From the NCBI GenBank assembly GCA_902571865.1, contig CACGDO010000001.1, positions 332,315 through 396,314 on the forward strand: 64,000 nucleotides of DNA, given 5' to 3'. Numbering within the stretch: the first letter of the stretch is position 1; every line of letters starts with the position of its first letter. Under the pieces are notes generated by a model. That model worked only from the letters and a program-made list of their open reading frames with translations, was not told the origin of the DNA and did no database searches. The DNA comes from an uncultured Alphaproteobacteria bacterium (lineage in GTDB: Bacteria; Pseudomonadota; Alphaproteobacteria; HIMB59; GCA-002718135). Positions 1 through 64,000 of the stretch are shown here, piece by piece. The position numbers and the translations under genes were made by a program.

Positions 1-378
1 GTGATGAAAGAAAGTGCACATGAGGTTTTAGAAGAATTAAATATGCAAGATGATCCATTGCTTAAAATTGCAATAGAATTAGAAAAAATAGCACTGAAAG
101 ATGAATATTTTATTAGTAAAAAATTATTTCCAAATGTAGACTTCTATTCAGGTATAATTCTTAAAGCATTAGGTTTCCCTACAAGCATGTTTACTGTGTT
201 GTTTGCAATAGGAAGAACTGTGGGATGGATATCACAATGGAAAGAAATGATAGAAGATCCTATTAATAAAATTGGCAGACCTCGTCAATTATACACTGGT
301 TATAAAGCCAGACCATATCAAGTTGAGTCTTCTAGAGAAAAAAAATCAATTTTTAATTGGCTTTGGAAGAAGAATTAA
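1..378 (+). CDS. gltA: citrate synthase, C-terminal part (cut by window start)
   Basis: This is the last 125 codons of a type II (hexameric, Gram-negative) citrate synthase, which condenses oxaloacetate and acetyl-CoA to start the TCA cycle. The reading frame is open from base 1 and its first residues match the interior of the family, so the GTG at base 1 is an internal Val codon, not a start. The PNVDFYSG segment carries the catalytic Asp (residue 47 of the fragment), and GRPRQLYTG is the conserved arginine-containing C-terminal motif. The protein then runs about 25 residues further in a basic tail. The gene ends tail-to-tail inside lpxB, overlapping it by 26 bases. The lpxB-gltA pairing is usual in Alphaproteobacteria. 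Confidence 0.95.
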
Positions 379-1480
379 GTAACTTATTTATACGGTTAAC
401 ACTCACATCATAAGGACTAAAATCATTAACAATTTCTTTAAGGTACATATTAATTGAGTTAATTTGAGTTTCTTGTTTTTTTCTATCATTAAATAAATTT
501 AGAAAAATATTTAATAACTTTTTTTCATTTAAATTTGAGTTAACAAGTTCCGGAATAATCATTTGGTTACTTATAATATTTATGAGATTTGCATATTTAA
601 CTCTTACAAAATGCTTGATTAAAATTTCTGTGAAATAATTAAGTTTATAGATGACTATTTGAGGAATATTCCTTTTGGCAATTTCTAAAGAGGCAGTACC
701 AGAGCAAGTTATACTTATGTAAACATCTTCATAATATTCATCAAATTTACTCATATCAGTTGAGATTATAGTCTCAGTTTTCCATTGCTTAGAATTTTCT
801 TTAATTAAAGAGACAAGATGAGGCAAAGTTGGAATAAATATTTTATAATTTAGATTATTCTTAGATATATATTTTTCAATATAACTGAAATATTTCATAA
901 GTTTTAATACTTCATTTTGTCTACTACCTGGTAAAAAAGAGAGGTACTTATATTTTCCTTTATTCTCTCTTTTTTTTATATGAAAAATTGGATGCCCAAT
1001 AAAAGTTTTATTTAGATTATCGAAATTGAAATATTTTTTTTCAAAATTAAACAATAAAAAAATTTCATCAAAAATATTTGCAAATTTCCTTGCTCTATAT
1101 GATCTCCACGCCCAAACAGTCGGTGCAACTACATGTATTATTTTATTATTATAATTTGATTTTCTTAATTGGTTTATAAGGTTGTAATTAAAATCTGGTG
1201 AGTCTATAGTTAAAACTAAATCATAATTATTTTTAATAATATAGTTTTTTAATTTTTTTATCATTTTTAAATATTTTGAAATTGAAAGTATTATTTCAAA
1301 AAGCCCTATAGATTTAAATTCTGATAAATCATAAATTTTATTAGAAATATATTTTTCGGATTGTTTGCCACAAACTCCATCAAATTGATATTTATCTATA
1401 TTCATTCTTGATAAAATATTTGAGCAAATATTTTCACCAGATTGTTCAGTACAACAAACAAAAATTTTTATTTTTTTCAA
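353..1480 (-). CDS. lpxB: lipid-A-disaccharide synthase
   Basis: LpxB joins UDP-2,3-diacylglucosamine to lipid X to form the lipid A disaccharide at the inner membrane. At 375 residues it has the normal family length. Visible motifs are the N-terminal SGEN loop (residues 14-17, where most homologues read SGD), IDSPDFN (92-98), APTVWAWR (119-126), GHP (162-164), LPGSRQNEV (183-191) and SGTASLEIA (260-268), all of which fit the GT19 fold. It is the last gene of the lpx run; its start overlaps the end of lpxI by 4 bases, indicating translational coupling. Its 3' end overlaps the end of gltA, leaving no room for a separate terminator. Confidence 0.95.
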
Positions 1481-2289
1481 TTTAGATCGACTGATGAGAT
1501 AAATAAATTATTTTGACTAGCATAATCAATAATTTTTTTCTTATCCAAAATTAAACACTTATTTTTTTGCAAAAATACACCTTCATAATTATATTTTTTT
1601 AAATTTTTCATTGTATCTAAGCCAATTAATGGAATATCAATTAGATTGCTTTGGTTTTGTTTTGAAAATTTAAACAGTACACCATTATCATCTTTTCTTT
1701 TATATTCTTTACATCTTTTTAACAATTCATCTGTACCTTCTATAGCTTCTAATCCTAAAACTAACTGATTTTGAATTATCATAGCCTGACCAACATCTAA
1801 TTTCTTGTAAATATGATATATTGATTTTGCTTTTTTTAAATTTAGAATTGCATTTTTAGAGGGCTTGATTTTTGTCAAATTTATTTCAGTTGAAAATAAT
1901 TCCTTGCAATATTTGGTCCAATTAAAAAAAATATATCCTTTAGTTTCAAAATATTTTTTCAAGCTCATTAAAAGATTATTGTCACCTTTTTTTTCTAATA
2001 AAAGATTTTTAGCAAGCAACAATGTTGGTAAATCAAAACCTAAATCTTTAATCCCAGGTCTTTTTATACTTCCTGCAAATATTATATGTTTTATTTTATT
2101 TGAATCTAATACTTTAAAGATTTTTTTTACTGATAAAATATCTAAATCTACAACATGATGGTTATTATAAAATTTATTATTTTTATTATTTAAAGATAAA
2201 AATGTAACATCATAATTTTTATTTAATAGTGATTTACCGATATATAGGGGCAAATTACCATCCCCAGCAATTATTCCTATTTTAGTCAT
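1477..2289 (-). CDS. lpxI: UDP-2,3-diacylglucosamine diphosphatase, LpxI type (DUF1009)
   Basis: LpxI hydrolyses UDP-2,3-diacylglucosamine to lipid X; it is the alphaproteobacterial replacement for LpxH. The 270-residue protein shows GDGNLP (9-14), AGSIKRP (72-78), KGDNNLL (101-107) and EAIEGTDELL (181-190), in the expected order. I chose the ATG at 2289 over an in-frame TTG two codons upstream because it gives the normal N-terminus (MTKIGIIAG) and an 8-base overlap with the end of lpxA. The position between lpxA and lpxB is the standard alphaproteobacterial arrangement. Confidence 0.93.
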   Translation of the reverse strand: MTKIGIIAGDGNLPLYIGKSLLNKNYDVTFLSLNNKNNKFYNNHHVVDLDILSVKKIFKVLDSNKIKHIIFAGSIKRPGIKDLGFDLPTLLLAKNLLLEKKGDNNLLMSLKKYFETKGYIFFNWTKYCKELFSTEINLTKIKPSKNAILNLKKAKSIYHIYKKLDVGQAMIIQNQLVLGLEAIEGTDELLKRCKEYKRKDDNGVLFKFSKQNQSNLIDIPLIGLDTMKNLKKYNYEGVFLQKNKCLILDKKKIIDYASQNNLFISSVDLN

Positions 2290-3067
2290 TTTCAAAAGTG
2301 GTAATACCTCTTTTTGAATCTGAGTTCAGAAATTCAATTATTTCCTTAATTTCTAAAATTTCAGAACTTTCAACAAAATTATTTTTAATATTATTTTCAA
2401 TTGTATCATTTTTATCAAAAATTATATTTATAAGATTTTTAATTTCATTGATTGCATTAGATCTTAAACCTTTTCTTTTTAAACCAATAAGGTTTAAGCT
2501 TTTCAAATTTTCTCTTATTCCCGTATACAAACCATATGGAATGATATCTTTTTCAACACCGCTCATACCACCAATCATTGCATATTTTCCTATTCTAACA
2601 AATTGATGAATTGCTGAATTACCTCCTAAAATTGCATTATGATCAATTTCTACATGTCCTGCAAGAGTGGCATTATTGGCTAAAATAACATTTGATTTAA
2701 TAATACAGTCATGTGCTACATGCGCACCTACCATAAATAAACAATTATTAGCTATTATTGTATTTAATCCCCCTCCAGATGTTCCTGGATTTACGGTAAC
2801 ATTTTCTCTAAATTTATTGTTACTTCCAATTTTTAGATACGATTTTTCTTTATTATATTTTAAATCTTGAGGCTCAGAACCAATTGAACAAAATGGATAA
2901 AAAGTATTACTATTTTCTATAGTTGTATCTCCAACGATAGAAACATGAGAAATTAAATTATTATTTTCTCCAATTTTAACCCCATCCCCAATGATACAGA
3001 AAGGACCAATATGTGTTGTTTCATGAATTTCTGCATTTTTTGCAATAACAGCTGAGGGATGAATCAT
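2282..3067 (-). CDS. lpxA: acyl-ACP--UDP-N-acetylglucosamine O-acyltransferase
   Basis: LpxA catalyses the first step of lipid A synthesis, moving a 3-hydroxyacyl chain from ACP to UDP-GlcNAc. The 261-residue protein is a left-handed parallel beta-helix: isoleucine-rich hexapeptide repeats fill residues 1-185 and a helical tail follows. The AHVAHDC motif (115-121) contains the catalytic His at 119. The sequence aligns along its whole length with the 262-residue E. coli enzyme. It lies 60 bases downstream of fabZ, the widest spacing in the lpx cluster, and overlaps lpxI. Confidence 0.96.
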   Translation of the reverse strand: MIHPSAVIAKNAEIHETTHIGPFCIIGDGVKIGENNNLISHVSIVGDTTIENSNTFYPFCSIGSEPQDLKYNKEKSYLKIGSNNKFRENVTVNPGTSGGGLNTIIANNCLFMVGAHVAHDCIIKSNVILANNATLAGHVEIDHNAILGGNSAIHQFVRIGKYAMIGGMSGVEKDIIPYGLYTGIRENLKSLNLIGLKRKGLRSNAINEIKNLINIIFDKNDTIENNIKNNFVESSEILEIKEIIEFLNSDSKRGITTFEND

Positions 3068-3127
3068 TTGTAAAACCTTATTAAATTATGATAATGTAAC
3101 TTAAAATAAATAAAATATTTCTGATTA

Positions 3128-3562
3128 TTACTTATAAGTAATCATAGCAGAAAACTCAGCCTCACTAACTTTAATATTTTCTTTAAAACATGTGCCTTCA
3201 AATTTATATACATCTCTTACACTATTAAGAAACTTTACTTCAAATGATACTTTTTCATTTGGAAGAATTGGTTTTCTAAATTTTGCTTTATTAACACTCA
3301 TAAATAACACTGATTTTTCATCATAATCTCTAAGCTTATAAGATACAACTATACCAGCTGTTTGTGCCATTGCTTCCACAATTATTACACCAGGAACTAT
3401 TGGATTATTTGGGAAATGTCCCTTAAAAAAATACTCATCGTTTGAAAAATATTTTTCAGACTTTCCATGTTCACCTGGTATAATTATTTCGCAAGCATCA
3501 ACAAATAAAAAAGGATTTCTATGTGGTATTAATTTTTTAATTTCTTCGATATCTAATTTCAT
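3128..3562 (-). CDS. fabZ: 3-hydroxyacyl-[acyl-carrier-protein] dehydratase
   Basis: FabZ dehydrates 3-hydroxyacyl-ACP during fatty acid elongation, and so competes with LpxA and LpxD for the same substrate. The 144-residue hot-dog fold protein has GHFP with the catalytic His at 49, and PGVIIVEAMAQ with the catalytic Glu at 63. It overlaps the end of lpxD by 4 bases, so the two are probably translationally coupled. Its place between lpxD and lpxA is the widespread Gram-negative order. Confidence 0.96.
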   Translation of the reverse strand: MKLDIEEIKKLIPHRNPFLFVDACEIIIPGEHGKSEKYFSNDEYFFKGHFPNNPIVPGVIIVEAMAQTAGIVVSYKLRDYDEKSVLFMSVNKAKFRKPILPNEKVSFEVKFLNSVRDVYKFEGTCFKENIKVSEAEFSAMITYK

Positions 3563-4545
3563 TTTTTTAAACTATTTCTTATTACCTCTTTTTTCCATAA
3601 ATTAATATCTTTTGCAGGAAACCCAGCTACAACATTGTTGTCATGAATATTTTTAGTAACCCCACTTTTTGCAGCTATTGTAACATTATCTCCTATTACT
3701 AAGTGCCCTGCTATACCTGCTTGACCGCCAATTTTAACATTATTTCCTATACGAGTACTTCCAGCAATACCAACTTGAGCAGCTATTATAGCGCCATCTC
3801 CTATACTAACATTATGAGCTATTTGTACTAAATTATCAATATTAGATGAATTACCTATAATTGTTGTTTCAAATACAGCTCTGTCTATTGTAGTGTTTGA
3901 GCCAATAGATGTATTTTTACCAATTATTACATTTCCACTGTGATGAATTTTATGTTTGGTTTGCATTTCGAATCCAAAACCAGTACCTCCAATTCTTGCA
4001 CCAGATTGTATAGTGCAATTTTCCATAATAACTGCATTAGAAATAGATACGTTATCTTCAATTACTGTATTTTTATGAACTTTAACATTAGGTCCAATAC
4101 ATGAATTTGATCCAACGTAAACATTTTCATAAATTTCTGTGCTATTTTTAATAATTGAAAAAGGATTTATTTGAACATTTTTATGGATTTTACTTTTTGT
4201 ATTTATGATTGACTTTTCAGAAATAATACCATTTGATTGAAATGATTCATCATTAATCAATTTACTAATTAAAGCCAATGCTAAATAAGGCTCTTTAACA
4301 ATAATTGGTTTACAGGTTAGTGGAAGTAATTTGACAAATTTATCCTCGATTAGGCATGCTTTTGCTTTAATTTTTTTTAGATCATTTAAGTATTTAATAT
4401 TGGTAAAAAAAGATAAATCACCATGTGATGAATTTGTTATGGTTTTAATTCCATTAAAAGTTTCATCATCAGCAATTTTAGAATGTACATTTAAATAATT
4501 TAATTCTAAAATTTCTTTTATTTCTAGGTAGGTAATTTTATTCAA
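3559..4545 (-). CDS. lpxD: UDP-3-O-(3-hydroxyacyl)glucosamine N-acyltransferase
   Basis: LpxD adds the second 3-hydroxyacyl chain in lipid A synthesis. The 328-residue protein has an N-terminal nucleotide-binding domain (about 1-100), then a left-handed beta-helix of hexapeptide repeats and a short C-terminal helix. GGTGFGF (186-192) is the family motif, and the catalytic His sits at 244 in QIAHNV. The gene overlaps the end of the upstream skp-like gene by 8 bases. Confidence 0.96.
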   Translation of the reverse strand: MNKITYLEIKEILELNYLNVHSKIADDETFNGIKTITNSSHGDLSFFTNIKYLNDLKKIKAKACLIEDKFVKLLPLTCKPIIVKEPYLALALISKLINDESFQSNGIISEKSIINTKSKIHKNVQINPFSIIKNSTEIYENVYVGSNSCIGPNVKVHKNTVIEDNVSISNAVIMENCTIQSGARIGGTGFGFEMQTKHKIHHSGNVIIGKNTSIGSNTTIDRAVFETTIIGNSSNIDNLVQIAHNVSIGDGAIIAAQVGIAGSTRIGNNVKIGGQAGIAGHLVIGDNVTIAAKSGVTKNIHDNNVVAGFPAKDINLWKKEVIRNSLKK

Positions 4546-5062
4546 AATCTTTATATTCCAGCTTTAAATTAATATTCTCAAGTTCTATATTCACAGACTC
4601 TGTTATATCTATAGAGTTTGATGCTATTAAATAACTTGTTGAATCTAAAATCAAATCAATATTATTTTTTCTAGCATAATTTTCTAACAATACAATAATT
4701 TCTTTAAGAACTTTTTCTCTCATATTAATAATTTGATTTTGGAAATGAAAATTAAATTCATCTATATATGCGCTATAATCATTTAATTTATTATTATATT
4801 TATCAATTTGTAAATTAATCTCTTCTTGTTTTAAAATCATTTTTGACTCTTCAATTTCAAGTAAAATTTTTTCTAGTTCTTCTTCTTTTTTTTTAATTTT
4901 ATTTAAACGGTCTTGTCTCAAATTTTCTAGTTCATTAACACTTTGTATGTAAGAGGTATTATTATCGATTAATTTTTGAATATTTACAACTACTATTGAT
5001 TGAGCAAATAATTTGAATGAAAATAAATTAATTGAAAAAATAATTAAAAAAATAATTTTCAA
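4538..5062 (-). CDS. skp: Skp/OmpH-family periplasmic chaperone
   Basis: This is a 174-residue secreted protein of the Skp/OmpH family, which holds unfolded outer-membrane proteins on their way to the BAM complex. Residues 1-20 form a signal peptide ending FKLFAQ. After a short conserved strand (SIVVVNIQKLI) comes a long charged alpha-helical hairpin (about 40-125) rich in Glu, Lys and Leu, as expected for the tentacles of the Skp trimer. The C-terminal strand region follows. It sits between bamA and lpxD with 4- and 8-base overlaps, the conserved arrangement for this gene. Confidence 0.88.
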   Translation of the reverse strand: MKIIFLIIFSINLFSFKLFAQSIVVVNIQKLIDNNTSYIQSVNELENLRQDRLNKIKKKEEELEKILLEIEESKMILKQEEINLQIDKYNNKLNDYSAYIDEFNFHFQNQIINMREKVLKEIIVLLENYARKNNIDLILDSTSYLIASNSIDITESVNIELENINLKLEYKDFE

Positions 5063-7326
5063 TCTATATTTCCAACTGAAAATAAAAACATTCTTTTGAT
5101 ATCATAATCTTCATCAATAAGAGGAAAGCCCCATGTGAAACCAATTGGCCCAATTGGAGAGTAATACTTAATACCAAATCCTGCAGATGCTCTTAAACTA
5201 TTGTTACTATTTGTAGGTTTAGTCTTATTATCCCAAATTAATCCATAATCATTAAAGATATTAAAATATATGGGAAAGTTTGTTTGATTAGTAATCTCAT
5301 ATGAATAATCAAATTTTGTAACTGCAATATTATTACCGCCCACATATGATGTTCTTGAATTTCGAGGTCCTGCTCCATAGCTATCAAACCCCCTTAGCCA
5401 TCTTCCTCCAAGAGCAAATTTATCATCTGTTAAAATATCATTATTATTTAATGAAAAAATATTTCCAAATTTGGTTTGAACTGAGAAAATATTACTATTT
5501 TTACTGAAATAATTTTTTATAGTAATGATATTTCTTACATATCCATTACTAGAGCTTGTTGGTGTTTCAATTGTATTATTAAAATTAATATAATTTCCTT
5601 TTTGTGGAATGAAACCTCTATTAACTGTTGAATATCTAATATTATTTTTCAAAAGGTAACTCATATTAGCTCCAGATGATTGTAAAATAGAATTTGAGAC
5701 AGTTGAACTATTTGTAATTTTATAATCCTTTAAAACATATTCAAGATCAACATTATGATAAATTTGTTTATTAATCTTGTACCCTATTCCAATTCCAGAT
5801 GTAAATGTATCAAGCTTATAAGAACTAGCATTTGAGAAATCTTCTTGTCTGTAATTTATATTATAACTTATGTCTGCGTCATTTTCATATGATAATCTAT
5901 CAGTTGTAGTTAATTTAAATTGATTTTTATCTTCTGAAGTATTCACAAGTACATCTAAAGATCTTCCGGTACCATAAAAATTTCTTTCTCTAAGTCCTGT
6001 AACAATTGCAAATCCATCCAAAGTTCCTACAGATACACCTGCATTAAATGAACCTGTTTGTTTTTCTTCTACTTCAATAATCAAATCAACTGTATTGTTA
6101 TCAATAATTTCTTCTTTTATTTTTACAGTTTCAAATAAATCTAAAGATATTAATTTATCTCTAATATCTTCTAGTTGATTTTGATAAATTGCATCTCCTT
6201 CTACAATTTCAAGCTCTCTTCTAATTACATAATCAAATGTTCTATAATTACCAACTATATTTATTTGATTAGTGTATTTAGGCGTGATATTTAAAATCTT
6301 AAATATTATATCAACTTTATTTCCTTCTACTTTATCCAATGATTTTATTTCAAAAAATCTTATATCGTTTTCAATTATTATTTTAGAAATATCATTCTTT
6401 AGTTCATTAATTTTATCTATCGAAAAATTTACATCTTCAATTAAAATAGCATTACTTCTGTTTTGAAGTAATTCTAAAATATTATTATTTAAAATTTTAT
6501 CTTCATCATCTATTATTATTGATGACAATTCATAAATATCACCCTCAATTACATCAAAGTAAATATTAACTTTATTAGATTCTAAATATTCAATTTTAGA
6601 CTGTACTTTAATATCTAAAAAACCATTATTTTTGTAAAAATTTGATATTATAAAAACATCTCTTTCTACAATTGAAGGTTTAAAATTATTATTAGCAAAA
6701 ATATTTGAAATTGATTTTGTTTTAGATTTAATAATTTCTTTAATTTCATCAGATAAAATGTAATCATTTCCAGAAATAATAATTTTGTTTATTTTTGTTA
6801 AACTTCCCTCATCAAAATTAAAGTAAATATCGACAGTATTTGTTTCTTTATATAGCTTATCTCTATATTCAATTTTTACATTATTGAAACCATAAGATTC
6901 ATAAACTTTTTTTGTTTCACTTATGAATAATTCAATAGAATTTTCAGTATAGTTATTAAGATTAATTTCAGAGGCAATTATTTCTAAATCTTCATCTTTA
7001 ATTCTTTCGTTATTTTTAAAGAATAATTTGTTTATTCGGGGAAATTCTATAACATTAATAGTATATGTATTATCTTTAAATTTAATACTTACATCCGAAA
7101 ATAAATTTGAGTCGTTCAGTGTCTTTATTATTTCGTTGCTATAATCTTCGTTTAGATTTTTAGGTAAATCTTTTAATAAAGAAATAATTACTTCATTGTC
7201 TGTATATTGATTGCCATTTATTTCATAATAAATTTCATTAGAAAAAACAGATATAGAAAACAGAATAAATATAATACTAAAAATTAAAGTTTTTAATGCT
7301 CTGTAACTTTTTCTCAATCTCTTCAT
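5059..7326 (-). CDS. bamA: outer membrane protein assembly factor BamA
   Basis: BamA is the central pore of the machinery that inserts beta-barrel proteins into the outer membrane. The 755-residue protein has a signal peptide (1-29, with a basic n-region and a Leu/Ile/Phe core), about five POTRA domains (roughly 30-430), then a 16-strand barrel. The LRGF motif of barrel loop 6 is at 644-647. The last residues are FSVGNID, so the usual C-terminal aromatic is replaced by Asp. No later in-frame Met would preserve the signal peptide, so the start at 7326 stands and the gene overlaps the end of dxr by 50 bases. The rseP gene usually found between them is absent. Confidence 0.95.
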   Translation of the reverse strand: MKRLRKSYRALKTLIFSIIFILFSISVFSNEIYYEINGNQYTDNEVIISLLKDLPKNLNEDYSNEIIKTLNDSNLFSDVSIKFKDNTYTINVIEFPRINKLFFKNNERIKDEDLEIIASEINLNNYTENSIELFISETKKVYESYGFNNVKIEYRDKLYKETNTVDIYFNFDEGSLTKINKIIISGNDYILSDEIKEIIKSKTKSISNIFANNNFKPSIVERDVFIISNFYKNNGFLDIKVQSKIEYLESNKVNIYFDVIEGDIYELSSIIIDDEDKILNNNILELLQNRSNAILIEDVNFSIDKINELKNDISKIIIENDIRFFEIKSLDKVEGNKVDIIFKILNITPKYTNQINIVGNYRTFDYVIRRELEIVEGDAIYQNQLEDIRDKLISLDLFETVKIKEEIIDNNTVDLIIEVEEKQTGSFNAGVSVGTLDGFAIVTGLRERNFYGTGRSLDVLVNTSEDKNQFKLTTTDRLSYENDADISYNINYRQEDFSNASSYKLDTFTSGIGIGYKINKQIYHNVDLEYVLKDYKITNSSTVSNSILQSSGANMSYLLKNNIRYSTVNRGFIPQKGNYINFNNTIETPTSSSNGYVRNIITIKNYFSKNSNIFSVQTKFGNIFSLNNNDILTDDKFALGGRWLRGFDSYGAGPRNSRTSYVGGNNIAVTKFDYSYEITNQTNFPIYFNIFNDYGLIWDNKTKPTNSNNSLRASAGFGIKYYSPIGPIGFTWGFPLIDEDYDIKRMFLFSVGNID

Positions 7327-8428
7327 GATAATGTACTATATCTTTAATATTGTTTACCGAAGAATACAAATTTAAAGATGTTACTTTTTGAATTATTTTG
7401 AATATATCTGTATATTTAATTAATTTATTTTTATAGAGATTTACTGCGTATTCGTTTCCAATATTAAATTTTATCAAATTTTGTGGTTTTTCTTTATTAA
7501 GTTTATTGAAAAATTTGTAAATTGGAAAATTATAATGTTTTACATTTGTAAAAGTTAATTTTGAATAATCTTTTATAAATAAATGTTTGTTATTTTCTGA
7601 GTATTGATACCTTGATTTTTTTAAAAAGTTTAAAATTGGAATTTTCATATCATTTTTAAATAAATTAAATTGTGTAATATAATTTTCATACTCAACTGCT
7701 GAGTGAACAATGGCTTCAGGATGAATAAGAATTTTCATTTTATTAAAAGGAATATCAAATAAATAATGGGCTTCTATCAATTCAAGGCATTTATTAACTA
7801 ATGTTGCAGAGTCGATACTATTTTTATATCCCATTTTCCACTTTGGATGATTTATAGCTTCTGAAAATTTGATATTTTTTAAAGTATTAAATCTTTTATT
7901 ATAAAAAGGACCTCCTGATGCAGTTAGAATAATATTTTTAATGTTTTTTGAGATATTAACTTTTTCAAAATACTCAAAAAGTGAAAAATGCTCTGAGTCA
8001 AGCGGGTAGATATTTGTTTTTTTGAAATAATTTTTTTTTTTAAATATATGTCCTGCTGAAACGATAGCTTCTTTACTAACTATACCTAAATTATCAGTAT
8101 TTTCAATTATATGCTCAAGAAAATATAATGATTTATAGCCAGATATTGCCAAAATGCTTAAATTAGATTTAGTACTTAATAGATAACTTAAGAGTTCATC
8201 ATAGTCTAATAGCTTAGTATGATTAATTTTGTTTTTAAATTTTAAAAATTTTTTATGATCATAAAGAAAAGCATATTTTGGTTTATATTTTATGATTTGT
8301 GATTTTAATAATTCTGAATTTGATTTAGCACAAAGTAAATTAACTTTGATATTTGGAAAATTACTATCAATTAATTCAAGAGTTTTTCTTCCTATGATAC
8401 CAGTACTTCCAAAAATATTTATTTTCAT
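7277..8428 (-). CDS. dxr: 1-deoxy-D-xylulose-5-phosphate reductoisomerase
   Basis: Dxr converts DXP to MEP using NADPH, the committed step of the non-mevalonate isoprenoid pathway. The 383-residue protein has the NADPH loop GSTGIIG (7-13), the metal-binding DSEH (Asp144, Glu146), TASGGPF (169-175) and NKCLELIEA with the third metal ligand at Glu216. HPKWKMG (194-200) and HPEAIVHS complete the family pattern. The residue after DSEH is Phe where most enzymes have Ser. It overlaps cdsA by 4 bases upstream and bamA by 50 bases downstream. Confidence 0.95.
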   Translation of the reverse strand: MKINIFGSTGIIGRKTLELIDSNFPNIKVNLLCAKSNSELLKSQIIKYKPKYAFLYDHKKFLKFKNKINHTKLLDYDELLSYLLSTKSNLSILAISGYKSLYFLEHIIENTDNLGIVSKEAIVSAGHIFKKKNYFKKTNIYPLDSEHFSLFEYFEKVNISKNIKNIILTASGGPFYNKRFNTLKNIKFSEAINHPKWKMGYKNSIDSATLVNKCLELIEAHYLFDIPFNKMKILIHPEAIVHSAVEYENYITQFNLFKNDMKIPILNFLKKSRYQYSENNKHLFIKDYSKLTFTNVKHYNFPIYKFFNKLNKEKPQNLIKFNIGNEYAVNLYKNKLIKYTDIFKIIQKVTSLNLYSSVNNIKDIVHYHEEIEKKLQSIKNFNF

Positions 8429-9048
8429 ATTATATATTTAGTAGATATAGAATAAAAAATAATTGCAAATAGAAAACTATCAAATCTATCAAATACACCT
8501 CCATGACCTGGAATTAATCCACTAGAGTTTTTCAAAATATTTTTTCTTTTAAAATAAGATTCTAAAATATCACCTATAAAAGCAAATAAAATAATTAAAA
8601 TTATAATTAAAATTGAAAATATATTTATTGGTAATTTAAAAAAATATAAGTTTAGTATACTAAATAATAAAGAAAATGAGAAACCGCCTACTAATCCTTC
8701 TATAGTTTTGTTTGGACTTATAGATATCAATTTATTTTTACCAAAAGATTTTCCAATTAAATAAGAAAAAATATCAAAAATAATTACAGTAAAAATAAAA
8801 AGATTAAATGTAATGAAATTTTTATTATTAAAGTCAATGTTGATGAAGAATACCATTGAAATTATTGTATAAATCAAAGGTAATATTCTATATTTTTTAA
8901 AATAAATTAATATTTCATAAATAATTAATAAATAAATTACTGATATTAAATAAGGAACATAATTGAAGTTAATAGTGGATATAACTACGTAGAGTATTAT
9001 AAAAAATATTGAAAAAATTAACCTTAAAAAAAAATTCTTATAATCCAT
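8425..9048 (-). CDS. cdsA: phosphatidate cytidylyltransferase, short form
   Basis: CdsA makes CDP-diacylglycerol from phosphatidate and CTP for phospholipid synthesis. The protein is only 207 residues against about 260-285 in most bacteria, with the shortening on the N-terminal side, but it is still highly hydrophobic. The C-terminal signature is present: GDILESYFKRKN (159-170) then SGLIPGHGGVFDRFDS (176-191), including acidic residues Asp160, Asp187 and Asp190. In the signature the usual Lys-Asp pair reads Lys173-Asn174. It lies between uppS (11-base overlap) and dxr (4-base overlap), its standard alphaproteobacterial position. Confidence 0.9.
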   Translation of the reverse strand: MDYKNFFLRLIFSIFFIILYVVISTINFNYVPYLISVIYLLIIYEILIYFKKYRILPLIYTIISMVFFINIDFNNKNFITFNLFIFTVIIFDIFSYLIGKSFGKNKLISISPNKTIEGLVGGFSFSLLFSILNLYFFKLPINIFSILIIILIILFAFIGDILESYFKRKNILKNSSGLIPGHGGVFDRFDSFLFAIIFYSISTKYII

Positions 9049-9721
9049 ATTTTCTATTTATTTTCATAAATTTCTCAACTATGGAATTAAATTCCTTTTT
9101 TGTAAAATCAGGCCATAATGTTTCTGTAAAAAAAAGCTCAGTATAAGTTAAATTAAACATTATAAAATTGCTTAATCTTTGATAACCTCCAGTTCTTATC
9201 AAAATATCTGGATCAGGAATTGATCCTAAATAGAATAATTTATTTAAATTACTCTCATCTTCAAGATTAATTTCTATATTATTTTGTTTAATACTTTTTA
9301 AAATTTTTTTAATTTCATTTTTAAAACCATAGTTAAATGCAATATTAAGACTTAATTTATTATTATTTTCAGACAGCTTTTCACTTTCTTCAAATATTTC
9401 AATTATTTTTTCTGGTAAATTTTCTCTTGAACCAAATATTTTGATTTTTACACCATTCTCTCTTACAAGATTTTCAAAAAATTTTGAGAAATTTTCATAA
9501 ATTATATTGTAAATTATATTAACAGATGATCTATTAAAATTTTCTGATGACAATGTAAATATAGTTAGGTTAGGTAAACCAATTGAAAGAGAATGCTTTA
9601 CAATATTATTTATATTTTCAAAACCCTTTGTATACCCATAAATATTTGTAAAATTATTTTTTTTTGCCCATCTCTTGTTTCCATCAAGTATCATGGCTAT
9701 ATGACGTAAGTTATTATACAA
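9038..9721 (-). CDS. uppS: undecaprenyl diphosphate synthase (cis-prenyltransferase)
   Basis: UppS elongates farnesyl diphosphate with isopentenyl units to make the C55 carrier lipid for peptidoglycan and LPS sugars. The 227-residue protein begins with the catalytic MILDGNKRWA motif (Asp13). It has SSENFNR (59-65), DILIRTGG (172-179) and WPDF near the C-terminus. The metal-binding Glu of the TYTELFF segment is kept (Glu195). The usual Glu of RTGGE is Tyr180, confirmed at the codon level (TAT). It starts 2 bases after frr ends and overlaps cdsA. Confidence 0.94.
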   Translation of the reverse strand: MYNNLRHIAMILDGNKRWAKKNNFTNIYGYTKGFENINNIVKHSLSIGLPNLTIFTLSSENFNRSSVNIIYNIIYENFSKFFENLVRENGVKIKIFGSRENLPEKIIEIFEESEKLSENNNKLSLNIAFNYGFKNEIKKILKSIKQNNIEINLEDESNLNKLFYLGSIPDPDILIRTGGYQRLSNFIMFNLTYTELFFTETLWPDFTKKEFNSIVEKFMKINRKYGL

Positions 9722-9723
9722 AC

Positions 9724-10269
9724 TTATACTTTCAAAATATCAATTTTTTTTGCTTCTAATATTTTGTCTATTTTTTCTATATTATTATCAGTGGTTTTTT
9801 GTATTTCATTAATATTTCTTTTTAAATCGTCTTCAGAAATATTTGAAATTTTTTTTTCATTTTTTGAGCTATCAATAAAATCTCTTCTAATATTTCTTAT
9901 GGTAACTTTAGCATTTTCAGCAAGTTCAGATGCAATTTTTATAATCTCTTTTCTTCTTTCCTCACTTAATTTTGGAATTGGCAATCTTATTATTTGCCCA
10001 TCTGTTTGTGGATTAATTCCAAGATTTGACTCAGAGATTGCATTTTCTATTGATTTTATGAGAGATGTATCCCAAACTTGAATTGTAATTGTACTAGCAT
10101 CTTGAACTGAAATATTTCCTAATTGATTCAATGGAGTCTTAGAACCATAAGAGTCTGCAAATATATTATCAACCATTGCTGGGTTAGCTCTTGAAGTTCT
10201 TAAAGAATTTAATTCTTTTTCTAAATGTGAAACAGCAGAATTCATTTTATTTTCAAGATCAGTCATCAT
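9724..10269 (-). CDS. frr: ribosome recycling factor
   Basis: RRF splits post-termination ribosomes together with EF-G. The 181-residue protein has the family hallmarks SLRTSRANP near the N-terminus, RLPIPKLSEERRKE in the middle, and a helical C-terminal half. Two consecutive ATG codons could start it; the first forms a TAATG junction with the end of pyrH. The pyrH-frr pair is conserved widely. Confidence 0.95.
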   Translation of the reverse strand: MMTDLENKMNSAVSHLEKELNSLRTSRANPAMVDNIFADSYGSKTPLNQLGNISVQDASTITIQVWDTSLIKSIENAISESNLGINPQTDGQIIRLPIPKLSEERRKEIIKIASELAENAKVTIRNIRRDFIDSSKNEKKISNISEDDLKRNINEIQKTTDNNIEKIDKILEAKKIDILKV

Positions 10270-10970
10270 TAACTTATCTTACTATATGAACCTTTACGAT
10301 TCAAAACATTAATTAAGGAGTTTTTATTAAAGATATTAGTAATAAAAATTGGTATTTTTGTATCTTTTGCCAGACTTATAGCAGTTAAATCCATAACTTT
10401 TAAATTTTTATTTATAACTTCATTGTAAGTAATATTTTTTATTAATTTAGCATTTTTATATTTCACTGGATCTTTATTATATATTCCATCAACCTTTGTT
10501 GCTTTAATAATTAATTCACAATCTAATTCAGATGCTCTTAAAGTTGCAGCAGTATCTGTAGAAAAAAATGGATTACCAGTTCCTGCAGCAAATATAACAA
10601 TTCTATCTCTCTCCAAGTGCCTAATTGCTCTTCTTCGAATATATGGTTCAGCTATCTGCGACATAGTAATTGCTGATTGAACCCTTGTTGGTACATTAAT
10701 TTTTTCTAAACTACTTTGTAATGATAATGCATTCATTACTGTAGCTAACATGCCCATGTAATCAGATGTTGATCTGTCTATTCCTTCGGAAGCACCTTTT
10801 ATACCTCGAAAAATATTTCCACCGCCAATAATTAAACATATTTGATATTTTTTATTGTATACATTTTTAATTTCATTAGAGATTTTATTTATTGTTGAAA
10901 CATCTATACCATAGTTGGAGGATCCCATTAGTGATTCACCTGAGATTTTTAGCAATATTCTTTTTTTCAT
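10269..10970 (-). CDS. pyrH: uridylate kinase
   Basis: PyrH phosphorylates UMP to UDP. The 233-residue protein is of the amino-acid-kinase fold: [10 protein letters not shown] at residues 7-16, GGGNIFRG at 49-56, and DGIYNKDP in the C-terminal half, as in bacterial UMP kinases. It starts 1 base after the end of tsf and shares a TAATG junction with frr, so it is cotranslated with the ribosomal genes around it. Confidence 0.96.
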
Positions 10971-10971
10971 T

Positions 10972-11823
10972 TTATAAATTAATTAATGCAAAAGATACTA
11001 ATTTGTATTCATAATTTGAATGTTCATTAATTATATCTCTGACGGTCTTATCTTGATCTAAAATGTAAGATTGATTTAGAAGTGTTACCTCACTGAAGTA
11101 TTTTTTCATTTTACCTTCTAATATTTTTTCAACTATATTTGATGGTTTTCCAGAATTTAAAATTAATTCTCTTTGAATTTTTTCTTCATTGGTAACTAAT
11201 TTTTTGTCTAAATCATTTATATCCAAAGATTCAGGTTTCATTGCTGCAATATGCATACATAAATTTTTAGATAAGGCCTCAATTTCAGTATTGTTATCAG
11301 TAGTAGAGTATTCTACTAACGATATAATTTTTCCAATATTTTTTCTATAACTATTATGTATATAGAATGAATAATTAGTGTTTTTATTTTCCTTTATTAT
11401 TAAATCATTTAGAATTAGATTTTCTCCTATTTTTGCAATCATTGAATTAAAATAATCTTGCACAGTTCCATTTTCAAATTGCAATTTAAGGAATTGTTCT
11501 TTATCTATATTTGTATTATTTTCTAAAACTAAATTTCCTAAGCTATTAAGAAAATCTAAGAATGTATCACTTTTAGCAGCAAAGTCTGTTTCACTATTAA
11601 CTTTAATTAATGTTGTAATATTTTCATTCGAATAAACTCCTACTGCACCTTCAATTGCTGCCCTATCACTTTTTTTTGATGCTTTTGCTAATCCTTTTTT
11701 TCTCAATGCTTCAATTGATTTTTCAATATCGTTATCATTATCTTCTAAAGATTTTTTACAATCCAAGAAGCCTGCTCCAGTTTTTTCTCTTAATTCTTTT
11801 ATAAGCTCAGTTGTACTTGACAT
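10972..11823 (-). CDS. tsf: elongation factor Ts
   Basis: EF-Ts recycles EF-Tu by exchanging GDP for GTP. The 283-residue protein starts with the EF-Tu-contacting N-terminal domain ([17 protein letters not shown]), contains SETDFAA in the core, and ends with a second core subdomain. It overlaps rpsB by one base, the near-universal rpsB-tsf operon. Confidence 0.96.
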
Positions 11824-12578
11824 TATTTATTTTCCTTTTCAGTTTTACTTTCAGTATTTTCATTCTCTTTTTCCAAAGATAAATTTTGAAAATTAGTTGC
11901 ATCTTTAATAGTTTCAGAAAAATAATTTTTATAGAGATTTATTGATCGAAGAGCATCATCATTCCCAGGAATTATATAATCAATATTTTCTGGGTCACCA
12001 TTAGAGTCTACAATTGCTACAACAGGTATATTTAGTTTATTTGCTTCACGAACAGCAATTTTATCTTTTATTACATCAAATATAATTACTAAATCTGGTT
12101 TTCCATTTAAACTTCTTATACCGCCAATATTTAAATCAAGTTTTTGTTTTTCTCTTGAAATATCCAATAATTCTTTTTTAGAAAGATTTTTTGATAATTC
12201 ATTATCTTTTAAAAATAATTCAATTTCTTCTAATCTTTTAATTGAATTAGAAATTGTCTTCCAATTAGTAAGAGTTCCACCTAACCATCTTTTATTTACA
12301 TAATGATTGTTATTTAACATTGCTAATTCTCTCACCACTTCACTGCATTGTTTTTTAGTTCCTACAAAAAGGATCTTTCCAGATTTAGAAATGGTTTCAT
12401 GGATTTTAACCAGAGCTGTGTTTAACAACTCTAAGGTAATTCTTAAATCAAAAATATGTATGTTATTTCTAACACCATAAATATATTCTTTCATTTTAGG
12501 ATTCCATCTTCTAACATTATGTCCAAAATGAACACCTGACTCTAGAAGATCTTCAATTTTAACTTCTGGTAAATTCAT
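11823..12578 (-). CDS. rpsB: 30S ribosomal protein S2
   Basis: S2 binds the 30S head-body junction. The 251-residue protein contains ESGVHFGHNVRRWNPKM near the N-terminus, FVGTKKQC, NKRWLGGTLTNW, and PDLVIIFD. An in-frame GTG eight codons upstream also exists, but I place the start at the ATG at 12578. That choice gives the family N-terminus (MNLPEVKIEDLL) and puts a GGGAG ribosome site about 7 bases upstream. The C-terminal tail is Lys/Glu-rich. The leader contains a strong inverted repeat that may regulate it. Confidence 0.95.
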   Translation of the reverse strand: MNLPEVKIEDLLESGVHFGHNVRRWNPKMKEYIYGVRNNIHIFDLRITLELLNTALVKIHETISKSGKILFVGTKKQCSEVVRELAMLNNNHYVNKRWLGGTLTNWKTISNSIKRLEEIELFLKDNELSKNLSKKELLDISREKQKLDLNIGGIRSLNGKPDLVIIFDVIKDKIAVREANKLNIPVVAIVDSNGDPENIDYIIPGNDDALRSINLYKNYFSETIKDATNFQNLSLEKENENTESKTEKENK

Positions 12579-12599
12579 AATAACTCCCGGTTTAACCTC

Positions 12600-12630
12600 C
12601 ACAGAAACAAAAACACCGGTTCTTTCTGTG
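12600..12630 (-). promoter_or_regulatory. inverted repeat in the rpsB leader, possible S2 autoregulatory hairpin
   Basis: Two perfect 8-base arms, CACAGAAA (12600-12607 on the plus strand) and TTTCTGTG (12623-12630), flank a 15-base loop that includes ACCGGT. The hairpin ends 21 bases before the rpsB ATG and is next to a GGAGG on the mRNA. No T-run follows it, so it does not look like a terminator. Ribosomal protein S2 represses its own operon through the rpsB leader in other bacteria. That this hairpin does so is inference. Confidence 0.45.
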
Positions 12631-12656
12631 TGCTAGATTTATTTGTGAGATCTATT

Positions 12657-12662
12657 ATTATA
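12657..12662 (-). promoter_or_regulatory. probable -10 element of the rpsB-tsf operon
   Basis: A perfect TATAAT reads on the minus strand 14 bases after the dnaE stop codon and about 80 bases before the rpsB ATG. No good -35 box is seen at 16-18 bases: the nearest TTGAAA is only 11 bases upstream. Transcription would start near 12650 and include the leader hairpin. Confidence 0.4.
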
Positions 12663-12675
12663 ATGAATTAATTTT

Positions 12676-15600
12676 TCAAGATATTTCTAAAGAATAATCT
12701 AAAATTTTTGATTTATTCAAATCATCAAGTTTTTTGTATGATTTAATTGAATATTTATTAAAATCAAAATTCACTAATTTCTGATCGACTGTAATGAAGA
12801 CATCAATAAAGTTATTATAGACGCCACTTTCTTTTTTTGCAAAAATATTATCTTTTAATTCATCCATATTTTTAAAATTTGTATAAATATTAAATTTATA
12901 ATTATTTTTAACAAAAGTTTTCTCCAAAGGTTCTATTGATCTTATTATAAAACGTGTATCGGTATTACTTTTCACGATATCAATATTAAATATTAATAAA
13001 TTTCCTTCTTTTAATAATGGTCGGTATTTATATAAATTTTCACTAAATATAGTTAATTCAAATTGAAAACTAGTTTCTGACACTGTTATAAATGCATATT
13101 TTTTTCCATCCTTATTCGATCTTTCTTTAATATCTAAAATAGCGCCACAAACTTTAATAATACTTGAATCATAGTTTTCTGAATAGTTTTTAAAAGAAAT
13201 AATATTCTCTAATTCAAAAAACTTTTTTGGATAATGATTTAATGGATGATCAGAAAAATAAAATCCTATAACTTCTAATTCGTTAGATAAAATTTCTGCA
13301 ATTTTCCATTTTTCATAATTTTGATTAAAGAGATTTTTATCTTGAAAAGAAATCTCATTTTCTTCAAAAAGCATGTCTTGATTGATATTTTTTTCTCCTC
13401 CAAATAGTTCAACAAATTTTGGCACATTATTAAATAATTTCGATCTGTTTTCTTCAATACTATCAAATGCTCCAGCCTGAATAAGTTTTTCGAGTTGTCT
13501 TTTATTTATTACCTCCTTGGAAACTCTATTCATAAAATCAATGATACTTTTAAATTTGCCATTTTTGTCTCTTTCTTCAACCATGCTAGAAATTGATTTT
13601 AAACCGACACCTTTAATTGCTGCCAATCCAAATCTTATTGATTTTAAGTTATCATTTATTTCAATTGAAAATAAAGGATCAGAAAAATTTATATCTGGCT
13701 TTAAAAAATTAATATTTAATCTTTCTATTTCTTGTTTAAGTAAAATAATTTTTTCTGTTCTATCTATAGAATAGTTTAAAGTTGCTGTAAGAAATTCATG
13801 AGGAAAGTTTGCTTTTAAATAAGCAGTTTGATAAGATATTAAAGCATATGCTGCTGCGTGACTTTTATTAAAACCATACCCTGCAAATTTATCAACTAAA
13901 TCAAATATTTTTGACGCTTCTTTTTTATCAATATTATTTTGAACAGCACCATCTATAAATCTTGATTTTTGCATATCCATTTCTTTTTGAATTTTTTTTC
14001 CCATTGCTCTTCTTAGTAAGTCTGCTTCACCTAAAGAATAATTTGATAAAACTTGTGCAATCTGCATTACTTGTTCTTGATAGACAATAATTCCATAAGT
14101 TTCCTTTAGGACATCTTCTAACATAGAATGAAGATACTTAATTTCTTCACGTCCATGTTTTCTATTGCAAAAAGAGGGAATATTATCCATTGGACCTGGT
14201 CTAAACAAGGCAACTACAGCTATTATTTCTTCAAATCTATCAGGCTGTAACTGACGGAGAACACTTCCCATACCGTTACTTTCTAATTGGAATATTCCCA
14301 CTGTATCTCCCTTACTTAATTGATCATAAGTTTTTGTGTCATTAAGAGGAATATTATTTATTAAAAAATTTTTATTTTCTTTAATTATTAATTTTGTGCA
14401 ATCATCAATAATTGATAAAGTCGTTAGTCCAAGAAAGTCAAATTTTATTAAACCTGCTTCTTCTACATATTTCATAGAAAACTGTGTTGCATTAGTGTTA
14501 GTATTTTGATCTTTGTACAAAGGAACTACTTTTGATAATTTTTCGTGACCAATTACTACACCAGCAGCATGAGTTGATGCGTGTCTGTGAGTTCCTTCAA
14601 TTTTAAGACTTACATCTATAATATTTGAAATTCTTTCATCACTGCTTATCCTTTCTTGTAAACTTCTTTCAGATTTAATAGACTCACTTAAAGTAAGTGG
14701 ATTTGATGGATTAAAAGGTATCAGTTTAGCAAATGAATCTACTTCTCCATACGGAACTTCCAAAACCCTGCCAATATCTCTTACTGCAGCTCTTGATGCC
14801 AGAGTACCAAATGTAATTATATGAGCAACACATTCACTTCCATATTTATTATTTACATATTCAATAACTTCATCTCTTCTAGTTTGACAAAAATCTATGT
14901 CAAAATCTGGCATTGACACTCTTTCTGGGTTGAGAAATCGTTCAAATAGTAAATCATATTTCAATGGATCTAAATCAGTAATTCCTAAACACCAAGCTAC
15001 TAAACTTCCGGCACCTGATCCTCTTCCGGGCCCAACAGGAATGAATTTCTCTTTAGCCCAATTTACAAAATCTGCTACTATTAAAAAGTATCCTGCGAAT
15101 CCCATTCTAATTATTATTTCATTTTCATATTTCAATCTATCACTATAAATTTGTAAATTCTTAATATTTTTTTCTTTTATTTTTTTTTCAAGTCCAAGTT
15201 CAGACGCTTTTGATAAAAAATCTTCTGCTGATAAATTTAAATCATTTTTAAATTCAGGTAATTGTGGTTTTGTTGATTCAGGAAAATAATTACAAGATAG
15301 AGAAATATTAAAATTATTTTGTATTATCTCAGGAATATCTTCGAAATTAGAATACATTTCATCATTTGACTTAAAATAAATATTTTCATTTGAAGTATTT
15401 CTTTGAGAATTGTTAATAGTAGATTTTTGAGCAATACATAGTAATGCATCATGAGCTGAATAATCATCTTTATTAGCGTATTTAATATTATTTGAGCCAA
15501 TAAGGGGTATGTCAAATTCTTTTGATAAATTAATAAGTTCTTTTTCAAAAAAATCGATATTTTGATCACTTATTCTTTGAATTTCAAAAAGGAAATTTTG

Positions 15601-16080
15601 CTTAAAAACCTTTTTAAAATTATCTATTAATTTAATGATATCTTTTTTTTTGTTTTCTTTGTTTAATAAAAGTAATGGATTAAATTCACCACCAATATAA
15701 CAAAATAAACCTTCAGAAAATTTCTCTAATTGCGAAAAATATAATCCAACATTATTTCCTTCCTTAAGATGAGAGAGTGAGCTTAACTCTAATAAATTTC
15801 TATAGCCAATTTCATTTTTGACTAAAAATGTAACTTGGGAAATTTGATTATTTACAATAATATCCAATAAATTTATTGAAGTTCCAATTATAGGTTGAAT
15901 ATTGTTTTTTACACATTCTTTTGAAAATTCAAATACTCCAAACATGTTATTATTATCTGTAATGGCAATTGCAGGCATGTTATTTTTTTTTGCAAGATCT
16001 ACTAAATTAGTAATTTTTAGTGTACTTTCAGATAAAGAATATGAAGATAAAGAACGTAAATGAATAAAAGGATTATGCAT
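12676..16080 (-). CDS. dnaE: DNA polymerase III alpha subunit
   Basis: DnaE is the replicative polymerase. The 1134-residue protein has an N-terminal PHP domain (about 1-270), the palm and fingers with GPGRGSGAGSLVAWCLG (350-366) and PDFDIDF carrying the catalytic Asp394 and Asp396, then the beta-binding and OB-fold regions. It is slightly shorter than the E. coli enzyme. The first PHP metal motif is degenerate: LRSLSSYS stands where homologues have a His (LRVHS). It overlaps lolD by 8 bases and ends just before the rpsB promoter. Confidence 0.97.
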   Translation of the reverse strand: MHNPFIHLRSLSSYSLSESTLKITNLVDLAKKNNMPAIAITDNNNMFGVFEFSKECVKNNIQPIIGTSINLLDIIVNNQISQVTFLVKNEIGYRNLLELSSLSHLKEGNNVGLYFSQLEKFSEGLFCYIGGEFNPLLLLNKENKKKDIIKLIDNFKKVFKQNFLFEIQRISDQNIDFFEKELINLSKEFDIPLIGSNNIKYANKDDYSAHDALLCIAQKSTINNSQRNTSNENIYFKSNDEMYSNFEDIPEIIQNNFNISLSCNYFPESTKPQLPEFKNDLNLSAEDFLSKASELGLEKKIKEKNIKNLQIYSDRLKYENEIIIRMGFAGYFLIVADFVNWAKEKFIPVGPGRGSGAGSLVAWCLGITDLDPLKYDLLFERFLNPERVSMPDFDIDFCQTRRDEVIEYVNNKYGSECVAHIITFGTLASRAAVRDIGRVLEVPYGEVDSFAKLIPFNPSNPLTLSESIKSERSLQERISSDERISNIIDVSLKIEGTHRHASTHAAGVVIGHEKLSKVVPLYKDQNTNTNATQFSMKYVEEAGLIKFDFLGLTTLSIIDDCTKLIIKENKNFLINNIPLNDTKTYDQLSKGDTVGIFQLESNGMGSVLRQLQPDRFEEIIAVVALFRPGPMDNIPSFCNRKHGREEIKYLHSMLEDVLKETYGIIVYQEQVMQIAQVLSNYSLGEADLLRRAMGKKIQKEMDMQKSRFIDGAVQNNIDKKEASKIFDLVDKFAGYGFNKSHAAAYALISYQTAYLKANFPHEFLTATLNYSIDRTEKIILLKQEIERLNINFLKPDINFSDPLFSIEINDNLKSIRFGLAAIKGVGLKSISSMVEERDKNGKFKSIIDFMNRVSKEVINKRQLEKLIQAGAFDSIEENRSKLFNNVPKFVELFGGEKNINQDMLFEENEISFQDKNLFNQNYEKWKIAEILSNELEVIGFYFSDHPLNHYPKKFFELENIISFKNYSENYDSSIIKVCGAILDIKERSNKDGKKYAFITVSETSFQFELTIFSENLYKYRPLLKEGNLLIFNIDIVKSNTDTRFIIRSIEPLEKTFVKNNYKFNIYTNFKNMDELKDNIFAKKESGVYNNFIDVFITVDQKLVNFDFNKYSIKSYKKLDDLNKSKILDYSLEIS

Positions 16081-16762
16081 TTGTCAAATGTATTTTCTTA
16101 TTTTTAAAATAATAAATTTCATCAGCTAATAAAGAATAATTTTTGTTATGAGTAACATATACTAAAGTTTTATTATTTTGTTCGATATAATTTATAAAAA
16201 ATTTAAAAATATTGTTAGCAGTATCTTCATCAAGATTGCCAGTCATCTCATCAGCTAAAATTAAATCCGGATCATTTACCAAAGATCTAGCAATAGCGAC
16301 TCTTTGTTGCTCTCCTCCTGATAATTTTAAAGGTTTATAATTTATTCTTTCATCTAAACCAAATTCAAGAAGTAGTTTTTTAGAAATTTCAAAACTTTTC
16401 TTTTCATTTTTATTAATTAATAATGGTAGCATAACATTCTCGATCACAGTGAGTTCAGGAATCAGATGAAAAAATTGATGAATAAAACCAATGGATAATC
16501 CTCTAATTTTATTCATTTCATCTTTAGAGCACAAAGAAATATCTTTATTCTTAAAATAAAAGTTTCCATCATATTCTGAGTCAAGTAGACCAATAATATT
16601 AAGAAAAGTTGTTTTGCCTGAACCTGAAGGCCCAACAATTGAAACTTTAGTGTTTTGCTTTAATTTAAAATTTAAATTTTTAATTATCTCAATTTTTGAA
16701 TTATTTTCATTTGTATAATTTTTACAAAGATTGGTTATCTCTAATAAATATTTATTATTCAC
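16073..16762 (-). CDS. lolD: lipoprotein-releasing ABC transporter, ATP-binding protein
   Basis: LolD powers release of outer-membrane lipoproteins from the inner membrane. The 229-residue ATPase has Walker A GPSGSGKT (44-51), the LolD-type signature [15 protein letters not shown] (147-161), and Walker B DLILADE (166-172). The residue after Walker B Glu is Met where Pro is usual. It overlaps the permease gene by 8 bases on one side and dnaE by 8 bases on the other. Confidence 0.93.
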
Positions 16763-18005
16763 TTCTTAAACTTTTAACAGGGTCTATTCTAGCTGAACTT
16801 AAAGCTGGAAAAATAGTTGATATAATTGATATGATTATTGCTACACAAAGTACGTAAACTATCTCATTTACGCTAATTTTAGAAGGTAAAGATGATAAAT
16901 AATAAACTTCTTCAGAAAATAATTTTGTTCCAAGTAAATATTCTAAAAAACTTTGAATTGATTTAATATTTATTGTGAAAAGTATTCCAATTATTAATCC
17001 TATTAATGAGCCAATCAAACCAATTGAGATTCCAATAGTAAAAAATATTTTTATAATACTTTTATTACTCATTCCAATAGTTTTTAAAATGCCAATATCC
17101 TTATTTTTTTCTTTTACAAAAATAATTAAACCTGAAATAATATTTAATGATGCAACTAAGATGATTAAAGAAAGGATAATAAACATAACATTCTTTTCCA
17201 CTTTAAGTGCATTTATTAAAGTTTTATTTTGATCCTTCCAAGATATTGAATAAAAATTTAATAAAAGATTAGATGTTTCTAATTCTACTTTATTTTTAAA
17301 TAATTCAATTTCATTAGGAGATGATGTAAAGAATTCAATTTTGTTATATATATTTTCATCATATAAGAGTAATTTTCTAACAAGTTCTGTAGATAAAAAA
17401 ATTAAATTTGAGTCATATTCATATAAACCTAGATCAAATACACCTACTACCTCCAATGTTTTAAATCTTGGAATATTTCCTAGTATTGTTTTATCAGTCT
17501 TTGGAATTGCAATTTTAACCTTATCTCCCACGCTTAAATTCATTTCGTTCGCTAAGGAGTCTCCAATTAAAATTTCACTTTTTGGATTTTTAATTAATGA
17601 GCCCATATTAATTGAATTAAACAAATAATGATTTTTATCATATGCATCATAACCTTTGATCATCACACCTTTTGAGTTATTTGATTTTATAATTAATCCA
17701 TTTGTTTCAATAGATTTGTAGTGTTGGTAAAAAAAAGAATTATCAATATTCAATATAAGTTCATCAGCTTGCTTATTTGTTATCTCATTATCAAAACTAT
17801 AAATATTAAGGTGCGAATTAAGTCCAATTATTCTGTTAGTTAGATCAATTCTAAAACCATTCATAACAGACATAACTATAATAATTGCTGCTACTCCTAA
17901 ACTAATACCTATTATTGAAAACCAAGCGAAAATAGACACATAGCCATCGGATTTCTTAGAAAATAAAAACCTAAAAATCAGTAATCGTTCTGATTTAGAA
18001 ATCAT
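16755..18005 (-). CDS. lolC: lipoprotein-releasing ABC transporter permease (LolC/LolE family)
   Basis: This 416-residue permease has the MacB/LolCE layout: one transmembrane segment near residues 22-46, a large periplasmic domain (about 47-265), then three more segments and the C-terminal [11 protein letters not shown] motif. Only one permease gene is present; in Alphaproteobacteria a single LolC/E-like protein commonly serves both positions, so a homodimer with LolD is likely. It starts directly after proS. I cannot tell LolC from LolE, and the symbol is a convenience. Confidence 0.9.
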   Translation of the reverse strand: MISKSERLLIFRFLFSKKSDGYVSIFAWFSIIGISLGVAAIIIVMSVMNGFRIDLTNRIIGLNSHLNIYSFDNEITNKQADELILNIDNSFFYQHYKSIETNGLIIKSNNSKGVMIKGYDAYDKNHYLFNSINMGSLIKNPKSEILIGDSLANEMNLSVGDKVKIAIPKTDKTILGNIPRFKTLEVVGVFDLGLYEYDSNLIFLSTELVRKLLLYDENIYNKIEFFTSSPNEIELFKNKVELETSNLLLNFYSISWKDQNKTLINALKVEKNVMFIILSLIILVASLNIISGLIIFVKEKNKDIGILKTIGMSNKSIIKIFFTIGISIGLIGSLIGLIIGILFTINIKSIQSFLEYLLGTKLFSEEVYYLSSLPSKISVNEIVYVLCVAIIISIISTIFPALSSARIDPVKSLRSE

Positions 18006-19301
18006 CTATTTTTTTAACTTATTATTAATCAAATCAATTACACTACTGGATGAAATTTTTTCACTTTCATTATTTTGGCGATTTTTTATTTCTACTAAAT
18101 TGTCTTTTAAATCTCTTTTGCCAATAATAATTTGATATGGTGTCCCAATTAACTCATTATCAGATAATTTTTTTCCTATACTGCAGATTCTATCATCTAA
18201 AATGACTTCAATATTATTTTTCATAAAATATTCATAATATTCTGATGATTTTGTGGCACAATCTTGATCTTCTGGCATTAAATTAACTATGGAAACCTTA
18301 AATGGAGCAACTTCTAAAGGCCACCTAATTCCTTTTTCATCATGATAAGCTTCTATAATTGCACCCACAAGTCTTGAAACACCAACGCCATATGATCCCA
18401 TATGTACTGGAACATTTTTCCCACTTTTATCTTGAACAAATGCGTTTAATTTCTCAGAATATTTTGTTCCAAAATAAAATATATGACCCACTTCAATGCC
18501 CTTAGAAATTTTTAAATCTTCATTTGAAATTGGGCAATTTTTTTCATCATGTTGATCATCAACTGCAGCATAAAATGACTGCAACTCATTTGGGTCTATA
18601 GTTTCAGGGTTTAGTGTTTCTAATTTTTTATCATAATAAAGTGTACTTTCACCAGTCTTAGCTAGTATTTGAAATTCATGACTTAAATTACCACCAATTG
18701 GTCCAGTTTCCGCTCTTAAGGAAATTGGTGTTAAACCCATTCTAATAAAAGTTTTTATGTATGCTTTGAACATATTGTCATAAGATTTTTTTGCTTCGTT
18801 TTCATCAAGATCAAATGAATAATTATCCTTCATTAAGAATTCTCTTCCTCGCATTACTCCAAACCTAGGCCTAACTTCATCTCGAAATTTCCATTGAATA
18901 TGATAAAGATTTTTTGGAAGATCTTTGTAAGAATTTATATTTGCTTGAAATATATCTGTAATTAATTCTTCATTTGTTGGGCCATAAAGCATTTCCCTTC
19001 CACTTCTATCTGTAATCCTTAACATTTCTTTTCCATAATCATCGTATCTTCCTGATTTAATCCATAAATCAGAAGATTGAATCGTAGGCATAAGCAGTTC
19101 TACTGCTCCTGCATTATTTTGTTCCTCTCTAACAATCTGTTCAATTTTTTTTAATACAAGTAGACCTAGAGGTAACCACGAATAAATACCGGCACTAGAT
19201 TGTTTAATCATGCCAGCTCTGATCATTAATTTATGTGAAATTATTTCAGCATCTGATGGTGCATCTTTAATAGTGGGAAGAAAAAAGTTAGAATATTTCA
19301 T
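18006..19301 (-). CDS. proS: prolyl-tRNA synthetase, short alphaproteobacterial type
   Basis: ProRS charges tRNA-Pro. At 431 residues it is the compact class II form without the large internal editing insertion found in the E. coli enzyme (572 residues). Seen are GIYSWLPLG near residue 37, VELLMPTIQ, GPTNEELITD, the motif 2 region FRDEVRPRFGVMRGREFLMKD (spanning about 20 residues), and the motif 3 region GSYGVGVSRLVGAI. The order lolC-proS-DUF1467-rnj is conserved in Alphaproteobacteria. It overlaps the DUF1467 gene by 4 bases. Confidence 0.95.
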   Translation of the reverse strand: MKYSNFFLPTIKDAPSDAEIISHKLMIRAGMIKQSSAGIYSWLPLGLLVLKKIEQIVREEQNNAGAVELLMPTIQSSDLWIKSGRYDDYGKEMLRITDRSGREMLYGPTNEELITDIFQANINSYKDLPKNLYHIQWKFRDEVRPRFGVMRGREFLMKDNYSFDLDENEAKKSYDNMFKAYIKTFIRMGLTPISLRAETGPIGGNLSHEFQILAKTGESTLYYDKKLETLNPETIDPNELQSFYAAVDDQHDEKNCPISNEDLKISKGIEVGHIFYFGTKYSEKLNAFVQDKSGKNVPVHMGSYGVGVSRLVGAIIEAYHDEKGIRWPLEVAPFKVSIVNLMPEDQDCATKSSEYYEYFMKNNIEVILDDRICSIGKKLSDNELIGTPYQIIIGKRDLKDNLVEIKNRQNNESEKISSSSVIDLINNKLKK

Positions 19302-19531
19302 TTATTAAATATATTTGATAAATCAAATCCAAATAAAATCAAAAAAAATAAAATTAAAGCTGATATTAATGAAGTTGCTATAAATTTTATTAGAAGATAT
19401 GGCTTACTTGGAGCACTTTTTGCATGTCCAGATTCTACCTTTTGGGGTACTTTTATCTTAATCGGTAGGAGTATGAAAAATAAAATCCACCAAACAAGGA
19501 TAAAAATTAGAACATGAGTAAATAGTGCCAT
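19298..19531 (-). CDS. DUF1467 family small membrane protein
   Basis: This 77-residue protein has two hydrophobic segments (about 6-25 and 48-70) around a short polar loop containing the AP-K-P pattern typical of DUF1467. Its function is unknown. It is wedged between rnj and proS by 1- and 4-base overlaps, the position where DUF1467 genes are found in other Alphaproteobacteria, which supports the family assignment. Confidence 0.85.
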   Translation of the reverse strand: MALFTHVLIFILVWWILFFILLPIKIKVPQKVESGHAKSAPSKPYLLIKFIATSLISALILFFLILFGFDLSNIFNK

Positions 19532-21204
19532 TAAGATCTTATTAAATGAACTTCAATTTCTGGTTTTTTTTGAATTGAATTTTTTATAATCTTTCTAAAA
19601 CTACTTTTAACTAAGTCAGATACTATAAGATCTGATGATTTTTGATCTTTGTTAAGTTTTGTATAGTTTTCTATAAAAAGTATTTTAAAATCATTTTTAA
19701 TGTTTTCTTCATCTATTCCTGGCAATCCTTTTAAAGTAAGCAACATATTTTTATTAATTGAATAGTCATCATCATTGATAATTAAAGAAATTAAAACTAG
19801 CCCCTCAAATGAATATTTCCTTCTCTCTTTAATAAAAGCAGATTCAGAGTCGTAAAGATTTTTACCCTCAACAATTAACTTTCCAGTTTCAAATCTTTCT
19901 ACAATTTTAGGTTCACCTGGTGCAATTTTGAGACATTTTCCATTTTCTAAAATTTTAGTAAATGGTACTTGAGATGAGTAAGATAATTGTTTATGTGCCT
20001 CTAGATGCATAGGTTCACCATGCACAGGAATAGATAAGTAAGGTTTTGTCCAATTATACATTTGTTTTATTTCATCTGCATAACCATGACCTGAAACATG
20101 TACTAAATCATCATCAGCAGTTACTATCTCGACTCTTTGTCTAATAAGTAAGTTCTTTAAATTATTTATTGATTTTTCATTACCAGGGATATCTCTAGAG
20201 CTAAAAATTACTACATCTTCAGGCTCTAAATGTAAATGTTGATGAGAATTATAAGCTATTCTAAAAAGGGCAGATCTTTTTTCACCCTGACTACCAGTAC
20301 AAATTATGACTAAATTTTCTCTTGGTATATAAGAAGCTTCATCTTCACTGATAAAAATTTCATCATCCGAAACATAACCACATTTTCTTGCTACCTCGAT
20401 ATTTTTTTTCATACTCCTACCAACAAGAGCAACCTTTCTTTTATTTTTTTTTGCTGCTTGAATAATATTTTTCATTCTTGCAATATTTGAAGAAAAACAT
20501 GTAACAACAATTCTATTAGAAAATCTTGAAAATACACTTGTCAGTTCATCCCTAACGTCATTTTCAGATTCTGATTTACCAGGCACATTTGCGTTAGTAG
20601 AGTCACCTATTAAGGCAAGTAATCCGTCATTTCCTAATTTTTCAAATTTTTCTTTTGAAAATGAGTCTCCTAAAGTAGGTGAATGATCTATTTTCCAATC
20701 AGCAGTATGAAGTAATGATCCATATGTTGTTTTAATTACAATTGCAGTTGGTTCAGGAATTGAGTGTGTAGTTGGAATAAAACTTATATCAAAATTATTG
20801 AGTATTAATTTCTTTTCTAGATTTATCTCTTCTAAAGTAAATCCTTCTACTTTATTAAATTCTTTTAGCCTATTTTCGATAAGAAGTTTTGCAAATTTAC
20901 TTGCATATACTGGACATTTAATTTTATTTGCTAAGAACGCAACAGCTCCTGCATGATCTTCATGACCATGGCTGATAATAATTGCCTCGAGATTATCTTC
21001 TAAACTTTCAATAAGATCAATTTTTGGTACTAATAAATCTACACCAGGAAACTTTTCATCTGCAAATGAAAGACCTAAATCTATCATTATCCATTTTCCA
21101 TCACATCCGTAAAGATAACAATTTGCACCTATTTCTCCAATACCTCCAAGAGATAAAAAGTGTAGTCCTTCATTAAAATCATTTAGTTGTAAATTATTAC
21201 CCAT
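19531..21204 (-). CDS. rnj: ribonuclease J
   Basis: RNase J is a metallo-beta-lactamase/beta-CASP nuclease for mRNA decay and rRNA maturation. The 557-residue protein has the metal motif HGHEDH (His79, His81, Asp83, His84), LHTADWKID, GDSTNANVPG, and SGHGYADE plus PVHGEP in the beta-CASP/C-terminal region. It overlaps coaX by 8 bases and DUF1467 by 1 base. Confidence 0.94.
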   Translation of the reverse strand: MGNNLQLNDFNEGLHFLSLGGIGEIGANCYLYGCDGKWIMIDLGLSFADEKFPGVDLLVPKIDLIESLEDNLEAIIISHGHEDHAGAVAFLANKIKCPVYASKFAKLLIENRLKEFNKVEGFTLEEINLEKKLILNNFDISFIPTTHSIPEPTAIVIKTTYGSLLHTADWKIDHSPTLGDSFSKEKFEKLGNDGLLALIGDSTNANVPGKSESENDVRDELTSVFSRFSNRIVVTCFSSNIARMKNIIQAAKKNKRKVALVGRSMKKNIEVARKCGYVSDDEIFISEDEASYIPRENLVIICTGSQGEKRSALFRIAYNSHQHLHLEPEDVVIFSSRDIPGNEKSINNLKNLLIRQRVEIVTADDDLVHVSGHGYADEIKQMYNWTKPYLSIPVHGEPMHLEAHKQLSYSSQVPFTKILENGKCLKIAPGEPKIVERFETGKLIVEGKNLYDSESAFIKERRKYSFEGLVLISLIINDDDYSINKNMLLTLKGLPGIDEENIKNDFKILFIENYTKLNKDQKSSDLIVSDLVKSSFRKIIKNSIQKKPEIEVHLIRS

Positions 21205-21958
21205 AAAAATGTTTGTTACCGATTTCTTTTATTCCTTCTAATGTCAAATGTTCCATATATATAGGTTTATAAATAATTTTATCCCTAAATATTTTACCTA
21301 GACCACCAGTAATATAGACTTTGGGCTTAAAGTTATTCTCCTTAATAATTTGCTTTAATATGCCATTAACTGCATGCAAATAACCAAAATAGAAACCTGA
21401 TTGAATAGAAGCTGATGTATTATTATTAACAATTTTATTTGATTTTGAGATTTTTGAAGTTTTTATTAACTCAGCATTTTTTAAAAGTGTGTCCATTGAA
21501 AGATTTATACCTGGAAAAATTAATCCACCTAAATATTGATTATTTTTAATGACATCAAAAGTAGTAGCTGTACCAAAGTCAAGAATAATACAGTCTTTGA
21601 TTTTCTTACTATATAAATAGGCATAGTTTGCTATTCGATCACTCCCAATTTGATTTAAATTATAATTGATACTATCTCTGAATGATATTTTTTTGGGATT
21701 AATTACATGAAATTTGAATTTATTTTTTTGAAAAATATTTTTTAAAATTAAATTTAAAGAAGGTACAACAGAGGACAAGATACAAAATCTATCTTTAAGA
21801 TTATTAATCAACTTTTTGTTAGATTTAAAAAATTTATTTATTTCTTTTTTTGTAATATTAATTTTTTTTTCTGTTTTTAATCTAATAATTTTAATTAATT
21901 TATTTTTTGTATAAAAACCTATAACTATATTCGTATTACCTATATCTATAACAATCAT
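21197..21958 (-). CDS. coaX: type III pantothenate kinase
   Basis: CoaX makes 4'-phosphopantothenate, the first step of CoA synthesis. The 253-residue protein shows the ASKHA phosphate loop DIGNTN (5-10), GSDR (105-108), DFGTATTFD (127-135), GGLIFPG, and TGGLGK near the C-terminus, all typical of type III enzymes. It sits between birA and rnj with 1- and 8-base overlaps. Confidence 0.94.
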   Translation of the reverse strand: MIVIDIGNTNIVIGFYTKNKLIKIIRLKTEKKINITKKEINKFFKSNKKLINNLKDRFCILSSVVPSLNLILKNIFQKNKFKFHVINPKKISFRDSINYNLNQIGSDRIANYAYLYSKKIKDCIILDFGTATTFDVIKNNQYLGGLIFPGINLSMDTLLKNAELIKTSKISKSNKIVNNNTSASIQSGFYFGYLHAVNGILKQIIKENNFKPKVYITGGLGKIFRDKIIYKPIYMEHLTLEGIKEIGNKHFYG

Positions 21959-22692
21959 TAAATTATTCTAGCATTATATATATTTTCAAAGTTAATATTA
22001 TTTTTTAAAGTGATTGAACCATCTGGGTTAAGATTATAAAATATTCCTTGTTTTACATTTTGTTCATCAATTTTTAAATTAATATTGCCCCCTAAATATA
22101 ATAATCTACTTTTATATTCAGTCATAATTTTTTCGTGATTATTTAGCAGTTGCTTAAAATTGTTAAAATACTCTTCCATAATTTCATATACAAAATAAAA
22201 ATTGTTAATTTCTTTATTATATTTATTAATATTTGTTGTTGGATAATTTTCAATTTTTGGAGAAGATACTATATTAACTCCAAAACCAGTATTTATATAT
22301 TTATCACTTTTGATACTAAATATTTCAGAAATTATTCCAGAGATTTTTTCTTTATTAATTAAAATGTCATTTGGCCATTTAATTTGAGTTTTTACATTAC
22401 AAATATTTTCAATCACAGAACAGATCATATTAGTAATAAAAGCATTATTTAAAAAATGATTTTCTATTGGCAATATATTTTTAGATAAAATAGAAATATA
22501 GACATTATTTTTTGGACTTTCCCAAGTTGTTCCTCGTCTTCCAAATCCTTTTTTTTGTTCATTTGCCATCAAACATATATTTCTATTATCAATAAGTTTT
22601 TTAACCTCTGACATTGTAGAATCTACAGATTCAATAAAATGAAAATCAAAATTGTTTTTATCTAATAGATTTTTAATTTTATCTAATGACAT
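21958..22692 (-). CDS. birA: biotin--[acetyl-CoA-carboxylase] ligase
   Basis: BirA attaches biotin to the carboxylase carrier protein. The 244-residue protein has GFGRRGTTW (49-57), KWPNDILINKEKISGI (105-120) and a short C-terminal domain. It lacks the N-terminal helix-turn-helix of the E. coli repressor-ligase, so it is probably a ligase only. The nuoN-birA-coaX order is common in Alphaproteobacteria; birA starts 3 bases after nuoN ends. Confidence 0.92.
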   Translation of the reverse strand: MSLDKIKNLLDKNNFDFHFIESVDSTMSEVKKLIDNRNICLMANEQKKGFGRRGTTWESPKNNVYISILSKNILPIENHFLNNAFITNMICSVIENICNVKTQIKWPNDILINKEKISGIISEIFSIKSDKYINTGFGVNIVSSPKIENYPTTNINKYNKEINNFYFVYEIMEEYFNNFKQLLNNHEKIMTEYKSRLLYLGGNINLKIDEQNVKQGIFYNLNPDGSITLKNNINFENIYNARII

Positions 22693-22695
22693 TAA

Positions 22696-24132
22696 TCAAA
22701 TGGTCAAACTTGCTGATATATTAATCAATAAAGATGGATAAAATATAAAACAAATAATTAAAAACAAACTTAAGAATAGAATAATTTTTGATTGAAAAGA
22801 AATTTTAAAATTAATTATTCCTTCACTTTTACTTTCATCAAAATACATTATCTTAATAATTCTTAAATAATAAAAAGCAGAAATAACACTGGCTAGGACA
22901 CCAAGAACTGAAAGTACATATAATTCTTGTTCAATTGCAGCAATGAAAACATAAAACTTTCCAAAAAATCCTATAAATGGAGGGATGCCAGCCATAGATA
23001 GCATTATTATTGAAATAGAAAGACTTACGATTGGATTACTTTTACTTAACCCTTTTAAATCACTTATATTAATTAAATATTCATTTTTAACTTTTAATGA
23101 AAGTAAAATAGCAAAAATAGCAATATTCATTATCATGTATGAAAACATATAAATTGATGCTGCTTTAATTCCATCATCATTTGCGGCAACTAAAGCAATT
23201 AATATATAACCTATATGTCCGATAGAACTATAAGCTAATAATCTTTTAATATTTGACTGTGCTATAGCCGCTATAGCTCCAAGAAACATTGAGGCTATTG
23301 ATAAAAATAAAATTATTTGACTCCATTCTAAGTAAAAATTTTCAAATGGAACTAAGCAAAAACGATAAATTAAAGCTACTGCAGCAATCTTAGGTACAAT
23401 AGCAAAAAAACCTGTAATTGAATTTGGGGCACCTTCATAAACATCGGGAGTCCACATATGGAAAGGTACGGCTGAAACCTTAAAGGCCAAGCCTACCATC
23501 ACAAATACAAGCCCAAATATTAGACCTAAATTTAAATTATCGTATTTTGATAAATAGAAACTTATATCATCAAAATTCATTGAACCAGTAAATCCATAAA
23601 TTAAGGAGAAACCATACAAAAGTATACCCGAAGATAATGCTCCTAAAATAAAGTATTTTACTCCTGACTCAGCTGATGAAATTGAATCTCTTTTTATTGC
23701 TGCAGCAACATAGAGAGATAAACTTTGTAGTTCTATTGCTAGATACATAGACATAAGATTATTTGAAGCAATCATTAACATCATCCCAAGTGTTGAAAAT
23801 AAAAATAAAACAGGAATTTCAAAATTTTTAAGCTTAATGCCTAAGAAATAATCTTTAGAAATAATGATACTAGCTATAGATCCTAATAGAGCTAAAATTT
23901 TAAAAAAATTTATAAAAGAAGAGTGGCTAAATAAACTTTTATAATTTGCAAAATTTGATTCACTATCATTGTAAACAAGAAAAATGGTAAATAATAAAAC
24001 GAAAACTGCTAGATTGGAAGTTTGCCTAAATGCATTCTTTTTTAAAAAAAGACCAAAAAGTAAGCAAACAAAAGAGGAGCATGCTAAAAAAATTTCGGGT
24101 ATAAAAAAAATATTGTAAATATTATTTAGCAT
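22696..24132 (-). CDS. nuoN: NADH-quinone oxidoreductase subunit N
   Basis: NuoN is one of three antiporter-like proton-pumping membrane subunits of Complex I. The 478-residue protein has about 14 membrane segments. It contains AIELQSLSLYVAAA with the key Glu of TM5, FKVSAVPFHMWTPDVYEGAP carrying a conserved Lys and His, and KRLLAYSSIGHIGY. It overlaps nuoM by 11 bases and is the last nuo gene. Confidence 0.96.
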   Translation of the reverse strand: MLNNIYNIFFIPEIFLACSSFVCLLFGLFLKKNAFRQTSNLAVFVLLFTIFLVYNDSESNFANYKSLFSHSSFINFFKILALLGSIASIIISKDYFLGIKLKNFEIPVLFLFSTLGMMLMIASNNLMSMYLAIELQSLSLYVAAAIKRDSISSAESGVKYFILGALSSGILLYGFSLIYGFTGSMNFDDISFYLSKYDNLNLGLIFGLVFVMVGLAFKVSAVPFHMWTPDVYEGAPNSITGFFAIVPKIAAVALIYRFCLVPFENFYLEWSQIILFLSIASMFLGAIAAIAQSNIKRLLAYSSIGHIGYILIALVAANDDGIKAASIYMFSYMIMNIAIFAILLSLKVKNEYLINISDLKGLSKSNPIVSLSISIIMLSMAGIPPFIGFFGKFYVFIAAIEQELYVLSVLGVLASVISAFYYLRIIKIMYFDESKSEGIINFKISFQSKIILFLSLFLIICFIFYPSLLINISASLTI

Positions 24133-25606
24133 TGGCTATTTCATAGTTTGTTATAATTAGTTCAAGTGATAATCTCATAGGATCTAAAAATAGATTTGGA
24201 AATATACCTAGTAATATTACTGAAATTGCTAAAGGAATTAATATGATTTTCTCTCTTGTGTTTATATCTAAAATATCTGCAAGTTTATTATTAGTTATGC
24301 TGCCAAAAATAATTCTTTTATAAAGGTATAGCATGTAAACAGCGGATAATATTATTCCAAAAGCCGCGCCAATAACAACGTAACTTGAATATTTAAATGC
24401 GCCAACAATAACTAAAAATTCTCCAATAAAACCACTGGTCCCAGGTAATCCAACTGATCCCAGCATAAAAATCATGAATACTGTTGCATAAAGTGGCATT
24501 CTTTGAACTAATCCTCCGTAAAATTCAATTTCTCTAGTATGCATTCGATCATAAATAACACCAACACATAAAAATAAAGCTGCTGAGACTAGTCCATGAC
24601 TTATCATTTGCATCATTGCTCCTTCTAAACCTTGTTGATTAACTATAAAAATTCCAATTGTTACAATTCCCATATGAGCAACAGATGAATATGCAATTAG
24701 TTTTTTTATATCAGTTTGTGCTAGTGCCACTAACGAAGTGTATACTATAGCAACTATACTTAATGTCATAATTAAAGGAATAAAAAACTCTGTTGCTTCT
24801 GGAAGCATACCTAGAGAGAAACGAATAAAACCATATCCGCCCATTTTTAAAAGTACTCCTGCTAAAATAACAGATCCAGCCGTTGGAGCTTCAACATGGG
24901 CATCGGGCAACCATGTATGAAAAGGCCACATAGGAATTTTAACTGCAAAGGAAGCAAAGAAGGCAAGCCAAAGAAACAACTGAGTATTATATGAAAAATA
25001 ATTACCTTGTAAGAATTCAATACTCATTGAACTTGTATTTCTATACATCACAATAATAGCAATCAACATGAGTACTGAACCCAAAAGAGTGTAGAGAAAG
25101 AATTTAAAAGAAGCATAGATTCTTCTATTGCCTCCCCATATACCTATGATTAGATACATTGGTATTAATACTGCTTCAAAAAAAATATAAAATAAAAGTA
25201 TGTCTATAGAAGCAAACATTCCAATCATTACAGTCTCTAAAAATAAAAAAGAAAGCATGTATTCCTTGACTCTTTTTTTAATATTATTCCAACTAGCTAA
25301 AATACAAAGTGGGGTCAAAAATGTGCTTAATAAAATCATAAAAAGTGAAATACCGTCAACTCCAACATGGTAGAAGAAATTAAAATCATCAAACCATCTA
25401 AATTTTTCTTCATATTGATAAGACGGATTGGAATAATCAAATTGTAGCCAGAGTATTAGACTTAAAATAAATGTTCCTAACGTTGTTAGCAAAGCAGCCC
25501 ATTTAATATTAATTGATGTTAATTCATCTTCTTTAATAAAAAGAATAATTAAAGCGCCAATAAAAGGTAAAAAAATTATTACTGATACTAATGGCCAGTC
25601 AATCAT
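24122..25606 (-). CDS. nuoM: NADH-quinone oxidoreductase subunit M
   Basis: NuoM is an antiporter-like proton-pumping subunit. The 494-residue, roughly 14-helix protein shows FFEAVLIPMYLIIG with the conserved TM5 Glu, KIPMWPFHTWLPDAHVEAPT, and KKLIAYSSVAHMG. Its start lies one base after the end of nuoL and its end overlaps nuoN. Confidence 0.97.
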   Translation of the reverse strand: MIDWPLVSVIIFLPFIGALIILFIKEDELTSINIKWAALLTTLGTFILSLILWLQFDYSNPSYQYEEKFRWFDDFNFFYHVGVDGISLFMILLSTFLTPLCILASWNNIKKRVKEYMLSFLFLETVMIGMFASIDILLFYIFFEAVLIPMYLIIGIWGGNRRIYASFKFFLYTLLGSVLMLIAIIVMYRNTSSMSIEFLQGNYFSYNTQLFLWLAFFASFAVKIPMWPFHTWLPDAHVEAPTAGSVILAGVLLKMGGYGFIRFSLGMLPEATEFFIPLIMTLSIVAIVYTSLVALAQTDIKKLIAYSSVAHMGIVTIGIFIVNQQGLEGAMMQMISHGLVSAALFLCVGVIYDRMHTREIEFYGGLVQRMPLYATVFMIFMLGSVGLPGTSGFIGEFLVIVGAFKYSSYVVIGAAFGIILSAVYMLYLYKRIIFGSITNNKLADILDINTREKIILIPLAISVILLGIFPNLFLDPMRLSLELIITNYEIANAK

Positions 25607-27514
25607 TTAGTAATATAAAAACCATGTTAAAATTATTACTAAGCCACCAAGCATAGCAAAAGCATAATGAAACAAATACCCTGATTGAAATAAACTTACA
25701 TAAGATGAAGATTTTGAAATAATCCAGGAAACCCCGTTTGGCCCTAAACCATCAATAGTTTTTTCATCTCCTCTTTTCCAGAAAAAGTTTGCTAATTTGA
25801 AAAAAGTTAAAACAAATACTTTATGATATAGCTCATCCACATACCATTTATTTTTAGAAAGAGAATATAAAGGATCTAAATTATAGGAAAGATTTTTTGC
25901 TCTGTTTAAATTATTTGAATATATCAACACACAGACAAGAATTCCTACTGCAACAGCAGACTTTGATATTAATGATTGTGTAAGAGGAAGATATTTATGA
26001 GAACTTTCTGTTAATAATATAGCATTATCCCAAAATTCTTTTTTATAATATCCAATAAAGTAATCAGCAAAGAATATTCCAGAAAAAATAGAACCAATTG
26101 CAAGAATAAATAATGGAGCTGTCATTACTAAAGGTGATTCATGGGCGTGATCATATGTTTTATTATTTGATCTATTTTCACCATGAAATGTTAGGAATAA
26201 TAATCTCCATGAATAAAAAGCAGTAAGTAAAGCAGTTAAAATACCTACTAAATATGCAAAGTATGCTATTCCATTTGAAGCATAGAAAGCATTTTCTAAA
26301 ATACTTTCTTTTGAATAGTAACCAGATAGATATGGGAAACCAATAATTGCAAGAGATCCAATCCACATCATTGAGGCAGTAAAAGGTATTTTTTTGAAAA
26401 GTCCCCCCATTTTTCTCATATCCTGTTCATGATGCATTGCGTGAATTACAGAACCTGCCGAAAGAAATAGAAGGGCTTTAAAAAATGCATGAGTTGTTAA
26501 GTGAAATATTGATGCATTATAAGCTCCTACACCTGCTGCAAAAAACATATATCCTAATTGACTACATGTTGAATATGCAATGACTCGTTTAATATCATTT
26601 TGCGTTAAGGCTATAGACGCAGCAAAAATAGCTGTGGCTGCACCAATAAAAGTAATGAATAAATTAGTAAATGTCGCAAACTCATAAAGAGGACTCATTC
26701 TTGCAACTAAAAATACACCAGCAGTTACCATTGTTGCAGCATGTATTAGTGCAGATACAGGAGTAGGTCCCTCCATGGCATCTGGCAACCATGTGTGTAA
26801 ACCTAATTGAGCAGATTTACCCATTGCGCCTATGAATAAAAGAAAACATAAAAAATCTAAAGTTGGAAAACTGAATGAAAGGAATTGAATTTGATGCTCA
26901 CTAAATCGATCCACTTGTGAAAATATACTGTCGAAACTTATCGTGCCAAAAATATAAAAAATTCCAGCAATTCCAATTGCGTATCCAAAATCTCCAACTC
27001 TGTTTACAACAAATGCTTTTATAGCAGCTTTATTTGCTGAATCTTTATGGTGCCAAAAACCAATTAATAAATATGAGGCTAGCCCAACACCTTCCCAACC
27101 AAAGAACATTTGCAGTAAGTTATTACTTGATACAAGAACAAGCATAAAAAAAGTAAATAAGCTCAGATAACCCATAAATCTTATTTTTGATGGATCTTCT
27201 TCCATATAGCCTATTGAATATAAATGAACACAAGCAGAAACAGTTGTAACCACAATGAACATCACAGCAGTTAAAGTGTCTAATCTAATTGACCAATCAA
27301 CAATAAAGTTTCCAGAAGTGATCCAGTTAAGAATAAAAATTATTTCAGTTTCCTTATTATTAATAAACTGAATGAATATTATCCAAGAAAATAAAGTACA
27401 AAGAAAAAGGATTGAAGTTGTTGATATTTGATAGACCTTATAGTTAAACTGTTTACCGAGTAAAAAACAAAAAAGAAAACCAAGTAGAGGTAAAAATATA
27501 ATTGAGGTTGCCAT
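25607..27514 (-). CDS. nuoL: NADH-quinone oxidoreductase subunit L
   Basis: NuoL is the distal proton-pumping subunit with a C-terminal lateral helix. The 635-residue protein has FFGWEGVGLASYLLIGFW, KSAQLGLHTWLPDAMEGPTP, and KRVIAYSTCSQLGYM. The region after residue about 510 includes the lateral helix and the last membrane segment. It is encoded 3 bases after nuoK. Confidence 0.97.
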   Translation of the reverse strand: MATSIIFLPLLGFLFCFLLGKQFNYKVYQISTTSILFLCTLFSWIIFIQFINNKETEIIFILNWITSGNFIVDWSIRLDTLTAVMFIVVTTVSACVHLYSIGYMEEDPSKIRFMGYLSLFTFFMLVLVSSNNLLQMFFGWEGVGLASYLLIGFWHHKDSANKAAIKAFVVNRVGDFGYAIGIAGIFYIFGTISFDSIFSQVDRFSEHQIQFLSFSFPTLDFLCFLLFIGAMGKSAQLGLHTWLPDAMEGPTPVSALIHAATMVTAGVFLVARMSPLYEFATFTNLFITFIGAATAIFAASIALTQNDIKRVIAYSTCSQLGYMFFAAGVGAYNASIFHLTTHAFFKALLFLSAGSVIHAMHHEQDMRKMGGLFKKIPFTASMMWIGSLAIIGFPYLSGYYSKESILENAFYASNGIAYFAYLVGILTALLTAFYSWRLLFLTFHGENRSNNKTYDHAHESPLVMTAPLFILAIGSIFSGIFFADYFIGYYKKEFWDNAILLTESSHKYLPLTQSLISKSAVAVGILVCVLIYSNNLNRAKNLSYNLDPLYSLSKNKWYVDELYHKVFVLTFFKLANFFWKRGDEKTIDGLGPNGVSWIISKSSSYVSLFQSGYLFHYAFAMLGGLVIILTWFLYY

Positions 27515-27517
27515 CTA

Positions 27518-27823
27518 CTATCCCTTAAGCTGATTAATTTTATTTACTTCTATTGATCCTAAATTTCTAAAAAATACTACAAGTATGGCGAGTCCAATTG
27601 CTGCTTCAGCGGCTGCAACAGTAAGTGTAAGCATTGCGAAGATTTGCCCTGAGATATCATTAATATACGCTGAGAAAGCAATAAAATTAATATTTACCGA
27701 CAACAAGATGAGTTCTATAGACATTAAAATTATAATTAAATTTTTCTTATTTAAAAATATTCCTAAAACACCTAAGGTAAAAATAATTGCGCCTAGAAAA
27801 AGATAGTGTTCAAGAGTAATCAT
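27518..27823 (-). CDS. nuoK: NADH-quinone oxidoreductase subunit K
   Basis: NuoK is a 101-residue, three-helix membrane subunit. [18 protein letters not shown] holds the conserved Glu in TM2 and [17 protein letters not shown] the second Glu in TM3; both are needed for proton transfer in studied Complex I. It lies 3 bases from both nuoJ and nuoL. Confidence 0.96.
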
Positions 27824-27826
27824 TAA

Positions 27827-28438
27827 TTAAATTCCTTCGCCTATTTTTACTTTTTTCTTTTCTATAGCTGTTGATGCATCAACTGTATTTTGAGAATCTA
27901 TATTTTGCCTTTTAACACCACCTTTATCTCTTAATGTAAGTGTAATAGAACCAATCATTGCGACTAATAAAATTATCCCACATATTTGAAATAAATAAAA
28001 ATATTCAGTGTAGAGTATTTGCCCAATCATTTTTGTATTTTCCACTTCATTAACTATAGGTTGTAGTGGTCTTTGATTATTATAAATATTAGACGATCTA
28101 TCTGTTAAAAAAAGTATTCCAAGTTCAATTACTAGAACTATCCCTAATAATGCTCCAAAAGGTAAATATTGCAAGAAACCTTCTCTCAACTTTACAAAAT
28201 TTATATCAAGCATCATTACAACAAATAGAAAAAGGACGGCAACAGCTCCAACATATACAACAACAAGGATCATTGCCAAAAATTCAGCACCTAATAAAAC
28301 AAAGAGTCCTGATGCGTTAACAAAGCTTAAAATTAAGAACAAAACTGAATGAACTGGATTTTTTGCACTTATAACCATTAGAGCAGAAAGAACTGCAACA
28401 GATGAAAAAAGATAAAATGTTAATGAATAAAGAACCAT
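27827..28438 (-). CDS. nuoJ: NADH-quinone oxidoreductase subunit J
   Basis: NuoJ is a five-helix membrane subunit; TM3 contains the pi-bulge region seen here as VYVGAVAVLFLFVVMML. The 203-residue length is normal for Alphaproteobacteria. It starts 2 bases after nuoI. Confidence 0.95.
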   Translation of the reverse strand: MVLYSLTFYLFSSVAVLSALMVISAKNPVHSVLFLILSFVNASGLFVLLGAEFLAMILVVVYVGAVAVLFLFVVMMLDINFVKLREGFLQYLPFGALLGIVLVIELGILFLTDRSSNIYNNQRPLQPIVNEVENTKMIGQILYTEYFYLFQICGIILLVAMIGSITLTLRDKGGVKRQNIDSQNTVDASTAIEKKKVKIGEGI

Positions 28439-28440
28439 TC

Positions 28441-28920
28441 TTATCTATATTTTCTATCGAGATGAATATTTTGAGCAATTTCTTGCTCCCATCTATCTCC
28501 ATTTTCTAAAAGTTTATCTTTATTATAAATTAATTCTTCTCTTGTTTCAGTGGCAAATTCAAAATTTGGTCCTTCTACTATTGCATCAACTGGGCAAGAT
28601 TCTTGACATAAACCACAGTAAATACATTTAGTCATATCTATATCATATCTTGTTGTTCTTCTGCTTCCATCCTCTCTTGGCTCTGCTTCAATTGTAATTG
28701 CCTGAGCAGGACATACTGCTTCACAAAGTTTACATGCGATACATCTCTCTTCCCCACTTGGATATCTTCTCAAAGCATGCTCGCCTCTAAAACGTGGGCT
28801 TAATGGACCTTTTTCGTGAGGATAATTTATTGTAACTTTAGATTTAAAAATGTATTTGAAAGTTAAAAATAGTCCTTGAAATAATTCAAACAAAGTAAAA
28901 GATTTAATTAATTTATACAT
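28441..28920 (-). CDS. nuoI: NADH-quinone oxidoreductase subunit I
   Basis: NuoI carries the N6a and N6b [4Fe-4S] clusters in the peripheral arm. Two CxxCxxCxxxCP motifs are visible: [12 protein letters not shown] and [12 protein letters not shown]. The frame could be opened 7 codons further upstream inside nuoH, but the ATG at 28920 gives the normal start (MYKLIKSF) and a one-base gap to nuoH, so I use 159 residues. Confidence 0.95.
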
Positions 28921-28921
28921 A

Positions 28922-29923
28922 TTAATTTGGCAGCATGTCAAAATATACTAAAAAACCAGAAGTTGCCACAACCCAAAACAAAGAAAAGGGTAGAAAAACT
29001 TTCCATCCAAGTCTCATTAACTGATCATATCTATATCTTGGGAAAGTTCCTCTAACCCAAATAAATAAAAATAATATAAATATTACTTTCACAGTAAACC
29101 AGATTACTCCAGGAACAACATTTAATGGGTATACATCAAATGGAGGAAGCCATCCGCCTAAGAAAAGAATGACAGTCATAGAAGACATTAAAATCATACT
29201 CGCGTATTCACCTAAAAAAAATAATACAAATGAAGCAGATGAATATTCAGTAAAAAATCCTGCAACAAGTGTTGATTCATCTTCAGGAAGATCAAAAGGT
29301 AATCTATTTGTTTCAGCTAACGCAGAAATAAAAAAAATAATGAACATAGGTAATAATGGAATTGCAAACCATACAGTCTGCTGAGCTAAAACTATCTTTG
29401 ATAAATTTAAAGAACCTACACATAATAATACAGTAATTATTACAAATCCAATAGATACTTCATATGAAACCATTTGAGCAGCTGATCTTAATGCTCCTAG
29501 AAAAGGATATTGAGAGTTACTAGCCCATCCAGCCATTATTATTCCGTATACTCCAAGAGATGATACTGCAAACAGATACATGATACCTACGTTAATATCA
29601 GAGACTACCCATCCTGGAGCAAAAGGTATTACTGCCCAACCTGCTAAGCTAAGTACCATTGTTATTATGGGTGCTAAAATAAAAACAATTTTATTTGATC
29701 CACTAGGTATAATATTTTCTTTAGTAATAAGTTTTAATGCATCAGCAAAACTTTGAAATATACCAAAAGGCCCTACTATATTTGGACCTCTTCTTAATTG
29801 AATTAATGCTAATACTTTTCTTTCAGCATAAACTAAAAAAGCTACAGATATTAAAACTGGCACAACAACAGCAAGTATTTGGGCAATGATTATTAACCCT
29901 GTAATTAATATATCATAAGTCAT
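28922..29923 (-). CDS. nuoH: NADH-quinone oxidoreductase subunit H
   Basis: NuoH is the eight-helix subunit that forms much of the quinone chamber. The 333-residue protein shows [40 protein letters not shown] with the conserved acidic cluster, and [20 protein letters not shown]. It follows nuoG by 7 bases. Confidence 0.97.
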
Positions 29924-29930
29924 CTAATTA

Positions 29931-31970
29931 TTATGCTGCCTTATTTAAAATATCTTTAGTACATTTTGCCATTGTTTCAGAAGATCTAGAAATAGAATCA
30001 TTCATATAAAAATTTTCAATGTTATATTTAATTTTAATATTCTCAATTTTATTATTTTTAGCAAAAGTTATTTCGCCAATAGAATTAACTTCATTTAAGA
30101 GAGCAAATTGACCATAGGTACTTGTAAGCTCATTTCGAAGCTCCCCAAGATTATTAAAATTTAAATTTTTTTCAAATAAGTCACTTAAAACTCTAAAAAT
30201 TTTCCACTCCTCTTTTGCTTCACCTATTGGATTATGACACTTAGTTGTTTGAATAACTCTACCTTCTATATTCATATAAGTAGAACTTTTCTCAGTATAT
30301 GCAGGGGTTGGTAAAATTATATCAGCTATAGATGCTGAAACATCTCCATGATGACCAAGATAAACAACAAAAGCATTTTCAAATGTTGAAAAATTTATCT
30401 CATCTAACCCCATTAAGAAAACTACAGGCTTTGTTTTATCAATATGTTTTTTTAATTGTTTATTGTAATCATTATCAAATTTTTTATTATAAAATTTCAA
30501 ATCTAATGCTCCTACTCTAGAAATATCTTGGTTAAGAATATTTAATGGATTTATATTTTTATTTTTTTGAATTTTTTTCGCAATTAATCCTGCAGTTTCT
30601 AATATTTTTTTTCCATGATCATTATTTATTGCTGAAGTACCTAATATTATAAGTGGGTTTTTTGCAGATTTTAAAACTTTATTGAATTCAGATTTATTAT
30701 TAGATAATTTATTAAGGTAATCTAAAGAATCAGATAAATGATGATAATCGTAAGTGAGATCTAATTTAGGACCTATAAGTCCAATTTTGCAGTTATTTTC
30801 AATATATGCCTTTCTAATTCTAGCGTTTAGTACCGCTGCTTCCCATCTCGGGTTTGATCCGATTAAAAGAATAGCATCAGCCTTTTCAATTTCTTGAATT
30901 GTTGAATTAAATTTATAACTTGAAGATGAATTATCGATAATTTGTGTATTATCAAATCTACAATCATAGTTTTTTGATTTTAGTGAATTGCTAAATTTTT
31001 GTGCGGAATATAAAGTTTCAATATCGGTAAACTTACCAGATAGGAATACAGTATTTTCTTTACCTCTTTTTGTAATTTCTTTTTTTACTAATTCAAATGC
31101 ATTATCCCATGAAGATTTTTGGAGTTTTTTATTTGATTTAGAATATACATTATCCAATCTTTGACTTGAGAGTCCATCAACTGCAAATCTAGATTTATCA
31201 CTTATCCATTCTTCATTGGTTTCTTCATTTATTCTAGGAAGAGCTCTTAAAACTTTTTTTCCTCTTGTATCAATCCTTATACTTGAACCTATACCATCAA
31301 ACACATCAAATGTTTCTGTCTTAGTTAACTCCCATGGTCTAGATTTAAATGCATATGGTTTACTTGTTAAAGCACCTACGGGGCATAAATCAATTACATT
31401 TCCAGATAATTCTGACTCAATAGTTTTTTCTAAGTACGTCGTGATCTCAGCATTTTCACCTCTGCCAAGTAATCCTATATCATCAACACCCGCAACTTCT
31501 GTAGAAAACCTTACGCATCTTGTACAATGTATACATCTTGTCATAATTGTTTTGACAAGTGGTCCCATATTTTTATTTTGAACTGCTCTTTTGTTTTCTT
31601 CATATCTGGTTTTATCAAAACCATAATACATGGCTTGATCTTGAAGATCACATTCTCCTCCTTGATCACAAATAGGGCAATCCAATGGATGATTAATGAG
31701 AAGAAACTCCATTACACCTTTTCGAGCTTTTTTAACTGTTTCTGTTTTTGTTTTTATAACCATTCCATCTGCAGCTGGCATGGCACATGATGCAATAGGT
31801 TTTGGAGCTTTTTCCATTTCTACTAAACACATTCTACAGTTTCCTGCTATTGAGAGTTTTTCATGATAACAAAATCTTGGAATTTCAGTTCCTGCTTGTT
31901 CACAAGCTTGCATTACGGTCATGCCGTTTTCAAATTCGTATTCTTTATTATCAATTGTTATCTTTGGCAC
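29931..31970 (-). CDS. nuoG: NADH-quinone oxidoreductase subunit G
   Basis: NuoG is the largest peripheral-arm subunit. The N-terminal [2Fe-2S] domain has Cys34, Cys45, Cys48 and Cys62; the His-Cys3 site has His94, Cys98, Cys101 and Cys107; the next [4Fe-4S] site has Cys146, Cys149, Cys152 and Cys196. A molybdopterin-oxidoreductase-like domain follows and ends at residue 679. It overlaps nuoF by one base. Confidence 0.96.
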   Translation of the reverse strand: MPKITIDNKEYEFENGMTVMQACEQAGTEIPRFCYHEKLSIAGNCRMCLVEMEKAPKPIASCAMPAADGMVIKTKTETVKKARKGVMEFLLINHPLDCPICDQGGECDLQDQAMYYGFDKTRYEENKRAVQNKNMGPLVKTIMTRCIHCTRCVRFSTEVAGVDDIGLLGRGENAEITTYLEKTIESELSGNVIDLCPVGALTSKPYAFKSRPWELTKTETFDVFDGIGSSIRIDTRGKKVLRALPRINEETNEEWISDKSRFAVDGLSSQRLDNVYSKSNKKLQKSSWDNAFELVKKEITKRGKENTVFLSGKFTDIETLYSAQKFSNSLKSKNYDCRFDNTQIIDNSSSSYKFNSTIQEIEKADAILLIGSNPRWEAAVLNARIRKAYIENNCKIGLIGPKLDLTYDYHHLSDSLDYLNKLSNNKSEFNKVLKSAKNPLIILGTSAINNDHGKKILETAGLIAKKIQKNKNINPLNILNQDISRVGALDLKFYNKKFDNDYNKQLKKHIDKTKPVVFLMGLDEINFSTFENAFVVYLGHHGDVSASIADIILPTPAYTEKSSTYMNIEGRVIQTTKCHNPIGEAKEEWKIFRVLSDLFEKNLNFNNLGELRNELTSTYGQFALLNEVNSIGEITFAKNNKIENIKIKYNIENFYMNDSISRSSETMAKCTKDILNKAA

Positions 31971-33244
31971 TAGGCTACTCTTTTATTTCTTTCTTGAATT
32001 CTTTTTTCAATTTCAGGTCTAAAGTGTCTAAACAAACCTTGAATAGGCCAAGCAGCAGCATCACCTAAGGCACAAATAGTATGACCTTCAATTTGCTTAG
32101 TCACATCTAAAATTTTATCAATATCTTGATGTTCAACATTTCCATGAACCATTTTTTCCATCATTCTGTACATCCATCCAGTACCTTCTCTGCAAGGTGT
32201 ACATTGACCGCAGCTCTCATGTTTATAAAAATGTGACAATCTGGCTATTGCTTCAACAATATCTGTTGATTTATTCATTACAATAACAGCAGCAGTTCCT
32301 AATCCACTTTGAACTTCTTTTAAACTATCAAAATCCATTTTAACAGTATCACAAATAGACTTAGGTAATAAAGGCACACTTGCACCTCCAGGTATTACAG
32401 CTAATAAATTTTCCCAACCACCGATTACCCCACCTGCATGTTTTTCAATGAGATCTTTGAGCGGTATTCCCATTTCTTCTTCTACATTACATGGGTTGTT
32501 TACGTGTCCTGAAATACTAAAAATTTTTGTACCTGTATTATTTGCACTACCTAAGTTAGAAAACCATTTTGAACCGCGTCTTAAAATAGTTGGTGAAACG
32601 GCAACTGTTTCAACATTTGTAACTGTTGTTGGACATCCATATAAACCTGCGCCAGCAGGAAACGGAGGCTTTAATCGGGGCTGACCTTTTTTACCCTCTA
32701 AACTTTCAAGTAAAGCAGTTTCTTCACCACAAATGTATGCTCCTGCTCCTCTGTGAAGATAAATATCAAAATCCCACCCTGTACCACATGCATTTTTACC
32801 AATTAAATTATTTGCGTAAGCTTCATCTATTGCTTTTTGTAAATTAGAAGATTCAGAATAATATTCACCCCTTATATAAATATAACAAGTATGTGCATGC
32901 ATAGCAAAAGCAGCAACTAAACAACCTTCTAAAAGAAGATGTGGGTCGTTTCTCATAATCTCTCGATCTTTACATGTGCCTGGTTCTGACTCATCTGCAT
33001 TAACAACTAGGTAATGATCTTTTCCAGAGTCTTTTGGCATAAATGACCACTTAAGTCCCGCGGGGAAACCTGCACCTCCCCTTCCTCTTAATTGACTATT
33101 TTTAATTTCCTCAACAATTTTTTCGCTACCCATTTTAATAAGTTCTTTAGTATTTGACCAAATACCTCTTTTTTTGGCACCTTCTAATTTCCAGTCTTCA
33201 AAACCGTATAAATTTTTAAAAATTTTATCTTTTTCCTTAAGCAT
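31970..33244 (-). CDS. nuoF: NADH-quinone oxidoreductase subunit F
   Basis: NuoF binds NADH and FMN and is where electrons enter Complex I. Motifs are [49 protein letters not shown] and [13 protein letters not shown] with the N3 cluster ligands Cys345, Cys348, Cys351 and, later, Cys391. I place the start at the ATG at 33244 ([14 protein letters not shown]), the family N-terminus; a longer frame starting 12 codons upstream would overlap nuoE by 44 bases. The overlap is then 8 bases. Confidence 0.96.
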
Positions 33245-33836
33245 CAAATTTTCTTTCAGGTTGTGATGATTTTCTACCAATTTGTGAACCTACTTTTATT
33301 GATTTATTATCTTTTAAATCTTGAAGTATTTTTTTAAAACTCTCTTCATCTAAATCTTCATAATAATCATCATTGATCTGGACCATAGGAGCATTGCAAC
33401 ATGCACCTAAGCATTCAACTTCAACAACTGTAAATATTTTATTATCACTTGTTTCCCCAACATTGGTTTCACAAACTTCTTGTGCAACTTTAGACAGTTT
33501 ATCACTCCCTCTTAACCAACAAGGTGTCGTTCTACAAATTTGGACAAAATTTTTACCAATAGGTTCTAAATTAAACATCGAATAAAAAGTGGCAACTTCC
33601 AACACTCTTATATAAGACATACTTAGAGTTTCAGCTACTTTTTCCATTGAGTTTTTACTTAACCATCCATTATTTTGTCTTTGTGCTAAATCAAGTAACG
33701 GAATAACTGCGCTTTGAATACGGTTTGATGGATATTTTTTTATTATTTCAGAAATTTTTTTAAAATTATCTGATGACCATTCAAAGTTATCATTAATTTT
33801 TTTATATACTTTATTATTTGTACCAGGATGATGCAT
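33237..33836 (-). CDS. nuoE: NADH-quinone oxidoreductase subunit E
   Basis: NuoE is a thioredoxin-like subunit carrying the N1a [2Fe-2S] cluster. The four Cys ligands are visible in the CRTTPC and CLGACCNAP segments of this 199-residue protein. It shares a one-base TAATG-type junction with nuoD. Confidence 0.96.
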
Positions 33837-35014
33837 TATCTATCTATCTCTCCAAAAACAATATCTAAGCTACCAAGTATAGCGGCTATGTCAGCCATTA
33901 AGTGGCCTTTAGATAAATGATCCAATGTTTGAAGGTGTGCAAAACCTGGTGCTCTTATTTTACATCTATATGGTTTACTAGATCCATCAGAAACAAGGTA
34001 AACGCCAAATTCACCCTTTGGAGCTTCTACTGCACTATAAACTTGACCAGCGGGAACTCGGTAACCTTCAGTGAAAAGTTTAAAATGATGAATTAAAGCT
34101 TCCATTGATTTTTTCATTTGATTTCTTTTAGGAGGTGTAATTTTATTATCCTCAATTGATATTGGGCCTGGTTTGATTTTATTTAAACATTGGTTAATAA
34201 TACTAATGCTTTGTCTCATTTCCTCTATGCGAACCAAATATCGATCAAAACAATCACCCTTTTTTCCAACAGGAACTTCAAAATCAACTTGATCATAGGC
34301 GTCATAAGGTTGAGATCTTCTTAAATCCCATGCTACACCTGCACTTCTTAATACAGGACCCGAACACCCCCATTCAATTGCTTCTAACTTTGAAATTATT
34401 CCTATATCAACTGATCTTTGTCTTAAAATTCTGTTATTAGTCAGCAAGCTTTCAAGATCATCAATAAATTTTGGAAGAGTTTTAAAATGGTCAAATAATT
34501 TTTCTTCCATTCCTTCTGGCATATCCTGATGAACGCCGCCAGGTCTAAAATAGGCTGCATGAAATCTTGCACCAGATACTGCTTCATGAAACTCCAAAAG
34601 CTTTTCCCTTTCTTCAAAACACCATAAAAAAGGTGTCACTGCACCAATGTCAGCAGCATAGGCAGGTATATTTAACAAATGATTTAGTATTCTAGTAATT
34701 TCCGCAAAAATAACTCGAATATATTTAGCTCTTTCAGGAACATTGATACCAAGGAGATTTTCAGTTGCTAATGCAAAAGCATGTTCTTGACACATTGGTG
34801 AAACGTAATCAAGTCTATCAAAATAAGGGACAGCCTGAAGATAAGTTTTATATTCAATTAATTTTTCTGTCCCCCTATGTAACAACCCGATGTGTGGTTC
34901 TGCTCTTTGTACTACTTCACCTTCAAGCTCAACTACTAAACGTAAAACACCATGCGCAGCTGGATGTTGAGGGCCAAAGTTAATTGTAGTTGTATTAAGC
35001 TCTACTTCTTTCAT
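33836..35014 (-). CDS. nuoD: NADH-quinone oxidoreductase subunit D
   Basis: NuoD forms the quinone-binding pocket with NuoB. The 392-residue protein begins with the typical [16 protein letters not shown] stretch, which includes the His that faces the quinone, and continues with [19 protein letters not shown] and the C-terminal DIVFGEIDR. It directly abuts nuoC. Confidence 0.97.
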
Positions 35015-35596
35015 TTAATTTTCACCAGTCGATTTCTCATCACCAAAAAGTTTGTTTTCCATTCCTTCCCAAGGAGATTCACTATCGAAATTTCTAAATT
35101 CTTGAGTTAACTTAACAGGCTCATATATTACTTTTTTTTCAAGGTCATCGTAGCGAACTTCTGTATGTCCTGTTAAAGGAAAATCTTTGCGCAACGGATA
35201 ACCTTCAAAATTGTAATCCGTCATTATTCTTCTTAAATCAGGATGGTTAATAAATTCAATTCCAAATAAATCATAACATTCTCTTTCATACCAATCTGCA
35301 GATTTGTGAATATTGGTAATTGATTCTATGTTTTCATTTTCTTTAATAAAAGTTTTTAAAATAATTTTTTTATTTTTAGTTAAACTTTGCAAAATATAAA
35401 TCAAATCAAATCTAAATTCTCTTGAAGGATAGTCTACAGCTGTAATATCTAATAATTGATTGAAATTAAGCTCAGTATTATCTCTTAATTCGTTAAAAAT
35501 TTTTATAATATTATTTTTTTTAAATTCTATTTCTAACAAATTATTATTCTCTAAAATATTATTTATGCCATCTATTTTAGTAAGAAATTTAATCAT
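35015..35596 (-). CDS. nuoC: NADH-quinone oxidoreductase subunit C
   Basis: NuoC is a structural subunit of the peripheral arm. The 193-residue protein carries the family signature ADWYERECYDLFGIEF and HPDLRRIMTDYNFEGYPLRKDFP. It is separate from nuoD, as in most Alphaproteobacteria, and not fused as in E. coli. It follows nuoB by 5 bases. Confidence 0.95.
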   Translation of the reverse strand: MIKFLTKIDGINNILENNNLLEIEFKKNNIIKIFNELRDNTELNFNQLLDITAVDYPSREFRFDLIYILQSLTKNKKIILKTFIKENENIESITNIHKSADWYERECYDLFGIEFINHPDLRRIMTDYNFEGYPLRKDFPLTGHTEVRYDDLEKKVIYEPVKLTQEFRNFDSESPWEGMENKLFGDEKSTGEN

Positions 35597-35601
35597 ATAA
35601 A

Positions 35602-36114
35602 TTATCTTTTAAATTTATTTTCTCTTCTAATTTTTTTTTGTAATTGCAATATACCGTAAACTAATGCTTCTGCTGTTGGGGGGCATCCTGGTACGTAAAC
35701 ATCAACGGGAACTATCCTATCACACCCTCTAACTACTGAATACGAGTAGTGATAATATCCACCACCATTTGCACATGAACCCATTGATATAACCCATCGA
35801 GGTTCAGGCATTTGATCATAAACTTTTCTTAAAGCCGGTGCCATTTTATTTGTTAGTGTTCCAGCAACAATCATTACATCAGATTGTCTAGGACTACCTC
35901 TTGGTATAACTCCATAACGATCTAGATCATATCTTGCCATATAAGAATGTATCATTTCTACTCCACAACATGCCAATCCGAATGTCATAGGCCATAAGGA
36001 GCCAGTTCTAGCCCATGTGAGAATTTTATCGTAGCTAGCAACTAGGAAACCTTTAGAGGATAATTCTGTGTTTAGAGTATCATCAACAATTTTTTTTGCT
36101 TCATCTACTCCCAT
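35602..36114 (-). CDS. nuoB: NADH-quinone oxidoreductase subunit B
   Basis: NuoB carries the terminal N2 [4Fe-4S] cluster that reduces quinone. The ligands lie in [19 protein letters not shown] and [12 protein letters not shown] start the gene at the ATG at 36114 (MGVDEAKK), giving 170 residues and a 10-base overlap with nuoA; a start seven codons upstream is also open but would overlap nuoA by 31 bases. Confidence 0.95.
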
Positions 36115-36470
36115 TCTAAAGCACCTTTTTTCCATTCATAAATAAAACCAATAGTTAACACAGTCAGGAAAATCATCATTGACCAAAAACCAAACAATCC
36201 AATTTTACCAAGTGTTATTGCCCACGGAAACAAGAAAGCAACTTCTAGATCAAATATAATAAATAAGATTGCTACTAAATAAAATCTTACATCAAATCGT
36301 CCACGAGCATCATCAAAAGCCTCAAATCCACACTCATAGGCAGACAATTTTTCTTGATCTGGCTGAGAGTCTCCAACTACAAAAGATAATAAAGTCATTC
36401 CAACAGCCAATGCCAAAGCTATGAAGATAAAAATTAATATTGGTAAATATTCAAAAAGAAACTCTGACAC
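36105..36470 (-). CDS. nuoA: NADH-quinone oxidoreductase subunit A
   Basis: NuoA is a three-helix membrane subunit at the quinone-tunnel end. The 121-residue protein shows [20 protein letters not shown] and [15 protein letters not shown] with the conserved acidic residues. It begins with GTG ([10 protein letters not shown]) and is the first nuo gene; the operon promoter should lie in the about 100 bases up to tRNA-Asp, where I see no box good enough to call. Confidence 0.95.
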
Positions 36471-36571
36471 TATAATCTCACAATTAAATTAGTAATGTAT
36501 TTAACGATTTATTCAACAATAACAACGTGTCTAGTTGCGACTTTAGTACACAAAATAAACACAGAGATAAG

Positions 36572-36648
36572 TGGCGCGAGAGACGGGATTCGAACCCGCG
36601 GCCTCTGCCGTGACAGGGCAGCGTTCTAACCAGCTGAACTACTCCCGC
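36572..36648 (-). tRNA. tRNA-Asp (anticodon GTC)
   Basis: The minus strand folds into a full cloverleaf of 77 bases with acceptor GCGGGAG/CTCTCGC. The anticodon arm is CTGCC-CTGTCAC-GGCAG, giving anticodon GTC, and the T-arm GGTTCGAAT is intact. The CCA end is encoded (574-572). It lies upstream of nuoA on the same strand. Confidence 0.97.
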
Positions 36649-36651
36649 GCA

Positions 36652-36727
36652 TGGTGGGTGTTGAGAGACTTGAACTCCCGACCCTCTCGGTGTAAACGAG
36701 ATGCTCTACCAACTGAGCTAAACACCC
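36652..36727 (-). tRNA. tRNA-Val (anticodon TAC)
   Basis: The minus strand gives a 76-base cloverleaf with acceptor GGGTGTT/AACACCC and anticodon arm TCTCG-TTTACAC-CGAGA, so the anticodon is TAC. The discriminator is A and CCA is encoded. It is 3 bases upstream of tRNA-Asp in the same direction, so the two are cotranscribed. Its 5' end is only 3 bases from the T-run of the hup terminator. Confidence 0.97.
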
Positions 36728-36730
36728 AAA

Positions 36731-36762
36731 TAAAAACGGCTGTTAGATTTATTTAACAGCCG
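36731..36762 (-). terminator. intrinsic terminator after hup, abutting tRNA-Val
   Basis: A 9-base perfect stem, CGGCTGTTA (737-745 on the plus strand) with TAACAGCCG (754-762) and an 8-base loop, is followed on the minus strand by TTTTTA. This is a strong Rho-independent terminator for hup. On the same strand TTGCAC (770-765), 17 bases, then TAACAG within the stem could be a weak promoter for the tRNA pair. Confidence 0.8.
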
Positions 36763-36780
36763 GTGCAAGAAAAAAAAATA

Positions 36781-37056
36781 TTAATTATTCACTGAGTCTT
36801 TTAGTGCTTTTCCTACAGTAAATTTTGGTCTTTTAGAAGCTGGTATTTGGATTGATTCACCAGTTCTTGGATTTCTCCCAGTAGTTGCTTTTCTATGACT
36901 TACACTGAAATTACCAAAGCCGACAATGCTTACTTTTTCATCTCTTTTGAGAGAATTAGTTATTGAATCTAGAAAGCTTTCAATAGCTCTAGTTGCGTCA
37001 GATTTTGATAATCCTGCAGAAGATGCAACAGATGCGATAAGATCATTTTTGTTCAC
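36781..37056 (-). CDS. hup: HU-family DNA-binding protein
   Basis: HU is a small nucleoid protein that bends DNA. The 91-residue protein has the conserved GFGNFSV strand and the DNA-arm motif RNPRTGESI, with Lys/Arg-rich ends. The start codon is GTG, with AAGGAG about 8 bases upstream. Its position after lon is the usual alphaproteobacterial order. It ends in a strong terminator. Confidence 0.95.
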   Translation of the reverse strand: MNKNDLIASVASSAGLSKSDATRAIESFLDSITNSLKRDEKVSIVGFGNFSVSHRKATTGRNPRTGESIQIPASKRPKFTVGKALKDSVNN

Positions 37057-37082
37057 TTTTAATCTCCTTTATTAAATTTGTT

Positions 37083-37094
37083 AGATAATTATCT
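37083..37094. repeat. 12-base perfect palindrome upstream of hup
   Basis: AGATAATTATCT reads the same on both strands and lies 27 bases before the hup start codon, between a TTGACT and the ribosome site AAGGAG. It could be an operator or part of the hup promoter, but AT-rich palindromes of this size can also arise by chance. Confidence 0.3.
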
Positions 37095-37121
37095 GTTTTC
37101 CAAACAAGTCAACATTAATAT

Positions 37122-37149
37122 AAAAATTTTCCCGGAAATAAGGGAAATT
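37122..37149 (-). terminator. probable terminator between hup and lon
   Basis: On the minus strand AATTTCCC, an 8-base loop, and GGGAAAATT form a stem of six pairs (CCC/GGG plus A-T pairs) followed by a run of T. It lies about 43 bases after the lon stop codon, fits the end of the clpP-clpX-lon transcript, and is followed by the hup promoter region. Confidence 0.5.
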
Positions 37150-37192
37150 AATAAATAAATGGCTAAAATACTTGATTATTTAAGATAAAATT

Positions 37193-39559
37193 TTAATGGG
37201 TACTGGTAGTATTTTGGTTATTTTTTAATTGAGATTCGCTTAAATTTAATGGAATCACTGGTTTTGTTAGAGTATGCTCAAGTATTGAAAAAGCATCGGA
37301 GACGGGTATTATTTTGATATCCTTAATTACTTCCCTATCGAATTCAGATACTTCTCTAAAGTTCTCTTGAGGTACAAGAACTTTTTTAATTCCAGCTCTA
37401 CTAGCAGCATATATTTTTTCTTTTAAACCACCAATTGGAAGAACACGTCCTCTAAGTGTAATTTCTCCAGTCATAGCGACATCTCTTTTAATTTTATTAT
37501 TTGTTAATGAAGATACTAAAGAATTAAAAATAGCGATACCTGCACTTGGACCATCTTTAGGTGTTGCTCCTTCTGGTACATGAATATGGATGTCATAATT
37601 TTCAAAGTCTTTAGGATTTATACCTAAACTAATCGATTTGGATTTTACGTAAGAAGTTGCCGCTTGTATTGACTCTTTCATAACCTCTCCAAGCTTACCA
37701 GTGATTGTCAATTTGCCTTTTCCAATTGATAAAATGACCTCAACTGATAGGATTTCACCACCAACTTCAGTCCAGGCTAGACCATTAGTTACACCAATTA
37801 AATTCTTTTTTTCAATTTCACTTGATCTAAATTTTGCAATACCTAAAAGATCTTGCAAAGATTTTTCATTTAATTGAATTTTTTTCAATCTTGTAGTTTC
37901 TAATTTCTTTACTGTCTTTCTGCAAACTTTAGAAATTTCTTTTTCAAGATTTCTTACTCCTGCTTCTTTTGTATAGTTTCTAATAATTGAATTTAAGACT
38001 CTAGTGTTAAAAGAAATCTCTGATTTTTTAATACCATGGTTTTTTATTTGTTTAGGAACTAAATATCTCCTAGCAATTTGATTTTTTTCCTTTTCTGTGT
38101 AGCCAGGTATTCTTATAACTTCCATTCTGTCAAGAAGAGCTGGGGGTATGTTTAAAGTATTGGCAGTGCAAACAAACATTACGTCAGAAAGATCATAATC
38201 AAGCTCTAAGTAATGATCATTGAACTTACTATTTTGCTCAGGATCAAGAACCTCTAAAAGAGCAGATGATGGATCTCCTCTCCAATCTGAACCAAGTTTA
38301 TCAATTTCATCCAACAATATTAGTGGATTAGAAGATTTTGATTTTTTCATAGCTTGGATGAATCTTCCAGGCATTGATCCAATATATGTTTTTCTGTGTC
38401 CTCTGATTTCTGCTTCATCTCTTACACCACCAAGGGACATTCTTACGAAACTTCTTCCTGTAGAATTTGCTATAGATTTACCTAGTGAAGTCTTTCCAAC
38501 ACCAGGTGGACCAACTAAACACAAAATGGGGCCTTTAAGTTTATTAGTTCTTTTCTGAACAGCTAGATATTCAAGAATTCTTTCTTTAACTTTTTCTAAC
38601 CCATAATGATCATTCTCTAAAATTGTTGAAGCTTTCTTAATATTTTGAGAGATTTCATCAGGATTGTTCCAAGGTATAGACATTACCCAATCTAAATAAT
38701 TTCTAATTACAGTTGCTTCAGCAGACATAGGGCTCATATTTTTTAGTTTTTTGATTTCAGAAGTACATTTTTCTCTAGCTTCATTAGATAGGTTAAATTG
38801 ATTAAGTTTCTTTTCAAGCTCAGCAATTTCATCCAAATCTTCATTTTCACCTAATTCTTTTTGAATAGCTTTCATTTGCTCATTTAAGTAATATTCTTTT
38901 TGTGTTTTCTCCATCTGTCTTTTTACACGACCTTTTATTTTTTTCTCAACTTGAAATGAGTCAATTTCAGATACTAAATATCCATAAATTTTATTAAGCC
39001 TATCTTCTGTATTTAACATTTCTAAAATTTCTTGTTTTTGAGATAAAGAAATTGAAATGTTTGATACAATTAAATCAACTATTTTGTCAGGATCATTAAG
39101 TGTTTTAATATTATTAATTACATCAAGTGAAACTTTTTTATTTATTTTTTGAAATTCAACAAACTGCTCAACAACAAGTTTTTGCAAAGCTTTTATATTT
39201 GAATTTTTTTTTGTTTTTAAATTAATTTCTGTAACAGAGGCTGTAATAAATTCTTTATTGAAGACTATCTTATTTACTTTTGCTCTTTGAATGCCCTCAA
39301 CTAAAACTTTAAGCGTGCCATCTGGAAGTTTTAAAAGTTGGATGATTTTGGCAACAGTCCCGAAAGAATAAAGGTTTTCCTTATTAGGATTATCAACTTT
39401 TGAATTCTTTTGAGATAATAAAAATATTTTTTTATCACCTGTCATTACATGATTTAGGGCGTTTACTGATTGTGCTCTTCCAACAAATAATGGAGCTACC
39501 ATATTAGGAAATACTACTATGTCTCTAAGTGGGAGAACGGGTAGATAGTTTTTTGCCAT
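37193..39559 (-). CDS. lon: ATP-dependent protease Lon
   Basis: Lon degrades misfolded and regulatory proteins. The 788-residue protein has the N-terminal substrate-binding domain (about 1-200), a coiled region, AAA+ Walker A GPPGVGKT (350-357), and the serine protease domain with DGPSAG (catalytic Ser672) and GGLKEK (catalytic Lys715). It follows clpX by 30 bases. Confidence 0.97.
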   Translation of the reverse strand: MAKNYLPVLPLRDIVVFPNMVAPLFVGRAQSVNALNHVMTGDKKIFLLSQKNSKVDNPNKENLYSFGTVAKIIQLLKLPDGTLKVLVEGIQRAKVNKIVFNKEFITASVTEINLKTKKNSNIKALQKLVVEQFVEFQKINKKVSLDVINNIKTLNDPDKIVDLIVSNISISLSQKQEILEMLNTEDRLNKIYGYLVSEIDSFQVEKKIKGRVKRQMEKTQKEYYLNEQMKAIQKELGENEDLDEIAELEKKLNQFNLSNEAREKCTSEIKKLKNMSPMSAEATVIRNYLDWVMSIPWNNPDEISQNIKKASTILENDHYGLEKVKERILEYLAVQKRTNKLKGPILCLVGPPGVGKTSLGKSIANSTGRSFVRMSLGGVRDEAEIRGHRKTYIGSMPGRFIQAMKKSKSSNPLILLDEIDKLGSDWRGDPSSALLEVLDPEQNSKFNDHYLELDYDLSDVMFVCTANTLNIPPALLDRMEVIRIPGYTEKEKNQIARRYLVPKQIKNHGIKKSEISFNTRVLNSIIRNYTKEAGVRNLEKEISKVCRKTVKKLETTRLKKIQLNEKSLQDLLGIAKFRSSEIEKKNLIGVTNGLAWTEVGGEILSVEVILSIGKGKLTITGKLGEVMKESIQAATSYVKSKSISLGINPKDFENYDIHIHVPEGATPKDGPSAGIAIFNSLVSSLTNNKIKRDVAMTGEITLRGRVLPIGGLKEKIYAASRAGIKKVLVPQENFREVSEFDREVIKDIKIIPVSDAFSILEHTLTKPVIPLNLSESQLKNNQNTTSTH

Positions 39560-39589
39560 ATAATATAAATGTTTATGTATTGACTAAAT

Positions 39590-40855
39590 TCAAGAGTTAT
39601 TTGATATTAATTTTTGACTATTTTCTTTATTTGCATAAATTAAAATTGGTTCAGATTTTTTTGTAATTACATCTTTATTTATTACTATTTTATATATATT
39701 TTTTTGATCAGGAACATTATACATAACTTCCATTAATGAATCTTCTATTATAGACCTTAATCCTCTAGCGCCTGTATTTTGAGAAACTGCTAGTTTTGCA
39801 ATTTCTTTTAGCGCATCTTCTTTAATTTCTAATTTAACACCATCCATTTTCATTAGAGACACAAATTGCTTTACAATAGCATTTTTTGGCTGAGTCATTA
39901 TTTTAATTAACATATCTTCATCTAATTCATACAAAGTTGTAATAACTGGAAGTCTTCCAATGAATTCTGGTATCATTCCAAATTTTAACAAATCTTGATT
40001 TTCTAGTTTTGTTAGTGAAGCGCCAATAGTTTTTTTATGTTCAATATCTAATTTAGAATTAAAACCAATGGCGGTTCCTTTTAAACGATAATTTATTATT
40101 TCTTCTAGACCAGAAAATGCTCCTCCACATATAAAAAGTATGTTGGAAGTATCTACCTGTAAAAATTCTTGCTGTGGATGTTTTCTTCCTCCCTGTGGTG
40201 GAACACTGGCTATAGTGCCTTCCATAATTTTAAGAAGTGCTTGCTGTACACCTTCTCCAGAAACATCTCTTGTTATAGAAGGATTGTCACTTTTTCTTCC
40301 AATTTTGTCAATTTCATCAATATAAACAATCCCTTTTTGTGCACGTTCAACATTATAATCAGATGCCTGTAATAATTTAAGAATTATATTTTCTACATCT
40401 TCTCCAACATAGCCTGCTTCGGTTAAACTAGTCGCATCGGCGACTGTAAAAGGAACATCTAATATTTTTGCTAAAGTTTGAGCTAGCAATGTTTTACCAG
40501 TGCCAGTTGGGCCAACTAAAAGAATATTTGATTTTGAAATTTCAACATTATCATTTTCTAGATTGGATGATAATCTTTTGTAGTGATTATAAACAGCTAC
40601 TGAAAGTATTTTTTTTGAATCTTTTTGACCTATTACATAATCATTTAAAAATTTGTTTATCTCTGATGGTTTTGGTATATCTTTTTTGATTTTGAATTTA
40701 TTATTTTTATTATCTTCTTTAATTATATCCATGCATAGCTCTACGCATTCATCACAAACAAAAACAGTTGGGCCAGCTATTAATTTTTTAACTTCTTTTT
40801 GATTTTTGCCACAAAAAGAGCAAAATAATGAATCTTTGTCATTTTTTTTATTCAT
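39590..40855 (-). CDS. clpX: ClpXP protease ATP-binding subunit ClpX
   Basis: ClpX unfolds substrates for ClpP. The 421-residue protein starts with a zinc finger (Cys12, Cys15, Cys34, Cys37), then the AAA+ module with Walker [20 protein letters not shown], and the ClpX-specific pore-loop region near [14 protein letters not shown]. It shares a one-base TAATG junction with clpP. Confidence 0.97.
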
Positions 40856-41466
40856 TATTTCCTATCCTTAACAACTTTATCTATTAGACCAAATTTTATG
40901 GCCTCATCAGCTGAAAAATATTTATCTCTTTCCATTATACTTGAAATTTCTGATAATTTCTTTCCTGTATGTTTTGCGTAAATTTCATTTAATTTCAATT
41001 TTGTTTTTTTGATTTCATTAGTTTGTATTTCAATATCTGTAACCTGTCCTTGCATACCACCACTAGGTTGATGAACCATAATTCTTGAATTAGGTAACGA
41101 GAATCTCATTCCTTTCTCTCCAGCAGTTAATAGTAATGAACCTGCAGATGCAGCTTGACCAACACAAATAGTCATAATTTTTGAAGAAACATATTGCATA
41201 GTATCATAAATGGCTAATCCAGACCAAACAATACCGCCTGGTGAATTAATATAAAAAGAGATTTCTTTTTTAGGGTTTTCAGACTCTAGAAATAATATTT
41301 GTGCGCATATTAAGCTTGCCACATTGTCATCAATAGGTCCAGTTAGAAAAATTATTCTTTCTTTCAATAATCTTGAGTAGATATCATAAGATCTTTCACC
41401 TCTTGCTGATTGCTCAACAACCATTGGAATTAAGTTATTGGTAATATTATCTATAGGGTCTATCAT
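40855..41466 (-). CDS. clpP: ATP-dependent Clp protease proteolytic subunit
   Basis: ClpP is the self-compartmentalised serine peptidase. The 203-residue protein shows [15 protein letters not shown] with catalytic Ser107, and HQPSGG with catalytic His132. It overlaps tig by 4 bases (ATGA) and clpX by one base, so tig-clpP-clpX are likely translationally coupled. Confidence 0.97.
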
Positions 41467-42815
41467 TTTTTTGTATCTTTAATATCAAATGTTTTAACTT
41501 CAAGTTTTTTATATTGTTCCTCGTTTAACTTTATAACATTTGTCTTCGATTTGGAAATAATTGAATCGATTACTTTTTGCTCAATAAGAGGTGCTCTAAT
41601 TGTATCCAGCGATGATGGATTTTTTTCAAAATATTCAATAATCTGCTTTTCTTGACCAGGATATTGCCTGGAGTATTCTAATATTCCTTTGTTAATTTCT
41701 TCTTCAGATACAACAACTTTTTCTTCTGAGGCGATATGTTGCATTAATAAACCAAGTTTAACTCTTCTTTCTGAAATTTTTTTATATCTCTTTTTAAGAT
41801 CATCATCTTTTAAAAGCTTATCATCCTCATCTAAAGTGCCCTCTTTTTTAGCTTGCTCTAAGCGTCCCCATATTTGATTAAAATCATCTTCTAATACTCC
41901 ATCAGGCAATTCAAATTTATAATTTTTATCCAAAAGATCCATCAATTCTTTTTTTTCTATTTGTTTTATGCCTTGCTCATATTGAGTTTTGATATTGCTT
42001 ACTAAAAAGTCTTTAAGATCTTTTTCTTTTTTGAAACCATTTTTATCCAAAAACTCTTCCGTAATTTCAAATTTAATTTTTTCTTCTATGGATATTACTT
42101 CAAAATTAAAAGTTGTTTTATTAAATTTCTCATCTTTAAGAATTTTGGATAAATTTAATTCTAAATCTAATTTATCACCGACTTTAACTTTTTTAGCAAT
42201 CAATTCCTTATTTAAATTTGGAAGTATTCCATCATCAACGTCTAAATCTATAGGAAAATTTTTTTGAGATTTTAAATATTCAGGAAGGTTTTCTTGAGTA
42301 GATTGAAAATTAACTATAACTTTATCAGTATTCTTTAATTGACGAGAGCTTGCAATTTTTTTGAAGTTTTTTTGTGAAGCAATAAAATTCTTAAACTGAT
42401 TTTCCTCTGTTTTTTTACCTAATTCAATTTCATATTTATTTATTTTAAGATCTTTAAAATCTTTAAGTTTAATATCAGGTTTTAAATCAAATTTTAAATT
42501 TATCGTTATTGGTTTATTTTTTTCATAGTTAGTAAGTTCAACTTTTGGAGCTCTAAAGAGTGCAAATTTTTTTTCTTCAATTAATTTTTTTGTATTTATA
42601 TCTATTACTTTTTGAATTACTTCATTTAAGACGGTATCTTCATATTTTTTTTTGACAATGTTTAATGGTGCTTTACCCTTTCTAAAACCAGGTATGTTTA
42701 CGGATGGTAGTATTTGATTTATTTTATTATCAACTTCAATATCAATTTCTTCATGCGGAATTTCTAATGAGTATTCTTTATAAAGTTTTGTAGATTTTAA
42801 TTCTTTTGTATTCAT
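41463..42815 (-). CDS. tig: trigger factor (peptidyl-prolyl isomerase chaperone)
   Basis: Trigger factor meets nascent chains at the ribosome exit. The 450-residue protein has the ribosome-docking loop GFRK at 43-46 ([10 protein letters not shown]), a middle PPIase-like domain whose sequence is rather divergent, and a long helical C-terminal domain. It starts 16 bases after the CCA of tRNA-Leu, so it may share that transcript. Confidence 0.95.
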
Positions 42816-42831
42816 AACTCTTTAAACCAAA

Positions 42832-42916
42832 TGGTAGGCCGGAAAGGACTTGAACCTTCACACCTCGCGGCACTAGAACCTAAATCTAGCGTGTCTACCA
42901 ATTCCACCACCGGCCC
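42832..42916 (-). tRNA. tRNA-Leu (anticodon TAG)
   Basis: The minus strand gives an 85-base class II tRNA with a long variable arm, anticodon arm CTAGA-TTTAGGT-TCTAG (anticodon TAG), and acceptor GGGCCGG/CCGGCCT in which the first pair is G-T. CCA is encoded. A tRNA-Leu directly before tig is common in Alphaproteobacteria. Confidence 0.96.
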
Positions 42917-42982
42917 TATTATTAAAAGCCTTTTATGTACAATAATTTAAAAAACAATAGAGAAAATAAACTAAATAGAAAA

Positions 42983-43060
42983 TGGGGCGAACGATGGGAT
43001 TCGAACCCACGGCATCAGGCACCACAAGCCTGCGCTCTAACCAACTGAGCTACGCTCGCC
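42983..43060 (-). tRNA. tRNA-His (anticodon GTG) with encoded G-1 and C73
   Basis: The minus strand gives a 78-base cloverleaf including the extra 5' G. The anticodon arm is CAGGC-TTGTGGT-GCCTG (GTG) and the acceptor GCGAGCG/CGTTCGC. G-1 (43060) can pair with C73 (42986), the standard HisRS identity element. CCA is encoded. The gene lies 66 bases upstream of tRNA-Leu on the same strand. Confidence 0.96.
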
Positions 43061-43112
43061 ATGTATCTTAATTAAAAGTTTAATTTTTATATTAAATCGC
43101 TATATCAAAAAT

Positions 43113-44270
43113 ATGGAAGTTTCAAAAAGAATATTTAATTTAGAAACAGAAACGGCATTCTCTATTCTTGCAAAAGCTAATAATCTCGCTTCTAAAGGGA
43201 AAGATATTATTAATTTAGGAATAGGACAGCCTGATTTTCCTACACCTATAAATATTCAGGAGGCTGCAATTAAAGCAATCAAAGATGGGTATCATGGATA
43301 CACACCATCAAATGGCATACTTGAATTAAGAGAAGCAATTTCAGAACTAGTATTCAAGAAATACAAAGCAAATATTAAAGCAGAAAATGTTTTAATAACC
43401 CCAGGAGGTAAGCCTGTAATTTTTATTTCTGCATTATTATTAGGTAGTGAAGATAGAGAAATAATTTTTCCTGATCCAGGCTTTCCCATTTATAGATCTA
43501 TGATCAAATACAGTGGTGCAAAAGCTGTCCCATTAAAACTCTCAGAAAAAGATAACTTTGAAATTAATACTGAACAATTAAAAGAATTAATTTCTGATAA
43601 AACAAGTTTGATAATCATAAATAATCCAAACAATCCAACAGGATCATATATGAATAAGAAAAAAATTACTGATCTTGTTAATTTATTAGAGCAGTATCCA
43701 AACGTCTCCATTTTAAGTGATGAAATTTATAGTAATATTATTTTTAATAATGAACAAATGCCATCATTATTAGAATACGAAATTATAAGAGATAGATTGA
43801 TAGTTCTTGAAGGATGGAGCAAAACATATTGTATGACTGGATGGAGATTAGGTTGGAGTATATGGCCAGATAATTTAATTGAACATGCGAATAAAATATG
43901 TGTCAATTACAATTCCTGCGCTACATCAATTTCCCAATATGCAGGCTTAGAAGCAATAAAAGGTTCGCAGAAAGAAATAACAAAAATTGTTAATGAATTT
44001 CAAAAAAGAAAAGAGTATGTTTTTAATGAGCTGAATAAATTAGAAAAAATTTCTTGTTTTGAACCAGGTGGTGCCTTTTATGCATTTCCTAATATTTCAA
44101 AAACTGGATTGAGTGGAAATAAATTTTCAGAAATTGCACTTGAAGATAAGGGTGTTGCATTAGTACCAGGCTCAAGCTTTGGAGATAATGCTGATAAATT
44201 TGTTAGAATAAGTTTTGCTAATTCTCTAGAAAACATTAAAGAAGCTATTAATAGAATATCAACGATATGA
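43113..44270 (+). CDS. pyridoxal-phosphate aminotransferase, class I (aspartate-type)
   Basis: A 385-residue fold-type I aminotransferase. Visible are the NNPNNPTG motif (170-177), Asp203 and Tyr206 that contact PLP, and the Schiff-base Lys237 in GWSKTY followed by TGWRLGW. The overall pattern resembles the I-gamma aspartate/aromatic family, but substrate cannot be read from sequence. It overlaps glnB by 4 bases (ATGA), which links an amino-donor enzyme to nitrogen control. Confidence 0.9.
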   Translation: MEVSKRIFNLETETAFSILAKANNLASKGKDIINLGIGQPDFPTPINIQEAAIKAIKDGYHGYTPSNGILELREAISELVFKKYKANIKAENVLITPGGKPVIFISALLLGSEDREIIFPDPGFPIYRSMIKYSGAKAVPLKLSEKDNFEINTEQLKELISDKTSLIIINNPNNPTGSYMNKKKITDLVNLLEQYPNVSILSDEIYSNIIFNNEQMPSLLEYEIIRDRLIVLEGWSKTYCMTGWRLGWSIWPDNLIEHANKICVNYNSCATSISQYAGLEAIKGSQKEITKIVNEFQKRKEYVFNELNKLEKISCFEPGGAFYAFPNISKTGLSGNKFSEIALEDKGVALVPGSSFGDNADKFVRISFANSLENIKEAINRISTI

Positions 44271-44608
44271 AAAAAATAGAAGCAATTATTAAACCATTTA
44301 AACTTTCCCAAGTTAAAGAAGCTCTACATGAACTTGGAATATCTGGGATGACATTAGTAGATGTAAAAGGTTTTGGTAGGCAAAGAGGATCAACTGGTGG
44401 AATTGATGCTAATGATGGCTATGATGATGAATTTTTAGCAAAAATGAAACTCGAAGTAATCGTTGAAGATAATCAAGTAAACGATGTCATTGAATCAATA
44501 AAAACTAGCGCTTATTCTGGAAAAATTGGCGATGGTAAGATTTTTGTATCTAATATTGAACAGGTAATCAGAATAAGAACTGGTGAAAAAGACAGTGATG
44601 CTGTCTAA
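44267..44608 (+). CDS. glnB: PII nitrogen regulatory protein with atypical T-loop
   Basis: PII proteins signal nitrogen and energy status by binding 2-oxoglutarate and ATP/ADP. The 113-residue protein has KKIEAIIKPFKL, VKGFGRQ with Gln39, the B-loop SGKIGDGKIFV, and VIRIRTGE. The T-loop reads RGSTGGIDANDGYDDEF instead of the usual pattern around TELYRGAEY, being one residue longer and more acidic. A Tyr at 52 may correspond to the uridylylated Tyr51. It precedes the glutamine riboswitches and glnA. Confidence 0.94.
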   Translation: MKKIEAIIKPFKLSQVKEALHELGISGMTLVDVKGFGRQRGSTGGIDANDGYDDEFLAKMKLEVIVEDNQVNDVIESIKTSAYSGKIGDGKIFVSNIEQVIRIRTGEKDSDAV

Positions 44609-44650
44609 TTTTACTTTACTTTTATATAAAACCTAGTAATTAACCAATAA

Positions 44651-44700
44651 TCGTTCAACTCATTTAGAGTCGGAAGTAGGCATTGTGCCGAAGGAACGCA
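44651..44700 (+). ncRNA. glutamine riboswitch (glnA RNA motif), first copy
   Basis: The sequence follows the class I glutamine aptamer closely. P1 is CGTTC (44652-44656) with GAACG (44694-44698). P2 is ACTC (44658-44661) with GAGT (44667-44670). The conserved core CGGAAGTAGG lies at 44671-44680, and P3 is GGC (44679-44681) with GCC (44687-44689), leading into CCGAAGGAACGCA. All signature bases of the motif, as I know it from cyanobacteria and marine DNA, are present. It lies in the leader of glnA. Confidence 0.9.
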
Positions 44701-44715
44701 TGCAAAAGTTATAAA

Positions 44716-44770
44716 TCGTTCAACCTATTATTATAGGTCGGAAGTAAGCCAAAAGCTGAAGGAACGCGCA
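44716..44770 (+). ncRNA. glutamine riboswitch (glnA RNA motif), second tandem copy
   Basis: The second aptamer begins 17 bases after the first. P1 is CGTTC (44717-44721) with GAACG (44762-44766). P2 is ACCTAT (44723-44728) with ATAGGT (44733-44738), longer than in copy one. The core is CGGAAGTAAGC (44739-44749) and P3 is AGC (44747-44749) with GCT (44755-44757), followed by GAAGGAACGC. Stems differ in sequence between copies but keep pairing, so the similarity reflects a conserved fold and not simple duplication. Confidence 0.88.
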
Positions 44771-44807
44771 TCAAAAGCAGATTTCATAACTAGAGCATGA
44801 TTTAACC

Positions 44808-44848
44808 GGGTAAGGCTGGATGGCATACCCTTTTGTTGAAGTAAGGAG
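44808..44848 (+). promoter_or_regulatory. possible expression platform of the glnA leader
   Basis: After the second aptamer, GGGTA (44808-44812) can pair with TACCC (44826-44830), and TTTTGTT follows directly, as in a weak intrinsic terminator. Alternatively CCTT (44829-44832) can pair with the AAGG of the glnA ribosome site TAAGGAG (44842-44848). The two pairings exclude each other. That ligand binding selects between them is inference. Confidence 0.35.
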
Positions 44849-44854
44849 ATAGAT

Positions 44855-46285
44855 ATGAAATTAAAAAGCTCGACTCCAAAAGATCTAATGTCTGAAATTA
44901 AAGATATGGACATTAAGATGGTTGATATGCGCTTTACTGATATGCCGGGAACAACTCAGCATTTTACAATTCCAATTAAATTCTTAGATGAAGACACATT
45001 TTCTGATGGACTTGGATTTGATGGCTCTTCAGTAAGAGGATTTCAAGAAATTCAAGACAGTGATATGATTGTTTTGCCAGATGCAGCAACAGCCTATATT
45101 GATCCATTTTTTTCAGAAAAAACTTTAGCATTACATTGTAATATTAAAGATCCTGTAACTTTGGTTGATTATAGTCGTGATCCAAGAAATATTGCTAAAA
45201 AAGCAGAAGCATATTTAAAATCATCTGGTATTGGTGACACAGCATTTTTTGGACCAGAAGCAGAATTTTTTGTCTTTAATAATGTTCAGTTTGATTCTGG
45301 ATCAAACTTTGCATTTCATGAAGTTGATTCTGTTGAAGGTACTTGGAATAGTGGTGCTGATGAAAATCCAAACCTAGGACATAAACCTAGGCATAAAGAA
45401 GGTTATTTTCCTTTACCCCCAGTAGATACACTTCAGGATGTGAGAACTGAAATGGTAATGACTATGCAAGACATTGGCCTTACTGTTGAAGCGCATCACC
45501 ATGAAGTTGCAACAGGTGGACAATGTGAAATTGATTTAGAATTTTCACCACTCTTAAAGATGGCTGATGATATGATGAAATATAAGTATGTAGTTAAAAA
45601 TGTTGCTAGACAACATGGGATGACAGCTACTTTCATGCCTAAACCTTTATTTGAAGATAATGGTTCAGGTATGCACGTTCATCAAAGTGTTTGGAAAGAC
45701 GGTGACACGTTAATGTATAAAGAAGGCAACTACGCCAATCTAAGTGATTTAGCGCTTAACTATATTGGAGGAATACTAAAACATGCTCCAGCTCTATTAG
45801 CTTTTTGTGCTCCAACAACTAATTCTTATAAAAGATTAGTGCCAGGCTTTGAGGCTCCAGTAAACATTGTTTACTCTCAAAGAAATAGAACTGCGTCAGT
45901 TAGAATTCCTGCTTATTCTCAAAGCCCTAAAGCTAAAAGAATGGAATTTAGATGTCCTGATCCTACTGCAAATCCTTACTTAGCATTTTCAGCAATGTTA
46001 ATGGCAGGATTAGATGGTATAAAAAATAAAATTAATCCTGGAGATCCAACTGATATAAATCTTTATGCTGCAAGTGATGAAGTTTTATCAAAAATACAAT
46101 CAACTCCTGGATCATTAGCTGAATCACTCAATGCTCTTGAAAAAGATCATGCATTTTTATTAGAAGGTGATGTATTTACGAAAGATGTAATAGATACTTA
46201 CATTAGCTACAAAAGAGAAAGTGAGGTTGATCCAATTAACATTAGACCTCATCCACATGAGTTTAAGCTTTATTACGACGCGTAA
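44855..46285 (+). CDS. glnA: glutamine synthetase, type I
   Basis: GlnA makes glutamine from glutamate and ammonia. The 476-residue protein is a GSI-beta type: [41 protein letters not shown], and NRTASVRIP with active-site residues in order. Tyr404 aligns with the adenylylated Tyr of E. coli, but the usual NLYDLPPEE is here [10 protein letters not shown] good AAGGAG lies 6 bases before the ATG. The leader carries two glutamine riboswitches and the gene ends in a strong terminator. Confidence 0.97.
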
Positions 46286-46307
46286 TTTTTATATTAATCT
46301 TTAAAAG

Positions 46308-46333
46308 AAAACCGCCTTAGGGCGGTTTTTTTT
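46308..46333 (+). terminator. intrinsic terminator after glnA
   Basis: A perfect 6-base stem ACCGCC/GGCGGT (46311-46316 and 46321-46326), extended by A-T pairs, encloses a TTAG loop and is followed by eight T. It lies about 25 bases after the glnA stop and separates glnA from parE. Confidence 0.9.
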
Positions 46334-46369
46334 ATATTTTTAGCACAATACTTTTGATAAGAAATAATT

Positions 46370-48304
46370 ATGGCAAAAAAGTCAACTTATAATGCTAAAG
46401 ATATTGAAGTACTTGAGGGTCTTGAACCTGTTCGCAAGAGACCAGGCATGTACATTGGGAGCACTAACCAAGATGGTCTACATCATTTAGTTAATGAAGT
46501 ATTAGATAATAGTATAGATGAAGTTTTAGCAGGCCATGCAACTGATATAAGTTTTGAATATAAAAAAGACGGTACAATAAAAATTAAAGATAATGGAAGA
46601 GGTATTCCAATTGATTTTCATCCTAAATATAAAAATAAAAGAGCACTTGAAGTAGTTTTAACAACACTTCATGCGGGTGGTAAATTTAATAGCAATGCTT
46701 ACAAAACTTCTGGTGGATTACACGGAGTTGGTATTTCTGTTGTTAACGCATTGAGTTCTTTATTACAAGTTCAAGTCTTCAAAGATGGCAAGCTATATCG
46801 ACAAGATTACTCAAAAGGTAAAATTAAAACAAAAATTAAAATTGAAAAATGTAGTAAAAAGTTAAAAGGTACAGAAATTTCTTTTCTTCCAGACCAAAGT
46901 ATATTTGAAGAAACACAATTTGTTCCAAAAAAATTATATAATTTTATAAATATGAAAGCTGTTTTGGTTGGAGGCACAACTATCAACTTTAAAATTGATA
47001 AAGAATTAATAAAAGATAATACACCAAACAACAAAAGTTTTTTTTACAAAAAAGGAATTGAGGATTATTTTCAATTAGAATACTCAAACAACTCAAAATT
47101 ATTTGAAAAAAATTTTTTATTAAAATCTGTCATCAAAGATAATGAAAATTTTGAAACACTAATATCATTTAATACAAATGAAACTTCAAGTTTAAAATCT
47201 TATTGTAACACGATTGAGACACCAGATGGAGGCTCACATGAAAATGGTATTCGTAATGGAATTTTAAAAGCTATAAAACTTTATGGGCAAAAAAATCAAT
47301 TTTCAAAAATAAGTAATATCAATCACAGCGATATATTTGATTATTGTAATGTTATTATTTCTATCTTTATTAATGATCCAAGTTTTGAAGGGCAAACTAA
47401 AAAAAGAATAATAATGCCATATTTACAAAAAGAAATTGAAACAAAGACACAACAAGAGTTTTTATTATGGTTAAATGCTAATAAAAAAAATTCAAAAATA
47501 CTTTTAGATAATTTAATTGAAAGAGCACTTCAGAGGACAGATTTATCAAAAATTAAAGAGTTAGATAGAAAAAGTATTAAAGAAAGAAATCGTCTTCCAG
47601 GCAAGTTGGTAGATTGTTCAAGTAAATCTATAATAGATTCTGAGATATTCATTGTTGAAGGTGATAGTGCTGGAGGTTCTGCAAAACAAGCTAGAAATAG
47701 AGAATTTCAAGCAATACTTCCTTTAAGAGGAAAAATATTAAATGTTTATAATGTTGGGTTATCTAAAATTGCTGATAATAATGAAATACAAAACCTTATT
47801 CAATCGTTAGGATGTGGAATCGGAAAAAATTTTGAAATTTCAAAACTTCGATATGAAAAAATAATACTAATGACGGATGCTGATGTAGATGGCTCACATA
47901 TAGCAACTCTACTTATTACTTTTTTTTACAAATACATGAAAAGCTTAATTGATGAAAATAAACTGTATCTAGCAATGCCTCCTCTATTTAAAATTTATAA
48001 CAAAAATAAATCTTTTTACGCATATGATGAAAAAGAGAGGGATAAATTGATTGAAAAAGAATTTAAGTCAGACAATTATAATATCACAAGATTTAAAGGA
48101 TTGGGTGAAATGCCTGCAGATCAATTAAAAGAAACAACTATGGATCAAAAGAAAAGAAATCTTATTTTAATTAACTCAGAAAAAGCAAAAAAAGATTTAA
48201 AAATTACAGAAAATTTATTTGAAACCTTAATGGGAAAACAAGCAGAGTTACGTTTTAAATTTATTCAAAATAATGCTAACTTCATTAAAAATTTAGATGT
48301 CTAA
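46370..48304 (+). CDS. parE: DNA topoisomerase IV subunit B
   Basis: ParE provides the ATPase and Toprim parts of topoisomerase IV, which decatenates chromosomes. The 644-residue protein has GHKL ATPase motifs (EVLDNSIDEVLAGHA, DNGRGIP, GGLHGVGISVVNALS), then the Toprim VEGDSAGGSAKQARNR and TDADVDGSHI. I call ParE and not GyrB because of LPGKLVDCSS, QSLGCG and LRYEKIILMTDADVDG, typical of alphaproteobacterial ParE, and the short length. GyrB remains an unlikely alternative. Confidence 0.88.
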   Translation: MAKKSTYNAKDIEVLEGLEPVRKRPGMYIGSTNQDGLHHLVNEVLDNSIDEVLAGHATDISFEYKKDGTIKIKDNGRGIPIDFHPKYKNKRALEVVLTTLHAGGKFNSNAYKTSGGLHGVGISVVNALSSLLQVQVFKDGKLYRQDYSKGKIKTKIKIEKCSKKLKGTEISFLPDQSIFEETQFVPKKLYNFINMKAVLVGGTTINFKIDKELIKDNTPNNKSFFYKKGIEDYFQLEYSNNSKLFEKNFLLKSVIKDNENFETLISFNTNETSSLKSYCNTIETPDGGSHENGIRNGILKAIKLYGQKNQFSKISNINHSDIFDYCNVIISIFINDPSFEGQTKKRIIMPYLQKEIETKTQQEFLLWLNANKKNSKILLDNLIERALQRTDLSKIKELDRKSIKERNRLPGKLVDCSSKSIIDSEIFIVEGDSAGGSAKQARNREFQAILPLRGKILNVYNVGLSKIADNNEIQNLIQSLGCGIGKNFEISKLRYEKIILMTDADVDGSHIATLLITFFYKYMKSLIDENKLYLAMPPLFKIYNKNKSFYAYDEKERDKLIEKEFKSDNYNITRFKGLGEMPADQLKETTMDQKKRNLILINSEKAKKDLKITENLFETLMGKQAELRFKFIQNNANFIKNLDV

Positions 48305-48307
48305 TAT

Positions 48308-49789
48308 ATGAATAAATATTTCTTAGTTATTGATCAAGGAACAACAAGTTCAAGAATTGTACTGTATAATAAAAAATTTGAAATATTTGATATTGTACAA
48401 AAAGAATTTAAACAATATTTTCCAAATGAAGGATGGGTAGAACATAATGCAACAGAAATTTGGGACGATGTTAGAAATTTAATTTCAAAAATATTAAAAA
48501 AAAATAAGTTAAATTCAAAAAATATAATTTCAATTGGAATTACAAATCAACGAGAAACAACAGTTTTATGGAATAAAAAAACTGGGAAACCAATTTATAG
48601 AGCGATAGTCTGGCAAGATAGAAGAACAGCTAATGTTTGTGAAAAGTTAAAAATAAAAGGGATTGATAAAATAATTCAAAAAATAACTGGTTTAGAACTT
48701 GATCCTTATTTTTCTGCAACTAAAATTAAATGGATTATTGATAACGTTAAGGAAGCAAATAAGAATTTAAAGAATAATAATTTACTTTTTGGAACAATAG
48801 ACACCTGGCTATTATGGAATTTAACCAAAGGAAAATCTCACCTAACAGATATATCAAATGCCTCAAGAACCATGATTTTTGATTCTCAAAAAGAGAAGTG
48901 GTCTGACACAATTTTAAAAATATTTAATATTCCAAAATATATCTTACCAACTGTAGTTGAAAATGCATATGATTTTGGCTCTACTAAATTATTTGGTGAT
49001 GCAATACCAATTGGTGGCATGGCTGGAGACCAACAGTCAGCAACAATTGGTCAAGCGTGTTTTAAAAAAGGGCAATCAAAAAGTACGTATGGTACAGGCT
49101 GTTTTCTTCTTATGAATATTGGAGAAAAATTTAAATTATCTAAGAATAGATTACTAACAACCGTTGCTTTTAAAATAAATGGTAAAAAAATGTTTTGCTA
49201 TGAGGGAAGTATTTTTGTAGCAGGTTCTGCCATACAATGGATTCGCGATAATTTAAAATTTATAAAAGATTCTAGTGAAACTGATAAATTGTATAAAAAA
49301 GCTAATAAAGATGAAAGTTTATTTTTTGTCCCAGCCTTAACTGGACTTGGCGCACCATATTGGAACCCTAATGCGAGAGGAACATTTTTTGGTATCACTA
49401 GAAATACGTCTAAAGAAGATATTATCAAAGCAACTTTGGACAGCCTATCTTTTCAAACCTATGAATTAATTGAGTGTATGGAAAAAGATTCTAAGACAAA
49501 GATTAGTGAGATACGAGTTGATGGAGGTATGGTTAAAAATAATAGCTTTCTACAAAGTTTAGCAAATATTTCTCAAATTAAAATTATTAGACCAAGTAAT
49601 GTTGAGACTACTTCACTTGGTGCAGCATATCTTGCAGCAATTCAATCTGGATATTTAAAAAATACAAGCCAAATAAGTAAACTTTGGAAAAAAGATAAAA
49701 CAGTAAAAGCAAATATTAACAAATCCATTTCAACATCTAGTATTAGTAAGTGGAAATCAATTATCAATGTAGTTAATAATTTTTATTAA
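48308..49789 (+). CDS. glpK: glycerol kinase
   Basis: GlpK phosphorylates glycerol to sn-glycerol 3-phosphate. The 493-residue FGGY kinase starts with DQGTTSSR (9-16) and has GITNQRETTVLW, AIVWQDRRT, GIDTWLLW-like and GGMAGDQQSA segments, then ALTGLGAPYWNPNARGTFFG. It begins 3 bases after parE and overlaps the convergent amidotransferase gene by 17 bases at its end. No other glycerol genes are nearby. Confidence 0.95.
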   Translation: MNKYFLVIDQGTTSSRIVLYNKKFEIFDIVQKEFKQYFPNEGWVEHNATEIWDDVRNLISKILKKNKLNSKNIISIGITNQRETTVLWNKKTGKPIYRAIVWQDRRTANVCEKLKIKGIDKIIQKITGLELDPYFSATKIKWIIDNVKEANKNLKNNNLLFGTIDTWLLWNLTKGKSHLTDISNASRTMIFDSQKEKWSDTILKIFNIPKYILPTVVENAYDFGSTKLFGDAIPIGGMAGDQQSATIGQACFKKGQSKSTYGTGCFLLMNIGEKFKLSKNRLLTTVAFKINGKKMFCYEGSIFVAGSAIQWIRDNLKFIKDSSETDKLYKKANKDESLFFVPALTGLGAPYWNPNARGTFFGITRNTSKEDIIKATLDSLSFQTYELIECMEKDSKTKISEIRVDGGMVKNNSFLQSLANISQIKIIRPSNVETTSLGAAYLAAIQSGYLKNTSQISKLWKKDKTVKANINKSISTSSISKWKSIINVVNNFY

Positions 49790-50594
49790 GATTTAACCAA
49801 TTTGAAATTTCTAAAGAATGGATGTCTTCATCGACTACATCATCATATATTTGTAATTCTTTTTTTTCAAGATTATCAGGGTTTTGCAAAATCGTCTTTT
49901 CATTTTCAAATTCTGATAAATTTTCATATACTTTTTGTTCCAGCAAAATATCTCTTCTCATTTCCATAAGTCCAGCCATCCATTTTGGATTAAATTCTGG
50001 GTGGTATTGTACTGCCCAAACATTTGATTGGTTTGCTTCAAAGCTTATAGATTGAAATTTACTAATCTTATTTGAAGCTAGGACTTTGGTTTCTTTTGGA
50101 AGATTTTCTGCTTCATCATAATGCCAACAGAGTGCATTAAATGATTTTTTTTTATTCTTATACATAGGGTGAACTACACCATCTTGATTTAATGTAATAT
50201 TTTTAGCCAAAACTGCTTCAAGTCCATTTGGATTTTTTCTTACTTTTCCTCCTGCAGCAGTAACTAAAACCTGAAGCCCCCAACAACTTCCAAATATTTT
50301 ATTTTTTCTTCTAAATAATTCTTTAGCTAGCTCTATTTGATTAGTTATAGATTTTGTTTCATTATATATATTTAGTAAACTTCCCGTCCAAGCAATCGCT
50401 TCAAAGTCATCAAGACTTATGCCTAAAGGAAGATAATTATCACAAATAGCGGGATGAATTGTAGTTAAATTTATTTTTGAATTAGAATATTTTTTTAAGA
50501 TTTTTTCGTATACTTGATATTGCGTATCCATACCCAATTTTGTATATCGATCAGAAGCTTCTTTTTCATTTCCATCAACTAATAATATGTTCAT
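49773..50594 (-). CDS. class I glutamine amidotransferase domain protein
   Basis: This 273-residue protein has the triad of class I amidotransferases: Cys104 in GSCWGLQ, His198 and Glu200 in YHPEF. It resembles stand-alone proteins related to the GMP synthase amidotransferase domain, some of which remove gamma-glutamyl groups, and it carries an acidic C-terminal tail of about 60 residues. Its substrate cannot be told from sequence. It is divergent from the iolE-like gene, with 43 bases between the two starts. Confidence 0.85.
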   Translation of the reverse strand: MNILLVDGNEKEASDRYTKLGMDTQYQVYEKILKKYSNSKINLTTIHPAICDNYLPLGISLDDFEAIAWTGSLLNIYNETKSITNQIELAKELFRRKNKIFGSCWGLQVLVTAAGGKVRKNPNGLEAVLAKNITLNQDGVVHPMYKNKKKSFNALCWHYDEAENLPKETKVLASNKISKFQSISFEANQSNVWAVQYHPEFNPKWMAGLMEMRRDILLEQKVYENLSEFENEKTILQNPDNLEKKELQIYDDVVDEDIHSLEISNWLNLNKNY

Positions 50595-50637
50595 ATTTAT
50601 CTTTATTTTTCATCTATCATGAAATATGTAAAACTTC

Positions 50638-51531
50638 ATGAAAATTAAACTTGGTATTGCGCCTATTGCCTGGAGCAATGATGATATGCCAGAACTTGGA
50701 GGTGATACACCTATTGAGAAATGTTTAGAGGATGCAAGCACATCTGGATTTTCAGGTATTGAATTAGGTGGAAAATTTCCGAGAAATCCTGGAATAACAA
50801 AATATCTTTTAGAAAAATTTAATTTAAAAATGCCAGGTGGTTGGTATGGCGCAATGCTTAGAGAAAGAAGTGTAAAAGAAGAATGGATAGCACTACAAGA
50901 TCATTTAAATTTATTAAAGTTAATAAATGCAGATGTTTTTGTTTTTGCTGATGTATCAGGATCAATCCAAGGCGATCAATCAAAATCTTTAAGCACAAGA
51001 CCAATACTTGAAAAAGATGAATGGGATAGCTATTGCAAAAAAATCAGTGAATTATCTGATATGCTGATGGATGAAGGAATGCCAATGTCGTATCATGAGC
51101 ATATGGGAACTATTATACAGTCTGAGGAAGATGTAGATCGATTTATGGATATGACAAATCAAAATACATTTTTGCTTTACGATACTGGACACTTAATGTT
51201 TGCCGAAGCAAATTACGAAAGAGTATTAAAAAATTATATTTCTCGAATTAACCATATTCATTGTAAAGATATTAGAAAAGATGTTTTTTTAAAATCTATT
51301 AAAGATGACTTAAGTTTTAGAGAGTCTTTTTTAGATGGTGTTTTCACTGTTCCTGGAGATGGATGCATCGATTATGAACCATTAATTAATATATTATTTG
51401 AAGAAAAGTATCAAAAATGGCTTATAATTGAAGCTGAACAGGATCCTAAAAAAGCTAATCCACTTGAATATGCTAAAATTGGATATAACTACCTTTCATC
51501 TACATTAAAAAAAAATGGTTACACGCTTTAA
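50638..51531 (+). CDS. iolE: inosose dehydratase-like sugar isomerase (IolE family)
   Basis: A 297-residue TIM-barrel protein of the xylose-isomerase-like superfamily. APIAWSNDDMPELGG at residues 8-22, then ELGGKFPRNP, YHEHMGT, LYDTGHLMF, HCKDIRKDV and GVFTVPGDGCIDY follow the IolE pattern closely, including the acidic and His metal ligands. IolE dehydrates 2-keto-myo-inositol. No other inositol gene is in the window, so the real substrate may be a related polyol. No clear ribosome site precedes the ATG. Confidence 0.8.
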   Translation: MKIKLGIAPIAWSNDDMPELGGDTPIEKCLEDASTSGFSGIELGGKFPRNPGITKYLLEKFNLKMPGGWYGAMLRERSVKEEWIALQDHLNLLKLINADVFVFADVSGSIQGDQSKSLSTRPILEKDEWDSYCKKISELSDMLMDEGMPMSYHEHMGTIIQSEEDVDRFMDMTNQNTFLLYDTGHLMFAEANYERVLKNYISRINHIHCKDIRKDVFLKSIKDDLSFRESFLDGVFTVPGDGCIDYEPLINILFEEKYQKWLIIEAEQDPKKANPLEYAKIGYNYLSSTLKKNGYTL

Positions 51532-51964
51532 ACTTATACTCATAGTACTATCGTTGATTACGCCTACTATTTTGATGGGGCATAAAGTAACTTTAGAAGA
51601 CAAATCTCTTGAAGAGATTGTTAATAATAGAATGGCTTTAATGCAAAAAGTTAAAAGTGCGTCATCTCAAATATTTAGATTATTAAAAACAAATGATTAT
51701 GAAGCAATTCTTGAACTAAACGAAACTTTGTTACACACTGCTTCGGATTTTAAAGATCACTATCCTGAAGGTAGTCAGCACAAAGGGGCTAGTGAAGAAA
51801 TATGGAATGATAGAGAAACTTTTAATGAATTAAACGATAAGTTTGTTAGTGATATTGAAATGATTTCACTTAGTGCGGAATTAGAAGATAGTGAAATGCT
51901 AAATGATGCTTTTAAAGTAATGTCAGCAAATTGTGGGGCATGTCACAAAAAGTTTAGAAATTAA
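51515..51964 (+). CDS. class II cytochrome c (c'/c556 type)
   Basis: A 149-residue periplasmic cytochrome. Residues 1-21 form a signal peptide. The rest is mostly alpha-helical, as in the four-helix cytochrome c' fold, and the heme site CGACH lies at the extreme C-terminus (Cys140, Cys143, His144), the hallmark of class II. A Met near residue 41 could be a sixth ligand, suggesting a low-spin c556 type. It overlaps the end of the iolE-like gene by 17 bases and the convergent permease by 4 bases. Confidence 0.88.
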   Translation: MVTRFKLILIVLSLITPTILMGHKVTLEDKSLEEIVNNRMALMQKVKSASSQIFRLLKTNDYEAILELNETLLHTASDFKDHYPEGSQHKGASEEIWNDRETFNELNDKFVSDIEMISLSAELEDSEMLNDAFKVMSANCGACHKKFRN

Positions 51965-52671
51965 TTATTTAATCTTAAGTGTGGATTATATTTCCATTCT
52001 AAATATTTAACAAATTGCACCATTAAAAAATTTAAAAATAAATAAAGTATACCTGCAGCAATAAATGCTTCTACTGGTGCAAATGTTTTAGCCATAATCT
52101 TTCTCGCAATACCTGTCATTTCCATGTAAGTTGTAAGACTAACTAAAGAGGTTGCTTTAACCATTAGTATTAATTCATTACCGTAAGATGGTAGAACTTT
52201 TCGTATAGCAATAGGTAGAATAATTTTTCTTAAAAGTAAAAATTTTCCAAACCCAAGAGATAGACCTGATTCAACCTGACTTTTCTCAATTGATTGAATG
52301 CCACCTCGAAAAATTTCTGCTCCATATGCAACAGTATTAATTGTAAGAGCTATTACCCCACACCAAAAAGGCTCTTTCAATGCGTACCATAAAAAACTTT
52401 CTCTAATAAATTTTACAGAACCTAAACCAAAATAAATCAAATATATTTGAACAAGTAAAGGCGTTCCTCTGATGACAAAAATATAACTGGCAATTGTTCT
52501 TGATAATAATATAATTTTAGAAACTCTTCCTAGAGCAAATAATAATGCTAAAACAAAACCAAGTGGTAATGAAATTAATAATAATAAAATTGTATTATCT
52601 AAGCCAGATAGGATCAAAAAGAAATTTTTATAAATTAAAGAATTTTGAATACTATTTAAAAATTCAATCAT
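51961..52671 (-). CDS. polar amino acid ABC transporter permease (HisM-like)
   Basis: A 236-residue inner-membrane permease of the histidine/arginine/opine family, with about five membrane segments. The cytoplasmic loop that docks the ATPase is seen as SGLSLGFGKFLLLRKIILP. It overlaps the other permease by 4 bases (ATGA), so the two form a heterodimeric pore. Neither the ATPase nor the binding protein is adjacent. Confidence 0.88.
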   Translation of the reverse strand: MIEFLNSIQNSLIYKNFFLILSGLDNTILLLLISLPLGFVLALLFALGRVSKIILLSRTIASYIFVIRGTPLLVQIYLIYFGLGSVKFIRESFLWYALKEPFWCGVIALTINTVAYGAEIFRGGIQSIEKSQVESGLSLGFGKFLLLRKIILPIAIRKVLPSYGNELILMVKATSLVSLTTYMEMTGIARKIMAKTFAPVEAFIAAGILYLFLNFLMVQFVKYLEWKYNPHLRLNN

Positions 52672-53375
52672 GTTGAAAATCCTTTTGAATAGTTTACTTC
52701 TAAAGTCTTAAAAACCCTTCCGGATATTGTGGTTAGGCATAAATACAATATTGCGGCTGTTATTAAAAAAGTTAAAGGTGAATGCTCAACATTAGAAGAT
52801 ATTCTAGATTGACGCATGATTTCAACAAGACCAGTTACAGAAATGAGAGAAGTATCTTTAAGAGTTATTTGCCATACGTTCCCAATTCCTGGTAAAGCAT
52901 GTCTAATAACTTGTGGTGAAATAACTTTAAAAAAAATACTAAATTTATTCATACCCAGTGCTCTTGCAGCTTCTATTTGACCTTTAGATATAGCTAAATA
53001 AGAAGCTCGTAAAACTTCACTGGAATATGTTGCTGATATTACTGCAATGGCTATTGTCGCAATTGTAAGTGCGTTTAGTTCTATATATTTATTATATCCA
53101 AATACTTTAGCTATACTCATAACAACAGCATTGCCGCCAAAGAAAATTAGATATATAACTAATAATTCAGGAACACCTCTGATTACTGTTGTATAAAAAT
53201 TTGCAATAAATCTTGTTATTCTGTTTTGTATTATCTTTGCCCAAACTGTAATAATTGCTAAAAAAAGACCTAACCCCATTGATAAAATACTTACTAGTAG
53301 AGTCATCAGTGTTGCTATAAGAAATTCATCGCCCCACCCTGCATCTCCAAATACGAGTTTATCAAATTTGAACAT
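52668..53375 (-). CDS. polar amino acid ABC transporter permease (HisQ-like)
   Basis: A 235-residue permease similar to HisQ/OccQ. The ATPase-docking loop is EAARALGMNKFSIFFKVISP and it has about five membrane segments. It is the first of the two permease genes and lies 59 bases after the glycosyltransferase. A 7-base inverted repeat sits just upstream. The partner ATPase and substrate-binding genes are not in this window. Confidence 0.88.
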   Translation of the reverse strand: MFKFDKLVFGDAGWGDEFLIATLMTLLVSILSMGLGLFLAIITVWAKIIQNRITRFIANFYTTVIRGVPELLVIYLIFFGGNAVVMSIAKVFGYNKYIELNALTIATIAIAVISATYSSEVLRASYLAISKGQIEAARALGMNKFSIFFKVISPQVIRHALPGIGNVWQITLKDTSLISVTGLVEIMRQSRISSNVEHSPLTFLITAAILYLCLTTISGRVFKTLEVNYSKGFST

Positions 53376-53385
53376 ATAAAAGTAA

Positions 53386-53412
53386 ACAAGTAATGATGAA
53401 AAATATACTTGT
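53386..53412. repeat. inverted repeat upstream of the ABC permease pair
   Basis: ACAAGTA (53386-53392) and TACTTGT (53406-53412) are perfect 7-base arms with 13 bases between, so their centres are 20 bases apart, about two helical turns. The repeat begins 10 bases before the HisQ-like start codon. It could be a repressor operator or an mRNA hairpin; no T-run follows. Confidence 0.45.
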
Positions 53413-53434
53413 CTACCTTCGAATATATGAAATT

Positions 53435-54409
53435 TTAAATTAGAACTTTTTCTATTTCTTCAATCACTCTAGAGACAGGTATTTTATTGATATTCTTTGA
53501 ATTAAAATCACTTGAGGATATTGAAAATAGATTTGGATTTTCAGGAGTAAATTTTTTTGAATCTTTGGGGCCAAAGAGTTTAATTAATGGGCAATATCCA
53601 GTTGATAACATATGACTAACACCACTATCGTTTGAAATGGCTAATTGTAAATATTTGGTAGTAGCCATAATAATTTCTATATTTTGATATCTTTTAATAT
53701 GATCCTCAATAAATATTGAGTGAGGATAAAGATTTTTTAATTTTTCTTTTAAATATAATTCATCAGGTCCAATAAAAAAAACTATAGTTTTATTATTTCT
53801 TACAAGATAGTTACATAAGTCGATGTAGTTATCTAAAGACCAAATCTTATTTTTTTCACCCGCTCCAGGAGCGATACCTACATAGTTTTTATTTTTTTGT
53901 AAAATATCACTTAATGCTTCTTCAAGATTTTTACTAATAGGAATTTTAAAATCACTTCTATTATTTTTAAAAACTATTAAGTCTAATAGATCTAAAATAT
54001 AGTTTAAATAATACTTTCTTTTGTTATTATTTTTAATTTTTTTAGTAGAAAAAAAACCATTAGCAGATCCAGAAATAAAATTTTTATGTTTTATTCTTTT
54101 TAATGCAACAGTTCTAATTACTGATTTTTGTGTATCTAAAATATAATCAAAAAACTCATTTTCTAATTTATATTTTTTAGATATTTTATTCCAAAATAAT
54201 GGACTAAGGTCTGCTTGATCAAGTATCTCATCAATATAATTACTTGCTATGAATTTAAGAGTGTTTGAATAAACAGTTTTACCCTTATTAGTTAGCCAAT
54301 ATAATTTATAATGTGGAAGTCTTGATTTAATTTCGTGAAGAAGTTGTAATTTTATTATTCCATCTCCAATTTTTTCACCATTTGAAAATACTAGAATTTT
54401 TTTTACCAT
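53435..54409 (-). CDS. glycosyltransferase family 9 (heptosyltransferase-like)
   Basis: A 324-residue GT-B enzyme of the family that adds heptose or related sugars to the LPS core. The N-terminal part contains the FSNGEKIGDGIIKLQLL region, typical of GT9 acceptor domains. The C-terminal domain has GIAPGAGEKNKIWSLDNY and SNDSGVSHMLSTG, which bind the nucleotide sugar. With lipid A genes elsewhere in the window this fits LPS or another surface glycan, but the sugar is unknown. Confidence 0.8.
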   Translation of the reverse strand: MVKKILVFSNGEKIGDGIIKLQLLHEIKSRLPHYKLYWLTNKGKTVYSNTLKFIASNYIDEILDQADLSPLFWNKISKKYKLENEFFDYILDTQKSVIRTVALKRIKHKNFISGSANGFFSTKKIKNNNKRKYYLNYILDLLDLIVFKNNRSDFKIPISKNLEEALSDILQKNKNYVGIAPGAGEKNKIWSLDNYIDLCNYLVRNNKTIVFFIGPDELYLKEKLKNLYPHSIFIEDHIKRYQNIEIIMATTKYLQLAISNDSGVSHMLSTGYCPLIKLFGPKDSKKFTPENPNLFSISSSDFNSKNINKIPVSRVIEEIEKVLI

Positions 54410-54450
54410 TTTTTAATAAATTTAATTTTATTATGTGAAATATTTTATTT

Positions 54451-57400
54451 TTAATTGCCAATACTAATATTTAATTTATTTATTAATCCATTATAATTTT
54501 GTCCTATTACATCTGGAGTTAAATCATTTACAGATACTGGATTTAAAGGCTTAATAGATAAGACGATCCTATTACTTTTTTCAATAAAGTTAGATAAAGC
54601 TTCTATAAAATCTTTTGCTAAGCCTTGGTCAATACCTAAAGTATTTGAGTATATATCCATTGATTGAATTACAAAATCTTTCAATTGTCCTGTTGTCATA
54701 TTTTGTTCATTTGCAACATAATCTAAAAGTTTATCTTTAAGTGAGTTATCATTTAGTGATATCGTTAACTCTTTTAATTTAGGAGAAGTCATTAAATATG
54801 TTAATAATGGGCCTCCTTGAATATTAAGTATTTTTGTATCCAAATCAATGAAATTAGAAGATACAGCTAAGGAAGCAGCATCAGTTATACCCAAATCTAA
54901 ATCAAATAAAATATTGTTTCTATTTGTATCCCATTCCCAACCTGATTTAAAATCAAATTTTATCTTTTCATAATCCAAATCATCTATTAAACCATCTAAG
55001 AATCCTAGACTTCCACTTATGTCACGGAATTCTTCGTAATTAAAATCAGCTCCATTAATTTCAAAATTAAAATTAGTTGGAACTTTGATGCTTTTATCAT
55101 CTCCAAAATAATCAAATTTTATATTATTTATTTTTGCATTGTCTAAAGAAAATATATTTGAATTATTTATTTCAGAATTGAAGTTAATAACTTCAAAATT
55201 ATCTAGAGATATAAATGAATTAAATATTTCTGAATAGTCACCACTTAAAAGTAACTCTTGGGATTCTATAGAGCTCAAAAGATCATAAGTAAAATTTTTA
55301 TCTAATTTAAAATCGCTTATTTTAAATTTTTCTAAATTGAATTGATTTGATTGTTCCTGTATTGAATAATCCTGAAGCTCAATGTTTTTAAAAGAAAATT
55401 CATCCCAACTAGTAATTTCAAAATATTTTAATGAGGCTGTTTCAGGCTCAGATAATTTAAAATCCTTTAAATGAATTTTATCAAATTTAGCACTTAAAAT
55501 TATACTTAGAATATTTTTTTCTTCATCATTAGCTATACTTGAATCTAAGATATTACTAATTTTATCGAAGTTGGGAAAATCAAGGTTTTTAATAGCAATT
55601 TCTCCTACAGATAAATCTGCAAGGCCGACAAATCCTTTATCAGTAAAACCATAAAACGTTATGCTTTCCGCAATCTTTCCAAAATATTGAAGTTCTGGAA
55701 GTTCACTGTATTCTTTTATATCACTAAGATATTCATATTTTTCATTTAATTTAAATAAATCATCAAGGTAATCTTTGTTAATTTTTTTAATTTGTAACCT
55801 ATCTAAAAGCAATGTGTTATTTATATCTCCAATATTAAAAATGTTAACCTCATTATCTCTACTAGAGAATTCTATTTTTTCAAAAGGTAAATCTAAGAAA
55901 TACAATAATTTAACAATTTGCTCTTGATAATCATTTTTTACATTATATTTTTCAAATATTTCTTCAAATTTTTTGTTCTGCTCTTCTAATAGTGCCTTTT
56001 TTTCCTTTTCAATTTCCTCAGCCTTCTTTTTTTCTTCTGGCTCAATAATTTTTTTATTAATAAATTGTTTTGTTTCTTCATTAGTTTTAGTTATTTTTTC
56101 AACATTTTCTGTAACAATTGAATCTTCTATTACTTTAATTTGATCTAATATTAATGGGGCTAACTCAGTAGTCAAATTTTCTTGTAAATATATTTTCAAC
56201 TCATCTTTAGTTTTGTTTAAATCTAAAATTGCTTTATCTGCTTGTTTTTTAAACTTGATTAGATCATCAATATTTTTTTTAGAATTTATTAAATCTTCAA
56301 TACTCTTTAATTCTTGAAGTGAAATTTCGGCCAGCTTTATTATATCGGTCCATTTTTGTAAATTAGCTGATTGCTGATTATTGACCATAATTAGCTTTAA
56401 TTCATTGATACTATTCTCTAAACCTAATATTGCTTCATTAATTTTATTTAATTTTTCATTTTGTGTAGTTTTTGAAATTTCATTAGAAAAATTGAGATAT
56501 AACTCGCTATTTTGACTAACGTAATCCTTAAACTCAAGTAATTTTGCTTTATTAGTAGAGTTTAAATCTCCATCAAGAATTGATCTAGTTGCGATAAAAT
56601 ATTCAGATATAATAATAATATCAAATTCGGCTGGGTTTTCTTTAATAAAACGTTCAAGATTTAATAAAAAATTTTGAGCTTTTTCTAAATCTGTTTCTTC
56701 AGTTAAAAGTGCTAATTTTTGATTTAATTCCTCTTGAGCTAATTTTTCTAACTCTTCCTTTTCTTTAAGTTTTTTTTCTTCTGCTAATCTTCTTTCTTCA
56801 GCTAATTCTTCTTCCTGTTGTTTTTTTTCATTAATAAGTCTCTCTTCTTCTTGTCTTTGATTTTCATTTTCCGCTATTATTTGAGTTAATTCTTTTTCTT
56901 TCTTTTCGTATAAATCTATTTTATCCATTAATGATAAGTTAATATCAGTAAGGGAATCAATTTCTTTATTGATATCAACTATAGAGTTCAAAAGGGTATT
57001 TTCTGTTTCTTTAAGTAATGATATTTCTTTTTCTAAATTAATATTTTCTTTAGTAGATATTTCCAATTTATTTGTAAAATTTTTAATTTGTTTAGTTAGT
57101 TCTTCATACTTAATTTCAAATTCAGAATTATTTTTATTTTTTTCTAATTCGGAATTTAAGCTAGCAATTTTTTCTAAATTAGTATTCTTTTCTTTTTTTA
57201 AGGTAGTTATAAGAGTATCTAAAGTTTCAATCCTTTGTGTGTAGTCATTATTAAGATTTTCTAAATTATCATTTCTTTCTTTAAAATTATCTATTTGGTT
57301 TCTAAGAGCTGATATTACTTTTGTATAAGAGCCAAGCTGTATTGCATCACTTGCTTCAACTTGATTAAGAAGTTTAATTACACATTCTCTTCTGCCCTGA

Positions 57401-57807
57401 CCACTGCCTTCGAATCCTTCAATACCATTTTCTAAATGTTCTATAATTGATTTATCACCTTTTGAAACAAATTGTAATTTCCAGGATTTTTTACTCTTAT
57501 TGTCAATCCATGAACCTTCACCATTGATTACTAATGATTTATTTGTTCTAGTTGCATTTAAAGTTGTTTGACCAATTTCTCCAAGCCTGTCTCCTGATCC
57601 GTTCCACCACCTACTGGCATGAAAACTGTGCTCAGTCGCAAAACCAAAAAAATTATCTCTGTAAGGTTTTTTTCCTTTTTTATCAGCACCACACTCTAAA
57701 TTTAATGCTAGAAGCAAAGATTTTTCACTTGCACCATAAACTGTATTTCCAAAAAAAATTATTGCAATAAATAATATTAATACATTTATTTTGCCAATTA
57801 TTTTCAT
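54451..57807 (-). CDS. large secreted coiled-coil protein of unknown function
   Basis: I do not recognise a characterised family. The 1118-residue protein has a signal peptide (1-25, ending TVYGA), a Trp- and Gly-rich N-terminal domain (about 30-155) containing three Cys or so, a long coiled coil (about 160-640) with a very Glu/Lys/Arg-rich stretch near 310-365, and a beta-rich C-terminal domain (about 640-1118). The latter repeats a pattern such as LEKFKISDFKL and LKYFEITSWDEF. It resembles the C-terminal part of uncharacterised alphaproteobacterial envelope proteins. A periplasmic structural role is only a guess. Confidence 0.75.
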   Translation of the reverse strand: MKIIGKINVLILFIAIIFFGNTVYGASEKSLLLALNLECGADKKGKKPYRDNFFGFATEHSFHASRWWNGSGDRLGEIGQTTLNATRTNKSLVINGEGSWIDNKSKKSWKLQFVSKGDKSIIEHLENGIEGFEGSGQGRRECVIKLLNQVEASDAIQLGSYTKVISALRNQIDNFKERNDNLENLNNDYTQRIETLDTLITTLKKEKNTNLEKIASLNSELEKNKNNSEFEIKYEELTKQIKNFTNKLEISTKENINLEKEISLLKETENTLLNSIVDINKEIDSLTDINLSLMDKIDLYEKKEKELTQIIAENENQRQEEERLINEKKQQEEELAEERRLAEEKKLKEKEELEKLAQEELNQKLALLTEETDLEKAQNFLLNLERFIKENPAEFDIIIISEYFIATRSILDGDLNSTNKAKLLEFKDYVSQNSELYLNFSNEISKTTQNEKLNKINEAILGLENSINELKLIMVNNQQSANLQKWTDIIKLAEISLQELKSIEDLINSKKNIDDLIKFKKQADKAILDLNKTKDELKIYLQENLTTELAPLILDQIKVIEDSIVTENVEKITKTNEETKQFINKKIIEPEEKKKAEEIEKEKKALLEEQNKKFEEIFEKYNVKNDYQEQIVKLLYFLDLPFEKIEFSSRDNEVNIFNIGDINNTLLLDRLQIKKINKDYLDDLFKLNEKYEYLSDIKEYSELPELQYFGKIAESITFYGFTDKGFVGLADLSVGEIAIKNLDFPNFDKISNILDSSIANDEEKNILSIILSAKFDKIHLKDFKLSEPETASLKYFEITSWDEFSFKNIELQDYSIQEQSNQFNLEKFKISDFKLDKNFTYDLLSSIESQELLLSGDYSEIFNSFISLDNFEVINFNSEINNSNIFSLDNAKINNIKFDYFGDDKSIKVPTNFNFEINGADFNYEEFRDISGSLGFLDGLIDDLDYEKIKFDFKSGWEWDTNRNNILFDLDLGITDAASLAVSSNFIDLDTKILNIQGGPLLTYLMTSPKLKELTISLNDNSLKDKLLDYVANEQNMTTGQLKDFVIQSMDIYSNTLGIDQGLAKDFIEALSNFIEKSNRIVLSIKPLNPVSVNDLTPDVIGQNYNGLINKLNISIGN

Positions 57808-57850
57808 CAGAATTTCTATATATCAAATATAATTATCAATTAATTAATGT

Positions 57851-57879
57851 TAAAAAAATAAAAAAAAGTTTGATCAAAC
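57851..57879 (-). terminator. probable terminator after the 365-residue secreted protein gene
   Basis: On the minus strand the palindrome GTTTGATCAAAC (57868-57879) sits between runs of T. It can form a stem GTTT/AAAC with a GATC loop, extended by flanking A-T pairs, and is followed by eight T, an A and seven more T. It lies about 20 bases after the stop codon of the upstream gene. The stem is weak, so efficiency is doubtful. Confidence 0.5.
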
Positions 57880-57899
57880 AAAAAAATTAATATTTTTAT

Positions 57900-58997
57900 C
57901 TATTTTATCGGGATAAGCTCAATTTGTGGACCTCTTCCAACTAATTCGATTATAACATTTCCAGATGGATCCTTTGTAGATAAATCAATATTCCAATAAA
58001 CTGAAACGTTTTCACTACTAAATTGCTTTATAACTAACCTAGATTTACCTTTCAAAATACTCTTTTTTGTTAATTTAATATTTATATCCTTAATTGATCT
58101 TATATTTTTATTAACAAAAAAATTATTAGACTGTTCTTCATAATTAATTTCTTTAACTTTATTAGAGTCCATCAGTAAAGTTAATTTTTCAATATTATTT
58201 ATTCTTGCTGCTAATTCAGTTGGGACATTTATATTTACTCTCACAATTTTTAATTTCAAATTTATTTGTTCAATTTCATCGTTAATATTTGATTCTAAAT
58301 TTGTATCCATTTTATTGACAGTATTGGCTTCAACTAGAATGGTACCTTGAGGGAGTTCATTCCCATAGTAAGAAACAATCATCTTTCCATTTATTATTTT
58401 GTTATCAATATTTCCTTCAAATCTATATTTTAAAGGTGCTGCTGGATCTGAAGGGTCAATAACATTAGACTTAATAATAAAGTTATTATCATTTATAATT
58501 ATTTTAGCTTTTGAAAATTTTAATAAATCTTCATTATTTTTAGTTAAATGAATTTCTTTTAAATGATTGTTTTCAATAATAAATTTATTGTTAAATAATT
58601 CTCCATAATTTAAATCTCCAACAATATATTGGCTTAGATTTGTTATTTCAGTTTGAAAAATATACTCGCCATTCATTACTGAAGTAACACTTTCTATTTC
58701 ATTACTGCCTTCATTTTTTTGAATTAAAGGGGTTTTGTTTATTAAAGCATTTTCAATTACTTCTAAATAGTCTTCTAGTGATAAAGCATCATCCAAAAAA
58801 AGTTTTCTAGATATTTCAAAAATTTCAGAAGTTATATCAAACTCATCAATTTTTTTACTAAACTGATCAATAGTTATTTTATTATTTGTTAATTCTGTTT
58901 TAAGTTCATTAAAGGTTTGCAAAGTCAAATCTTTTGCAACCAAATTAAAACTAAAGAATAATATAATAATAAAAATTTGATAGATTTTAAAATACAT
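57900..58997 (-). CDS. secreted protein of unknown function
   Basis: The 365-residue protein starts with a signal peptide (1-21, ending FNLVA) and is then Asn-, Ile- and Lys-rich with alternating hydrophobic residues that suggest many beta strands. I see no catalytic motif, membrane anchor or lipobox Cys. It lies upstream of the 1118-residue protein on the same strand, separated by a probable terminator. It may be a periplasmic or outer-membrane-associated protein. Confidence 0.7.
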   Translation of the reverse strand: MYFKIYQIFIIILFFSFNLVAKDLTLQTFNELKTELTNNKITIDQFSKKIDEFDITSEIFEISRKLFLDDALSLEDYLEVIENALINKTPLIQKNEGSNEIESVTSVMNGEYIFQTEITNLSQYIVGDLNYGELFNNKFIIENNHLKEIHLTKNNEDLLKFSKAKIIINDNNFIIKSNVIDPSDPAAPLKYRFEGNIDNKIINGKMIVSYYGNELPQGTILVEANTVNKMDTNLESNINDEIEQINLKLKIVRVNINVPTELAARINNIEKLTLLMDSNKVKEINYEEQSNNFFVNKNIRSIKDINIKLTKKSILKGKSRLVIKQFSSENVSVYWNIDLSTKDPSGNVIIELVGRGPQIELIPIK

Positions 58998-59052
58998 AAG
59001 TAATTATCAATAGTAACATATATAAACTTAATTTTATTTATGAAATTAAATT

Positions 59053-59397
59053 TTATACTTTTATTTTTCCAGTAATAGTTTTTCCAGATTCTGCTACTAG
59101 GCCACTTTGATCAATTACTACAGGGCCAGATGCTGGATCTGTAACACCTAATTCTTGACTGAACTCTATTAACATATTTCTTATTGTATCAAGAAAAGCT
59201 ATCATATGAGGTCTAGCATTTTCCAAAGCAGCCTCGTTTGCCCATTCTATTATGCTGCAATAAGAATATTCACCTGTTTTAATTAATTTCCTAAAAATTA
59301 AACCCTCTGGTAAATTATATTTTTGCATCGCTGCAATAAAATTATTTTCTTCTTCAGTTTTAACTTTAAATTTAACTACACTTATGAATTTAGACAT
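59053..59397 (-). CDS. small ABM-like (dimeric alpha-beta barrel) protein
   Basis: The 114-residue protein resembles antibiotic-biosynthesis-monooxygenase-like domains: an N-terminal strand ISVVKFKVK, a short helix, a strand with EYSYCSIIEWANEAAL, and a final helix, after which comes an extra 30-residue tail. Such domains are often heme- or quinone-related or detoxifying, but no function can be assigned. It is divergent from the winged-helix gene, with 81 bases between the starts. Confidence 0.6.
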   Translation of the reverse strand: MSKFISVVKFKVKTEEENNFIAAMQKYNLPEGLIFRKLIKTGEYSYCSIIEWANEAALENARPHMIAFLDTIRNMLIEFSQELGVTDPASGPVVIDQSGLVAESGKTITGKIKV

Positions 59398-59444
59398 ACA
59401 AAATTTTCCATAATTTATAACGTTTTATTAGTTGTACTTTATAT

Positions 59445-59461
59445 AAGCCCATTTTGGGTTT
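59445..59461. repeat. inverted repeat in the divergent promoter region
   Basis: AAGCCCA (59445-59451) and TGGGTTT (59455-59461) pair over 7 bases (one G-T) around a TTT loop. It lies 18 bases before the regulator start codon in the 81-base gap shared with the ABM-like gene. It could be an operator for the winged-helix protein, or a small leader hairpin. Confidence 0.35.
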
Positions 59462-59478
59462 ATTATTAGAATTATATT

Positions 59479-59994
59479 ATGAGAATTGACTCAAACCAAG
59501 AATTTTCAAACGTAGGTTATGCGTTTTTAATGTTTTTAACTGATTATTACAAAAGAGTAGGTAAATTAAAACTAACTTTTGATGAAATGATGGTTCTAAA
59601 CACTGTAGCTGCACAATTAGCATATAACTTAAAATTTTCTGAGTCACTTTCGATTAAAGATTTATCAAATTTAAAAGATGAAAAAATTACAAAAATTTTT
59701 AAACGATCCAAATTATCAATTTTAAGTATTGCTAATATTTTAGAACAGCCAAAAGAAAGTGTGAGACGTAGAGTGAATAGATTAATTTCGTTACATCTAC
59801 TTGTTAAAGATAATACTGGAGGAATCATGCTTACTGAAAAATATTCAGAAATACTTAAGGGTTTTTCAGTACATACACTTAAACAGTTATCTTTTTTAAT
59901 TCAAGATATGGAGAGTATAGGCTTCTTACAAGATCTTATAAAAGATATGAACAAAAAAAGTTCAACTATTTCAACTATAGAAAATAAAAATTAA
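59479..59994 (+). CDS. winged-helix transcriptional regulator-like protein
   Basis: The 171-residue protein has a helix-turn-helix near residues 80-103 (SIANILEQPKESVRRRVNRL) followed by a wing-like VKDNTGGIMLTE, typical of MarR/IclR-like DNA-binding folds. The N-terminal 75 residues are helical and may dimerise. It lies 9 bases before the MFS gene, suggesting an operon, and opposite an ABM-like gene it may control. The family is not identified. Confidence 0.65.
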   Translation: MRIDSNQEFSNVGYAFLMFLTDYYKRVGKLKLTFDEMMVLNTVAAQLAYNLKFSESLSIKDLSNLKDEKITKIFKRSKLSILSIANILEQPKESVRRRVNRLISLHLLVKDNTGGIMLTEKYSEILKGFSVHTLKQLSFLIQDMESIGFLQDLIKDMNKKSSTISTIENKN

Positions 59995-60003
59995 AATATT
60001 CTT

Positions 60004-61236
60004 ATGAACAAATTATTATCATTTTCATTATATGATGTTGGAAACTCCGTATTTCCAATGATTGTCATAGCAGCCCTAACATCAAGTTATTTTGTGAACA
60101 ATGTAGTTGATGATCCACAATATGGTACAGCTTTATGGCAATTCACAATTGGTATTACCGGTATAATAGTTGCTATAATAATGCCATACCTTGGAAAAAT
60201 TGCAGATAGTAGAGAAAATGGAAAAGTATTTTATTTAAGATTATTTTCAATATTATGCATTATTACAATTGGTTGCTTTTTTCTAATTAAACCTTCATCA
60301 AGTTATACTTACTATGCCTTATTAGTTTTATTAATTAGTGGAATTACTTACGAGATTTCTAATAGTTTTTATAATGCTACTCTAAAAAACTGCTATCCTA
60401 CTAATCTTACCCTAGGTTCAGGAGTTGGTTTTGGCTCTGGATTTATTGGTGGAGTCGTAATTTTTTTCTTACTTTTGCAATTTTTTATTTTACCTGAAAA
60501 AAATATTTTTAATTTGAATAAAGAAAATTTTGATCATATTCGTTTTGTTCATATAGTATTAGCTTTCTGGTTTTTACTTTTTGCTTTGCCATTATTGTTT
60601 TTGTCTAACATTAATCATATTGCTGAGAAATACACACATAAAACCTTTCTTGAAATTAAATCTTTAATTTGGAAAGATAAATTAACTAATACTGGGCGTT
60701 TTTTATTAGCAAGACTTTTTTATATTGATGGTTTGGTTATTATTACAACTACGATAGGTATTTTTGGAACTTCTGTAATGGGATTATCTTTACAACAATT
60801 ATTAGTTCTTGGACTACAAGCTAACATCAGTGGTGCAATAGGTTGTTACTTATTTGGATATTTAATTAAAAATGATAAATTAACAATAATTTTAACTTTA
60901 ATTGTTTTAATTTTTTTAATCTTATTAATTTCCATAAATACAAATCAATCAATGTTTATATTATATGTTATAATAGCTACTTTTTTTACAGGCCCACTTC
61001 AAAGCTCGAGCAGAGTTGTTATGGCTAATTTAACTGACGATAACAGACAAGGTTTTAGTTTTGGAATATTTACTCTATCTGGGAAAATTACAGCTTTTTT
61101 AGGTCCAATTTTAGCTTCTGCTTTAACATTTTTAATATCTCAGCGAGTTGGTTTTGGTTTTTCAATAGTGTTATTAAGTTTAGGATTATTTCTAATGATT
61201 GGGGTTAGTTATAATAGTGTAAAATCAAAAACTTAA
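60004..61236 (+). CDS. MFS transporter, UMF1/Atg22-like
   Basis: A 410-residue membrane protein with about 12 predicted helices. The N-terminal SFSLYDVGNSVFPMIV resembles the LYDWANSAF motif of the UMF1 family, and the loop containing GKIADSREN matches the MFS loop 2-3 signature. A segment GPLQSSSRVVMANLTDD in the second half is also typical. The substrate is unknown. The gene overlaps the convergent M50/HlyD gene by 12 bases. Confidence 0.8.
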   Translation: MNKLLSFSLYDVGNSVFPMIVIAALTSSYFVNNVVDDPQYGTALWQFTIGITGIIVAIIMPYLGKIADSRENGKVFYLRLFSILCIITIGCFFLIKPSSSYTYYALLVLLISGITYEISNSFYNATLKNCYPTNLTLGSGVGFGSGFIGGVVIFFLLLQFFILPEKNIFNLNKENFDHIRFVHIVLAFWFLLFALPLLFLSNINHIAEKYTHKTFLEIKSLIWKDKLTNTGRFLLARLFYIDGLVIITTTIGIFGTSVMGLSLQQLLVLGLQANISGAIGCYLFGYLIKNDKLTIILTLIVLIFLILLISINTNQSMFILYVIIATFFTGPLQSSSRVVMANLTDDNRQGFSFGIFTLSGKITAFLGPILASALTFLISQRVGFGFSIVLLSLGLFLMIGVSYNSVKSKT

Positions 61237-63327
61237 TTCTCTAATTAACACAGCATAAACATACTTATAAATTCGTTCTGCAAAACTAGTTGGATAAATT
61301 GCTATATTCACTGAACCTAACATTTTCTGATCCACTTTAGTTATATCTCCTACTAAGTTCATACTTATTTGATAATAGGCTTGTTCAGATATTATATCTG
61401 AACTAGAATTTTCTCTTGCAGCAATAGGCCCACTATACAATGATGTAACAATTGGAAAGAGATTAAAAGTATTTACTGGTGATTTACTTATAGATTTAAT
61501 TGATAATGGAATTTTAGGACTATCTATGTGTGAGCTAATAAAAAATAAATCTTTTGTGCGATCTATTTTTGCAATATTTTTTTCAGAAATAAAAGCAAAA
61601 ATTGTTTGTGTATCTTTATCAACCAGAGACAGTAAAGGATCTTCTTGATTAACCCATTGGTCTTTCTTAAACTTTTCTAAAAAAGTAATTTCAGAATTGA
61701 AAGGAGCCCTAATATTTAAGGATGATTTTATTTTATTATAATTTAAGATTTCAGTTTCTAGCTTATTTTTTTTACTTCTAAGTGATAATAATTGCTCTCT
61801 ATTTATTTTACTTTGTAATGCATTATTAATTTGTAACTCAGCTAATTCAAGCTTTCCAATTGTTTGATTAATTTTATAATTTAGTGATGGTGAAGTTAGC
61901 TCAATAAGAAGTTGATGTTTTTGAACCTTGCCACCCTCTTCTATATGTACTCTTTTTATTTGTGCTTCTTCAGGAGCATATATAGATATAAAATTTTCTG
62001 ATTGGAGAATAGCTGGAATTTTTTGATAATTTTTCCAAGGATAAAAGAATAGAAAAAATAAAACTGAAATAAATAATATAGTTCTAATAAAATTAAAAGA
62101 GAGTCCAATATCGCTACGCATTTTCCACCATAAAGAAATTTCTCTATAAATAGGTAGACAAATAAACCAAATTATTTCTACAACAAATAAAATAATTCCT
62201 AATACTTTAAATGTGTAATGGTAAACTAATATTGCGATCCCAATAAATAAAAAGAAACGATATATCCATGTTGACCAAGCATAAAAAATTAAAAAATTTA
62301 TTTTATTAGCATTCATTTTCTCTGGTTGTTCGTGATTAAGACCAAAAATAATTTGTCTTAATTTCCATTTAGCAAGCGAGAAAGCACGTGGTTGTAAATT
62401 TTCTACTCTTAAAAAATCTGCCAAAACATAATATCCATCAAACCTCATAAAAGGGCTGATGTTTATCAATAAAGAAGAAACCCAACTTGTAGTAGCAATA
62501 AAAAATGCAATACTTTTTAATGTACCTGGCTCTAAAATAGACCAAAAAAAAGTTGCCAATAACGCAAGGTGTAATTCTGTTGAAATACCTGCAAAATTAA
62601 TACGTAATCTGTTACTATAATCTCTCAATCTCCAAGCATTAGTGTTATCTGTATATAAAAAAGGAAAAAAGACAAGAAATGCAATGCCCATAGAATTGAC
62701 ATTGCATCCATAGTTCTTTGCAACATATGCATGACCAAATTCATGAATTGCTTTTACTAATACAAGTGAAAATGCATAAAATATAAATCCGTTCCAATTA
62801 AAAAAATAAAGAAAAGTATTAATAAATTGATCCCAATTTTGGATTACAAAATAAATACCAATTAAACCTAAAACATAGACAATATAACGAACTAATTTTG
62901 AACCAATTACTTTCGCAAACATTAAAGTACTATCTAAAAAAGTATCTGGTTTTAATAGAGGGATTTTAAAGAATAAGTAATTATGAATTATTGATAAAAT
63001 GAAATGTTTTTTCTGATTTTTATATTTTTCAATTAAGAATTTTGTATCTTCAGAATTATGATGGGATATAAGATCATTTACTTTTAAAAAAGAAATAAAA
63101 TCGTTTAATTCTTCTTCTTTTAAGTTAACTCCTTTTTGTTCAACATTTTTTATAAAAGTTTTAGTATCTACATCGGCATTCCAATAATTGAGTAATCGGA
63201 ATGCATTTAATCCTATTGTAAAATATTTATTTGTTAAAGTATCAAATAGTAACCAAGTTGGAGAGCCATCTTCCAATGGTGTTCCCTCAAATAATTGTAA
63301 ATCTTCTCTAATTGATGGCGTTAACAT
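61225..63327 (-). CDS. PqqD-like / M50 zinc metallopeptidase / HlyD fusion membrane protein
   Basis: A 700-residue protein of the putative peptide zinc metalloprotease type. Residues about 1-95 resemble a PqqD-like winged-helix domain. About 110-430 is membrane-embedded with site-2-protease zinc ligands HEFGH (His195, His199) and, later, RFDGYY with Asp297. After a membrane segment near 415-430 comes a periplasmic lipoyl/HlyD domain (about 445-650) with an alpha-helical hairpin and AP-type barrel. It follows the upstream HlyD gene directly on the same strand, so the two act together, probably in export of a peptide or protein. Confidence 0.82.
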   Translation of the reverse strand: MLTPSIREDLQLFEGTPLEDGSPTWLLFDTLTNKYFTIGLNAFRLLNYWNADVDTKTFIKNVEQKGVNLKEEELNDFISFLKVNDLISHHNSEDTKFLIEKYKNQKKHFILSIIHNYLFFKIPLLKPDTFLDSTLMFAKVIGSKLVRYIVYVLGLIGIYFVIQNWDQFINTFLYFFNWNGFIFYAFSLVLVKAIHEFGHAYVAKNYGCNVNSMGIAFLVFFPFLYTDNTNAWRLRDYSNRLRINFAGISTELHLALLATFFWSILEPGTLKSIAFFIATTSWVSSLLINISPFMRFDGYYVLADFLRVENLQPRAFSLAKWKLRQIIFGLNHEQPEKMNANKINFLIFYAWSTWIYRFFLFIGIAILVYHYTFKVLGIILFVVEIIWFICLPIYREISLWWKMRSDIGLSFNFIRTILFISVLFFLFFYPWKNYQKIPAILQSENFISIYAPEEAQIKRVHIEEGGKVQKHQLLIELTSPSLNYKINQTIGKLELAELQINNALQSKINREQLLSLRSKKNKLETEILNYNKIKSSLNIRAPFNSEITFLEKFKKDQWVNQEDPLLSLVDKDTQTIFAFISEKNIAKIDRTKDLFFISSHIDSPKIPLSIKSISKSPVNTFNLFPIVTSLYSGPIAARENSSSDIISEQAYYQISMNLVGDITKVDQKMLGSVNIAIYPTSFAERIYKYVYAVLIRELSF

Positions 63328-64000
63328 TTATAATCCAAATGTTTGTCGTAGGAAAATAATTGGTTTTCGAAAAAGATAAAAATAGAGTCTAACCTGATCA
63401 CCATAAATTTTTGCTGAACCTCTTAATCCAATTCTTGGATATATATTATCTGCAATAAGCTTAGCTGTAACACGGTAAGCTAATATATTCTGCGATGTCA
63501 TTTCTGGTTCATAAGAAAATTTCATTACTCTTGCTTGTAAAACATTAAGTGGATCTGAATCTAAATAGATATTCACTTTTGCATCTCTTTTAATAGTGAT
63601 TGAATCCTTTACAGGAACCATAATCTCTACTAAAATTTTATTTGGATCAGCTATGGTCATTATTGTTTCTCCAATTTGAAAAGGCTTACCAATAATGAGA
63701 GACTTATCTTTTAAAATAGCTATACCATTAGCAGGTGAAACAACCAAAGTTTTATCAAGTAAAATTTTTTGATAAAGAGTTTTTTCTTTTGCTAATTTAA
63801 TTTGCCCCTGTAGTCTTGCAAGCAACGCTTTATCTTCCGAACTATTAAAAGAAGATTGTTGAGCCTGTAACAATTCAGTCTCAATTATTCTTAATTCTTG
63901 AATTGACAATTCATAATCATTTTGTAACTGTGTTTTTTCAAGTTGTATAATTGGTTGATTGATTTTAATTACTTCATTATTTTGAATTAGAACTTTTTGG
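63328..64000 (-). CDS. HlyD-family periplasmic adaptor (5' end beyond window)
   Basis: The reading frame is open from the window end (base 64000), and the first visible codons give VLIQNNEVIKINQPIIQLEK, a typical biotinyl-lipoyl half of an HlyD protein. A coiled-coil hairpin follows, then VVSPANGIAIL and the second lipoyl half, and a beta-barrel with GLRGSAKIYG. The C-terminal ends in LFRKPIIFLRQTFGL, perhaps a membrane-associated helix. Its stop is immediately before the M50 protein's start codon, so the pair is an operon. The 5' end is missing. Confidence 0.85.
   Translation of the reverse strand, partial: QKVLIQNNEVIKINQPIIQLEKTQLQNDYELSIQELRIIETELLQAQQSSFNSSEDKALLARLQGQIKLAKEKTLYQKILLDKTLVVSPANGIAILKDKSLIIGKPFQIGETIMTIADPNKILVEIMVPVKDSITIKRDAKVNIYLDSDPLNVLQARVMKFSYEPEMTSQNILAYRVTAKLIADNIYPRIGLRGSAKIYGDQVRLYFYLFRKPIIFLRQTFGL

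Follow-up and report, generated by a model that had tools for sequence, protein, structure and literature searches.

A PqqD-like/M50/HlyD fusion protein linked to tagged giant proteins in a candidate TolC-type export cassette

Introduction

Four described systems or annotations share parts with the locus considered here. The giant-adhesin T1SSs (LapBCE/LapA, SPI-4/SiiE) resemble it in that a single locus encodes a TolC-type channel, an HlyD-type adaptor and a giant, repetitive protein of the cell surface. They differ from it in having an ABC exporter of the HlyB/LapB type, which the present cassette lacks, whereas the cassette has three adaptors (one fused to a RiPP recognition element [RRE] and an M50 protease) and a conserved N-terminal tag on its giant protein. 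EpeP/YydH and the daptide M50 proteases have a comparable M50 core with an HExxH motif, and the corresponding profiles (NF041824 and NF058609) match the present family below cut-off. However, the presumed substrate of the cassette is thousands of residues long, and its protease is one part of a fusion that also contains an RRE and an adaptor, and is accompanied by TolC in a two-membrane envelope.

PqqD and other RREs are similar in fold and in profile to the N-terminal domain of the fusion protein described below, but here the domain is joined to a membrane protease-adaptor, and its counterpart is a tag carried by giant proteins, not a short precursor peptide. Finally, LEPR-XLL (NF012209) and DUF4347 (PF14252) correspond to the tag and to the N-terminal domain of the giant, respectively. 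The literature searched gives no function for either, and the open-access literature searched contains no description of the cassette.

Here, we examine the locus in a window of 64,000 nucleotides (the whole stretch of DNA that was analysed, G000:C1:332315-396314, on a contig that ends at 403055), in the remainder of the same genome and in related genomes.

The fusion protein

The open reading frame (ORF) at 61225-63327 is real and present as a single copy in its own genome. The original prediction that it joins a PqqD-like domain, an M50 protease (motifs HEFGH and RFDGYY) and an HlyD adaptor in one polypeptide is confirmed by Pfam, hhalign, structure modelling and invariant residues. The features are as follows (window coordinates):

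61225..63327, minus strand: RRE (PqqD-like)/M50/HlyD-adaptor fusion, 700 aa (ORF, Pfam, model)
63058..63327, minus strand: PqqD-like RRE domain, residues 1-90 (hhalign to PqqD, PDB fold matches)
62113..62910, minus strand: M50 membrane core, residues ~140-405 (PF02163 over cut-off, model helices, hydropathy)
62731..62745, minus strand: zinc motif HEFGH, residues 195-199 (H195, E196 and H199 invariant in 67 relatives)
62431..62445, minus strand: RFDGY motif, residues 295-299 (RFDGYY, 295-300; R295, D297, G298 and Y299 invariant in 67 relatives)
61288..62034, minus strand: periplasmic adaptor domain of the MacA/HlyD type, residues ~432-680 (fold match to MacA, PF13437)

Both the protease (PF02163, Peptidase_M50; 39.6 bits against a cut-off of 27.2) and the adaptor (PF13437, HlyD_3; 40.7 bits against 22.2) are recognized by Pfam. 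The fusion has the features of peptidase family M50, namely HExxH and a distal Asp in a membrane core: H195, E196, H199 and D297 show no variation in the 67 aligned relatives, and Asp297 is presumed to be the third zinc ligand. The top NCBIfam match is NF041824 (daptide protease), with scores of 132-173 bits that lie below the curated cut-off of 300; relatives of the fusion also match NF058609, again below cut-off. No relative was found in the viral contigs searched.

In the full-length model (pLDDT 85.8), the predicted adaptor domain matches MacA (Z 15.9, rmsd 5.7, 219 residues). Because this domain filled the list of PDB matches, the N-terminal domain was modelled separately (pLDDT 88.9). 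Its best matches were leader-bound lasso B1 (Z 8.7), TbiB1 (8.4), TigE (8.2) and PqqD (8.0), followed by TruD and MccB, and the closest structures to the model are thus mostly RiPP leader-recognition elements. When aligned by hhalign to 19 PqqD proteins, the domain gave a probability of 95.7% (E 9.4e-9). It has both the winged-helix-like RRE fold and profile similarity to PqqD, and the predicted PqqD-like fold is therefore present. The domain is too diverged for a Pfam PqqD call in the fusion's own sequence; across the fusion family that signal is weak (6 of 67 members, best E 0.0043), and a PDB sequence search with the N-terminal profile returned nothing relevant.

The locus beyond the window edge

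A second HlyD protein had been placed directly upstream of the fusion. It is indeed there, but the part inside the window is only a fragment of a 443-aa protein that starts outside it:

63328..64000, minus strand: second HlyD adaptor, C-terminal 223 residues (remainder beyond the window end, L002)

A GAF domain was detected in 10 of 36 relatives of this protein (GAF-like N-terminus). Beyond it lie a third adaptor, of the RND type (259 aa), and a cadherin/VCBS-type repeat protein, of which the C-terminal 1,795 residues are present and which is open at the contig end. Another contig of the same genome (C13, L112) opens with the N-terminal part of a giant (1,045 residues), which reads LEPRIMFDGAAV and continues into DUF4347; this gene is divergent from a 660-aa TolC-like gene. 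The giant of this genome scores over the cut-off for DUF4347 (PF14252) and for LEPR-XLL (NF012209; 19.4 bits against a curated 17). Order relatives with long contigs have an unbroken gene order and a giant of 2,274-4,808 residues, and we infer that the two pieces found here belong to a single gene broken by its own repeats.

Extension past the window edge, which had been suggested as a check, together with contig C13 yielded a TolC-like gene and a giant repeat protein, both recurring across families, but not the small precursor peptide that had also been envisaged. The TolC genes at relatives' loci contain PF02321 (OEP). As regards a C-terminal secretion signal, the C-termini of the giants look conserved within the order.

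Some minor features may be recorded here. TolC-like proteins of the order (L112:3145-5124; L028:1977-4451) have an Ig-like (He_PIG) C-terminal extension that resembles the C-terminal region of the giants, and one relative's TolC-like protein additionally has a SPOR domain. Inside the window, at 54451-57807, a 1,118-aa coiled-coil protein has a signal-like N-terminus and matches no Pfam family over cut-off.

A five-gene cassette and its distribution

The cassette consists of five genes, encoding the giant, TolC, the RND adaptor, HlyD and M50-HlyD, and is found in self-contained form on plasmids of Azospirillum, Kosakonia, E. coli and Burkholderia. Of 110 loci, 94 have a GAF-type HlyD gene, which shares the strand of the M50 gene in every case and directly adjoins it in most; such synteny counts are lower bounds because ORF calling in GC-rich genomes hides some genes.

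Full-length relatives of the fusion occur in 59 of 299 genomes of the phylum and at no fewer than 583 loci (i.e. at least 583) in the genome collection, including those of Nitrospira, Aliarcobacter, Pseudomonas and Pectobacterium. The cassette is present in hundreds of species and on plasmids: similar pairs, which the original prediction placed in other marine bacteria, are not limited to these. It was found in 22 of 5,426 complete E. coli genomes, mostly plasmid-borne. Closer to the present genome, M50-HlyD matches come from 4 of the 37 genus genomes and from 14 of the 24 in a neighbouring family (one match is weak and partial, and many of these genomes are incomplete), and the cassette is an accessory trait across this set (G000-G060).

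On pMSR-1 (Magnetospirillum), the partner beside the export genes is short and has no tag. On three plasmids (L103, L104 and L106), genes with a tail fiber annotation adjoin the cassette or stand near it.

An N-terminal tag on the giant proteins

At group I loci (a divergent group II is treated below), the tag LE(P/Q/S/A)RxxFD(G/A)A or a close variant is found in 52 of 54 DUF4347 giants; the remaining two are one with LERRIAFDAA and one fragment. Because the pattern was drawn up by eye from the very sequences that were then counted, this proportion is a measure of conservation and no independent test. Two other results are independent of the fit, namely the background count (none of the 1,489 other ORFs has the tag) and the co-occurrence of NF012209 with the M50 protein. 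Of 299 genomes, 71 have the M50 protein, and 40 of these have LEPR matches in frames of at least 400 aa, compared with none of the 228 that lack it (Fisher 1.5e-30, a value that ignores the kinship of the genomes). The LEPR profile is insensitive, leaving 31 cassette genomes with no match that passes the filter. It is also short and misses some FDAA-type tags. Among the genus and order relatives, LEPR is found in 17 of 61 genomes, all of them among the 18 with an M50-HlyD match (in one, G057, this match is weak, partial and at a contig end), and in none of the 43 without.

DUF4347 occurs in 54 of 59 group I genomes vs 19 of 240 others. We considered it as the export tag and rejected it: six cassette giants without a DUF4347 match still have the tag, and in genomes without the cassette the tag is absent from every N-terminus of a DUF4347 protein that was inspected. 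Judged from sequence, DUF4347 is dispensable, and it is LEPR that is tied to the M50 fusion. Separately, DUF4347 (L108:1501-1992) is weakly similar to Peptidase_C80 (E 0.005) with the His and Cys motifs kept, which suggests that this domain of the giants is caspase-like and may process itself.

A candidate export system and its alternatives

We read the cassette, with a probability of roughly 0.6, as a TolC-type system that is dedicated to the export of one giant surface protein and depends on an N-terminal tag. The observations behind this reading are the parts and how they are linked genetically, the tag and the way it co-occurs with the fusion, the conserved zinc-site residues and the RRE and adaptor folds; from them we infer that the tag is bound, that cleavage and export take place, and in which order. 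The giant would present its short tag, LE(P/Q/S/A)RxxFD(G/A)A, to the PqqD-like domain of the M50 fusion, which would bind it in the cytoplasm, in the way that RiPP leaders are bound by related domains. The membrane-embedded M50 core would then cut the tag region, gate passage or do both, and the three adaptors (the M50 fusion, the GAF-type HlyD and the RND-type protein) would bridge the periplasm to the TolC-like channel. The presence of TolC and of a giant repeat protein supports the earlier proposal of recognition, cleavage and export across the envelope, of which cleavage and export stay at the level of prediction. A precedent is the M50 protease EpeP, which is thought to both cleave and export the epipeptide EpeX (PMC10885120). 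Adaptors and TolC alone give no account of the energy for export.

If this reading is correct, the link to the cassette provides a candidate function, open to direct test, for the LEPR-XLL tag and for the PqqD-M50-HlyD fusion, both so far annotations without an explanation, in hundreds of species of which some can be cultured. It would also suggest that bacteria select some of their largest proteins with a recognition domain taken over from the biosynthesis of small peptides. How these giants would be moved without a dedicated ABC exporter is a question that follows from it.

The original prediction had put the missing transporter ATPase down to the end of the window. This explanation does not hold; it is the cassette itself that lacks one: the annotations of the plasmid cassettes include no ABC exporter, and in a crude motif scan none stood out beside the cassette at other loci. 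With a TolC-type channel in the locus and HlyD-type periplasmic adaptors, the outer parts are T1SS-like, yet a defining feature of a T1SS is lacking because no dedicated ABC exporter (HlyB/LapB type) was found. The cassette could be an accessory to an ordinary T1SS, contributing adaptors, channel and tag reader while a general ABC exporter encoded elsewhere moves the giant. In favour of this, TolC, HlyD-type adaptors and giant repeat proteins are each a hallmark of T1SSs; nearly all of 27 cassette genomes have some ABC exporters; and 11 of the 27, but no more, score over cut-off for an LssB-type T1SS exporter, which might help in trans there. Against this, the exporters of three order relatives (G040, G042 and G046) are only one of the MsbA type plus, in some, a PglK-like flippase, the plasmid cassettes bring no ABC exporter with them, and the conserved tag is N-terminal. 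We consider the accessory role unlikely.

Alternatively, the giant might cross the inner membrane by another route, with the fusion only cleaving the LEPR region to anchor or free it (compare LapG acting on LapA). This idea, which we regard as improbable, would suit the invariant HExxH and the removal of leaders by M50 proteases in RiPP pathways (PMC10885120), but cleavage alone does not need a protease fused to one adaptor and linked to two more and to TolC, and by inspection no Sec-type signal is evident ahead of the charged tag. That the export substrate is a small modified, RiPP-like peptide and the giant a neighbour of unrelated function is very improbable, since, typical as RRE domains and M50 proteases are of RiPP pathways, no precursor or modifying enzyme was seen in the cassettes at the plasmid loci, and giant and cassette co-occur across the phylum with matched tags.

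Two tag/machine pairs

A divergent group of M50 proteins (group II; about 22-27% identity) adjoins large frames that are mostly 4,000-15,000 aa long. A different tag, LExRxLLS(A/G)(D/E), is present in 12 of 14 adjoining giants, and in one group II M50 frame (G108) the N-terminus scores above the Pfam PqqD cut-off. Several genomes have both groups, and in one of these (G310) both tags were read. That tag and reader change in parallel is, at the sequence level, the best evidence for their putative interaction.

The tag-dependent export reading may extend to an unrecognized class of secretion system, ABC-exporter-free and dependent on N-terminal tags. In it, a fusion of an RRE, a site-2-type protease and an adaptor would select giants and hand them on to TolC, and two or more distinct combinations of tag and machine would exist, side by side in some genomes. 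We offer this wider proposal tentatively, at a little less than even odds.

A SapC-family gene (PF07277, E 2e-76 and 6e-75; L130:19199-19999 and L101:5745-6590) adjoins either the M50-HlyD gene of group II or the partner gene of the GAF-HlyD type. In Campylobacter fetus, SapC is known from the S-layer secretion locus, and the SapC-family protein may be a partner of group II.
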